From the NCBI RefSeq assembly GCF_000165425.1, contig NW_001799636.1:186001-250000 (forward strand): DNA of 64,000 bases, written 5' to 3'. Every line of letters begins with the position of its first letter. Position 1 is the stretch's first letter. The notes below the pieces were generated by a model. That model made no database searches. It had not been told where the DNA came from and worked only from the letters and a program-made list of their open reading frames with translations. This DNA is from Paramecium tetraurelia. Its lineage: Eukaryota; Ciliophora; Oligohymenophorea; Peniculida; Parameciidae. Positions 1-64,000 of this stretch are shown here, one piece after another. The position numbers and the translations under genes are program-made.

Positions 1-846
1 CTGGAGAATAACTAAGAAATGAAATGAAATAAACAGCCTACCAAGAAAGGGATGGAAAACAAGTTAAAAAGAAGGAATAGAGATTCCCTCAACTTGTTCG
101 TTAACCTACCAATCTATTGATCGATACTGAGAGGGATAATATTTTGTATCAAAAGACTCTGTCGGAAGTTGCCCTTTCCAATCTCAATAGAGTAGCTAGT
201 CTTAGTTTATTGGGCCAAAGAAGCAAAAATAAATTAGAAACTCACATCAGAGAAGAGTTGAATCTGCCCAATAACTTTTCTTATTTAAATTAGAGTCTTG
301 ACAAGCAATTAAATAAAATTCTTTCAGATAAGGGTATGTGATAGCTTATGTTAAGATTTGAAAACCAAGAGAAAAAGACATCTTTTGACAGAATTGAAAC
401 GAATTGATTAAAAAAGAACAACTTCCAATAATGATGATATCTCCCACTTCTCTTCATGCATCGAAGATTATGATAAAAATCAAAAGATGACTGCCATTAT
501 CAATGCAGAAGGCAAATTGGCTTAGTTGACCAGGAGATACAAGTAAAAGGAATTAAATGATTAAAAATTAAAGTTGAACCTAAATATAAGTTTAGAGAAA
601 ATGTAAGAACGTAAAAACATGCGAATTGATGCTATTAATCCTCTGAGTCCTGTTTAGATGAAAATAAATTCTTAAAGATAATTCGATGAAATGTTTTATG
701 ATAATTCAGATGAAAGATTCCAGAATAGATTACAAGAGAAACATGTAAAATAAGTATGTTAGGTATGGAATCAGCATCAATTTCCAAAGTAAACAAAGCG
801 CTGGATGTAATTCATATAAAATGCACAATAAAAGAAAAAATAATGA
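1..846 (+). CDS. Hypothetical Gln-rich protein, 5' truncated
   Basis: The 3' part of a gene that enters from the left edge. The frame is open from base 3, crosses a 22-nt intron at 334-355 (GTATG...AAG) and then runs to TGA at 844-846, giving about 274 residues. The chain is hydrophilic, rich in Gln, Lys and Asn, probably helical, with no membrane segment and no motif I recognise. The intron is needed because TGA interrupts the frame just after 334; removing it restores one continuous frame. Function unknown. The true start lies outside the window. Confidence 0.7.
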
Positions 847-1086
847 ATTATTATAATTTCACAAAATACTAACTTATGAAAAACTTTGGTTAATCTTTAT
901 AAATATTGGAACCATAATTTGAAAATTCCCTTTATTAAACATTTTTAAAACTAATTCAATAATTTTTCTTCTGAAATTGCCTTTTCAATACCTATTTCTT
1001 CTTCCCCAACGATTATTCTGATAATCATTAAATAAAGGAATATTTTGAATGAGCTAACTTTTAATTTAAGGATTATAAAGAAGTTG

Positions 1087-2826
1087 ATGGATAACAGTAG
1101 CCAAAATAATCATAAGATTGCAATATGATTATTTAAAATACTTAATTCACACAGTAATTCTATTAACAATAAGTATGATATAAATTTGTTTACGAGTCAA
1201 TAAATCTTTAAATATTGTATAGTAATATAAAATATTAAAGTAAAGATACAGATTAGTGAAGGATTGATAGATTGATTGGTTAATAAGTGCATGTATCCAG
1301 AGGAGAACGCATTTTTAATGGTTCATCTATTTAATTTTGTATGAGAGTCTTGTCAAAGAGAATAATTCTTCAGATTTTGAATAATTGATTTTAAACTCAG
1401 TCTTTTTATTTAGGCAGGAATAACAATTGCCAATCTTGCTGTTTATTTCAACTGTAAATGTATTTGTACAAAGCAAAGTAGATAAAGTAATAATATAAGT
1501 TATACTTAATACACCTACCTAAGGCTTTAACAATCATGCAGATGAGAGAGTATTCAAGTTCTTAAATCAAGATAAGGATTAAACATTTTTTTTAAAGGTT
1601 TTGGCAATGATGTCATTATATAAGAATCGAAAATATCAATCTATTGATGAATAGTTAATCTCTTCTAAAGCCTCTATATTATTTCGATTTTGGATAGGAC
1701 TCATAGATTCAGCATTAAATTTGGGTAGATAATTGAATCAGAGAGCAAAGCCTAGATATTTAATCATTATATTTAATATTAGTATGGATTCTTTGGAATG
1801 GTTTAAGAAAACAAGAATTATTGTAGGTGAGGATCTGTATTAAGTTATCAAAAGCAAAATGTAAATAGAGTAGTATTCTGTTAATGATGTACTTACAAAG
1901 ATTGGAGACAAAGGGAATAAATTCTATGTAATTCTCTAAGGATTGGTTGGAGTTTTTGTACGAAATGAAGATCAATTAACAATGATAAATGTTTGCAGGG
2001 AAGGTGAAGGGATGGGTGAACTATCGATAATGTCTAATAAATCTAGAATGGCTACATTGGTATGCTTAACTGATTGTGTAATTGCTACTCTAACTGCATA
2101 CTAATACAAGAGATATGTTATGTAGAATGATGTTTAGAGAATTAACAATTTAGTGGCTTTAAGTGATAAAGTCAGTCTTTTTAATTCGTTAAATAAGTAA
2201 GGCAAGATAATGTTGATGCTATGCATGAAGGAGGTTGAAATTGTAAGGAAATAAATAATTTACAAATAAGCTTAGTAAGCCAAAAACTTGTATATTATAA
2301 TTGAAGGGTCAGTTAAATTGTGCTTAAAGGAAGGTTCCAAATAAAAGACTCTCTGTGTCATTAGCGAAAATGAGATTTTTGGAGATTTGATGGGTAAAGA
2401 CTTGTATCAGGAAACAGCAGAATGTGAATCATAGAGTTGCAGACTGTTGATGATTAGCAGGAAAACGTACTTAATTTCTTATGTAGTTTACAAAAGGTTC
2501 TTCAATCAACCCATTCTTTGGGGATTCTAGAAGAAATGAAACAAAATGCTCATATCAAATCCTGTTTTAGAACATAGTTTAAGGAAAGCAATTCTTTATT
2601 TTAGTAAGAATAATTAAGCACATATGAACCTTTTGAATCCACTCGGACTCTCTTTTATTCGAATGGAATATATTTGTCGGATAAAATGCTCATAAGATCG
2701 AATAGAAAAGTGATGCAATCAATCTTAAATAGAAGCAAAGTTCGAAGACCAGTGATTTGTGTATCTGTTGTCGAGAGAAAATCTAAATTGGATAGTGGAT
2801 TGAGATTGTCAAGTTGCCACAAATGA
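1087..2826 (+). CDS. Protein with two cyclic-nucleotide-binding domains
   Basis: A model with introns at 1097-1116, 1173-1196, 1256-1287 and 2467-2486 gives 547 residues ending at TGA 2824-2826. Two cyclic-nucleotide-binding-like units are visible. The first, about residues 225-340, has a KFYVILQG beta turn followed by GEGMGELS, close to the family's phosphate-binding cassette. The second, about 350-470, has LYIIIEGSVKL and NEIFGDL. No kinase domain or channel transmembrane segments are seen, so it resembles a stand-alone cAMP/cGMP sensor or a PKA regulatory-like protein. The last intron (20 nt) is well supported because the frame changes there. The first three introns and the start are less certain; the upstream frame contains TGA codons that only splicing removes. 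Confidence 0.6.
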
Positions 2827-2876
2827 ATATATTTTATATATATATTTTAAAAATTTTAATGATTTAACTGTCTTCT

Positions 2877-2911
2877 GTAGAGAGAACAACCATGATAGAG
2901 TTGTTCTCTAC
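2877..2911. other. Inverted repeat (hairpin)
   Basis: AGAGAACAAC at 2881-2890 is followed after a 9-nt loop by its exact reverse complement at 2900-2909. Flanking GTAG and AC extend the stem with a 2-nt bulge. It lies in the 128-bp gap between two genes, 44 bases before the next ATG. It could be an RNA hairpin in a UTR or a palindromic protein site; the sequence alone does not decide. Confidence 0.6.
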
Positions 2912-2954
2912 TTTTTTCGATCGTTTGAGTTCTCACAATTCCTAGAGAGAGTAA

Positions 2955-3564
2955 ATGCTAAAATCATTGTACTAATTCAAAGCATTACTATATGCGAACG
3001 ATCCTGGAATAGAAAAATATTTACATGATCTACAAGGATAGAAATCTCCACTCAAAAGAGATAACTCATAAACTAAGAAATCTAGCAGTGTTAGAAAAGA
3101 ACAAGAACCAATTATGCGTCATCCAAAACGAAAAACATTAGGATGTGGACATGAAATTGATGTTGTAGATTCCTCTGGAGAATGTCTTGTATGCACAGCA
3201 TAATCAGTAAATCTCATATACTAAATAGCCTTTTGATGAATTTAAATCCAAATGCGCAAATGTCTTCAAGGTCTTACAATCATTAGACAATGATGATTTC
3301 TTTAGAACTTTGCAATAATTAGATGTATTTCATACACTAATACATCAGGATCCCTTGACTGTCTCTCTTTCCAAGTAAAGATGTTAGTCCTCTACAGGAG
3401 AATTATTCAAAGACCCCATGAATTATTCCAGAATGGCATTAGCAGAATAGCAAACCACCAATATCCAACAAATCATACGAAAATGTCTCCGATGCAATAA
3501 GGATATCCAAAATCACGATTCCAAAAACATTAGTTACTTCTGCAATTCTTGCAAAAACTTTTGA
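2955..3564 (+). CDS. Small Cys-rich protein of unknown function
   Basis: Two exons joined across a 22-nt intron at 3207-3228 give 195 residues ending in TGA 3562-3564. Two Cys clusters suggest zinc binding. One is near the middle, with a CGH triplet followed after about 12 residues by CLVC. The other is at the C terminus, with CLRC, then about 13 residues, then CNSC. Between them is a helical stretch. This is not a RING or any zinc-finger class I can name. Start chosen as the first ATG of the frame, 44 bases after the hairpin. Confidence 0.7.
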
Positions 3565-4815
3565 CTTCCATTTATTTAGAATTAGTTAAAATATTAATTA
3601 ATTAAAATACGCATCTCAAGGGTCACATAACAACATCAATATAATCTTCCTATTTTGTATTCAATAAAACTTCATACAGATAATTAAATATATCTAAGAA
3701 TTACACTAAATTTCTTTTCAATAAATCTTTACATTAAAGTGAAAATTGATGATCCATATTATATTCTTTAAAATCTATTTTACATTATAGGTTGTTTTAT
3801 CAATTCATTCTTGGCAACCATTTACCTAAACTAGATAATAATGATATGATTTAAGTGAATAAAATAGAACAATTAACAAAGATAACTCAGACACAAACTT
3901 TTTTAATTATAAAGAAGAGATACAAATTTGGCACTTGTATAATCTTTGTTCTTAAATGTTATAAATTTGTAAAGTCCAAAAAGTTGCAATTCAAGTAGAT
4001 GAGATATATTAATAAAAATTAAAGAAATGAATTTATTCTATTTTAAAAATTTATGCTTAGAGAGACGTACTACCATTGTAGAATACAATTTATTACGAGT
4101 ATATACTCCTAAAATTAATTTAAATTCCAAAGCCTGAATACCAAACAAATAATTAAGTTCACGAAAAATATAACTGAATCTATAGCGGAAACAATTTTTT
4201 TCTATTGTTTAATATAAAATTACTCATCTAATGATTATGATTTTAAGAATAATATTAATTTTAATGAATTAATTGGAGGAGCTATTAAAGAAACCAGAGT
4301 TTTATGACAATTTAACTTTATGCTTTTTAACTGGAGTTAAAAAATTGTGTGCTTAATTCGAAAATAGAATAAAAATAGAAACCATACGAAGGAGAAAGGC
4401 CAAAAATGGAATTAGAAAAATAAAATACAATATGGAGAATTCAAAGTATTAAACTAAATACTAAAGGGGAAGGTAATAATGAAATTTATGAAAGCGAAAA
4501 GATAATTTGAGCACATTTGAGCAAATATAATATTTATTAATTATTTAGTCATAATATTTGTCAGACTTAGAGGTTGACTTAAGATATTCATCAGACATAA
4601 TTAGATTAATTATTTAATTATTTTTGTTATATAATAGTTTAAATTGATTTATAATTCTCTATCAAATTTAAGAAGATCTTTATAAATTTGACTTTAGTAT
4701 TGTATTTAGTGTGCATTTATATTTTATATGCACTAATCAAAGAAATAAAAGATTTTGAATAAATGTGATTATTTTTATTATTTACTTTTCCATAATCATT
4801 TTAGAAGGCATTGCT
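3565..4815. other. AT-rich intergenic stretch
   Basis: About 1.25 kb between two convergent genes. Mostly A/T runs with frequent TGA in all frames. The only open stretch of note is listed separately at 4304-4510. Nothing else recognised. Confidence 0.6.
4304..4510 (+). CDS. Possible small ORF or gene relic
   Basis: An ATG at 4304 opens 68 codons to TGA 4508-4510 with no intron. The predicted chain is Lys/Glu/Gln-rich and hydrophilic. In this code such a length can arise by chance in AT-rich DNA, and no motif is visible. Listed only because it is the sole sizeable open frame in the gap. Confidence 0.2.
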
Positions 4816-5770
4816 TCAATTACTAGATTGCTTCATAGTCTTATGGACAGTTGCCATTTGTAAATTTGAATCTCGAATTGCTATCACCATCCACTAATTT
4901 AGGAGATATATTATACTTTTTTGTATAACTGCTTCCAATCGCTTCTCCATATCGATTGGCTTTTATTATACAGGAGTTTCGATTGGTTGTGTTTCTTCAA
5001 CGGTCTATAATGGTTGCGGAGGTTAGGGCTAGTCAGGAATGCGATCTACTATGTTATCTTCAATCATTCGATCAAGAATGTTTTAAGTGTTGAGGAAGAC
5101 AGATTTTTAGAGAGCATTTTTGTAGTTGATTTTGGTATAGAATTTTTTGAAATTTTCTTACGCTATTTTTTAGGAGTAAGAAAAGAGCCATTTAGAATTG
5201 TTCATCTCTTCCTGGCATAGAATAGAGGCATACTTTTTTAATGACTTGAGTCGACTCTTTATCCTTTGGGGTGTTGGTGCAAATAAACACAGTCTTTTAT
5301 CTTACATTACTATCCTTTAAGGAAGTTGGTGCAATATTTGGTTGTACCAAAAGATGCCTTCACATATCTGTCATGCAGTGGAAATTCTTTCGCATGCCAT
5401 AAATTTTAAATATAATGTATACTAAAATCGCCATCGATGCTTCTTGCTCATTCCTGTATGTAATATAGGCAGCATGTGAAGGTGGATTAAAAGTGTTGCT
5501 CTAAATTACTATTAATTTTTGGATTTAGCCATACTGTCCAAAATACTCTGGCTTCTTTAGTAGCTTTTGACTAATGAAATATTTGATACTTCCTCCTTTG
5601 CTATGCTAGGGTGCCAAGCCTATCACATAGATTAGGTTTTTGCATATGATTCTGATTTCAGCCAATTGGGTTTTATTTTAAAGACTTATCTCCTTAAGGT
5701 TGTACAGAAACCTGGGTGATTCTTGTTGATCATCGCTATAGTATTCGTCTGAGTTGTCTGAATTTTACAT
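4816..5770 (-). CDS. Not4/CNOT4-like RRM plus zinc-finger protein
   Basis: The read-out matches the central part of the CCR4-NOT ubiquitin ligase Not4: a KNLIYVIGL start to an RRM, then a KKPEYFGQYG block, then KASFGTTKYC leading to a CCCH-like finger (C-x7-C-x5-C-x3-H). The usual N-terminal RING is absent: only about 40 residues precede the RRM and no Cys pairs occur there. A 26-nt intron at 5208-5233 fits. A second frame change, somewhere in 5391-5422, has no GT-AG intron of normal size; the sequence there starts like an intron (GTATAC) but lacks a usable AG. The C-terminal part is Pro/Gln-rich. Start is the ATG at 5770. It is either a divergent or damaged Not4 or a specialised paralog. Confidence 0.6.
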
Positions 5771-5806
5771 TTAATTATTTATTATTATCTCTATAATCTA
5801 AATATA

Positions 5807-6600
5807 TCAACGATCTTGAGCTGCTAAAATTTTATTCAGTGTTTCTTCCAACACACTGAGGACATCATTCTCAGTAGCCTCTCTCAGCACTTTCTCTTCA
5901 TCTATCTCTTTCTTAATTCTATTCACCACGTCCTTCAACATCTCAAACAGACTCTGCTCTCCCTATTGTCTGCTCACCTTCTCCTGTTAAATAATCTGGG
6001 ACAACCTCTGCAATTCCTCAGTCAATTTTGTATTGATGTTTCTATCCATCTCATCCCTCTCCTTTATATTCTGCTGCAACATCTCCTGCAACTGTGGCAA
6101 ATCACTCTTTAATAGTTATTCAGCATTCTACCTCTAAACATTCATTTATCTCCTTGATTGATTGATTCCTCTCACTCTTCTCCTGACTGATCTGCTCTCT
6201 CAATTCTTGGATATCCTTCTCAACCTATTCATTGAACTTCTATTAACTTTCCTCTCTCTACTTGCTCAACTCCTCCAACTTTTCATTTACACTCTCCTCC
6301 GCCTTCTTCATATCCTCAACCATCTATTATTCATCTTCCTGCTTTGGTTCTTATTCACTCAACACCGATTACACATATTCCAAGCCCTCCTTTATTTTAG
6401 AGACCTTTCCTTCTAAAGTATCCCTAAGATCTTTTATAGCTGTTTCCAAGATTTCAACTCTCTCCTCTGCTTCCTTTATTCTCGAAGTCTTCAATCAAAC
6501 AAACACCTAATACTTAATCTTTGTGTCCCAAGGTTAACTCGCTCAATTGTCCAACAATCTTCTCTGCTCTGCTTCTTGTAGGTGAGTAAGGTCTGCTCAT
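5807..6600 (-). CDS. SF-assemblin (striated fibre protein)
   Basis: Three exons (introns 6489-6513 and 6107-6131, both 25 nt) encode 247 residues. The chain has a short head with SPTR, typical of SF-assemblins, then an almost unbroken alpha-helical coiled coil rich in Glu, Lys and Gln that lasts to the C terminus. The C-terminal KEIDEEKVLRE followed by NDVLSVLEETLNKI is also characteristic. In ciliates these proteins build the striated rootlets (kinetodesmal fibres) at basal bodies, where Paramecium has a large family. Length is close to the algal founding member. Only 36 bases separate its end from the start of the Not4-like gene. Confidence 0.82.
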
Positions 6601-6765
6601 GAATAAATTTTATTTTAATTAATATTAATAATCACATCAGCATATATAAAATCAATAAATCTATTTCATAAATTATTGAGTTCTATTTCAATTTTCAATT
6701 TAATTAAGATTAATTAAGTAGATATATTTAATTATACAAATTAATATTAATTACTTATTTGAAAT

Positions 6766-8426
6766 TCACATTTAAATTGAAATTCCTAATTTTTTGAGAT
6801 CCTCTATTTTCTTCTTCACTCTAAATTAATTGATTAGGTTCTGACCCAAATACACAGTTTTGATGTGAATCTGAATCTACTTCAAAATAGCATTCATAAT
6901 CATATCCAAAAACTTTTCAGTAATCACATTTGATTAAAGATACAACACTTAACAATGCAATTCCATCAATTTCATAGCACCTACATCACTTATACGATTC
7001 CTCATTAATTTAATAATTTTGATCTTCTTATTTCTGATTTATTCTTCTAATATCATTATTCCATCATCTCCTAGTTCTTAATGAATAAACATCAAATAAA
7101 GTACCTTATTGTGATAAATCCAGATGGTCACCATTACAATTGAATAGAATCGATTCCACCTTGGTGTTTAGTTTCTTCTTAGCTGCAGGTTTCTTGGGGG
7201 AGGCAGATTGTTGTCTGCTCTATACTTTTGGCGAGACCAAAGCGAACTATTAAGAAGCCCTTTTTTGATGAGGTTATTGTGGACTAATGGTGTGTTAGGA
7301 GATATTGTTAGAGGATGGTTGAGATTGGCAAGTAGATTCTGGTAGAGATGAGCCTAGGAATTCATTATGAGGTGGCTATTCATCAATTTCTTTCAAGAAA
7401 CTCTGTTCAATGATAGATAAATCTTTAAGGATATTAGGTTCATCGAAATACTCTTATTCATATTGATTAAAGGTTGGGATGGCAGAAACAATGTCTTGAA
7501 GATTATTTTAGAATTTGAGTAGATAATCGTCTATTTCTTCAAGGATTTAGTTCCCTTATTTATTCGAGGAGTCTTAGAGCAACAAAGTGTAGGGAATCTC
7601 TCCTTTTTCTTTGGCTAATTGGAATTCTTAGATTTTTTGATTAGATCTGATTTGTAATTTTATATATACCCAAGTATCCACAAATCAGCTTTGTCAAGGA
7701 TTTAATTAATAGTAAGAGTCTCCTTTTTAAAGAACTGATCCTCTAACTATTTATACTTTTATTCAATATCTTCAAGCACTTTTTACTATTTAAGAAGTAT
7801 CTAATTGATTATTTCCTAGGGTGATTGAAGTAAGATACTTTAAATTATTCTTCAGCAAGAGTTTACTATTATTTTATACAAAGCCTAATTTAATCGTGTA
7901 TCTTCTTATTAATGAGTGGCAACTTGAGTGACTTGATTTTATCTTGGATAGTGAGAGTCAAATTTTAGGTCTGAATAAGGTTTTCCTTGATTGATTTGTC
8001 CACATACTAAAAATCAATAAATATAGGTACATCAGCATTTTATATATTGTGTTGTTTGTGAATACCAAATAAAGCACAATTTGCACAGATTCTGCACCTG
8101 TCATCTATACATATGAGTTCAAGCTGTTTATGGTGTTAGGGACACTACTGTATTTTGTCTGGGTTCCATGTTAAATCATTATCTTGGCTTTTGCATATGA
8201 TTCTCAGAACAGCTTGATTGATTGGATAGAGTGTAAGATCGGCAGGTTAAAGTAATCTGATAAATTGACACATAGAGTACCCATCTTCAGGACAAATGAT
8301 CTTACTAGATTCTTTAAGACAGCGCAAACACATTGAATGACCGCATTTTGGTAGCATTTGAGGTGTTCGAGTGAATCTATCAAAATTCATTTAGCATTGA
8401 GGACAATGGAGTAATTCTTAACTCAT
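6766..8426 (-). CDS. RING and B-box protein (TRIM-like)
   Basis: Five exons (introns 8007-8030, 7816-7838, 7647-7669, 7077-7104) give 520 residues. The N terminus has a RING finger with metal ligands at C8, C11, C28, H30, C33, C36, C45 and D48. A B-box-type finger follows at about residues 100-135, with CPQHHKQ, then C-x4-C-x2-C-x2-C and a C-terminal His pair. The rest is helical and Gln/Ser-rich, with a basic Lys-rich patch near residue 370. This order suits an E3 ubiquitin ligase, but no SPRY or NHL substrate domain is seen. Its ATG lies only 40 bases from the ATG of the divergent kinesin gene. Confidence 0.78.
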
Positions 8427-8466
8427 TAATTTTATTATATACATATTTGAATTTAACCGAAATACT

Positions 8467-10789
8467 ATGGAAAACATCCAAGTAGCAGTCCGCATACGTC
8501 CTGATCCTGAACCTTCCATCTGGGCAATTCATGATCAACATATATTTCTTAACAATTAAATGAGAAAGCCACCCAATGGGTAAGGTCGTACGACTTTTGC
8601 ATTTGATCACTGCTTCAGCTAGGACAGCAAAAATACTGATATCTATTCGAAGGAGGTGAAATCATTAGTGCTTGGATCTACCAATGGTATCAATGGCACT
8701 ATTTTCCTCTATGGTCAAACTGGTAGTGGCAAGACTTACACAATGTTGGGTAAGGAAAATGATGAAGGCGTCTTATTGTAGAGTTTTAAGGATTTGTTTG
8801 CTAAAATTGAGGCTGATCTCAATAAGACCTATGTTTTACGTTGTTCATATTTTGAAATATACAATGAACAAATATTTGATCTCCTAAAACCATCCTCCAA
8901 ATTATAAGAAACCTTACAAGTCAACGAAGATCAAAAGAAGGAATTCTTCAGTGAAAGGACTCATCGAATAATCAGTATCATCCATCAATGAAATCTTTGA
9001 TGTGCTTAAAAGAGGTGAAATCAATAGGCACTATGCTCAAACTGCCATGAATCATAACAGTTCCAGATCTCATGCCATATTTCGATTGTATGTACAATCA
9101 ATCACCAATAATTTTATTCGACAATATAGACGGGAACAATCCCAACATAAATTCCCTACTCTAGAATAATTAGAATCAGAAAACAATCAACTCAAAGGAG
9201 CTATGGTAACTGAAAGTGTTCTCAACTTTGTTGATTTGGCTGGGTCTGAAAAAGTGTCCAATCACTTCGAGGATGCTGAAATCTAGGATACTAATCGCAG
9301 AGTGAAAGAAGGTCAATATATTAATAAGAGTTTATTCTTTCTTACTTAAGTCATCTATTTAAAGGCTGAAGATAAAGGCCATGTACCATTTAGAAACTCA
9401 TCTTTAACAAAGATACTTAAATCTAGTTTAGATGGATCATCCAGAACATTAATTATTTTATGTATCAATGCTGCAGCTCTTCATTTTGATTATTCCATTT
9501 CCACTTTGAGATTTGGGATGAATGCCAAAAAAATTGAAACCAAGGTTTTAGCCAATATTAATTATTAAAATGACGACGAAGCTTTAAAAATCGTACTCTC
9601 TGATTATGAAAAGAAATTGCATGACTACGAAAAAATCAGAGCCGAAGAAAAAGAAGGATTTGAATAATAACTAAATCAATTATAAAATGAGAATTAGCAA
9701 TTACAAAATAGATTAACTACATAGAATGCTCAAAATTTCAAATGCATTCCAAAACTATATAAGGATATTACTTGGGCAGATCGATTCAAGTATGATTTCC
9801 ATTGTGCTGGTGCAGGAGACATTCTAGTCACTAATTAAAAAGTTAAGAAACCCCCTCAACATGATTGTTAAGGTAAATTGGTTTTAAGTGCCTTAAAAGT
9901 TAGCGAATAAAACAGAAAGACACTTATTTCTAATTATGAATTAGTTAAAAATTAATATCTCTAATTAAACGAGTTCTATAATTAAAGTAAACTTAGGATT
10001 TAATAATAATATGATCAAATTCAGTCTCTTAATTCCTAATACAATAGATTATATAGTTATGCATCTGAAATGAAATAGTAGTTAGATTTTGATGTAAAAT
10101 AGCTAGAAAATTAAGAATTACATTAAATGATTTAGTTTTATTAAAATTAGTTATTAAAATTGTAAATTGAATGGAAGGAAAGAGAATAGACAAGCAATTT
10201 GGATTAACAATAAGTGTATAACATTGAACAATTTAAATTGATTGAGTAGAGTTCTTAAAATGAAATTGATGTCCAAAATTATTAACAAATAAATTTGGAT
10301 GAAATTATGTATACGAATATAGTGGAAGTAGAGATGGAAAATCAATAGGAAAAAGAAAAAGACTAAAGCATTGAATCTGAAGAATTCTTCAAAGTAGAGT
10401 TTCCTACTTACTTAAGGCATTCAAATAATATTACTAAACCATCTATGAATGAAACGGCTTCTTAGTAGACTGTTTAGGATTTAAGTGAAATTAACTTTAA
10501 AACAGTATTGTAAAGCTTTATCAGCGAGATGGATGTTCTACAAACTTCAACTCATCATAAAAATAATAGTACTTCTTGTAATAAGAAACAAACAGGCAAG
10601 TACAAGACACCTGATAAATTGAAAAAGTAGAGTACCAGCCAAACTACTATTAGGGGTAAATAGAATATTGAACCTACTCGTTAAAGTTGTAACAATATTC
10701 CAAAACCAAAGATAAGGCCTAGGCCAAGTGGAAATGGAAATGAGGAGTTGTCTATGCTGTTGAACAACGCTGAAATGAGTAAATATTGA
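8467..10789 (+). CDS. Kinesin motor protein with one frame change
   Basis: N-terminal kinesin motor: beta-1 start VAVRIRPDP, P-loop GQTGSGKT at residues 83-90, switch I NSSRSHA and switch II DLAGSE. After the motor there is a Gln/Asn-rich coiled coil and a basic tail; about 770 residues in all. The motor frame shifts by +1 near 8950: VKGLIEQS and SSINEIFDVLKRG, both conserved, lie one base out of frame from what precedes. A 25-nt GT-AG segment at 8951-8975 could be read as an intron and restores the frame, but it would remove the conserved VKGL block. It may be an assembly error, a damaged allele or a real, unusual intron. Motor near the N terminus implies plus-end movement; subfamily not assigned. 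Confidence 0.75.
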
Positions 10790-10814
10790 ATTATTTTTTA
10801 ATTATCATTTATTT

Positions 10815-11073
10815 ATGGAAGAAGCACGTGATTTTTCTCATGTTGGTTAAAAGATACTAACCATCGATAAGTTGTGTTATAAGAAGTGTCTGAAGAATTA
10901 TGAACGCGCTATGAACGTTAAAGAAGAAGCTTGCTTAAGTATTAAACATTTCTATCATAGAAAATTGTTTGGCCAAAGTAATCAACGGAATAGATTTTCT
11001 GCATAGCATCAATAACAAAGGAGGTTTGGATAGAGCACCATTTAAAACTGAAGGAGGTTTCTGGTCAAAGTGA
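10815..11073 (+). CDS. Small Tim chaperone (Tim8/9/10/13 family)
   Basis: A 22-nt intron at 10939-10960 splits a 78-residue protein with twin CX3C motifs, CYKKC and CLKNC, spaced as in small mitochondrial Tim proteins. These form hexamers in the intermembrane space and escort membrane proteins across it; the four cysteines make two disulfides. Without splicing the second CX3C is lost, which strongly supports the intron. Which of Tim8, 9, 10 or 13 cannot be decided. It starts 25 bases after the stop of the kinesin gene. Confidence 0.8.
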
Positions 11074-11100
11074 GAGTTTATTAATATTTATTACTAAAAT

Positions 11101-11730
11101 ATGACTCATCAACCATACTTAAGTCTCTCCAAATTAAAGAGTTCTCACTCTCATCACGGTTACCATAAGAAGCTGATATTACAGCTTGATGAAGATGACT
11201 AATAACATATGCCAATGTTTCATCAAAATACGAGCAAGAGTAGACATCTCGAAAAGGGAACCCTCTCGAGGTCGAAAATTCAGAATATTGCTTAATTATA
11301 AGACATGTTTAAGCAATTCAAGCATTTTAAATGCTCTCTTCAAGCATAGTCTCCAGTGATTCAGATGATGAAATCAAGTCAGATCTCAAAGAAACCTCAA
11401 TCCTAATCGAAGAGTACATTGGATGCAAAAGAGGTATCATTTGAGGACAAACAGAAAATGATGATTTAAACACGCAAGACTATGTATCGAATAGTGATGG
11501 ATAATAAGTTGCGAAGTTAATCAATAAAGGATTATGGATTTAATTTGAGACCTCTGTTCAACCAAGTGATAGAAAAAAACGATAGTGTTTTAGAATAGAA
11601 GAGTAATTATAGCATAACTAGCTAGTTCAGGAACAAAGACAAGAAAAGAGGAAATCTGACTTGTTTTCACGCAGCCCCTTCTCGAATGCTTACTATGCAA
11701 CCAAGGCTCTTTCTAAGAGATCTCGCATGA
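11101..11730 (+). CDS. Hypothetical basic Ser/Lys-rich protein
   Basis: A single open frame of 209 residues from ATG 11101 to TGA 11728-11730. The sequence is basic and rich in Ser, Lys and Gln, with many short charged patches, no hydrophobic segment and no recognised domain. It probably has much intrinsic disorder. It follows the small Tim gene after 27 bases and precedes another plus-strand gene after 83 bases. Function unknown. Confidence 0.6.
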
Positions 11731-11813
11731 ATGTGTACGAACGTCTAGCACAAAATCTGCCTGCTGATTCACGATTCCACTACGAATGATATTAATATTA
11801 AAAAAGATTTAAA

Positions 11814-12506
11814 ATGACCAACGCACAAGAGCGTATGTAGCAAGACTACATTTGGATCCGTGACCAATCCACTGGTGACGCTGATGTGAAGATGCGTACA
11901 TTCGGACAACATTATCTCTATTATCATGCTCCAAACAAGAGAGAGAGATTGGAAATGATTTGGAGATCCATGGGAAAAGCTTATGATTGGGAGATGGAGA
12001 AATTCAGAGTGAGGCTATCATTAATATCTTCTCTTAGATGCAAAAGAAGTTTATCGATAGAGGCAACAAGAGGAGATTCTTCAAGAATTTCTTCCGATTA
12101 ATCAAAAATCCCATGGGCTACATCTATTGGAAGACATATCGTATTAGATAACCAAAAGGACGTATCATCACAACAATGCTTGGCTTAGGTGTGATCGGCA
12201 CTCTCTATAAATACAAATTGGAATCAAGTAATCTGAGCATCATCATAATTAGATCAAATCTAAAAAAGAGAATATTACCTTTTGACAGCTGGTAAAAACT
12301 CTGAAGGAAGTGGTCTTATTAACACTGGATACAATAACGATAAGTAATTATTGCCTTGAATTATAAGATTGGCTCGTCAAGGAATGCCATTAACCCAAAT
12401 GTTTTACTCTTACCTTCATGCCAAAGACATTGTCGTATCCAGATCAAGAGACTAAAATTACAGAAAGTACTTCGAAATGAGAAAGAAGTATTAAATTAAA
12501 GAATGA
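11814..12506 (+). CDS. Ciliate protein with one membrane segment, possibly mitochondrial
   Basis: Four exons (introns 12009-12037, 12228-12252, 12344-12367) give 204 residues. The N-terminal half is charged and rich in aromatic residues, with HYLYYHAP. A short hydrophobic stretch with LGLGVIGTLY near residue 125 could cross a membrane once. The C-terminal part ends basic and Tyr-rich. The make-up recalls accessory subunits of ciliate respiratory complexes, but that is a guess from composition and topology only. All three introns are forced by in-frame TGA codons. Confidence 0.65.
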
Positions 12507-12573
12507 TCTAAATATGCATCATCATAAAGATTATCCCAAAACAAAATTTCACATAATACTTATAGTAAATCAA

Positions 12574-14958
12574 TCATTTTTATAATAATTAATTACAAAT
12601 CTCTTTGTTTTTGTAGAATTGCTGCACCATGCTGTTTACATCCTCCCCTCCTTTTTATGATAGATTCTTGAAATCAGACAAAACAGATGTTGCAGCCATA
12701 CTCATAGTTCCTCTACCTCAACATCATATCGATCCACTTCTCAAAGTCCTGTTGCATTTTCTCTCGGCTGTGCTTCAACTATGTGCTCATTCTCTCTACT
12801 TCTGCCTTCAATTACTTCATATTTATCAAATGATTATTTGTATCTATTGTAATAACAGGTTTAATTACGTGTCCTTCTATTTGTTATATTCAGCAATCAG
12901 TTTCTCTTCCTCTGTGCTTACTTGATTAGGATCGGTGCTTACTAATCCAAGCAATACTTATTCTTTTCTAGTTTATTCTATTTTGTCTTTTAATTAACTG
13001 ATAACATTTCTTTGATTATTAATAAACAAACCTAATTCTTTGCTAGTCATCATCTTTTCCTAAAGTTCCTGCTTTAGATCTTCTTAAGCTTAAGCTTTCC
13101 GATAGGATTTCCTGAACATCTCCAAAGCTGAATTTCTATCAAGTAATTTAATCATTAGAAATATTAATCGGTTCTGATACACATACCATTTAGTTCTTTA
13201 ATTTATGCAGTAGTTGTTTTAGTGGTTTGACTCATAGGCTCACTATCTAAACTACCTTACATAAAATTCTATTTCTTAACGCCAGGCTTCTCGGTTATGA
13301 TTTAACTTTGTCTATCAATTTCAGCTTGTTTTGGAAACTCTATTGGCTATAAGATACTGGATGTATTAGCTTATTGAATTTCAGGTTATTCTGAAATAGG
13401 CCCTTACAATACCAACGATTGATTAGCATTCGAACCTTTACCCTTCTATATTAGATTTAGAAGGATCATAATTTCATTGTCTCTCTGGATGATTAATTGT
13501 TTTAATCTCAAGACCTCATCATTCAATTATTACACTTCAACTGTATTGTTATTATTAGTGATAGCTTGTGGCTATTGAACAACAGGTGAAGCAGAGACCT
13601 TCTTATTTAAATTTTTGAGCATATGCTTAAGTTAGAAAAAGCATTCATTCATTTTAAGATGATCATTCACAACCAAAATGGCTGCTGGATCATCTGCGTT
13701 TAAAAATTCATCAACCTTCTTTTTGCATTCATCAATCTCATAAGATTCCAAATGATCCTTGATACTTTATCCTTTTATCATTGCTAATTCTGCTTTCAAT
13801 TACTAATTTTCCCTTTTCAACTTCTCTATGATAATAAATGGATCCACAGCCTCATTTCTAGTTACTTTGTTTTTAATATTAGCAACTCTTCCTGCGAATC
13901 GACAAGTACAAATAGATTCCGGGAGATCATCAGGTTCACTAGACATAGTAGCAATCATTCTGGTTTTGCAGTTTCCACCCAAGGAATCTTTCAATACGAG
14001 AGTCATCAGTGAATCTCTATAGGGAATATGAATGTTTTCACCGTTAGCTTAACGATTCAAACAATCAATAACTAATTCTAGAAAATGCAAGGATAAATTG
14101 ATGCCTGTAGCTTCCCTTTAGAGTATGCCTTCAACTCCAGTTTTTCCAATTCTTTCACTACCACTAAGATCCACCAAACAAAGTTTAGAAACAGTTTTGA
14201 CATCTGAAGTTGGTTTACGACATTCTAATATAACAATAAAAATGCAATGTGATCTTGTAGAAGCATCATTCTTGGGTGTTTCTGCAATAACCCTATTCTA
14301 TTCTCCAATAAAGAGTAGATTTAGAGCATCTTCCTCAGTTTATGCTTTTTTCAAGGACAATCCTTATAAAATAGTTTAGCCATTCGCAGTTGCCATTGCT
14401 TAAACCTTTGGTAAATCGTGCAGATTTCTGGATCGATTGTCTGCAACTAGTAGATCATATCCAGATCCACCATAGATTTCTAGATAACTAATTGTGACAT
14501 CGATTATCTAATTTGATATTTGAAATTCAATATTACTAATTCTTATTCTCTCCGTGCATAATCGTATATGTGATAAAGAGTACGTGGAATTATACCTGCA
14601 GATGACCTAGCTTCAGGATTACCAGTCATAGAGTAAGTCTTACCTGATCCTGTTTATCCATATGCAAATATTGTTCCATTGTAACCTATGATTAAATGAG
14701 TTGGTTACCTTCAATGGCTGAATCTACAACGTCTTTGGCTATTTTATCGAAGATTTCCTCCTAAGTAGTGTCAGTTGGGAATACTCCTGCAAAATTGAAG
14801 GTATGTTTTTCAATTTGATTATTGATATAACCTTGATCTGGATTCTTGGGGATTGTGAATTCAGCTGTACCCTCATCTTTATTGAGTTTAAAGAGATTTG
14901 ATGGATTTTTGGTGGGGCGGACTCTGAGGAACACATCAATCACAGATGATTTTGACAT
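12574..14958 (-). CDS. Kinesin-9-like motor (KIF6/KIF9 type)
   Basis: The N terminus starts VIDVFLRVRPTK and carries the P-loop GQTGSGKT, SRSHCIF (switch I) and DLSGSERIGKTG (switch II), followed by a neck and coiled coils to a C terminus rich in Gln. GIIPRTLYHIYDY after the P-loop and CTCRFAGRVA at the end of the motor are typical of kinesin-9. Members work in cilia, where KIF9 sits on the central pair. Several introns are needed, for example a 23-nt one splitting the P-loop region and a 29-nt one before YLEIYGGSG; I did not resolve every junction in the tail. Start at ATG 14958; stop at TGA complementary to 12574-12576. Confidence 0.75.
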
Positions 14959-15051
14959 TTATAATTATTAATATTCAGAAAGTTTGATGGGAAGAGGAAT
15001 AGTTGAGGTGATATGCAGAGCTATGCAGACAATTAGAATATATTAATTAAA

Positions 15052-16122
15052 ATGTTATATTTATTATTGATTCCGGCTCTTGCTTATGTCCAAGAATAGT
15101 ATCTGATGGAAATCTACAATGAGATGAATGGGATTAAGGAGACCATTTCTTAATTGGAATATTATACTGCTCTCGAGAAATTGGAGTGGAAAGCTCGCTA
15201 GGATAGAGAGTTTGAAGAGGAGGGAATGACAATCTATTTAGAGCATTTTTCTGATGTGAGTGAGAGTATGCTTACTTTAGGTGTAAAGATTGATCAAGCA
15301 AAGACTCTCGACTGAGAAAAAGGAGAAGGATAGCTAGGAACTCTTTCTTCATGAGACATACTTTAAAGTCATAAATCTTCTAAAACGCCTAATAATAGAT
15401 AAAGTATCATTGTTTTATTCATCGGTTAAGGATAAGTTGATTGAGACTGACACAAGAGAATTGGCTAAGATCAAACATCAGGCTAGAGAGGATGCGTCGA
15501 AGCGCTTTGATGAATACAACTTTTTACTTTAAAAAATTAAAGAAGGTAACAATGGCCATTTAAAAATTAGTGATTGATTCTCCAAATATTTAAGATATTT
15601 TTAAAACATTAGAATTATTGGAATCTAAGATCATGATAGGTCTTTTCAAATCGAATCCCAGTTAAGAATTAGATTTTTTTATAAAAGGCGTAGATCGATT
15701 GTTTAAACAAAGCAATCATTCGAATTCAAGAAATGAGGCTCTACAATTGTTAAGTCTGATGCACAGTGTCATCCAAGAGACCCTTATCGGGATGATGAAT
15801 GAGCAGCTAGAATCTTCCTTCGATCTCCTGGATAAAGAACTTTTCTACACTCAATCTAAAAACACTCATCAACAAGCTAAGGAATCTTTGACCACCCTCC
15901 TTAATAAACTTGAAGGTATGTTCTCTTGATATCTATTTAACAGTCACAGGAGCCAAGTTCTGGAATGACCAATTGCAAATAAATGGCAATGAAGATCATC
16001 TGGTTCAAATGTTCCAGGGTTTTCTTGATCAAGCTATGTTGATGAGCAATCGATCCATCCAATATCATCAACAACTATCAGAAACTCTTAAAGCTATGTT
16101 GGAACGTTTTCTTTAACGTTGA
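15052..16122 (+). CDS. Secreted helical protein of unknown function
   Basis: Four exons (introns 15256-15280, 15546-15570, 15916-15943) encode 330 residues. The first 13 residues (MLYLLLIPALAYV) form a signal peptide. The remainder is mostly helical with many Glu, Lys, Leu and Gln, and no second hydrophobic segment, so a secreted or granule-lumen protein is likely. The last exons contain Met-rich helices. No family recognised; trichocyst matrix proteins share a general helical, secreted character, but the characteristic cleavage pattern was not seen. Confidence 0.7.
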
Positions 16123-16222
16123 CATTTAGTTAATTAATATTCTGGCTCCTTTGTTGGAGTAAATAATAAATATATATACAATCTATGATAAATAATGTTT
16201 TTATTGTGATAAATGTAAATGC

Positions 16223-17096
16223 TCACTAAAGTGGAGTCCAATTGTTAACAAATGGGTTTCTTCTAAATCCAAACTTAACACCTGAAGTATCGACATCGTC
16301 TGTTAATTTGTAGGGCTTCAATCTGATTTACTCACCTTCAGCAATCTTTTCTTTGTTATCAGCGGCAATCCTGGAATATACTATTCAAATTACTATTATT
16401 GAACATCGTATCTCTCCCATGGGGGCACTTTGTCCAAGAAGTTTCTTCTCACGTTGCTCCAAAAGGCTTCCTCATCAGAACCATGTATGTATGGATTGTA
16501 CACCCATCTTCTATCCTTGATTGGAGATGTCAACTGAATTTGTCTTGCCTTTAATTCATAAGCATCAAATCATACTGTCAAGATCTCCTTCTCAATGTCT
16601 GACAATTTCCTATTCAAAACTTCAAAATTTCTAATAAATCTTTCTTTAGATTCTGTGTATCTGGTATTCACCCACATCAAATCATGACCCAAACCTGAGT
16701 CACCTCCCTTTCTTCGTGCAGTCGAGTAGTAATCAAATAATTGGAGACTACCGAACACTACCAATGCTCTGGACACCCACAATGAAGAGCGATGGAGTCT
16801 CAGATAAGGAATGTTGTAGGTCCATCTGGTAATCCAACCATTGAAACAATAAGCAACTCCAACGCCCAACAAAAATCCTACACCTTAATTCTAATCTCCA
16901 TACCAAAGTTTCTTCCAATGTTTCTATGCCCGTACAACCAAGATAACTCCTTTGCTTCCTTTGGACTGAATCCCTCTTCTACCTAAACACAATTCGTTCA
17001 CATTTTTACTAAGGACTAACAGAGTACATCAGTCTTAAGACGCTTCCAATCGACTGGACCAAAGAATCTCTCAAAAGTGTGAACGATTGTTTCCAT
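16223..17096 (-). CDS. Ciliate membrane protein, possibly mitochondrial
   Basis: Five exons with four introns (20-27 nt) give 258 residues. After a charged N-terminal region comes a Gly-rich hydrophobic segment (GVGFLLGVGVAYCF, about residues 60-75) and a second one near residue 100 (RALVVFGSLQLFDYY). The C-terminal half is soluble, Trp/Tyr-rich and basic. This topology and size suit an accessory subunit of a mitochondrial inner-membrane complex in ciliates, but no named family was recognised. The end of the gene is 100 bases from the convergent secreted-protein gene. Confidence 0.65.
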
Positions 17097-17743
17097 TTTT
17101 ATATTTTTAATAATGCCCACATCGATAAATATTTTATTATTATACAGAATAAGCAAAAGATATCTTCATCCATATGGAGCAACTCATGCATTCCTGTTAT
17201 AACATGCACAACCAGGGCTAAGACAATGAGTTATAAAGAAATTTGATCTCTCTACTTAAAAACAAAAAACTAATTTGAATTCTTACTACCATTAACATGA
17301 CTTTGAATCAAATTATTCATTCTAATATTGATATATGGCTACATTCTTCATATGAATATCTCATATTTTGTAAATGCGAGTCTCATTCATTATATTATTA
17401 TAATACTCCTTTAGTAGAGTTGCTATTTCAATATTGTGAGGATTAACTATTTCAAATACATTACAGATATATATCATTATCTTGATTCAATCAAATTAAG
17501 TAATTATGATTACTATTATTATTATTTTAGATTTTCTAATAATAGTTATTTCAAATAGAAATAACAAATAAAATTTCACTATTTATGTTAAAACATAAGA
17601 AAAGATATTCATATTTACTATTAACTCCTAGAATAAATAATTAATCTCAAATTTTTCAAGCAATAGAAAATTTGCTAAAATTGAAATTTGTACTCCAAAA
17701 ATAATTTTAATAAAATTTAAAACTTAAAATTAAATGAAATTAA
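17097..17743. other. AT-rich intergenic stretch
   Basis: About 650 bp upstream of one minus-strand gene and downstream of actin. Dense in TGA in all frames and rich in A/T runs. No coding or RNA signal recognised. Confidence 0.6.
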
Positions 17744-18923
17744 TCAGAAACATTTTCTATGGACTATTTAAGGTCCAGCTTCGTCGTATTCTGATCTTGT
17801 AACCCACATTGCCTAAAATGTTGATAATGATGACAAGATAGATCCTCCTATCCAAACAGAAAACTTTCTTTCTGGTGGAGCCACAACTTTGACTTTCATT
17901 GAAGATGGTGCCAAACCTGATAATTCCTTACTTAACCTCTCAGGGATTCCTGGGAACATAGTTGTACCTCCGGACATAACAACATTTCCATATCTAGATA
18001 AATATAAGATTTATATATTACAAGTCCTTTCTAACATCAATATCTGCCTTCATGATTGATTTAAAAGTTAAGTCATGAATTCCTGGCACTTCCAAACCAA
18101 TAAAGTGTGGCTTGAATAATAATTCTGGACATCTGAATCTCTAATTCTGAATTACAACAACATTTCCATCTGGTAATTCATAAGGCCTGTTACTGGCTGC
18201 ACTTTCTTTGTAAGTTTTCATTTCTGCATCGTAATCCAATGCAACATAGCATAATTTCTCCTTCAGATCTCTGGCTATTTCCAACTCAGCTGAAGAGGTG
18301 AATGATATTCCCAATTCATTCAAAATATTTACAAGATACTGAGTACAAGCTCTTCCTGCCAAATCTATTCTTTGAATGGCATGAGGAAGTGAATAACCTT
18401 CAAAAATAGGTACAGTGTGTGTGACACCATCTCCTGAATCTACAACTACTCCTGTTGTTCTTCCTGAAGCATATAAAGATAGAACAGCTTAAATTTAAAC
18501 ATAGAATGATGGAACATTAAATGTTTCAAACAATATCTGAGTCATCTTCTCCCTGTTAACTTTTGGATTCATTGGAGCTTCAGTCAACAATGCTGGGTGA
18601 TCTTCTGGAGATACTCTTAATTCATTGAAGAATGCATGATGCCAAATTCTTTCCATGTCTAAAATATATATAGAATTCTTACCATCCCAATTATTCACTA
18701 TTCCATTATCTATAGGATACTTTAATGTCAAAACACCTCTTCTAGCTTATGCTTCATCACCTACATAGGCTTCCTTTGTATCCATTCCCACCATTATCCC
18801 TTGATGCTTAGGTCTTCCAACTATAGCTGGGAAACAGCATCTTGGAGCATCATCTCCTGCAATTCCGGCTTTGCATTAACCAGAACCATTATCAATTACT
18901 ACTGCTGGATGTTCTTCAGTCAT
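17744..18923 (-). CDS. Actin
   Basis: Three exons (introns 18659-18682 and 17994-18021) encode 375 residues, the length of conventional actin. It shows the N-terminal VIDNGSG nucleotide loop, AGDDAPR, the second phosphate loop [20 protein letters not shown], and a C terminus ending IVHRKCF. TAA reads as Gln at several places, for example next to the last block (GPQIVHRKCF). The DNase-loop area is divergent ([20 protein letters not shown]), as is usual for Paramecium actins, which form many subfamilies. No key nucleotide-binding residue looks lost. Confidence 0.95.
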
Positions 18924-19159
18924 TTTTATTTAATTAATGCTATTCTAATCAAGATCAATCTATTTCTACTACTACTCTAATATCAATTCTGATAAATTCT
19001 TTCAACATTAAAAATTTTTGGTTATTTTATCTCCTCCTGTTATTATAATAACCAAAAATTAAATATAAAAATTATAATATACTAGATTTAAAAATTAATC
19101 ACCTAATTTCTAAATTACAATTGTATTTAATTTGTTATTTCTATTGCATATTAAGATTA

Positions 19160-19720
19160 TTGATAATTACATTTTTGAGAATATGCTATTAATTGATTTT
19201 ATAAAATACCCATTAATAGAATTTCAAATTTAACTATTGATTCTTGTATTTACTAGATAAATCTATAAAACAAGAGAATTATCTTTATAAAGACTTGTAT
19301 GAAGAATATTGGAATTCATTAGTCTTATAAATTTTATATTTATAAGTGGCGGATTTGCTTGTGCTTTAGTTGATAAATACAGAGGAAATTAATTAAATAT
19401 TAAAGCTACAAAATAGTTTAATGAGTAGGAATTCAACACCCTATGATATAAAGATAATCTCTAATTTAGCAGCTTAAAATGCTGGTGTTCACTATCCAAC
19501 ATATTCTTTTCGATGAATATATGAATAAGGCTTAGTAATAATCAATTCTTTAGTGAAATTCCTATTCAGGCTAGAGTTTGTAAACTAGAAAAATATATTT
19601 CTTTTAAAGGGCTGCAAGATCTTATTAATTGATTTGGAATTCATCATCTGAGATCTGAGATTGATGTCTTAAACTAGGAGAGAAAATAAAGGAATTATAT
19701 ATATTAGAATTTATATAGAA
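19160..19720 (+). pseudogene. Possible gene relic
   Basis: Between actin and the next gene lies a patch whose base use looks coding. The best piece is 56 codons without TGA from 19346 to 19514, reading as a normal soluble peptide that includes MSRNSTPYD. It has no ATG in frame, and the open pieces before and after it sit in other frames without convincing introns. This could be the decayed remains of a duplicated gene, common after the Paramecium whole-genome duplications, or a gene whose introns I failed to find. No family recognised. Confidence 0.3.
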
Positions 19721-19823
19721 AATAACAAAAAACAATGAATTTTGTATTATAATTATTTCATAAAACATAAAGAAAGAGTGTAACAAAAATTTTGATTTAA
19801 AATTAGTATTAAATTTATATATT

Positions 19824-20929
19824 TCATTCGTAATTTAATTTATTTTGTTGGAGTCCTACGAAGATTTATTCCATTGCCTTGCCCAATTAGAAACCGAAAT
19901 CATTCCAATTTCCATACTTCCAATCATCAACAGCAGCAAATATCTAAAAAATTTAAACTTAAAATTACCTCCTAATAGATGTCCTTTCCATTAACAATTA
20001 AATCTTTTCCAATATGATAGATGAAAGAAGTTGGGTTTTGTAAGGCTTCAATTAATACTTTGATTTTTTCAGCCAACTTTAAAGCGTCTTGAGAAGAAGA
20101 CTAGCAAGTCTCGAGAGCCTTTGGGAACTCAGAGATGCCTTCTACAAATGATTGTAAAGCTTAGATGACACTTGAGACAGAACCATCTTCTAAGAGTCTA
20201 ACAGCTTTTTCAAAATCTATCACAATTCCACCAGCTACATTTAAACAGGCTTTAATGTCTTTGGCTTTGATTCCACTTGCATCTACGATTCCATCAAGTA
20301 GTCCTTCAAATACTATTCCTACAACTTCGTCATCAAGAATAACAGCCTCAATATTTTTTGTTTCCTTAAGTAGTTAAACCAGAACAAATCCAATCTGTTT
20401 TCCAAAATCTTCATAGATTTCTGATTTCCAGTCTTTTATAGCAGTGCCTAAGATTACATATTGTAATTACTGATTTCCTTATAGATATCTAGACCATTCA
20501 CAATTAAATTATAACCGATTTTATATGAGAATGTCCATGGGCTTCTCAATTGTTCTAACATGTTAGTGAGAAGTTCTATTTATTAATATTATGTATACTT
20601 GATAAAGCTACCATTTCCTCGGATCCAGATTCACATGCAGTGATGGCGTCTGGAATTTATTAAATGGCTACTCCAATTAATTTGATTCCTTCTTTGACTC
20701 CCTCAAAGGTTTAAGTCTCTAAATTTGAGATAGCTTTGACAATATTATTAATTAATTCTTCTGAATCGTTTAAGCAAGACACTATTTCTTTTACTTCTAC
20801 GTGATCATCAACTTGCACTCCTTCTACAACTCCTTTCACAATTAAATAGACATCTTTAGCGTGGATGTCTACCTACTAAGAATTACCTAACACCAAGAGT
20901 GTTAAGACCATCAACAATGTTGCTTTCAT
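19824..20929 (-). CDS. Secreted repeat protein, paralog of 40300-41395
   Basis: Four exons (introns of 23, 23 and 25 nt) encode 344 residues starting with a signal peptide (MKATLLMVLTLLVLG). The mature chain contains a module seen at least twice: LIVNGxDIY, a variable spacer carrying one intron, then DWK followed by a DFGxQ(L/I)G motif. It is acidic and helical with few Cys. The neighbour 20 kb away shares signal peptide, module, intron positions and length, so the two are duplicates. Function unknown; location is probably the secretory pathway or cell surface. Confidence 0.78.
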
Positions 20930-22278
20930 ATGTTTAAATTTTATAATAATGATTAAGATTTAATCGATTATAATCAGTTAATTATTCATATTAAATTCTA
21001 TAATATAAAATTTTATTATTGGGACTAATAAATTAAAAACATATAGAAATGAAGCATTAATTTCATAGTAAACTCATTTATCATATTATTTTGGCTTGAA
21101 AGAGATATACCTGATAATTTGATTTGAATATAGATTTTTCGATGTTCTTTAAGGATATAATTTTTCATATATTTATAAGATTAATTCATTAATTTATATT
21201 ATAAACATCTTTGAAATACACTTTGTAGTATATTTGCTATGTTAAATCATTAATTGTTCCATAATTATTATAATTTTGTATAGAAATAATAAAGATGGAT
21301 CAAAGTAGTTCCATATTGCCTACTGTTATATTTAAAAACTAAGATAAATAAAGAATTACAAATAAGTATTAATTACTTATTAACTTAAATTAAAAACCAA
21401 CTTTCTATATCTTTCCAAATATATGACATTTTTAGAAATTATTTAATAGAACTTAAATTTAATTTTAAATTAAGTTAATTAAGTAAATATTAAAACTAAT
21501 TATCTTAAGTGAATTGAAATTCATCTATTTAAATTTGCTGAATATTAATAGTTTATTCTTACTCATTATATTGTTTTTAATGAACATTTATTTTCATCTG
21601 AAATTATGTTATTGTTATTCCTCTATTATCAATTAATTATTAACCTATTCATTATATTTAATCTCCATATTATTTATTAAAATTTTTTTAAACTATCTTT
21701 TTCTCTTTATTTCGATTATTATTTATAAAATCAATAATTTTAATAATTCATATTTGTAGATTTCTTCTCAAAATTTGAAATTTTATTTTCCCTTCGGTTA
21801 TAAATATATTGCAATGTCTATTAAAATTAGCTAATTTTGACAGTATTGATTTTGGATCAAATCAACTCTTACCATGATCACTTCATTTAATTTATATAAC
21901 TTTCAGATTCTGTCAAAAGGAAATCAAATAATACTTGTTTCACGACTTTTAAATAAATAAAAATAAATATCATTAATTAACACCTAAAATCTTTATCATT
22001 TCTTCCTAAAATCTAATAATACATTAATAAAAAATTTCATTCAATTCAATTAGCTTTAAAATATTTAAATCCCAATTTCTCAATAAACATATTAATAAAT
22101 CAGAATGAAAATTTATTACCTGTAAAGGATGATCACATTACTTTTTTATGATCTATCCTTTTTTGATACAATTCTAAGTAAACTGTACTTAATATTTAAT
22201 AGAAAATTATGAGAAATTAGGTAAATGAGTATTTTATAGTAATTAAATATGATTCAAATAATATGCATAATAAATTTA
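20930..22278. other. AT-rich intergenic stretch
   Basis: About 1.35 kb of very AT-rich sequence upstream of the secreted-protein gene and downstream of the ubiquitin-like repeat gene. Long A/T runs, frequent TGA in every frame, no recognised coding, RNA or repeat element. Confidence 0.6.
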
Positions 22279-24636
22279 TCAATGATAGCTATTCGGTTCA
22301 ACGAATATAGTTTCATGATCTTTGATTTAAATATTCGCCAAATTTTAATTGTTTTCGAGCTCCTTTCCTTTAAAGATTAATTTGATTTCATTATTTATTT
22401 GGTAATTACCTATTAAGTATTCTCTTATCTCTGAAATTGTTGTCTCATATTACATTTCAATAATTTACTCAAAACTCTCTTTCAAGTTATTGCTTTTGAG
22501 TTTGATGAAGACTTGCTCCGATTTAAAATTGCTATTTTAATCCATATCCACAATTTCTCTAACAATAATTTTTGATGAAATTTTCGGTTTGTCTTATGAA
22601 TTTGTTTTATTTATTTTTCCATCTTATGATTATTAGTATTACACTTTTTAAAATTTCTAATCAGTTTAACTCTAACTTTATTGTTACATTTACTGATTTT
22701 TTGGATTATCTAAATTTTTCTATTCTAAAATTTTAATCCCCTATCCTTTTTTAATTTATACATCCAAAATCTATTGATTCTTTACTCCTTAATCTTTTAA
22801 ATACTATTTTGGATTAATTTTTTTTCCATTTATAAGTAAATCAAAATCATCTACAATCTGATATTAATTTTTAATTTACTGCTGTAATTCTTCTCCTAGA
22901 GTATCATAGGTGGCTTCTAAAGTCTACATTTCACCCTTAAAAATAATAGTCAATTTAAAAATAGCTTTTTGAACAAAAATTTAGGTATTATCTTTTATTT
23001 AATTTTCTTTTAGAGTTTTTGATGAATCTAAATTTCTATCTTTTGTTTTCAAATAGATTTCATAATCTATTGAGAATTACTACTTTATACTCTAAATTAC
23101 TGCTTATAGCTATGTATTTTCATCAAGCATTTACTCTTTTTGCTAATTTTAAAATAATATTATAAGTTTTAAAAACAATTTTTGCATTATTGGCTATTCA
23201 ATTATTCTAATTTTGTCGATGAGAATATTGCACTACAATACGCATCCGCTTGTTATTCCTTCCTGTAGAAAGGTATTTTGTAAGTTTAAGACTTTATTTT
23301 AATCAACTAATTAAATTTTGTTTGGACAATTCAATTTCTCTCTCATTTTTTTCTCTAAATCTTAAATTAATTGATTATTTAGAAATTAATATTCAAATCT
23401 TTATTACTAATATAAAACAGACACTTTGATAGTATTGTTATTATTATAGAAATCATTTCCATTCGATTGCCTAATTTGCTGTTGTTAAGTAGATTCCACT
23501 AATAGTAATGTTCCATTTTGGATATTATACTATTTTAAAGTTTAGTTTTTAAGTAATAATTTCTACCCATTACTTAATTTTAACTCTATATTCTGCAATT
23601 AAAAATTAGATTCAATTTATTCAATGAGTTCTTATATCACTGTTTCATTTTCAACCTCCATTTTTTCAATATTGTTTCGAATCTGAATTTCTAACTTTAA
23701 TGTGTTATTTTATTTTGGAATGACGTTTAATCTGCTGTTTTCTTTAATATATAATTAACTGATTGTTTAATCTATTGGCAACACTTGATAACCCTTCATT
23801 ATGTCAATATTAGTCAAATCAAGTTAGTTTTTTAAGAGATTGATTAGTTCGTTTATTAATGTGTCGGTGGACACTTGTAAAGGAAATAATTATCCATTAT
23901 ATTCTATTTCTATATTGACATAAGATAACGATTGCTAATATGAATCCTTTGGAAGAATCAAAAGACAATTGTTTTTATTTATATCAACTTCAACCAACGA
24001 TTAATCCGGAAGCAATATTTATTTATCATATTAAATACAAATGTCTTATTTTATTTAAAACAAAGCTTTTGCGCTCTCTTCTAATTGAAAAACCTTACCA
24101 TATAAGTCGAAAGAAAAATTTTTACATTCCATTTAATATTTAAGTTTTAACTCTATCATTTGCTTTGATTATAAAAATTAGTTATATGTTTTAACTTCTA
24201 CAATAGATGTTGCGTCTATTTAATTCAACTTTAGAGGAATCTATTTTTTAAGAATTTAATCATTAAAAGTAAGATTAAAGGAATCCTTACTTAACGAAAA
24301 CTATTTCTCAACTTAATCATATAAAACAATATTCAAGTCATCTAAATAGACATAGGCGATTTTTGTTTGATTATTAAAACGCAATTTTATTCCCTATACT
24401 TATTTTACTTATTCAACTTTCCTGAGCTACAATATATCATTCGCAAACATATTTTTTTATATTACTCTTGTGTTTCTCTTAAGTTCAATACCATTTATAT
24501 ATAAACCCAATTATTAATTCTATTCCTTTAATTTTAGCTTTTTAATTATTGCATCTATAGCTTCCTCCACTAAAAGGTTTGAATCTAATTGAACAAATTG
24601 GGCCTTTGATCCCAACACCTCGATTTTAAGATTCAT
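22279..24636 (-). CDS. Tandem ubiquitin-like (beta-grasp) repeat protein
   Basis: One uninterrupted frame of 785 residues with no intron. The C-terminal 80 residues read as a ubiquitin-like domain: IFIKLKS-type first strands, then LIFKGKELENNQNLANIQI and ETIFVEP, matching ubiquitin's KEGIPPDQ/LIFAGKQLEDGRTL layout. The same layout, about 75-90 residues long, recurs back to the N terminus (for example LYINGIELKRNT near residue 50, LLINGKKINPKQYL near residue 640). I count about nine units, separated by short Gln/Asn linkers, the longest before the last unit. No unit ends in Gly-Gly and the protein ends SYH, so processing or conjugation like ubiquitin is unlikely. It may be a scaffold. The repeats are strongly diverged from one another, so the count is approximate. 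Confidence 0.7.
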
Positions 24637-24954
24637 AACAAATTATTTATTAATTAATAGAATCCAACTCATAGAAATTAATTAGCTTATATATTAAACA
24701 ATGATTCTGGATCTTTCTAATATTGTTCATTTATACCAGAATGAAATTTCTATTATGATGCTACTACTAATTATAAAAAATCATAATATATGTATATATA
24801 TATATTTTATTTTTTACGATTTTTAATTGTTTTTTTTAATTCAAATTAGAATTAATTATCTATGGGAAATCTTTAACTCCGAGCTCTCCGAATCTTATTG
24901 TATATTTTAAATGTACATACATTTCTCAGCTATTATATTAACTTAATTAGTATT

Positions 24955-25330
24955 TCAGCCTGTTCTTATTAAATTATACAATTGTTTATTTGTTTTTTGA
25001 GTTTTTTTTATTGAATCTCCAAATCAACAGGTTTAAATACATCCATTTCTTAATAAACAACATTTCTATCTCCCTATCCACTCATCATCTTAGCAATAAG
25101 AATATTGTTTTTATCCACTGTTTTTTGTGATATATTCAATTAGCCTCATTCAAACTAGAGTGATATTATCTGCTGCAATGTTACATAATATATTCTAATA
25201 GTTGAGAAAAATTTTCTTTTTTAATTCTTCTCATTTCTAGATAAATTCTAATCAATATTCTTATAAATCCATATAAATCTCAATAAAGTATTGAATTACC
25301 AATTCTCTGTGTTTTAAAAATCTTTGAGTA
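24955..25330 (-). pseudogene. Possible gene relic on the minus strand
   Basis: Read from the right, the minus strand starts MIYSKIFKTQR and shows two coding-like pieces in different frames (one ending in SLNEAN, the next running on through KMMSGQGDRNVV). No GT-AG intron of normal size joins them, and TGA codons interrupt. It looks like the C-terminal remnant of a lost gene; a distant resemblance to phosphatase C termini is too weak to name. The stretch after it (25331-26599) is AT-rich and shows nothing else. Confidence 0.3.
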
Positions 25331-26599
25331 TATCATTAATTTATTTCTTTAAATTAAATTCTATTAACAAAAATAATAAATAAGTGATTTATTAATCATA
25401 TTGGTAAAACAATTTAAGCTACAATAAGAGGATTAACTATAAAATATATTAAATAATTTAAACAAGGATGTTTTTGATTGTTATTAATGATTGAATATTA
25501 GATAGAATTAAATTATTAAAGGGAGATATTTACAACATATAAAGGAAGAAAGGTAAATTTAAAATGGAATATCCACTTTGAAATTACCTTAATCTCTCTT
25601 AATTCAAGCATAATGATAAAAAAAGGTCCAAATCCTATGGAGGTATCCTTAAGGATATAACTACATCAAAATCTTGTTTGGAAAGTTAATTAGTATATTA
25701 ATAAGGAAAATATTATTAATTTATTAAATAAGTACAAACAACCTGACGAAATAATGAATATTTATACATTTAGGCTAAGAAATTGTTGCATCGATGCAAA
25801 AATAATGGTTTTAATTATAATTTCCTACTAATTATAAATTGCTTTTTCTTGAGTAGTTTAATTGATACTTAGTATACAATAATTTAATGATTGTTTATTA
25901 TCTATGAGTTTTGGAAATTTTAACATTAGATGATAACACTTTTTCACTATTCTTAGGGAAGAATTTTACTGGTTTTTAAATTGCAATAATTTTAAGTTTT
26001 TTTGTTTTATAGTTATAGCAGTACACATTTTGTATTATAACTCTATTAAAATACATATGTTGATTAAATAATCTGATATATGTTGTTTCTTCTAATATTG
26101 TTAAATCTAAACAAATCTAATTTAATCAAGTATTTGTTGGAGAAAAAGATGAGGAGACCTTCATTTAATCATAATTATGTTGGACAAAATTTAGATATTA
26201 TATTAGCTTTGATTTGTTAGATCGTTCTTTTTTGTTAAAAGCACTTAATCCTGGAACAAAATTCCATTATAATTTTAATTATTTATTTTTTATATTTGTA
26301 GTAATTTTAATTGAGATAAACTAGTAAATAATTTTTTGAATTTTTTTATAAATATATAAGAGTGAATTTGAAATAACGCAATAAATTAATTTGTTAACTG
26401 TTAACTATAAATTATGAGAATAGCTACTTTTTCGAACGATTCAGTTTTAGTATTTGTAGTATTTCTTCTCGATTTATTCCAAGCAACCTTGGAAAATCAT
26501 ATAAATTAGTTTGAATTTACATATAAAAGTACTGAATGATGAAATTATATAAATTAATAATTGAATTAAAATGAATATCAACAGAGTTTTGCCATACTT
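25331..26599. other. AT-rich intergenic stretch
   Basis: About 1.27 kb with long A/T runs and scattered TGA in all frames. No gene, RNA or repeat recognised. Confidence 0.6.
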
Positions 26600-27328
26600 T
26601 CAGAGAAGATGCTTTTACAATTCACCTATGAAACTTTTGGTTATTTCTGTTATTTCTGGAAATAAGTTTATAGAAGTGATAAGTTATTTCAACTCTTCTA
26701 TTTTTTCATTATCTGGTTTTACTAGAGTATTTTTCAATTATTAAGTAGTGTCAATGTTATTTGGGTTCAATTCTTAGCTTTCTTTTCTTTCAAACAACTT
26801 ATTTCTTAAGTGCTTATAGTATCTGTTTTTCACCATGCTATATGATTTACTAGGAAAGTAAGTAGCAATTTTAACGAATTTAGGTCCTAATTCTTTAACG
26901 TATTAAAGAATGCTTTCGTCTTCTTCTTTAGTAAATTAAGAGTTTTATGAGAATTTATGTATTTTATAAAAGGATAATTCTCTCTTTCTTCTCCTTTGAT
27001 TTGTTGTTTGAGTGGTTCGCTTTGGTGGAGAGTATTCTTCATATCGCCAAGCCTTTGAAGGTATTCGCTTTTCTCTCTACATTAATTAATTATAAATATG
27101 AATTAATGAAACCTATTACTCTTCAACCTTTAAACTCTTGAAGCAGTTGAGACATTCAGTTTATTGTTCTAAATTTGACAGGCAGATTCCATCATCCACA
27201 TGATAGTATGCCTAGACAGAAAATGGAGTGACATTTATGATATAATATAGACCTGCAAACAATACTGTATAAAAATACAAAAAAGAGTAAATAATTCTAA
27301 CTTATAATCCATAAGTTTTAGAATACAT
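26600..27328 (-). CDS. Myb/SANT-domain protein
   Basis: An open frame of 242 residues from ATG 27328. Near residue 135 a single Myb repeat is visible: FTKEEDESILQYVKELGPKF, then a second helix, then SMVKNRYYKHLRNKL as recognition helix. A basic patch with RRRKRE precedes it. A C-x2-C pair (ECLNCF) lies near residue 55. The C-terminal part is a plain helical tail. The first 40 residues are hydrophobic (SFLYFYTVLFAGLYYI), odd for a DNA-binding protein, so the real start may be further in, for example the internal ATG near 27095, or an unseen intron may remove this part. Likely a nuclear transcription factor. Confidence 0.65.
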
Positions 27329-27481
27329 CACTTTGAGAAGATACCTTTAATTGTGTAAGGTTAACGTTAAATCAAATAGATTAAAAAGCTATTCTGATGG
27401 CAACCATTTGAATTAACAAACTTTAAAGATAATAAATAAATACATTTGAGGTAATATTGAATTAATTATATATATATTTAA

Positions 27482-28570
27482 TCAAAAGATAGTGCATGGA
27501 TCACATGTTCTATTCTTCTTATCTTTATTCTTAAAGGAGTCTATTGAAACATTTTCATGTTCATCAAATTGTTTGAAATCAAAAGCTGAATTCAATTTAT
27601 TCTCTTGTGACTTTCTCAATGCGTAAGACCTGGAACAAGAATCAGAATTGAGAGTAAGCTTTTAATATTGATAAGACATTACCTGCAACAAGGCGTGCTT
27701 TCCTTTGTACACTCTTACTTTCTGTCTGTCAGGACTCAGGGAAGCATTGAGTTAATCTTCAGGTATCGACTCATTCGTTTTTCTTTGATCTAATTGTTAT
27801 TCAATTTCCCTTATTTTTTAAGCATAATATTCTTCTTTTTCCTTTTTGGATTATTTGAGTTATTCAATCTCATTTTTTAATTAATTTAATTAGTTCTTGA
27901 TTTGATTTGGTGGTTAGATTTCGCTTCTCTTTCTCTTCAACGTAGAAGTTCGACCCATATAGTATTTTTTGTCATGTTGCTGATCTTCCAATTTCGACAT
28001 ACTCTCATATATTTACTCTCCCTAAGATTTCACTTATTGTAATTTTATCTTTGCATGCAGAATATCATCATCAATTTGTTCAAGAACATCTTCTGCCTAA
28101 TGTTTTGCTATTTCAGTATTTTTTTATCTTTCTTTACAAATTATGATTTCATCTTAAAGATCTTATACTTTTTCTTGGATTTCTTGGATCTACAACTTTT
28201 TGACTGTAGATTTCTCCTTATTAGAGGAGAGGATCTCTTAATGTTTTTGTTGCAATTCAGAAATGTAACTAGGCATATTAGCTGATGTGAATCTCATTGA
28301 TTGATTAGTTTCTCTGGGAGTAACATATTATTGAATTTGGATTGACTGAGGAATTTGATCTAAGCACAAACTCTGTTTTTTCATGTGAGATTTACTCTTA
28401 GGCAGATTAAATGAATTGAAATTCTCCTTCAATGCTTACTTCTCCGCAAGCATTACTTCTAAGTAGTCAATCATGGAATGAGCTTTTTCTAATTGTTCTT
28501 GATAACATTTTATTTGTGAACTAGGGGAGAGACTTGGAGAAGGAGGCTAGAAATCTGATGATGTTGACAT
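27482..28570 (-). CDS. Coiled-coil protein of unknown function
   Basis: 362 residues from ATG 28570, or 354 if a 24-nt GTAATG...AAAAG segment near 27670 is spliced. That segment is a multiple of three and holds no TGA, so the frame stays open either way. The N-terminal part is Ser/Pro-rich; the centre is a long Glu/Gln/Lys coiled coil; near the C terminus is a short basic block VRVYKGKHALLQ. Such proteins are often centrosomal or ciliary, but nothing specific is recognised. The divergent small gene starts 46 bases upstream. Confidence 0.65.
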
Positions 28571-28616
28571 AAATTTGAAATTAAATTATAGTGAATGTTA
28601 GTTATTATATAAATTA

Positions 28617-28781
28617 ATGTTCCAGCAATCAAAATTGATTGGCAGCAATCAAGAAAGAAGACAGGTTGAAGACATCATTCGTTAGACTAAGGGTCCATAC
28701 CAACCATTCTAGAAGAAAATCAAGCTCAAAAACTTGGTCTAAATTCTGTAAGAGATTTGGGAAGAAGACGAGGATTATTGA
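28617..28781 (+). CDS. Small hypothetical protein
   Basis: 54 codons from ATG 28617 to TGA 28779-28781, no intron. The peptide is charged, with a basic middle (FQKKIKLKN) and an acidic end (EEDEDY). It lies between a divergent coiled-coil gene (46 bases away) and a convergent TPR gene (16 bases), tight spacing of the kind seen for real genes here. No domain recognised; chance cannot be excluded at this size. Confidence 0.4.
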
Positions 28782-28797
28782 TTATATATTATTATTG

Positions 28798-31541
28798 TCA
28801 TAATATCTTGATTTCAGAATTTACCTTTTCTTTCTCGTTTACGCTCTCCAAATACTTCAATGACTCAATATAATACTGTTTGGCCTCCTCATTTCTCCCT
28901 AATTATGAATGCACTTAACCCAAGTTCATCAACAACTTTCCCATGTTCGAAATTGCTATCTTTGATTCATAAACTCTCATCAAAATCGATCGACAACTTT
29001 CATAATCGAAACACAACGACATCTCCTCAGCTAATTCAAGCAACAAATCCAAATCATAAACCTCAGTTTATTCCATGCGTTACAAACATTACTTTGCTTG
29101 TTGTCCTCTCTTCTACAATAAGCAATTCAATGCCAAATATCCCCAAACTTCCCCATTGAAAGGCTCATAGATATTCGCTTAGCAAAGACATTCTTCAGCG
29201 ATTGGATCACACAATCTTAAATTTGCTATTCCCAATCCCAACCATGATAAAGAACTATTCGGTTATTGATCTAAAGCCTTCTCAAAAATCACCTTAGCAT
29301 CTTGCCACGATTTCCTCTTCAAATACAAGTACCCTAATCTCAATTGGATATCAAACGATCTCTTTGACTATATCGAAAGTGCCTTTAAGAAGGTTTCTTC
29401 AGCTTCATAAAATTATTCTGTCTAAAAGCATAACGATCCCTTAATCAAATACACATCATAGAATCTGGAATTTTAAGTTAATAACTTCTAAATCAAGGTT
29501 AATGCTTCAGGATAATTCTCATTAAAAATATGAATTTGAGCTTTGATTATATTTATCTTTTGAGTTGTCTTGTCCTTGATTGAAACCAATGCTTTTTCAG
29601 CTAAATCAAATAAATTCCTAGATGCAAAATATTCAATTAATTCTAATTGAATTGAATCAATTTATTCTTAGGTTAATACTGGTGCCTTTTTAGCCTTCTC
29701 TTATTACTCAATCATTTGTTACTTGAAATTAGGCAAAAGATGAGGATCAGGCTATTATTTTGCAAATCTATGATATATTAATAAGCATAATACCCTTTAG
29801 TCAATAAACCCATTGTTCTCATGAATATTCTTTGAGTGCATCTTAAATACTTATCAGCCATATTGTCATTCCCCTGCTGCCTATAGATGAATGACATTAG
29901 CAAGTTAATTAATGTGTTAATAGGTTCTTTTTGCAATAATTCCTTTAAGATTTAAGTAGCTTCCTTAAATCTCTCTCTTCGAATATAGAGACAAGCCATT
30001 AGTAATTCATTTTCCTTATTCCATTCCACATCTCTTACCATTTAGATTAATTGCTCAGCTGCCTTAAACCTCTGTATTTTGAGACAATATTTGGCAAAAG
30101 CTGAGGCTGATGTTTTATCGACCAAGACCATGTTAGTGTAGTATTTGAGTGCTTAGCTCACTTAATTAATAGTTTCGTATTCTTTGGCCAATCTTTGGAA
30201 TTTTTCTAATTGAGACTCTTTGAGTCTTTTGAACACTCTATCTCTTTCCCTGATATTCTATTCAAAAGTTAAGACCAAATCTTCGTGAATGTCATCTTCC
30301 TTATTGTTTTGTATGTATTCTCCTAGAGTGGTTTGCATTTATTCCATCATAAAGACATACAATTCAGCAAATAATCTATCCTGTTCATCCTTATTAACTC
30401 CAACAAACAACCCTTCCTTGGCGAACTTGTCAATACAAACTCTTATAATAGAAGATCGTAGTCTCTCTTGTAAGATATTGTACTTGCCAGAGGTGTTCAT
30501 TTCATTAAGAAAAGATTCTTTTTTCTTAGTCAATTCTAGCCACCTCTGATGAGTCATGCTAATCATGGGTTAAGTCTTAGCTTTTTAATCACTTTAATAT
30601 AATTTGCTGTATTCCTCTTCAAGAGACTTCATGGCTTCCTTGATATCCTCTAATAGATAATGAATAGAGTATACTCTTGAATTGCCATACACATTCAAAT
30701 TTGCTAGGTATCTTTTGTATAATAACAGGTTCTATATAGAGCGATGGTACATCTTCAACTAATGGTGTTAATGCTGGGTCTGTGTTTACTTCAATTTTCA
30801 TATACAATTTATCACAGTTATACTTTGGACAATCAGAACCTTCTTCTTATTTTAAAAATACTCTCACTATAGTGTGAGTACATCCAGGTTCTAATAGATC
30901 AGCTAAATCAAACACTCCCTTGAAAATAATCTAAGTCAATTCAGCATTATTCAAATTCTTAGTCTTACCCTTCTTCAATTTAACTAATTCCTCTTCTGTC
31001 ACAGCTGGTTGTCTAATGAATTGAATAGTGTTTCTTTATTCTAAAATCTCTTCCTCCAATTATCTAACATTAGTAATGTCAATTGAATGTGTTTCCTCAT
31101 ATTAGATGCTGGCAGTTTTGAATTTATCTTCTGAAATGAAAAACAACTTTTCTTACTCAGATAAGGTTTCTAAATGCTACTATTTTTACAATTCTTCCTC
31201 TTCTTCTTAAGCAATGGCCTTCTTCATGGCCTCTTCTTCTTCTGGACTTTTAGAGTCCTTTTTGTTCTTCTTGCTATTCTTCTGATACTCCTCATATTTC
31301 TCCTTCTCCGTCTGTTCTCTGGGTCTTATTTTCCCAAACATATCCTCTCCTTTGTATCGAATCACATTTGCAAATATCGCCGGATTGGTCTCATCAGTGA
31401 TCCTCCAATCATCTGTAAATCCATAAACACCCTTTTATTATGCTAATGTCTGATTACTTTAATTGTCAAATGAATGGTAAGCTTTTCTATAGGGTTATTA
31501 ACTTTTTCTAGAAGAGACAATAATTTGGGATCTGGCTCCAT
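28798..31541 (-). CDS. TPR protein, CFAP70-like
   Basis: Four exons (introns of 26, 25 and 26 nt) give 888 residues. The N terminus (IEKLTIHLTIKGVYGFTDDW) looks like the start of a C2-like beta domain; a Lys/Glu-rich linker and another beta-rich region follow. From about residue 400 the chain is a series of TPR helices, with clear units such as WLGLGIANL and GEVWGYLALNCLL. This order, an N-terminal beta part followed by many TPRs, and the length fit CFAP70, an axonemal protein of the outer dynein arm and central apparatus. The match is by architecture and a few motifs, so the name is tentative; the ciliary role is inferred from the family. Confidence 0.6.
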
Positions 31542-31634
31542 TAAAATTAATAACTTATTATGCAATAAAATAATTCACCGCCCTCTACTGCTTCATTTGT
31601 GCTCGAGAAACTCAAACACTACAGAAAATCTCAC

Positions 31635-33069
31635 ATGTCCTTTGCACTCCGCAATCTTCTCAGCACAAGCTCCAACAAATCAAAGACAACTACTAAACCG
31701 TTTATGAAGTTATTTTCCTCCTCCAATTGCAATTCTCCACTCCCCAAAGATATATCTCTATTCGAACGCACCCAGGATTAAACTGTAAAACAACTGGATC
31801 TCAGTAATATGCATGAATTCGAATACAAAATGACTCCGCAATCCCAACTCAACTCATTTAGCAGAGTATTAAAAAACCATCAACTTAGGACTTAAAGCTT
31901 GCCCCCTTCATAAGTGCCAAAAGATACAATAAATTGGACAAGCGATACAATATTATACTTTACTTTGAAGAGAATTCCATCCAGTTTCAAGAGCTAATAA
32001 GAAGAAAAGATGCTGAGAAAATGATACATTTATTTTAGAAGCCTATGTTCATAGCACAAGAACAAAATGTATAATAACATTGTATTAATATAGTTAATAG
32101 AGTTGTTTTCACTTATGATCTATTTATTAGCTTAGTTCTTTTTTGATTGCTAAGAATACTCAAAGGCTACATATTTCTTAAAGGATTGCTTCACTTTATC
32201 GAATCTATCTCGGAACCCTAAATTGAAAGTTAATTCTTTACTATCTATGGCCATATGCGCTAAATAGTAAACTATTTTATATTAATAGGTTTAAGTTATT
32301 CGACTAATAGATTATTTTGATTCAAAAAGCTTTGATGTATTCATGGGCCTATTACTATCACGATGAAGAGATTCAGTGTTATGATGCAATGGGATTGGCA
32401 TATTTCTATTAAGGTAACATAGAGCGAGCAGAGTTCTATCATTAGAAATGGTCGAGTGGGTTTTTGGAGGAACCATCATCGTATTACAGAGTAACAGCTT
32501 TAGAGTTTATCTAAATGTTTGAAAGAACCTTGCCTACAAAAGCAGTAGACTTTATGTCATCAATACAAGGGTCCATTAGTGTTCCTTTTGTGAATATTGC
32601 TACTGGCAGATATTATGATGATCGGAGATTCATCAAGTATAACAATTGCAATCCTCTAGAGATTATCTACTCCATCACTAAAACAAAGGAATTTATGGAA
32701 TTTAATCTGATTCATCACGAGTAGACTTTGGTGGTGAATCAACAAACAAAAAAGCAACCAAAACTACCAAAAAGAATTTTGGAGATTACTGAGAAATACC
32801 ATAAGAACAAGGACTTGTACTCCTTCAATCATAAGATTATGGAGAATCCTAAATATAAATTGTCTCTTTAATAGCAAGTAGATTTCAGAATGACTCAATC
32901 ATTTTCCATCTAGGAAATCAATTCGAACGTTAAGAAGTTTATATCATCATAAAGGGAACCCTTCATGAAGGCTTAGCAGATATATATCAGAGCAAATAAC
33001 AAATAAAAGGAATTCATCCCCGCAGTTATCATGAGATATCAAAAAATGCTCATCTAAATACTAAAATGA
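31635..33069 (+). CDS. TPR-like helical protein
   Basis: Four exons (introns 31866-31888, 32069-32093, 32267-32288) encode 454 residues. The N-terminal 90 residues are Ser/Thr-rich and disordered. The centre has TPR-like helix pairs, the clearest being YDAMGLAYFYQGNIERAEFY. A basic C-terminal tail follows. The second intron joins what would otherwise look like two separate genes; with it removed, one frame runs through. No named family; a role as an adaptor is plausible. It diverges from the CFAP70-like gene with 93 bases between the two ATGs. Confidence 0.7.
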
Positions 33070-33154
33070 TTATTCAATTTTTATAATTAGATAAATAATA
33101 CCAATCTATTGCCAATTATTAAAAGGAAAAACTTAGCTCACAATATTTAAAATA

Positions 33155-36078
33155 ATGAAAGGACTAAAGAGATGGAGTCAGCCTTTGGGTATGTTTGCAT
33201 CATGCCCAGGAGAATTTGAAAACTTCACTAAATGTTTCATTGATGTAATCCATTATGAGAATATACCCAATAGGCAAGTAATCTGCAATACAGCCAAGAA
33301 GACATCGAGAAATTTAGGACTGACAATAATATAACAATTGTCAGAGATGGAGAATAAGATAATGACATAATTTAACCCTTTTTAGATTGGAAACATTTTC
33401 CATTGGGACCTCCAGAATTTCAATAACCAACAGCCATTTAATCTGAAGGTATTTGAATAATACATTTAGTCATTCCAATCGTATTATCTGGTAGAAATGC
33501 CTTAGCAATTGCTCAAACTGGATCGGGTAAGACTTTAGCCTATTTGCTACCTGCTCTCGTGCATCTAGAACAACACGCTATGATTATGGAGTCTCCATAA
33601 CCTAAACTGCTTATATTGGTACCAACAAGAGAACTGGGAGTATAAATATATGATTAATTGCTTTAACTAATTGAATTTTATTATGGAAATAAGAAGTAAA
33701 ATGAGAAAGAAAACAGTCCTAATTTAACGAATCTCAAGATTGTCTGCATTTATGGTGGAAACCCAAATAAGAAACAACAAGTTGAATTAATTCAGAAGGG
33801 TATCCACGTAATTGTAGCCACTCCAGGAAGACTAATTGAATTAATCGATGAAGGAATGGTAAATCTAAATAAAATCACTATGCTGATACTCGATGAGGCT
33901 GATAGAATGTTAGACATGGGATTTGAACCTCAAGTCAGAGACATAGTCTCTACTATAAGAGAAGATAGACAAACGATATTGTTGTCGGCAACTTGGCCTA
34001 ATGAGGTTTAGTAATTGTCGAAAGAGTTCTGTTACGATCCCATCTTAGTTAAGATTGGGAAGGGGGCTCCAATTACTTAAAAGATTATTTGCACAGGACA
34101 AAAGGAGAAGTTACATGTTCTTATGAATGTCTTAGACGATTTGATATATACAGATAAGGTCTTGATTTTTGCAGAAACCAAGAAGAGATGTGAAGATCTA
34201 AGTCAGAGTCTCACAAAATAAGGTTATTTCTGTATCTCATTACATGGAGACAAATCGTAAGATTAAAGAGATGCAATCATGAAATAATTTAAGGATTCAA
34301 ACACCAGATTGATTTGTGCCACTGATATTGCATCCAGAGGCTTAGATGTTAAGGACATTACTGTTGTTGTAAACTATGATTTCCCTAAGTCCTTTGATGA
34401 TTATATTCACAGGATCGGTCGAACTGGAAGGGCAGGAGCTCATGGAAGAAGCTTCTCCTTATTGTCCTATGAAAAAGATGAAGGAATTCTTGCTGATTAG
34501 GTCATCACTTATTTAAATTCTTGCAATCAAGAAGTCAATCAGGAATTGCTGGAATTCAAAGATAAAGCTCTCAAAGTCAAATAGGAAAGACAACAGCGAA
34601 AACTTTAACAATATATAGACAATTCTAATCAAACTGGCATTCCAAACTCCATCTATCCTCCTAATAATTTTTGTTAGACTTCAGAAAATAAGCAAGAGAA
34701 TAGCAATTAATGGGAAGGTAGATAATAGTATATCAACCAAGGGAGCAATCAAAAAAAACCATATCACAAGCATAGTAGAAGTGAATACAATGAGGAGTAT
34801 AAGGGGGAAATATAGCAATATCAATAACATCATTAGAGAAATTATAATATGGATTTCAAAAATAAATAGCAATAGGATAGATAGCCATAATAGTAATTTC
34901 AACAATAGTAGAAAAAGAATTAAGGTGATTCACGATAAGTCAATGTGAGAAATAGATTTTAAGATGCTGAACAACCTAAAATTTTAGAATTAAATTAAGA
35001 GCTAGATTTAAAAAATTATAAATTATTGCCATAGTTCTAAGAAGAAGATAAAACTAATTCTTTTTCGAACAAACGATTTAATGATTAAGATTAGAATTAG
35101 AATTAAAAAACTTATAATATGGACTTTAGAAGTGAAAATGATAATTAAAATAGGAGAAATAATAACAATACACAAAATCATAATAATAATCATGAAGCTT
35201 AATTCTACAATGATAAGTATCTTAATCACTTAAAAAATGACAAGACTTATAATAATGATAGAAATTATAATAACCATTAGAGAAATTATGATAAGAATTT
35301 TAATAATCATAATGATAGACAAAATAATAATAATAATTTCGATAGAAACAATAATGAAAGAATCACTTTTGATAGAAGTAACAATGAAAGAAATTATGTA
35401 GATAAATCTAATAATGAAAGAAATTTTGTAGATAAAGCTCATAATAATAATGAGAGAAATTTTGTAGATAAGCATAATAATGAAAGAAATTATGTTGATA
35501 AGCATAATAATGAAAGAAACTTTGTAGATAGGCCCAATAATGAAAGAAACTTTGTAGATAAGCCTAATAATGATAGAAATTTTGTAGATAGAAGTAATAA
35601 TGAAAGGTAGAATGAAAGAAATAATAACGAAAGATATAATGATAGAAATAATAATGAAAGGTTTACAAATGAAAAAAATAATAATGAAAGATATAATAAT
35701 GAGAGATTTAATAATGAAAGAAATTTCAAAGTAAATAATAATGAAAGGAATTTCAATAATAATGGTGATAAAAACTTCTCTAATTAAAACAATTTTGACA
35801 GAAACAATAATGAAAGAAATTTTAATAATCAATAATCTAGAAATTTCACAGGTGGAAATGATAAGAGTTTTAATGAAAGAGTCTTTGCTGGTAATGATAA
35901 ATATCAAAATAACAAATAGATCAATTCAATGTAAAATGATAGACAATTTAATTCATAAAAAAACAATGGTAATGATTAAAATTATGAGAATGACTAAAAA
36001 ATATCATCTAAATAATATTAAGGATTTTCAAAATCTGATTTTACAAAATATCAAAATATGAAGGGTTAATAAAAATGA
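33155..36078 (+). CDS. DEAD-box RNA helicase with Asn-rich repeat tail
   Basis: 950 residues after removing introns at 33189-33209, 33245-33273 and 33449-33469. The core (about residues 60-470) has the full DEAD-box set: PTAIQ (Q motif), AQTGSGKT (I), PTRELG (Ia), TPGR (Ib), DEAD (II), SAT (III), then RGLD (V) and [10 protein letters not shown] (VI). It resembles the DDX5/Dbp2 group. The C-terminal half is unusual: about 450 residues of Gln, then Asn-rich sequence with an imperfect repeat of the type NNERNFVDK. The first intron is 21 nt, a multiple of three and without TGA, so it might be retained. Likely role: RNA remodelling in splicing or ribosome assembly. Confidence 0.85.
35341..35765 (+). 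repeat. In-frame tandem repeat in helicase tail
   Basis: A degenerate DNA repeat of about 27-30 bases (core AATAATGAAAGAAATTTTGTAGATAAG) runs through the helicase 3' coding region. It encodes NNERNFVDK-like units near 35400-35600 and shorter NNER units after that. All units keep the reading frame. Confidence 0.85.
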
Positions 36079-36876
36079 TTATTATAAAAATAATATAGAT
36101 ATTTTAAGAATAAATCAATATAATTTAATCTGGATTGTCAAAAGATATTTGAATTGCATTCAAAAATTAATAATGTAATTTCAATTTTTTAATTATTTCA
36201 GATAATTCCTCCTTAGGAAACAAAAAATAAACACTATTTAATTATAAATAATTATTTTAATAATGTCTTGGATTACATATTATCCATTGAAAGTGTTTAT
36301 TTTTTGAACTCCCTCTACTTCAAAACTTTTATATTGGATTACTTGATTGCCTTAATTATCTAAGCATTATAGCAAATATATATATTTATCTTATTTTTAA
36401 AACATTTAACAACATTAATTTGATCAAAATTTAAACAACCTAAAAATTTATCTCGATTAATAATTTATCTTCTTTTATCTTCTAAGTTCATTAGGAGATT
36501 TAAATAAGATCAATTTTGGTATTAAAAATAGAAACTTCCATTATTTCTTAAAATAGTTTATTATTGGGTATATTTAAAGAAAAGGATACCCTAATTGATT
36601 TAATAATCTTTTAATATGATAATTTGATGCATTAAAAGATTGGAAAATTCTTTGTTTCTAATAATTAATTTGCAATGATGAATTATTTAATGATAATAGT
36701 TTTTAGTATTAGTAAATGGAATGACAAAATTAATAAAATTAATGAATCAATTGGAACATACAGAAATCCCATTAATCTAATTAAATAATATCACTGCATC
36801 AGATTTATTAAGAAGGATAGGAATTTGATTTTGATTAAATTTTTTAAAATAAGCATATTAGTAATATAAATATAAT
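36079..36876. other. AT-rich intergenic stretch
   Basis: About 800 bp between the helicase and cyclin genes, both on the plus strand. No open frame of note; TGA frequent in all frames. Confidence 0.6.
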
Positions 36877-37408
36877 ATGACCCAAATAAGCACACAAGTT
36901 AATGTGAGGAATCATGAAAGAACTACACAACCATCTCTCTTAAAATGCATTGCCACAATTCTTGAAGAGATAGTACAAGAAACAGACAAGCTTGATTCTT
37001 CGTCAACATCATTTCATGCTTCGAAAACACCTGCAATTACATTAGAAAATTATTTAATTCGAATAGCAAAATATGCAAAATGCACGGACGAATGTTTCGT
37101 TATTGCCTTAATTTATTTGGATAAAGTCTAAGAATTAAATCCAGACATTTTGTTAAATAGCCATTGTGTTCATAGGTATGTAAATCATGCGAATTAGATT
37201 TCTAATCATTGCAATAGTTTTAGCCATCAAATTTCAAGACGATGATTACTACAGAAATGATTATTATTCAAAAATAGCAGGGATCTCTTTAAAAGAGTTA
37301 AACCAATTGGAATCAGAATTGCTAGAACTACTAAATTACGACTTATTTATTTCGAAAGAACTCTACAATATTTACATAGAAAAGCTAAGGTAATACCAAG
37401 AATAATGA
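36877..37408 (+). CDS. PHO80-type cyclin
   Basis: A 22-nt intron at 37176-37197 splits a 169-residue protein. After a Ser/Thr-rich N terminus the helices of a cyclin box are visible: ITLENYLIRIAKYAKCTDECF, then ALIYLDKV, then FLIIAIVLAIKF, KIAGIS and LLELLNYDLF. This order is typical of PHO80-like (P/U-type) cyclins, which partner small cyclin-dependent kinases. The conserved KF before the acidic DDD and the NYDLF end are also in place. A single domain of this length is usual for the family. Confidence 0.85.
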
Positions 37409-37466
37409 AAGCCATGTGTTTATTTTTTGTTGGTTTTTCATATTAAATTTTAATTATTTTTAATTA

Positions 37467-38757
37467 ATGCCTAAAGTTGGAGGAAGAAGGGTAAAATGCA
37501 TATTTATCATAAAACTAGAAAAAAACAAGAACTCACAAAGAAGCAACAGAGGAGGATCTTGATTTGATAGGATAAACACCAAAAGGTTTAGTTTCATTTC
37601 TATTCTCAAGCATTTATATTAAAGAGAGGAAAAGTGTCATCAACTATTCGCCAGTTAATTGATGATTACAGAGATGTTATGTATCCCTTCACAACCATGA
37701 ATTTGTAAGAATCAGATAAAACCAAAATGAAAGATTACATATAGGCAGCTGGTTATTATTTAATATCACATATGATTATAATGACATAGACAAACAAGAG
37801 TATTCAAAAAATGCATATTAACTAGATTCATACATAAGATTTATTTAAAACCCTAGGGGACCCACTTTTACTTTTCGTATTCTCAAATACGCAAATAGAA
37901 ATGAAGTTCTCAATGCTTAAAGGAAGTTCAAATCATTTTCTAGAGTTTTCTCACCTCCTTTACTTGTGATGAATGGTTTCTAGACTGACGTTTAGACAGA
38001 TGATCCTAAAAGGCCAACTAGTGATCATATCAAATTGGTAGGAAATATGATTTAATCTATGTTTCCTGCTATTAATGTCTAAAATACCAATCCAAAAACA
38101 TAAAAGCGAGTTATACTCTTTTCATATAAAAATGATAAGATATACATAAGACATTATTACATTAGTTTTAATTTAAAAGGAATAGACAAAAAAATGAAAA
38201 AAATCATTAAAGCAAATAAATTACCAAATCTATCGAAATACAATAGCTTTTCTGACTTTTTATAAAATAATCACTAAATGTTTGCTTCAGATACAGAATA
38301 ATCTGATTTAGAAGAGTTGGAAATTGAGAACAAATAACATAAAAAGTAATAAATGAGTATCAGATTACATGAAGTTGGGCCTAGACTAGAATTAAAGCTT
38401 TATAAAATAGAAGAAGGATTTATGCAAGGAAATGTCGTTTATAATAGAGTTGGTAAACAAATAATATTATATTTTTAGTGTCCAAAACAAACAAGGCAAT
38501 AGAGAAATTAAGAAAAATTAAAAGAAGAAAAATGCTATTAAAGTATAAAAGAAGAGAAGAATAAGAATAGAATTTATAGAAAAAAACAAAAAAATAAGAC
38601 ATAGAAGAATTTGATAATGTAAATAAAAAGGTTAAAAAATAATGATGAATTGATTTTTATATTATTAATAGATTGTATAGTAATTATATTAGTGCTATTT
38701 CATTTGAATATTCAAAGTTGTTTCTACTTGCACATTCTATAAGTTAAACAAATATGA
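37467..38757 (+). CDS. SSF1/PPAN-like Brix-domain ribosome biogenesis factor
   Basis: Four exons (introns 37491-37518, 37586-37610, 37800-37825) give 403 residues. The Brix domain begins PKAFILKRGKVSSTIRQL and contains NPRGPTFTFRI and PPLLVMNGF, all characteristic of Ssf1/Peter Pan. It ends with RLHEVGPRLELKLYKIEEG, the C-terminal motif of the family. These proteins help process 27S pre-rRNA for the large ribosomal subunit in the nucleolus. The last 60 codons are Lys-rich, then hydrophobic, and read into sequence that looks non-coding; the true stop could be earlier if a further intron exists. N-terminal basic residues fit nucleolar targeting. Confidence 0.85.
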
Positions 38758-39078
38758 AAAAATAAATAATTACAATTCCATTTGTATTTTCAGTAGAATA
38801 GACCCATTCCAAACTTCTGAGATGGTTAAGATAAATTTGTATTTAAGCTTAAGCAGTTTAGAAATTTATTACCACATTTCGTTCTTTTGTTATTAAATAA
38901 TTTTATATTTTTTTTTCAGTTGAATTTGCTAAATGAAATATACTGTCTATTCTCCAAACAAAAAATTGCACTGCCTAAACAGGGGTGGTTAATAATAGTT
39001 GTAAATACTATTTAGTAAATGTTTTAAAGGTTATCTCCAGAGTAAAAACACGAATAAAAAGTTCAAGGTTTGTTACAA

Positions 39079-40015
39079 ATGATAGATTCACAGTTCGAGA
39101 GCATGCATTATTATCAAAGTTCCATAGAAAACCAACCTAATTTCAGAACTGAACCTGACGATTGTTTTGTTGGTAGTCAACAAACTAAAACTGTTAGACA
39201 CTTCAAATCGCAAGATAATATTTCCAAAAGTGCTCTCTCTAATCTCCTAAACCTTGTGGACACAAACATTTTAAGATCTACTAAATTGAATCATTCTAAA
39301 TCCAATACCAATGAGTATAAAATTGTATAATTATCAGTGAGGATTTCCTTCCTAAATATAAAAAGCCTTTGAAAACTGATTGTTCAGTTGGATTTTAAAA
39401 TGACTCATAAGAAGATCGAATCAAGACATAAATGACGAATGTTTCTATTTAAGATGCTTCTGTTTAAACAAAGCCAAAAAAATAAAAAAAATTAGGTTTT
39501 TTCACTTATGAAATCTCTTATATGTCACCTAAATGCAAGAATTGTGGTTCTGAAAAGAAAATGCTAGAAGATAAAAGCATTTAAAATTAAAGAGCTCAAA
39601 GTAATTATGTAAATGCTTTTAAAGAGTATACAAAAAATGAAAGTATATAAAAATGCTTCATCTCGAAATTTAACAACAAGTTTAATTAAATTTAATTATT
39701 TTTAGGAATAAATCAGAGTTTTTAGTAGATCAAAAGATTGAAGATTCATTATTTGGTTAAAATTCTATTGCTTTAGAAAGCAAATATTAGCCAAAGTACT
39801 AATCAAATGGCCCCAAAGATCTATCTTTTCAACAACCAATTAAGAAGAATAAATCTTAGAAGAATTTCACACAAATAGCACAAGATGTTAAAATAATATC
39901 ACCTCCAAAATAAGGATTCTTTATAAATGCAAATATCAAATAACAAAGGAAGGTATTGGCATAACCATACAAACTAATTTCTTAAAAAATGAAATAAAAA
40001 ACATTGATCAGTTGA
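39079..40015 (+). CDS. Hypothetical protein
   Basis: Three exons (introns 39337-39365 and 39680-39705) encode 293 residues, hydrophilic and rich in Ser, Gln, Lys and Asn. The only local feature is CKNCGSEKKML in the middle, a single C-x2-C pair that may bind metal with a partner. No membrane segment and no recognised domain. Codon use and intron style match neighbouring genes, so it is likely expressed. Function unknown. Confidence 0.6.
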
Positions 40016-40299
40016 CTATTGGTTTTTATAATTTTTATAATTAAATATTAATACTACAAATAATCTTCATTCATCTATTTTTGAAAAACTCTAGAAAACC
40101 TTGTAAACAGTATGAAAAATGATAATGATTTCATGATAATTATTCATTCTCGATTTATGTTATAAATTTATTTAATTTTTATTAAATATTTTTTTATTCC
40201 TATCTTCTTTTATTTTAAATTTACCTAAATTTATTTATAATATTATAGATTTAAAAAATTATGATAATATTTTGCTTTGTGACGAATAATAATTCATGT

Positions 40300-41395
40300 T
40301 CAAGACTACTAACCATGTAAGCCAACAAAGATTTAATACATGGCTTTTCCTAATTAGTATCCAAAATCATTCCAGTTTCCTTACTTCCAGTCATCAACTG
40401 CAGTGAAAATCTAAATTATTAAATTATCATACTTCTCTGTAGATATCTCTACCATTTACGATAAGATCTATTCCAATGTGGAAAGCAAATGATGCTGGAT
40501 TTTGTAAAGCCTTTATTAATTCCCTAAGTTGTTTAGCTAGTTTAGCTGCTTCTTTGATGGAGGCCTTGCATTAGTCTAGTGCTTGAGGGAAATGTTGTAG
40601 ACCATCTCCAAAGATTTAAAGTGATTAAACAACGTTATGTGGTAATCCTGTCTCAAGAAGTCTTATGGATTCTTCAAAATCAATGACCATAAGATTGACT
40701 CCATCTATGCATTGTCTAATGTCTTATCCTTTAATTCCACTTGCATCCAAGATTCCATCCAAAACTCCATCAAAAATGAGCAAGATAACACTTTAATCAT
40801 GAATCACAGCCTCTAAATTTTCTAATTCCAGCATTAATCTGATCATTACAGTACCAAGGTCTCTACCATATTGTTCATAGTTCTCACTTTCCCATTCTAG
40901 TAATGAATTCCCTAATATAATTAAATATGATATTACCTAAGTCTTATGAGATGTTAACACCGTTGATAACGACTTCAACGTTGTCTTGGAAGTGGAATCT
41001 TAATGGATTTCTGAGTTACTCCAACAAATTATTGAAGATTTCTTTTAAGAAATTTAGAAAATTTTACTTGATATTATAATTGTTTCTTATGTTTATTCTT
41101 CCAAGCTGTCAATAGAATCTGGAATCTATTGTAAGGCAACTCCAATCTATCTTACACCCTCCAATATTGATTCTTCTGTAAGTTCGTCTTGAAGATTGAC
41201 TGCATTTTAAAGAATTTCATAGTATTAATTACTTTCAATCTTTGAAAATACTTGATTAATATCTAATTCATTCTAAACTCCAAATGCATCAAAGATTCCC
41301 TTGGTGATTAAATATGCTTCTTATTGATGTGTATTTGCAATTTATGTATTAGAAAACACTAAATAAGCGCAAATCAAGATGATAAATGATTTCAT
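40300..41395 (-). CDS. Secreted repeat protein, paralog of 19824-20929
   Basis: Four exons (introns of 26, 25 and 22 nt) encode 340 residues with an N-terminal signal peptide (MKSFIILICAYLVFS). It shares the module of the paralog: a signature VINGVNIS or LIVNGRDIY, an intron just after it, and a following DDWK...DFGYQLGKAM block near the C terminus. The blocks LDGILDASGIKG and IDFEESIRLLE are close to the matching parts of the other copy. Intron positions are conserved although the intron sequences differ. The two copies are on the same strand 20 kb apart. Function unknown. Confidence 0.78.
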
Positions 41396-41981
41396 ATTTA
41401 AATATTATAAAATAGTAAAATATCTTCGAAATTTATAAATAGAAAAATTATATAACAAAAAAAATTTACGTAATGACTCTAATTAAGATAATTGTCTTAA
41501 TTAAATTGATACATTTTTAATTTAATGTTATTTTATTATTATGACTTTTATTTAAATTAAACGTTATAATTATTTATTATTGAATTATAATATAGAAATA
41601 GAAGCTATGATGTCATTGGTCCATCAATTATAAAGATATATTTTTGATTCCCTTCTTTAAAAATACTTAATATAAAGCATCATTTGTACTTAAAACAAAT
41701 GAATCTAATTATTTTCATAAATGTTATTTTATATCAGAACATTTTAAGATCCTTATATTGAGGGATATATATGATTAAAACAAAACATATACTAATTAGG
41801 TCACAATTACTTATGTAAAGATTTTACAGAGAGAGAATTACCGATAATTCTACGAAGAAATCTATTTTATTCTGAATAAGCAGAATGACCACTGGAATTC
41901 GTCTTTTTATGTTGATGATGTAATATTGATCTAGGAGAACACGTTGTTTTTGAATTTATTTTACTCTCGGTTATTATTTTA
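41396..41981. other. AT-rich intergenic stretch
   Basis: About 590 bp between two minus-strand genes. No open frame or RNA signal recognised. Confidence 0.6.
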
Positions 41982-42508
41982 TCAATAATGTTTGTCTTTT
42001 ATAGGGTTTATTTTAAAATAAATTTATTCGTTGTTTCTATAATTAAATGTGAATGTACTCTTTAAGACTTTGACTCGAGGACTTTCTCCTGGGGAACAAC
42101 TAAAGATGCCAGTATGCATAGTTTCAATGCTAGGATCGATCTCTACTTTAGACAACTTCTCCTGTTTAACAACTTTTTAGAGATTTTTGTTGTGTAAATC
42201 CATTCCAGTTTTACTATCCGAATTAACTTCTTATTCCTAATGCCTAAAATCCTTTAATCTTTTATTAAAGGTGCTTATGACATTATTTGTTGGCCCTTGT
42301 TATTTTACAACAATATTTCTAAAAGAATTTTATTGAAGGGAGATTGGATTTTTTTCTAAATAAGAAAACTGATACTTAAATTTTAGACGATTATTTAGGT
42401 AAGTCTCTATTTTTTATGTTGTGGGAATTCAACACTAAGATCATGAAAAATCTTATATTTATTCGAGTAATTTCCAAATTCATCGCATTGCTCAGACTTG
42501 CATCTCAT
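41982..42508 (-). CDS. Hypothetical protein
   Basis: A 29-nt intron at 42407-42435 splits a 165-residue protein. It begins MRCKSEQCDEFG, so a C-x4-C pair sits at the very N terminus, and the remainder is basic and Asn/Lys/Ser-rich with FSCSPGESPRVKVL near the C terminus. No domain recognised; the S-P pairs could be kinase sites. Start taken as the first ATG of the exon that joins the long frame. Confidence 0.55.
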
Positions 42509-42897
42509 TTTTTCTTGTAATTATTCAAACTTTTTAGGAGTCGAGAAGGAGTTATTATGGAGTGAAGGTTATTATTATTATTTTTCTTATTAATTCTCCT
42601 TTTGTCTCACAGATTCATATTTTAAAAGATGAAATGAAACATTCGACCAATTCATATTTTAATATTGATATTAAAAAATATTCTAAGTTGATTATATAGC
42701 TTTACTAAAACAAATATGAAATTGTAGCCAGAATGTTAAATTCTACTTTGTCTCTTCTCTTCTCACATCAACTTATCAGAATTTATTGTCATTCATTTAT
42801 GTAACATAATCTTTTAAATTAAAACTTTTCTAACTATTTGATGATAAAATTATGATACAAATATTAAAAATGATATATATATATAATTAAATTTATT

Positions 42898-44003
42898 TCA
42901 AGCAGATGTTGCTGATTCTTCAACTATTTTATTGTTGCTTTCTTGATTTTCACCCTTTGGTTAATCTCTTTCTTCAGGTTTTTCTTCCTATATTTATCCA
43001 TCTTTATTCTCTACAGTTGGTTTAGGTTAGGTTTCCTCTTCAATTTTTTCATTTGGATCACAGCAACTTGAACCTTCTGATTTAGCCTCCTTAATTTCTA
43101 TTTTTTTTGGTTCAATTTCTGATTCATCATAAAGTTTTTGTTGGAATAGTTTAGAATAGATTTCTTTTTCTTTCATCCTAGCTTCCTTCAATAATTATTT
43201 GACTCTTGATAATTCCTCAATTACAGCAGAATTAGTGGAATCCATTTTAAAAGCTTCTCTCAAGTCAGCTAATGCCTCTTCAAGTTCAGCTAACTTAATG
43301 TTGGCAAGAGCTTTTCGATATAAAGCCTTTAACTTTTATTATTGATTAGTTTTTAGTTCAAGAGCTTTCTTAGCATAATCTAAGGAATCCTTGTATTCTT
43401 CTAACTAATAACAGCAAATTGATAAATTAAGTTGTAAACTAGCTTTCAATTCATTGCCCTCATCAGTGGTTAAAGTACAATAGGAAAGAGCATTCTTGTA
43501 AATCTTCTCAGCTTCCTTGAAGTTTTATTGTTTAAAGGCTGCTGTTCCTTTGGTTCTTTTATTAATGGCTTCTTAATGCTTTTCTTCAGGAGTCATTTCC
43601 CTAAGCAAATAATTAAATTCAAATACCATTTCTTCTTTTTAGCCTGTTTAAAATTAATTAATTCTATTTCATAAGTCAGATTAGCATTCTTAGGAACATT
43701 TTTAAAGGAATCTCCTTCATCACCATAACCATAACTTGGTGTAATCTTCAATTCAGCCTTCTCTCCAACCTTCATTGATTTTAAGGCAATATCAAGTCCT
43801 TTTATTAGCTCCTCCTTTCCAATTCTGTACTTATAGGGACTCTCTTTGTCCAATGAAGAGTCAAACACAGTTCCATCTTCCAAAGTTCCTTTATATAGAA
43901 TTTTGCATCTTGATCCATCAATTGGCATTTCTCCTTAACCTTCTTGGAGAATGCGTTTTTTAACTCCGGCGTCTTCAACTAAATTAGTGAATTCTGTTTC
44001 CAT
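42898..44003 (-). CDS. FKBP-type prolyl isomerase with TPR domain
   Basis: A 26-nt intron splits a 359-residue protein. The N-terminal half is a single FKBP domain (about residues 20-125): VFDSS, IKGLDIALKSMKVGEKA, PSYGYGDEG and YEIELINF. The second half has three TPR motifs, the clearest with CCYQLEEYKDSLDYAKKAL and KALYRKALANIKL, then a Lys/Glu-rich tail. Single FKBP plus three TPRs is the layout of AIP- and FKBP38-like co-chaperones, which bind Hsp90. Active-site aromatic residues seem partly kept (Y, F, D), so isomerase activity is possible. Some of the family are membrane anchored; no tail anchor is visible here. Confidence 0.88.
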
Positions 44004-44127
44004 TTTATATATTTAATGACTTGTGAAAGAGTAGAGTTTTCAACTCAAAAATATGAATTTTTCTCGAAATAGATTTTTCTATAAATTTCTAGAAATAATG
44101 TAACGAAGAATTTAATAAATTAATCAA

Positions 44128-45474
44128 TCATACATCAATGAATTCATTTATGATAGTGAATAGTTCCTATGGCTTATCTCGTGGAACCTGATGACCAGCA
44201 TCATTGATAATCGCGAAGCCAAGATTGCCAACCATTTTTTTATACCCGATGGTTCTATTATTAAATTAAATGGTATTAAAGTTTTAATTTAGGAACTCAT
44301 TTCTCTCCTTGTAATGAATCCTATTAATCCACCTCTGGGTTCCGGAATTAGTGCATAGAGCATCATTCTATCCATTATAAATAAAGACTGGAAATTTGGA
44401 AACAATGAATTCCAATTTTTGAATTGCGTCACTCTATCCGATATTGTCTTTTAAGGCCAAATACACATCGCCTTATTTCTCATATTCATTTTATGTCAAA
44501 GTGAAAGTGACAGCCAATGGAAATTTAAATAAGTTCTTGACTGCCTCTGAATTCAAATAGGATTCCAACTTTTAATTTTGTTTAGCATATGATCCAAACT
44601 TTCGAATGTTTTAATAATTCATTCCTCCACTCATTTTTGTTAATTCTGTAAAATAAGCTTATAAATTATCTGATACTTTTGAGAATTCCTCACTTTTGAT
44701 ATTGTGAATTGTTTTTAATAGGATTTTGTCTAATTTTTATCTCTCTTAAAGATCAATTAAGCCTAAGTTAAATGCGTATGAACTCATTTCACTTATTATG
44801 GCTGTTGGTTCAGTCCAAGGGTTGCCTAAAATAACTCCTTAAACGTTTACAATAGGTTCCTATTATTTCAAAAGATCATAAACAATTGCAGGTATATATT
44901 TTCCAGCATAGCTTTCCCCAGCAAAAAACCACTTCGATTCCTTTGATAATTCTTAGAGTTGACACTTCCCTATAAATGATGCCAAAGCGTAATTGAATTA
45001 TTATGCAATTTCATCTAAATTGTTAGGTATTTCATCTTTTGTGTAGGCGTAGGAATAGCCAACTCCGATTGGTTAATCGACAAAGAGCATATTGAACCTA
45101 GTATTCCAAGAGTATTGATTCTTCTCTAATTTCTCCTTTTCGTTAAAATTTATTGGTCCCAAGCCAAAATAATTCCCCAATTGTGATGAAGTTCCAGGAC
45201 CGCCATTGAACCAAACGATTGTGTTATAGTTGTTTAATTGCTATTACCATGAGTAACATAAATTTACTTATAAATTTGATGCATATTGCGAACCATAGAA
45301 TATGAAAGCCAAATATGAATGGGAGTCATCTTTCACTGGCAATTAGCCTGATAGTATGTATTAGTTCACAGGCAAAGAGTCGTGTATTTATTTAGACAAT
45401 ATCTTGTGGCAGAGTGGTTCGAATTAGTTTGATAGAGTCAAGAGATTCAATATTCCAATAATTTATAAATACAT
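44128..45474 (-). CDS. Serine carboxypeptidase (S10 family)
   Basis: One uninterrupted frame of 448 residues with an N-terminal signal peptide (about residues 3-18, IIGILNLLTLSNQ). The S10 signatures are all present: substrate-site WFNGGPGTSS, nucleophile FAGESYAGKYIP, Asp region YNGQNDALC and His region NDAGHQVPRDKP. These enzymes remove C-terminal residues in acidic compartments such as lysosomes or food vacuoles. Length is typical of the family. The catalytic Ser, Asp and His are intact. Confidence 0.92.
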
Positions 45475-45636
45475 GTTAATTTTATATATTATATGATTTT
45501 TGATGATAATATCAAATGTGTTTAGTACTCAATTTTAGGAAAATTAGAGAAAAAGTATTTGGAATTAGAAAATATTAAAACAATATGAAATTATTAGCAC
45601 ATATTAAATATTTATTGATAATATTAATATATACAG

Positions 45637-47724
45637 ATGCCTCCTGTGCTATCTAAGATCTTGGATGTGAAACAGTTCATGTTGAAATCAACAAAGCGAA
45701 AAGTATGAACAAATCGATAATTTAACTAGGTGATCTCAGGAGCCGTAATTGCAGTCATTCTATATTTACTTAAAATCAGATTGACCAAATCAAAGACTGA
45801 AAATATGAAAGTCAAGAGAGATGAAAAAAAGGGAAAAGGCAATGTCGATCGTATGTTCTTGAAGAGGATTTTGAAACTACTCAAAATTGTTATCCCAAGG
45901 CTGAACTCACCAGAAATATTGGACTTGGTATTGCTTACGTAACATATTCTCTAAGTAATAGAGCATCACTAGTGGCAAGGACATTTTTAAGTATCTACGT
46001 AGCTAATGTGAATGGGCAAATAGTCAGAGCAATCATCGAATAAAACCTAAATATGTTTTTGTAGAGGATCCTGAAATTGGGAGTTGTCGCAATTCCTGCC
46101 TCCTTTGTGAACTCCTTCCTGGATTATTTGAACAAATCCTTAGCAATAAGATTCAGAAAAAGATTAACCTCACATTTCCATGACATCTATCTTAATGATA
46201 TGATTTTCTATTAATTGAGCAATTTAGACAGTCGAGTTGCTAATCCTGATCAAAGATTAACTGCCGATATTGAAAAATGGGCTAACTCATTGTCTTAAAT
46301 ATACTCCAATTTTTCTAAACCTGTTTTAGATATTATTTTGTTCTCCAGAAAATTGGCTGAATTGGTTGGATATTAAGGACCTATGTATGTCATTTTGTAT
46401 TATCTGATATCTGGGTTTTTATTAAGATTCTTAAGTCCACCTTTTGGTAAATTGACTGCTATTGAGTAGAGATTGGAAGGAGATTATAGAGCTTGTCATA
46501 GTGATTTAGTTTATCACAGTGAAGAAATTGCATTCTATAGAGGACATGCTTGGGAAAAGACAAGGATCACAAATTCATTCAATAATTTGATTGGACACAC
46601 AGGATAGATCATATTGAAAAGATTATATATGGGGGTTTTCGATAGTATGTTGGTGAAGTATGGAGCTGTGATGGTTGGTTATGCAGTAGTGGGTTTGCCT
46701 GTATTTGGAAGTAGAAGAGTGGAGTATTTGAAGAGTGTTAATAATGATCCTTCAGCAATCACAAGGGATTACGTTAGAAATTCATCTCTATTGATTAATT
46801 TAGCCAAGGCTATTGGAAGATTGGTGGTTTCATATAAGGAAATCTAATAATTGGCAGGATACACAACCTTGGTGGCTGAATTAGATGAAGTATTGAAGGA
46901 CTTGATAAATGGTAAGTACATGAGAACTATGTTGTAAAGTAATGAGAATTAGCCAGGATATTTTGCATAGAAGCAATCATTGGTTTCAATGAATAGAGGT
47001 TAGATAGTTGAAACTGAAAACACAATCAAATTTGAAGAAGTCCCCATTATATCACCAAATAATGATATCTTGGCATAAAAGATGACATTTGAAGTAAGAC
47101 AAATAGTTATTTCTTAGATTCAACCAAATATGAATTGCATTGTGACTGGTCCAAATGGATGCGGAAAATCATCATTATTCAGAATTTTGGGTGGTTTATG
47201 GCCAATCTCAAGTGGTAAGTTATATAGACCTCATATTGATAAATTATTCTACATTCCTTAAAGACCTTATTTGCCTGCTGGAACATTGAGGGATCAAATT
47301 ATCTATCCACACACAAAATTACAAATGTTGAGAAAGAAAGTGACTGATGATGACTTAACAGAATTATTGAGATTAGTGCATTTGGATTATTTAGTTGTAA
47401 GAGAAGGAGGGTATGATAAATGCAATGATTGGAATGATGTGTTGAGTGGTGGTGAAAAGCAAAGAATTGCTATGGCCCGACTCTTCTATCACAAACCAGT
47501 GTTTGCCATCTTAGGTATATTGATATTTGTTATTCTCAGATGAGTGCACCAGTGCAGTGTCAATGGATGTTGAGGCTACCTTGTATTAGACTGCCAAGAT
47601 GTTGGGTATCACTCTCTTCACAGTAAGTCACAGACCTTCATTGTTCAAACATCATGATTATATGATCTAGTTTGATGGAGAACAAGGATGGAATTTCAAA
47701 AAAATAGAGCATAGTTCAGAATGA
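45637..47724 (+). CDS. Peroxisomal ABC half-transporter (ABCD type)
   Basis: Four exons (introns 45703-45729, 45939-45961, 47515-47539) encode 670 residues, the size of a half transporter. A membrane domain comes first, with the family blocks [13 protein letters not shown] and [13 protein letters not shown]. The ATPase follows: Walker [10 protein letters not shown], signature [10 protein letters not shown], and Walker B continuing into DECTSAVS across the last intron, then the H-loop SHRPS. These pairs import very-long-chain acyl-CoA into peroxisomes. It works as a homo- or heterodimer in the family. No key motif is lost. Confidence 0.92.
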
Positions 47725-47752
47725 TAAATAATAAAATATATATAATAGTAAT

Positions 47753-49383
47753 ATGTCTAGAATTAGTGATTTTGAAATACTCAGCCGTTTGGGTGAGGGT
47801 TCCTATAGTTAAGTTTACAAAGTAATCAGGAGGTCGGATCAACAAATTTATGCCATGAAGAAAGTTAAACTTTTCGATTTGAAGGAAAAAGAAAAAGAAA
47901 ATGCTCTCAACGAAGTTAGAATATTGGCTTCATTCGACGATCCCAATATTATTAATTACAAGGATGCTTTTATCGATGATAATATGCTATACATAATTAT
48001 GGAGTTCGCCACCTAAGGGGATTTGCAGAATAAAATCAAACAGGCTGGTAATCAATTATTCCCTGAAACTGAAATATGGAAGGCTTTATTATAAATTACA
48101 AAAGGGTATTACGCATCATTTAATGTAGTCTCAAGAAATTACATGACAATAAAATTGTTCATAGAGATTTAAAAACTGCCAATATATTTATATCCAATGG
48201 CAATTATAAACTGGGAGATTTGAATGTCTCCAAAGTCACTAAGAAAGGACTTGCCTATACATAAACAGGAACTCCTTATTATGCAAGTCCAGAAGTATGG
48301 AGAAACGAAGCATACAACTCTATGAGTGATATCTGGAGTCTGGGATGTGTGATCTATGAAATGGCTTCACTTAAACTACCTTTCAAGGCTCCCGACTTAT
48401 AAGCATTATGCAATAAAATATAAAGAGGACTCTTTGAATGCTTGCCTAAACAATATTCCAGAGATTTATAATAAATCATCGTTCAAATGGTCTAAGTCCA
48501 TCCCATGAAGAGATTGTCATGCAATCAAATTTTACAATCTCCTCTACTCATCAACAATTTAAAAGTAGTCCCACTCATTGAAAAATAAACCTCCAAAGCA
48601 GAATTATTATAAACAATCAAATTACAACAAATCCAACTCCCCAAATCCAATTACAAGGAAGAACCTATCAAAAAAAGTTCTGAGTAACCTAAACTCAATC
48701 AAAGAGCTCACAGTGCATGTATTCAATTTATAAATTTATTAGTACCTGGATAAATTAAAGACAGGAACTTATCACCAATTAATAATTAAGCAAACTATCC
48801 ATCTGTTCCCAGAAAAAAAGGAGAACCACCCTCTACTCCCAGTACTAGAATTCAAAGTAGTATTCCAAGTTAAAGAGAGAAAGAAAAAATTCTTTAAGAA
48901 TAACTGAAAATAGAAATCAAAAAAGAATAACAAAAATTAATTGATTAAAGGCAATCTATCAAAACTAGCAATCAACCTATAGCCACTGAAGCTATTCGTC
49001 AATAGATTATTCAATCACACAGGAAGGAAGATCAAAAAAATGGTGATTAACTGTAAAACTAAAGATAAAAATCAGTTGACACTAAAAAAGAAAGACTCAT
49101 TGTTTCTGCATAACCCAAACAATAAATATATTAGACTGTTTAAGCCTAAGAAACACAATATCAGACTCAGCCTTCAGAATTTATTGTTGCAGGATTAAAG
49201 AATGTTAATCCTCAATCAATTCAGTCGATTTTATGTCAACCCGTCTTAGAAATTGGTGAAAGTCCTTTTCCACAAAGAGCCAAGGTTAAAAAATAAGAAT
49301 AAATTAATAATCACTAACATTATTTTCCAATCTAAGAGGAGTTATCTGATCGCAAAATAGTTAAAGGAAAAACTAATATATGA
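47753..49383 (+). CDS. NEK-family protein kinase
   Basis: A 23-nt intron at 48106-48128 splits a 535-residue protein. The kinase domain (about residues 5-265) shows the Gly loop LGEGSYSQVYKV, AMKKV with the catalytic Lys, and [11 protein letters not shown]. The magnesium motif reads DLN (GDLNVSK) rather than DFG, then GTPYYASPE. The DLK-T-ANIF wording is NIMA-like. The C-terminal half is Gln/Lys-rich and partly coiled coil, with many S-P and T-P sites. NEKs regulate basal bodies and ciliary length in ciliates, where the family is greatly expanded. It starts 28 bases after the ABC transporter gene. Confidence 0.88.
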
Positions 49384-49862
49384 ATACAAATAAAATATTA
49401 ATTCATTATAAAACTCAATCATAACTGATTTTAATATGAAACCTCAACTATCTCATGATAATTATATAAAATTAAATTTTATAACTTTCCTCAAAATTAT
49501 TCTATTTTATTATAAAATAATAGATTATTATCATCAGTTAAACTATTTTCCTCTTTTGATTGTTACAAGACTCTATTTCAAATTTTAATAATTATATACT
49601 ATACTATGCTTACTTTACAATTATTTATTTTTGGAAATATTTTGTTATTATTCTCAAATTCTCATCACATTATTCTAAATCAATAATCTTAGAACCTAAA
49701 ATATTCTGGGATTGCTTTCTCACTTAATTTTTATTTATCTAAGCCCAAGTCATTTAATATTTCTTTAATTGTTATGTTGATTTAAAGCAATATAACATAA
49801 GCATATTTATTATTTAAATTGATTTAAAATACTGCATTTTAGATAAATTAAATTATTTTAAT
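49384..49862. other. AT-rich intergenic stretch
   Basis: About 480 bp between two plus-strand genes. No open frame or RNA signal recognised. Confidence 0.6.
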
Positions 49863-51960
49863 ATGTCAGACAGAGTGACCAGAAAAGGAAATAGCTAACC
49901 ACAAAAGGAAGAACCAAAACAAGCTAAGAAGTAAAAGGTGTAAAAGGAGAGTTATGACCTTGTACAGTTATAGGATATAGGTAATGGAGTGATATATAAA
50001 TAATAGCTCATCAATTGAGGATACACTCAATTGAGATGACCATTGCATCTAATTCTGGACATCCAACATCCTGTGCATCGATGGCAGAGATCCTGGCAGT
50101 ACTATTTTTCACAAAGGCAGGAATGCATTATAATCCAAAGGATCCAGGAGTACTTAGTGATATTGATTTTAGAATTTCGGAAACGATAGATTTGTTTTAT
50201 CGAAGGGTCATGCAGCTCCAATTTTGTATGCTGCTTGGTCGATGGTTGGTTATATTGAGGGAAAGGAATTATTAAATTTGAGAAAGATCGATTCACTTTT
50301 GGAAGGTCATCCAGTTCCAAAGTAAATGATGTTTGTATAAATATAATAGATTGCCTTTTGTCGATGTTGCAACAGGATCCTTGGGATAGGGATTATCAGT
50401 TGCAGGTGGGATGGCTTATTCATCAAAATTCTTGGACAAAATAAACAATAGATACTGGGTGTTGATGGGAGATGGGGAGATTGCTGAGGGATCAGTGTGG
50501 GAAGCAGCTCATTTAGCAAGTCATTACAAATTGGACAACCTTACAGCAATTGTAGATGTAAATAGATTGGGACAATCTGAAGAGACCTCAATTGGACATG
50601 ATATTACTGTTTATAAGAAGAGATGGGAGGCATTTGGATGGAAGACCATTGTGGTTGATGGACACAATTTGAATTTATTAACTGATGCTTTTGAATAAGT
50701 AAGTGATTCCAGAAATATTGTTTCTAGTGTAGAAATGTGAAGAATTAACCACAAGTTATAATTGCCAAAACATTCAAAGGCAAATATTTGGAAATGGAGA
50801 ACAAAGAGGATTGGCATGGAAAACCAGTGCCATAAGCATAAGTGGAGTTCGTCAAAAAACAAATGAAGTAATAGGGTGGATTCACACTCACTCCAGAGGT
50901 TCCAACATAAATTGAAAAACCTTAATAAAGTCATTTCACATTAGAAATCAATTACCCAGTGGATGGCAAGTAATCAACAAGGGAAGCATACGGAAAAGCT
51001 TTGGTGGGTTTGAGTAAAACAGATGCTAATTAACAAATTGTGGCAGTAGATGGAGATACTAAAAATTCAACCTTCTCAATTAAATACAAAGAGGCAGTCC
51101 CAACCAATTTTGTAGAGTGTTTCATAGCTGAATAAAATATGGTCGGTTGGGCTTAAGGATTCAGTTGCAGAGGAAAGGTTGCATTCGCATCTACATTTGC
51201 TGCTTTCTTTGCAAGAGCCTTTGATCAAATAAGAATGGGAGGAATCAGTGAATCTCAAGTCAAATATGTTGGATCACATGCTGGTGTTTCAATTGGTGAA
51301 GATGGACCATCCTAAATGGGTTTGGAAGATATTGCCTTATTCAGAACAATCCCAAATTGCGTTGTTTTGTATCCATCTGATGGAGTCTCTGCTGAAAGAG
51401 CCATTGAACTAGTTGCCAATCACAAGTCTCCTTGTTATGTTAGAATGAGCAGACCCTCATTGCCCATTTTGTATCCCAATAATGAAGTCTTCGAGATTGG
51501 AAAGTAAATTCTATTTTGAGTATTCGTTTTAGATCCAAAATCTTAAGACATCATGATGATGACAAGATATTGTTGATTGGTGGAGGTGTGACCACTCATG
51601 AAATATTTAAAGCAGCCAAATAATTGAGTGAATAAGACAAGATAAATGTCACAGTTTTGGACTTATTCTCAGTTAAACCCATTGATCATGATGGCATCCT
51701 TAATGCTGCCAATAAAACTGCTTTGAAAACCATACTAGTCGTAGAAGATCACTATAGTGAAGGAGGTCTGTTCGGTATTACCTATTATGTTATCATTTTT
51801 AGAGGCTGTATCATCCTCTTTGAGTTTGAACAACGAGGTCAAGATACACTCGATCCATGTAGATAAAGTGGCGAAGAGTGGCACTCCAGCATAAATGTTA
51901 TCCTTGTATCATTTGGATGCTGCAGGTATTGTTGCTAGAGTCAAATCAATTATTTAATGA
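49863..51960 (+). CDS. Transketolase
   Basis: Seven exons, six introns of 23-29 nt, give 644 residues, typical for the family. The thiamine-diphosphate site is clear: [22 protein letters not shown] and [14 protein letters not shown]. The pyrimidine-domain part has [17 protein letters not shown] and [15 protein letters not shown], and the C-terminal domain has [12 protein letters not shown]. It moves two-carbon units between sugar phosphates in the pentose phosphate pathway. A Lys/Gln-rich N-terminal extension of about 30 residues precedes the enzyme; no clear targeting signal. Every intron is required by the frame. Confidence 0.95.
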
Positions 51961-51998
51961 CAAATCATAACATCATAAATAACAGCAAAATATTCAAT

Positions 51999-53317
51999 TC
52001 AATTCAATTCTATTAATTAGTTTATGAATCCTTCATTTATACAAACCACTTCTCTACATTCCTTTACGAATTCATATGCCTTCTCAAATCCCCAATTAAA
52101 CTTCCTCATTAAATACATCACTATAAAACAAGCTGATCTCGACTTCCCCTATGCACAATGAACAAACACCTATTTTATTACAATCTCCTTCTTACTTTCC
52201 CATTCTCCATTAATGCATTCTCTATAAATTAATAAACCTCCTCAAAATACTGTTTAACATCAATATGAGGCTCATCATATATTTTAACGTTCAAATACTT
52301 TACTAAAATCAATAACTTCATTCTTACATTAATCACTGTAATTCTTGATCTCGATAGTTGCATTTACAACATGCGTTATCCCTAAAATATCTATCAGCAT
52401 TTCTGTATCCTTTGCATGATCACCTCCTCCCAAGTACAATTTGTTCTCTATTATTTCATTTGGAAATGTCTTATCCAAGAATCCCCTATTTTTGGTTATC
52501 TCATAATTTAAAAATGAATGATTTCCAAATACTATTTAAATCGGATCCAATATTATAAACAACTGCCTAACCTTATCCTTATGGAAAATCTCGTAGATCT
52601 TTAAGGTTACTCCAAATAATTCTGAATTCATGTGCAAACTGCCTTATCCAGATCCAACGTATTTTGGTTAACTTGCGGATCTCTATTTTATTTTTGGACC
52701 ATTAGAAATTGTTATCTCTTTAAATTTAAATTAATAGGCTTACCCTGTAATTCTATGACCTTCTTACTAGAAACTATACTCTGATGCTTTTTGAGATGAA
52801 GTATCGTTTATTAGGAATCTGAATCAACTAATTCATCATCATCATCTTACATTACCATGGTATATGCTCTACTCTTTATTTTATGCTTCTTTTTGTATGG
52901 CAATTTCTTTGTGATGTCATGCCACCACTTAGTCACTGTTTCTAAAGAAAGACTAAACTAATCAGAAATTTCAGATCCTTCTCCCTTAACTCTATCCTTC
53001 AATAGTAAACTGAACATATCAGATGTGTCAAATGGAACGAAGAAATTGTAATTCCTCCTTCTAGTTTGAAACAATCTCTCCAACTTCCTCTATTCAGATT
53101 ATTATTCAGGATACTAAAAGTATTTTTATACATCCTCCACATTCTCCACCTGGTGTACATAAGGAACATGAATACTATTTTTCAAATAACCATGCTGATG
53201 TTCTCTTAGATCATAAACAATGAAAGGAAACTTTTGAGAAATGTTGAAAAAGTATTAAGGAGTACAAAAATGTATTTGCATAACTTTATAAAATTAATCA
53301 TATTCTCTACTTTTCAT
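51999..53317 (-). CDS. Rhodanese-like plus dual-specificity phosphatase
   Basis: Four exons (introns of 26, 25 and 26 nt) give 413 residues. Near the N terminus FPFIVYDLREHQHGYLKNSI looks like a rhodanese fold start. The C-terminal 150 residues are a dual-specificity phosphatase: NKLYLGGGDHAKD opening, a general-acid Asp region (YDEPHID), then HCAQGKSRSACF with the catalytic Cys and Arg. The middle 150 residues contain a basic and acidic stretch of unknown role. MAP-kinase phosphatases combine these two folds, but the linker here differs, so substrate is unknown. The catalytic Cys is only exposed if the third intron is spliced just before VFVHC. Confidence 0.85.
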
Positions 53318-53438
53318 GAACCAATCAAAAAGGTATTTATATAATTGTTAAAACCCCTAAACTCATATCCAAGACCCCTTTTGTTTCCTCCCCCCACTTA
53401 TAAATTAGTTTAATTAAGTAATTAATACACATAAAAAC

Positions 53439-54649
53439 TCAATCTGCATCAGTAGTCAACAACTCACCATCATTTGTATTTGCTTGTCGAAATATCTCGA
53501 GTGCCTACCTACTGTCAATTCTCAAAACTGGATCCTCTTGCAAAATCCCATATAACAATTTTCTAATTGTTTGATTCTTAATATTTTAGAGCATCTCTTT
53601 GTTGAATTAGAATTTCTTACTCATACTCTACAGCTCCATTGAATCAGAATTTTACAGTAAATAAATTCCAGAAAATCTATTTATACAATTAATACTTACA
53701 ATTCATAAATAACAGCCCCTAAACTAAATATGTCTGACTTAAAATCGTATATGTAAGTCCTCTAAAATACCTCAGGAGCAATAAAACCGAGAGTACCACA
53801 TACCTGATATTTGTTACGAACTATCTCATCGATCCTAATTGTAAGTCCGAAATCTATCAATTTTAGTTTGTTGACATTGTTCTCTATGAAAAGAATATTT
53901 TCTGGTTTAAAATCTCTATATATGTATCCTTCTGAGTGAAAATAATTGGCCACTGATAATAATTACTAATTTGATGAAATTATACTTAAACGATAATCAA
54001 CTTCTCTTTCTCATCTAACGAATCCCTTTTTATCAGATTTTTCAATGTCTCTCCCTCAACATATTCCATGAAAATGTAAAAGCATTGTTCCTCTTTACAA
54101 AACTCTTTAAGTTACACCAGATTTGGATGCTTGAGATTCTACATACATTATACTTCATTCACAAAATCCTTATTCATAGCAGATTATTCATACCTTCTCA
54201 TTGTATTTGCTACTCTACTTCAGCGACTTGCAAGCGACCATTCTCCCATTGGATATATTTTAACATTTGAAAACCTAAGGAAGTAAGTAAATATTTTACT
54301 TTTCCAAAGGCTCCTTTACCAAGAAAGCCTACTATTTGATACAATTTAAAAATATCATGATATTGAACTTTCCCGTCAAGAAAATCCTTTAGTAGAGTTA
54401 GATTTTATTATTTCATATAGAAATATTCCCATTTATTATCAATCTGAATACCCAAAGCAAGAACATTACAATTCTTTTTATCCAACTTCCAATCCACAAC
54501 GGAATCCTATTCTAATCGCAGTATATGTGTAATCTTGCTTTTGATCTTAAATTTAAGTATGCCAATACATTTTGTAATACAATTTTATTTGAATGCAGTT
54601 CAACATTGTAAGTCTCCTTAAAAATTAAGGATTTCTTGTAGCAAATCAT
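53439..54649 (-). CDS. Protein kinase
   Basis: Six exons, five introns of 20-25 nt, give 364 residues. An N-terminal region of about 110 residues resembles a PH-type lipid- or protein-binding fold in wording (KSLIFKETYNVEL), though this is uncertain. The kinase domain then shows LGKGAFGK (Gly loop), VACKSL with the catalytic Lys, YRDFKPENILF, DFGLTI and APEVF. The catalytic loop reads YRD in place of HRD, as in many AGC and CAMK members. Length is short for the family, with no C-terminal extension. Subfamily not assigned; Paramecium has thousands of such kinases. Confidence 0.85.
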
Positions 54650-54776
54650 CGAAAAATCAATATTAAAATTATATTATTAACATATTGTCTCCTTATGTAA
54701 TTTAATTTTAAATATACTATTATAAATTTATTGGGTTTACCCACAATTCTTGTCAATTATACAATACTGATATAAA

Positions 54777-56385
54777 TGGAAAGTAAATTTTCATCATTCT
54801 CTTTTTAGTAGCCACTCTGTAGAATTAAAGATTCAATTCTAATTGCAATCATTAACTTTTTAATGATTGAGGAGTGAAGAATAAACAATAATAATGAAAA
54901 TCCTAATCTTTGTAAATTAAAAAGAGAAATAATTGCAAATTTTAATTTGATTTGTAATAATTTCAATAAATGTCTATATAAATGTATAATTTTTAATATT
55001 TTAACTGGTATTATCAGAATTATATACAATAAAAAAATCAGGATTAAAAACTGTATTTGTCCTACCTCTAAATGGATAGGATTTTGAATCACAATCAAAC
55101 AATGACCAATGGAATGTATGCCAATTGTAAGGCCCTTAATTAAAATTGAAATATCATTAATTTGATGGCAGTGATTACAGTACCAAGCTAGGATATCACT
55201 TTCCTAACACTCTATGCTAGTATTGACTGATAATAGACAGATCAATTATTTTTAGGACCAAATCCTATTTTGGTAAGACATGATTCCTTCTAATGCCGAT
55301 AAAGAAAAGGCTACAATGAGATATTGCCAAATGACATACACTGTATGTTTAATTTCGAGCCAAGTATTTCGATTTAATCCTTATGATAAAAATGTAAAGA
55401 ATTCGAATTGTTCCTTGACTATTAGCCTTAAAAAAAGGAAATGTGTGATTAATTCATATTTGTACTTGATCAAGGTAGAATTACTATTTATATAAACAGG
55501 GATCAAGTTATTTCATTCAAATTCAGAACTTTTTAAATATTACACAATTTTCAATGCTAAATAATAATAGAAATGGTTTTATTATCTATATCTTGGATAA
55601 GCAAGCAGGATTACTAAAAATTGAGTGGAATAAGTTGAATCGCACAAAAAAATGGTTTGATACTATTTAAAATGGCGTAGCTTTGGGTATCCATGATGAG
55701 CACTTTATATATGTGGTATAAAAAAGACAATTTAAATATATTATTGCTCAATATTAAATCATCAACTCTTAGATCTAAATTATTGGAAATTTGAAAGCAA
55801 GAAAATCATTTAGAAAATAATAGTATCCTAAAATTATACTTTGTTTATTACAAATATAAAATAGATATTCTTTATGAGGATAAAATATTTAGGATCTTAA
55901 GATTTGGAATCAAAGAAGTATCTATTTTTGGTAATAGAATTACAGGAATAATTACATTCGATATATTTTAATATACATTTGAACTGATACCTGATTATGT
56001 GTAATATTTTTATCATTTAAATGAAAAGATTGCTTATAAATTGCAATACTCATTAATTTATAATGAAATCAATATAACCATTTAAAAGAAAATTGTCAAA
56101 TTTTCAGTTGAATTATATACCAATAAATATAGCCCTATGAGAGTAGTCATAGGTTTTTTTGTAAGTGGAATCTTAATAACTTTGAGCTTATTATATACAA
56201 TCATAACTCTAAAGTAAAAAAATCTTTTAATTTACATGATGGAGAATAATCTTAAGAGATGTAAAGGAAAATAGGGGTCACTTTTTAAAAGTTTGGAATG
56301 TGCAAGAAGTCCGAAAATATAACACTCAAAACTTTAAAGTTTAGACCAAACATCGAATTTTGATTTAAAGAGGTTGAGAAATTGA
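54777..56385 (+). CDS. Type I-like membrane protein, 5' end unresolved
   Basis: The 3' part is solid: from about 55490 it reads one chain through introns of 25 nt (near 55470) and 22 nt (near 55845) to TGA 56383-56385. It has a beta-rich lumenal part with GFIIYILDKQAG and GIHDEHFIYVV, then one transmembrane helix (VVIGFFVSGILITLSLLYTI) and a basic cytosolic tail. Upstream, open pieces such as TGLKTVFVLPLNGQDF and NPYDKNVKNS fit the same protein, but several introns are ambiguous and the first ATG (54777) meets a TGA after 33 codons. It might have lost its 5' end or hold splice patterns I could not choose between. No family recognised. Confidence 0.55.
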
Positions 56386-56583
56386 TAATACATATTTAAG
56401 ATAACAATCAATTTTATATCTTTATAATTACTCGAAAATTTAAATCATCTGTGTTATTTCAAAGCCAAAATAAATTAAATGGTTTCAACAGAGATTTGAA
56501 TTAGCGAATAATACAAAATTACATGAAATATATACATGCAATAGTATGAATATTTTTAATTAATTAAAATTTGATTAATTACG

Positions 56584-57654
56584 ATGTTTTAGTAATAACT
56601 TGTCAATCACCTACCTTATTTGATGGCTTTAGACAAATCAAAGGATCTTGAATCCATTGGTTATTATCTTTCTGAACATCTGAAAGTGGCAGGAGGATAT
56701 TGGACAATCAATGCAATAGCTTGTCTAAACAAATTAGATGATATCAGTGAGGAGAAGAAGCAGCAATTATCAAAATGGCTTAAGGAATGTTAGAATTAAG
56801 ATGGCGGTTTTGGTGGTAATACTAATCATGATTCTCATATAACAAATACACATTACGCCATTTTACTCAGTTTTTTATTGAATTGTGAATTGGACTATGA
56901 GGCAGCAGCCAAATACGTAGCAGCAAGATAGAGAAAGGATGGATCATTTGAAGGAGATCAAGTAATTAGATCTTAAACAATATGATAGTGGGGAGAAGTG
57001 GATGCAAGATTCTCATATTGTGGGTTGTCATCCTTAACATTGTTAAACAAAAGAGATTTGATAGATGTCAAGAAGGCAGCTAGTTACATTAAGAAATGTA
57101 GAAATTTTGATGGATCATTTGGAGGAATGTATTTAAAATATTTAATCTCAATTAGTCCAGATGCAGAATCTCATGGAGCCTATGTTTTTTGTTGTGTTGG
57201 AACCCTGTATTTATGTGAGGACTTGTCTTTCAATATTGATGAATTATCAATGTGGATTCACGAGAGACAAACAAGTAAAGGAGGGTATAATAAGTTCTTA
57301 TATTGTAGATTAAATGGAAGACCTGAGAAATTGGCTGATGTGTGTTATTCTTGGTGGATGTACAGTGCATTGTGTTTATTGAAAAGAGAACAATGGATAA
57401 ATTAATAGGCCTTAGAAAATTACATACTGGAGGTATTGTTCTGATGATTTAAAATCTAGTGTTAAGATAGTGATGGGGGCATTGCCGATCGACCAAATAA
57501 TTAAGCTGATGTTTTTCATACATTCTTTGGGTTGGCAGCATTGTCATTGCTCAATGGGGATAAATATCAATTGAATCCTATTGATCCTGCATTTGCACTT
57601 CCAAAATCAATACTCAAAAATATACCTGGAGCGAGTAGATTTATTTAATCTTGA
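56584..57654 (+). CDS. Rab geranylgeranyltransferase beta subunit
   Basis: Five exons, four introns of 24-27 nt, give 321 residues, close to RABGGTB. Prenyltransferase repeats are clear: QDGGFGGN, RKDGSFEGDQ and NFDGSFGG units, then HGAYVFCCVGTLYL and SDGGIADRPNNQADVFHTFFG. Zinc ligands (Asp of the early block, Cys of CCVG, His of DVFHT) are in place. With an alpha subunit and an escort protein it adds geranylgeranyl groups to Rab GTPases in the cytosol. No residue of the metal site looks lost. Start at the first ATG of the frame. Confidence 0.92.
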
Positions 57655-57792
57655 AAATTATATCAAATTTAATAATAATAAATGTCGAGAGGAAATTAAA
57701 GAGTTTAATTGCCCCAAATTCAACAGAAATAACAAGTGGAAAATTACAATTTCATTACTTCGAAGAAGAAGACAGTTTAATTCTAATAGTCT

Positions 57793-60052
57793 ATGCCACC
57801 AGAAGACAATCAAGAGGATTGGAAGAAGAAATGTGAGGAATTATAAAAGGATGTCGAAACCAGGAATCAAACGATTTTCAGTATTCAGAGGAATTTTGAA
57901 TCTCTATCTGCTTTGTTGAAGACTGAGAAGCAAGAGAATATGGGCATTCGAGATGAAGTTGTTAGATTGAGAGAGTTGAATTCATAATTGCAATAACAAG
58001 ATAAAGATAACCAATACAAAATCAGTGAGAACTAAAGGAAGTTGAAGGAATTACAACAATATCATGATTAATTGTAGGAGGAGAGGAAATCGAATTAAAG
58101 ATAGAATGCTGAAATCAATAATTTGAAAAATTAAATTACATAACTAGAAGCAATCATTAACAGAAAAGAAAATGAAATCAGATAAATGTCATCAACCATC
58201 ACTTCTCTCCAAATGGATCTATCTTTGCTGCCTTCCTTAACAAAAGATAATGAAAAGTTACAATAAACCATAGAAACACTCAAAGAACAAATTGTATATT
58301 TAGAGGTATTTAAAATCATAATTTTTATTTAGAAATCCAATTCCGATAAAGAATTGAATCTCCAAATTGCATTCAAGAATCACACACAACTTAATAGTCT
58401 TATTGAAAACTTGAAACTCGATAATATAGCTGCACAAGGAACCATCAAACATCTTAAGTCTGAAGAGAATGTATAAATATATGAATTATCAAGATATCCC
58501 TATCGAAAATTGCCAAACAATAATAAGACATTTAAGAATTATAATCTCAAATTAAATAATTGCAAGATTAGCTTAACAATCAAAACACTGTGTTACAAAC
58601 AAGAAATTAATAGGATGGACAACAAAATTAAGCCATTTTACAATTGCAAAAGTAATTACTAGAATAACAAAAACAATATTAAATTATACTTGATGAAAAT
58701 CAAAATCTTACTAATTTTGTGAATGAAAATATGCCAATAATTGAACAATACTAATTAGTTTTATCCACTTTTGGAAACACAGATTTTGTTTAGTTAATCA
58801 AGGATTATTAGAAATTGTAATAAGATTTTAAATAAAAAAATGAAAAACTTGAATAAACACTCTAAGAGAATTAAAAATTGAATGAGAAGTTGCAATAAAG
58901 TTAACAAGAAATCACCAGCGTTAGAAGTTAAATTTCATAGTTGTAACAACAAAACAAAGAATTAAATCAAAAAGCTTCGTATTTAGAAGATGAGTTAAAA
59001 ACGACTTAAACTATTAAATCTTCATCTCTTAATAATGAGTAGATCATTAAAACCTTACAATAACAATTGAAACAAAAAGGTGAAAGTGAACAAAATATAT
59101 TATCATAAATGAGGATAATGCAATAAGAATTATAAAAATATAGTGAATTCGATGGATTAATTATGACTTATAATCAATTTACAAAACCTGTAGAGTTTAT
59201 ATTATCCTCTGATCTAAGTTAACTTAAATAGAATATCGAATAAATTACCTAATCGAACTAATTATATGTTGAAGATATTGAGCAGAGAAATAAATAAATT
59301 GAGTCCTTAACCTCATAACTCTCAGATAAAGAATAAGCTCTGAATGATTAAACCTAATAATTAGCCAGTTCTAATGCATAAATGCTGTCTTTGAAAATGA
59401 AGCTAGACTAAGCATTAATAGATTTAGATCAACTCGGCAAAGAGAGTAAGGCGTAGAAAATTTCGATTGATTCATTAGGGAATGAGTTGACTGTGGCCAA
59501 CAAAGAGAATAGGAATCTTTCATAATAGGTCTATGAATAAATGGAAAATTTGCAATAATTAAATATGAAGAATACAAATCTACAAAAAGAGTTAAACTGT
59601 ATTTTATATAAAATTTAATATTTTTAGAGAACTAAGACATCACATATAAGTTAGGGTTGGATGTAAAGAATTTGACTTAGAAACTGAAGAAAGCAGAAGA
59701 AGAATTAGAAATGCTTGTAATACTTATATTTTATTATTAGAATCCTGATAAAATGAGGGGATTGTAATTGTAATTAGATTAGAAAGAGAAGGAATTCTAA
59801 AGTCAATTGCAAAATATTGCACTTGCTTTGGATGCTTAAATCACATCCATCTCCTGTAATAGTTGCATGGAAGTATTATAAAAGACTAATACCTGTTACC
59901 CTTGTGGTCATTCTTATTGTGAGAAATGCTTCCAAAATCAATGCTAAGAATGTCAGGATTAGGATGGTTGGTTCAAGAATAAGAGATTAGATGACTTAAT
60001 TAGTAAGATAAATTATTCTAAATAAATTCTGAATACTTATAAAAAGAAATGA
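57793..60052 (+). CDS. Long coiled-coil RING protein, BRE1-like
   Basis: Five exons (introns of 27, 23, 29 and 24 nt) give 718 residues. Nearly the whole chain is a Gln/Lys/Glu-rich coiled coil. The C terminus holds a RING: CNSC, then TCYPCGHSYCEKC, then QCQEC. A long coiled coil with a C-terminal RING is the layout of Bre1/RNF20, the ubiquitin ligase for histone H2B, and of several related proteins. The short tail after the last Cys is normal for Bre1. The name rests on architecture only. A convincing E2-binding hydrophobic residue pattern is present but not decisive. Confidence 0.7.
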
Positions 60053-60625
60053 TAATTACTATAACTATAATCATTCCAAATATTAATTATATTAATATTT
60101 TATATATATTTATTTTTGCTTTTAGAAGTTGAACACTATATTAGTTAATTCATTAATTTGCGTGTAATTAACTGCTTTTACATCTTTTTTGAATATAAGT
60201 TTGTAAAGTTATCATCTTTTCGTTATTTGATTTTTATTGATCTAATGGTATAGTGACAATTATATTTTATTAAAGAACACTATATTAATATTCATAATCT
60301 AATAGAACATATTCCTTTTAAATGTTTTCTCCTTGTAATAAAATGAATTCATAATAAAATTTTTAAGACAAAATTCAACTTGTGAGCTTAAGCGACTCTT
60401 TTTCAATTTGAATAAAACACGTGACATTGGGCTATATCATCAGCTAATGATGTCCATGAACTTTAATTTTTATTAAGCTAACATTATTAGAAAGGATTGA
60501 TCCTTGAAAATTTCGTATCTGTTAATTGAAAGTATTTATAAATTCAACTTAACATACGAACCTTCCATTTAACTTATTTCCAATAAGGTTAAAAATAATA
60601 TAAATACATCACTATAAGATATTGG

Positions 60626-62232
60626 ATGAGCGAGACGAATCAAATCTAGAGACTATTGATCTCTTCTGAATTACCAGAAAATCCAATTGCCACCAAAATG
60701 ACGTTAAAAGAAGATAAGACTTGTGGAGGAAGATTTCGATGGAATTTGGTTATAAATGCCATAATGATAGCTATGGCAGCCTTTCCTTTCTATCTACCCT
60801 TAGAAGCCACTTTGGGAATCAATTGTTTCTATGCTTCTTTATGGTTATTATTTACATGTCTGGCTGTCAACACCTTATCAAAAATACACAATACAATAAA
60901 AAAAGTAACTAATTGCTAAGAATAACCTCCAAGTCCTTCCCCTATTAAATTTATTTTGATCACATTCCTTTACAAAGAACCTCTAGAATTACTTTGAAAA
61001 CTCTTCAAAATGTTTCTCAATAAAGAATTGCCAAGGAAATAATTCTGGTAGTATGTATGGAAGAAAAAACTCCAGATAAGGAATCAAAAATAAATGCTGT
61101 CTTTGAACAATTTACAAATTTTTTTGGTAAACTCATCATAACTGTGCATCCATATGGAACCCCAGGGGAAATCCCAGGTAAGTGTTCTAATAACAACTAT
61201 GGAATTAGATCGGTTTATGCTCATTTAAAGTAAAGCGAACCAAACTTTGATCCCAACAAATACTTTGTAACAAACTTTGATGTTGATAATATATTTCACA
61301 AAAATTTTCTCGATATCCAAATGATGAACATCCTCAAAGAGAAGGATAGGAACAATTATGTTTGGTAACCAGTTCTATTTTATAACTGGGGACTTGATAA
61401 ACTTAGTGTTTTTACAAGAATTACAGGATTAGCTAGAAATATGCTGATGATGGGAGCACTTATCCCCTTTAATATCAACATCATGAGTGTGTATACCGCT
61501 TCCTTATAATTATACATTGAAGGAGATTTTTGTCATCCGACTTATCAGATGGAAGATATAATCTGTTATATAAGATGGAAAACACTGAGCAAAAGATCTC
61601 TTAAGATTAAACCGATTTATTGCCCGACTATTTCAGGTCCTACATCAGGTTCAAATATGTGGTAAGAATTTGTTGAATGGGTCAGATAAAATAAGAGATG
61701 GAGTGTCGGATCTGCTGAAGTTTTCCATTACTTTGTTATAAAAGCTTCAAGAGTCTAGTTTTGTTCGGCTTTTCTGTGGGCTTGCAATTATCTGAATTAT
61801 TATGCATCTTTTATTTGTGTGTAAAGCCTGCTATTAATTACAACTACAATTAGACTTTTTGCAATGGAAAGTGATCCTATTCTTTAGCAATATTTCTGCA
61901 TACCCCTTATTATGGTTTATATTTGCCTTTTTTTTATGATATTCATGAATAAACTGGCAGTAAAATATCTTTTAAATGACATTGTAATTGAAAAAATCCC
62001 GATTTGGAAAGATTTCATTCATTGGATATTAAGTCTTTTAGTCATGGTTGGATATGGACTGACAATTTTTTATGGGTTTTGGGAAATTTTCTTTTGTGGT
62101 AAAGGTGTATGCACTCATGAACCATCAAAGAAAAAAGTTCTTGATAACATTGTCTAACGCAAAGATGATAACATTGTCTAAACAAAAGATGAAACAGTAA
62201 TTTATGTACTTTAATTATAAAGTGAACCATGA
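60626..62232 (+). CDS. Processive GT2-type glycosyltransferase with one frame change
   Basis: About 535 residues. N-terminal membrane segments (IMIAMAAFPFYLPLE) precede a GT2 catalytic domain with FILITFLYKEP, the nucleotide-sugar motif FDVDN, MEDIICYIRW and QNKRW (the QxxRW signature of chitin, cellulose and hyaluronan synthases), then several C-terminal transmembrane helices. Near 60995 the frame changes by one base between KEPLELL and KTLQNVSQQRIAKE, which belong together. A 29-nt GT-AG segment at 60905-60933 could be spliced to open the frame but would remove the conserved ITFLYKEP block. The last residues repeat DNIVQ twice. Substrate unknown; the enzyme would act at a cell membrane. Confidence 0.75.
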
Positions 62233-63912
62233 ATATATTCAATTTAATAGTATAGATTACGTATTTAAAATTATTTAAACTTCTTCTTAATTAATCCTTG
62301 ATTCAAAAAATTAATTGTTTTATTACTTCCAAAGAAAGCTAAGTCAAAATAAGCATAAAGCTATAACCCTTGCAATCATCTCCCTCTGTATTTTTGAAGC
62401 TAAATATTTAAATTAAAATAATACTTCAACTATTACAATCTACTCTTTGAATTTCAATTTTCTTTCCAAATTTAAATATAGCTTACGTATTAAAAAATGT
62501 ATTCTCACTCATATTTATTATTTGATATATCCTCTTATTAAACTTGAGAGTCATAAACTAACTGTATCTATTTGTAATTTTAATTGTAGAGTTCCAAATA
62601 AATAAATCAATATGATATTTTTTTAAATAATAAGTATTATAAAAAAAGAAAGTTTGAATTTTATAAAAAAATTGCTCTAATTTTTAAAATATATGATGAG
62701 AATGTGCTAGTAGAATCATTGAGCAATTAAATAAAGATAAAACATTATTTATAATATCATCTAAAGATATTAATTTTGGATTTAAGGAAAAGATTATAAA
62801 AATCAAAAAGCTTGAAAAATATAATAAAATGGGGATTCTCATCTTATCTTTATTGATTTAATAATTTTTATGATTTCTATGTTTTGATAATTTTGGACTT
62901 GAAAGATTTTAATTATTATTTACACTTCCATTTCTTATAAAAAAATTGTTGTATTAAACTTGATTTTTTTGTTAGATTTTGAGAATGTGACAAAAATTAA
63001 TTAGTATTCCTCCATTGTAGTTCTCAAAGACTATCTCCAAATCTCAGCATGACCTGTGCATTAATTAAGTTAGGAAGGATAAATAAGTAGGTATTTTTTG
63101 ACCAAATCCAAATCTATTAAGGTATGAAAACTTTTTGTTTTCTTATATCTGAAAGATCCATTTTTGATTCACTATATAAGACCTATTATATTTTATAATT
63201 TCTATGTTTTTCTAGAAAATTCATAATTTTAGATGATAATAGACTTGTTTATCCCCAAGGAAATTAAGTGTTTATTGCATAGATCTATTAAGAATGGATC
63301 GTTTAAAATCTTGGTTTTTGTTAGATTTTATTGGGAATTGTAAGACTTAACACTTCATCATCAATTTAACCCTGATTATAAAAAGATTTTGATAGAGATT
63401 GACATTCATTTAAACATAGCACTTGTGACAATCAAATTGATTTGATTTTATGCATAATAGAGTTCTAATACATCTTAAAGAATTAATTAAGAATCTACTT
63501 AATTGTTCATGAGAACAAACGATTTCAGTTCTTTAATTTTAATTTGAACCCTATATAAAATAGTTAAAAAATAAACTTATTGGTAAGACTATGATTACTA
63601 AAAATGTGGAATTCATATTTTAAGAATCCTTCTTATATTTTATCATGTGATAAAGAGTATTGGGATAGGTTCTAGAGTGTAAAGATTTGAGGCAAGTTTT
63701 TTAGCGACTGCTTTTGATCTTGATACGATAGTTTAAATTGAGAATAATATTTAATTTGTAAAATATTCAAATTTTGGGATGAATAAAATTTATAGTCAAT
63801 ATAATCTTGAGAGACTACGATTAAAATAATCTGACAAGGATTCATTGAAATTAGAAAGTAATTTAGACATAGTATTTTAAAGGAAGTGATGTGAAAAGGG
63901 GAACTGGAAAGA
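62233..63912. other. AT-rich intergenic stretch
   Basis: About 1.7 kb, very AT-rich, with TGA in all frames. A short phrase (TTTGTTAGATTTT) occurs twice, near 62970 and 63315. No gene or RNA recognised. Confidence 0.55.
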
Positions 63913-64000
63913 ATGCAATTAGAAAGATCTTTGGAATAGATGAAGGTAGTAAACATGAATATGACATTTATGAGAAGTAATAACTAGATGCATTTAAGAA
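63913..64000 (+). CDS. Possible gene start at right edge
   Basis: An ATG at 63913 opens MQLERSLEQMK. A following GTAGTA...GAG segment of 29 nt would be a legal intron with continuation KQQLDAFK in frame to the window end. Reading it without splicing is also open. Too short to judge function. Confidence 0.3.

Follow-up and report, generated by a model that had tools for sequence, protein, structure and literature searches.

In a 64,000-nucleotide stretch of the Paramecium tetraurelia genome (hereafter the window; C217:186001-250000 in the 69.07 Mb, 231-contig assembly used for all genome searches), a single open reading frame encodes nine tandem ubiquitin-like (Ubl) units that are strongly diverged from one another, and a second gene on contig C74 encodes twenty. 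This array is well supported as an architecture: it varies the known theme of proteins that carry ubiquitin-like domains in tandem, and it stands out by its unit count and its twenty-unit paralogue. Our best reading, to which we assign a probability of about 60%, is that the protein is a non-conjugatable chain of nine ubiquitin-fold domains acting as a scaffold. The original prediction had described a dedicated multi-Ubl scaffold, and of this description the dedicated multi-Ubl protein stands as the best reading while the scaffold role is one that we infer. Ubiquitin folds usually occur as single modifiers, as identical repeats of a precursor or as one to five domains on an enzyme, and arrays of nine and twenty diverged units that retain the core but lack part of the recognition surface would be a case of the ubiquitin fold serving as a building block of repeat proteins.

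The coordinates, strand, genetic code and length first proposed for the gene proved right, as translation with the ciliate code (table 6) gives 785 residues followed by one TGA stop (Table 1), with 79 TAA or TAG codons of the 785-codon frame read as glutamine. An upstream in-frame ATG would add 12 more residues (to 24672), but the start at MNLK is favoured because the first Ubl of the paralogue starts at a matching MLTF. From stop to stop the frame runs for 815 codons. In each of 200 first-order Markov simulations of the surrounding 10 kb, the longest stretch free of TGA in any of the six frames was shorter (median 291, maximum 525). Codon scoring, with five other ORFs of the window as the training set, is a rough test since these ORFs may contain introns; by it the frame also came out ahead of the five other frames in all six segments, with a slim margin in segment 4 (0.03 vs 0.01). 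The gene lies in an AT-rich setting, as had been claimed, with a GC content of 22-23% at 22-26 kb and of 22-37% across all 2-kb steps of the window. The claim of a single exon stands insofar as the frame is unbroken by introns; an intron search nonetheless returned 17 GTA..TAG/CAG stretches of 18-35 nt inside it, five of which (GTA..TAG, 18-30 nt) are a multiple of three in length and would keep the frame open if removed, and we therefore regard the gene as likely, from its sequence, to have no intron. Candidate in-frame introns at offsets 1400 and 1875 of the coding sequence were rejected by eye, as their removal would delete part of a unit's last strand.

Table 1. Features of the nine-Ubl gene and its duplicated neighbour, in window positions. 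Bit scores compare each unit with the highest-scoring of 300 shuffles of itself.
Feature	Position	Strand	Remarks
Coding sequence	22279-24636	(-)	785 codons + TGA stop at 22279-22281, code 6
Ubl unit 1 (aa 1-80)	24397-24636	(-)	leave-one-out 13.3 vs 11.7 bits; paralogue profile 28.8 vs 13.5
Ubl unit 2 (aa 81-158)	24163-24396	(-)	23.1 vs 14.8 bits; no Pfam match when scanned alone
Ubl unit 3 (aa 159-237)	23926-24162	(-)	20.4 vs 18.6 bits; paralogue profile 49.6 vs 15.1
Ubl unit 4 (aa 238-310)	23707-23925	(-)	28.8 vs 12.1 bits
Ubl unit 5 (aa 311-400, short N/Q-rich tail included)	23437-23706	(-)	59.8 vs 20.9 bits
Ubl unit 6 (aa 401-485)	23182-23436	(-)	23.6 vs 14.7 bits
Ubl unit 7 (aa 486-557)	22966-23181	(-)	43.0 vs 30.2 bits
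Ubl unit 8 (aa 558-635)	22732-22965	(-)	42.1 vs 14.0 bits
Q/K/S-rich linker (aa 636-706)	22519-22731	(-)	no Pfam match
Ubl unit 9 (aa 707-785)	22282-22518	(-)	40.5 vs 16.5 bits; C terminus NSYH, no Gly-Gly
TPR gene, two overlapping frames	28798-30752	(-)	duplicate adjoins the twenty-unit gene on C74

We set the unit boundaries by eye, at the conserved first strand of each of the nine units, and tested the units afterwards. Their starts are spaced 72-90 residues apart, close to the recurrence of about 75-90 residues proposed for the protein, but this regularity fails between units 8 and 9, whose starts lie 149 residues apart with a linker of about 70 residues in between. Identity between window units is 8-28% (mean 18%). 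In a leave-one-out test, in which a profile built from the other eight units was used to score the left-out unit against 300 shuffles of itself, all nine units scored above every one of their shuffles, with narrow margins for units 1 and 3 (Table 1). A profile of the twenty paralogue units recovered all nine window units far above their shuffles (25.6-66.2 bits, against a shuffle maximum of 18.9), and the window profile in turn placed all twenty paralogue units above all 300 of their own shuffles. These results bear out the claim of strongly diverged tandem Ubl units.

Scans against Pfam point the same way. For the whole protein, Rad60-SLD (3.9e-11), Ubiquitin_5 (9.6e-10) and ubiquitin (5.6e-7) lie above the cut-off and YukD barely so (27.8 vs 27 bits). 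When units were scanned singly, two of the nine passed a Ubl cut-off, namely unit 8 (Ubiquitin_5, 5.5e-7) and unit 9 (ubiquitin, 4e-8), in agreement with the earlier identification of the C-terminal unit as a Ubl. Units 1, 4, 5, 6 and 7 gave sub-threshold matches to Ubl-type families, the best being talin FERM_f0 for unit 1, with RAWUL as the sole match of unit 4 (E 0.078), ubiquitin at 5.8e-5 for unit 5 and TUG-UBL1 at 2.8e-4 for unit 6; unit 3, like unit 2, had no Pfam match. No non-Ubl Pfam domain rises above the cut-off in the nine-unit protein, and no other Pfam domain does so in the twenty-unit paralogue, consistent with the assertion that the gene encodes Ubl units and nothing else.

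The original prediction would have been refuted by a lack of beta-grasp folds in most units. We find this fold in the model of unit 3, the one unit modelled, and for the other eight the fold would follow from homology. The AlphaFold2 model of unit 3, computed with the nine window units as the alignment, has a pLDDT of 92.9, a pTM of 0.81 and a beta-beta-alpha-beta-beta arrangement, and it predicts that unit 3 adopts the ubiquitin fold. Foldseek matched this model to 461 PDB entries at E up to 0.001; the best 50 of the 461 have TM-scores of 0.73-0.85 by query length and are mostly SUMO, ubiquitin variants, ubiquilin, FAT10 and complexes containing them, the top match being a SUMO. At the sequence level, a 26-unit profile (the nine window units plus 17 of the 20 paralogue units, with the near-duplicates U05, U06 and U08 omitted) hit 418 different PDB sequences at an E-value of 1 or less, of which the best 60 belong to the ubiquitin family or are designs on it. 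Its best match was a chain with nine ubiquitin stretches (1.4e-44), and its best single domain reached 4.8e-11. A phmmer search of the PDB with the whole protein gave weak matches only (best E 0.088), and a full-length model made without an alignment was uninformative either way (pLDDT 30.9).

The polyubiquitin of this genome (e.g. on contig C183, whose units score alike) resembles the array in its head-to-tail ubiquitin folds. Units of polyubiquitin hardly differ from one another and carry a terminal Gly-Gly. By contrast, the array units share 8-28% identity, lack Gly-Gly and have an incomplete recognition patch: no Gly-Gly occurs anywhere in the 785 residues, which end in VEPNSYH, and the sole Gly-Gly of the paralogue sits in a linker. 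The absence of Gly-Gly unit ends, the SYH terminus and the exclusion of a polyubiquitin precursor had all been correctly called. The L8/I44/V70 surface is used by many ubiquitin receptors, and we compared it with the core after aligning the units to the genome's own ubiquitin. At fifteen positions in the core of the ubiquitin structure, hydrophobic residues fill 122 of 135 cells for the window units and 277 of 300 for the paralogue, and the best conserved columns (L50, L67, I61, L56 and L43) belong to the core. At the L8/I44/H68/V70 patch the counts are 11 of 36 and 30 of 80, against a background at other non-core positions of 122 of 433 and 258 of 962. Position by position (8, 44, 68, 70), hydrophobic residues occur in 0, 5, 4 and 2 of the nine window units and in 8, 7, 10 and 5 of the twenty paralogue units, where the alignment near position 8, a turn, is uncertain. 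In the window units position 44 thus exceeds background and positions 8 and 70 do not, so that part of the patch may persist. Among 25 non-redundant units, 52% have Tyr at position 7, where ubiquitin has Thr, and 80% have a hydrophobic residue there.

These counts bear directly on the possibility that the chain is a ubiquitin or SUMO mimic, presenting Ubl surfaces to receptors, the proteasome or p97 and so titrating or gathering them. The tandem Ubl folds, the closeness of the unit 3 model to a SUMO, the hydrophobic position 44 in five of nine window units and the four of 29 units in which two of positions 8, 44 and 70 are hydrophobic are what such a mimic might show. Not one of the 29 units (0/9 in the window, 0/20 in the paralogue) is hydrophobic at all three positions, however, and in the window units the four patch positions stay near background, so that we consider mimicry unlikely and the earlier suggestion that the protein perhaps binds many ubiquitin receptors finds no support as far as the usual face is concerned. 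Because it lacks Gly-Gly and has an incomplete patch, the nine-Ubl protein is neither a polyubiquitin precursor nor a convincing ubiquitin mimic. To judge from their residues, the units look as though they were selected for folding and not for cleavage, conjugation or ubiquitin-type reading. In the scaffold that we favour, the kept buried core would let each unit fold as a stable bead, while the surfaces would have diverged in units that carry neither a Gly-Gly tail nor, in any case, the whole I44 patch. The result would be an extended multivalent scaffold in which different units dock different partners via private surfaces, and the number of units would be free to grow by recombination, as it may have done in the paralogue.

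That paralogue (P0002, at L006:3486-8921 (+) on contig C74) carries its twenty Ubl units and Q-rich linkers in one frame of 1,811 residues as cut, or 1,808 from the first Met. A genome search with the window protein returned the protein itself, three C74 matches that all fall in this one frame and one weak match on C47, by eye a ubiquilin/Dsk2-like Ubl. The reverse search of the genome with the twenty-unit protein returned only itself and not the window gene; a count of two genes is a lower bound because whole-protein searches are this insensitive. The two genes share diverged tandem Ubl units in collinear order, the lack of Gly-Gly unit ends and a duplicated TPR neighbour whose orientation matches, and they differ in unit number, in the Q-rich linkers of the paralogue and in its run of closer repeats, U03-U09, seven units with clearly greater similarity among themselves than to the others. 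The best chain pairs window units W1 to W4 with U01 to U04, W5 with U08, W6 with U11, W7 with U12, W8 with U15 and W9 with U16. It scores 770, a value reached by 6 of 2000 permuted orders. The pairs formed by W2 and by W9 score weakly in it, at 55 each, and W9 taken alone does better with U03 and with U08 (88 each). Nei-Gojobori estimates of dN/dS lie between 0.22 and 0.64 in all 21 pairs among U03-U09 of the paralogue; these are short sequences and non-independent pairs in which conversion is possible, and dS exceeds 1 in five of the six U03 pairs, but the values suggest that the paralogue repeats are under constraint. The window gene and its C74 paralogue make up an ordered pair in which the growth of such arrays can be studied.

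The paralogue also informs a mechanical alternative, in which the protein is a spacer made of stable beta-grasp beads, similar in principle to the chain of Ig domains in titin, with surfaces that matter little. A conserved core with free surfaces would fit such a role, as would the change in unit number from 9 to 20 and the Q-rich linkers between several paralogue units. Against it, the unit order kept between the paralogues, which so few permutations match, suggests that the units are not interchangeable, and the proteins have no further Pfam domain above cut-off, which leaves this alternative improbable in our estimation.

The two array genes also share a neighbour. A TPR gene 4 kb upstream of the nine-Ubl gene is present again on C50 (76% identity) and on C74 (57-67%; the other TPR frame matches C74 at 88% over 76 residues), and the C74 copy adjoins the twenty-unit gene in the same orientation. 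Three successive whole-genome duplications in Paramecium tetraurelia and its sisters are described in PMC10195154, and we infer that the C74 pair derives from one of them, with identities that disagree on its age. On C50, both the TPR gene and the window ORFs at 4.7-6.7 kb are matched, and no match was found there to the window ORFs of at least 120 codons that lie between them. About 20 kb of the window, the nine-Ubl gene included, is missing or moved on C50, as these intervening ORFs are unmatched; within the 7 kb of the C50 duplicate segment that we examined, nothing matched either array better than E 0.8. This segment (L070, C50:125000-132000) holds the TPR gene, then a frame that by eye is glutamine synthetase-like, and then the matches to the 4.7-6.7 kb part of the window.

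We also scored twelve other Ubl domains of the genome with the unit profile, a selection from loci at hand and not a census. Two small Ubls on C63 and C43 rank highest at 53.4 and 49.2 bits, where their shuffled versions do not exceed 12.8 and 7.9; a Dsk2-like Ubl scores 37.1 and ubiquitin 21.6. The SUMO, whose sequence was shortened at a stop or intron, reached 9.2, under its own shuffle maximum of 10.8. That ubiquitin is outscored by seven of the 11 other Ubl domains argues against a further alternative, in which the gene is a decaying former polyubiquitin gene that stays open by chance. Decay would account for diverged units without Gly-Gly and for a C50 duplicate segment without such a gene, but with a frame longer than any simulated, a hydrophobic core and constraint on the paralogue repeats we think it very improbable.

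Tandem Ubls also occur in known proteins with which the array can be compared. ISG15, FAT10 and OASL have two units each, and ISG15 and FAT10 are conjugated through Gly-Gly; like the array, all three are described as having tandem ubiquitin-like domains. The C-terminal array of USP7/HAUSP likewise has several tandem Ubls that are not processed, five of them in a protein that also has a TRAF and a catalytic domain (PMC8567224), but the window protein and its paralogue have nine or twenty and no enzyme domain that we could find. One could imagine the array as a detached Ubl arm of a USP-type deubiquitinase that works in trans with a separate catalytic subunit. The precedent of USP7 and a very weak USP40 Ubl match of the whole protein (E 2.6) point in this direction, but that match lies far under the cut-off and no peptidase family was found in either array protein or in the neighbouring frames scanned (seven in the window and two on C74), and we give this idea very little credence. 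An open-access phrase search of titles and abstract starts, with subscription papers and protein databases outside its scope, found no such array in ciliates; in that search 'five ubiquitin-like domains' was matched and the phrases with six, seven and eight were not. Within that scope the result agrees with the earlier remark that no protein with so many diverged Ubl domains had been described, and the twenty-unit array of this genome is larger still.

As to origin, the two top-scoring small Ubls are single-domain proteins, one on C63 (L059:1486-1746 (+)) ending in THGG-RLFY and one on C43 (L040 near 1500) ending in TQGG-L, and they differ from the SUMO-like exons, so named by eye, on C176 and C161. 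Their ends make them look like precursors of conjugatable modifiers. They resemble the array units by unit-profile score and differ from the arrays in having a single domain with a Gly-Gly near the end; pairwise searches with the C63 Ubl or with one array unit gave no link between these Ubls and the arrays. A more speculative extension of our reading, possible but doubtful, is that the two genes are the first members of a non-conjugatable 'poly-Ubl' family of up to twenty units that arose through tandem expansion of a small lineage-specific GG-ending modifier of the C63/C43 kind, lost the tail and the full patch and became a modular scaffold whose length changes as units duplicate. A genome-wide search with PF18037 found two other loci only and missed the window gene, which marks this family search as insensitive to the array, and a scan of a prokaryotic contig collection gave no array relative, as expected.

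A further, apparently separate tandem protein lies on C181 (L072:706-2103 (-)), where a 466-residue frame encodes five diverged ubiquitin domains (Pfam ubiquitin, 1.5e-42) and ends in DEDF. Used as a genome query, it retrieved its own locus and others of ubiquitin type but not the window gene. It is like the arrays in its tandem diverged Ubls and the lack of a Gly-Gly end, and unlike them in having five units that are closer to ubiquitin. Its sequence shows, alongside the arrays, that this genome has more than one instance of a tandem Ubl architecture without a Gly-Gly end. Elsewhere in the window, overlapping open frames at 19927-20989 (-), two of which gave no Pfam match at E 0.01, carry the repeated motifs KDLIVNGKDIYQE / YNLIVNGLDIYKE. 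At 17744-18923 (-) lies a gene that by eye is actin-like and extends over two frames, presumably split by a short intron.
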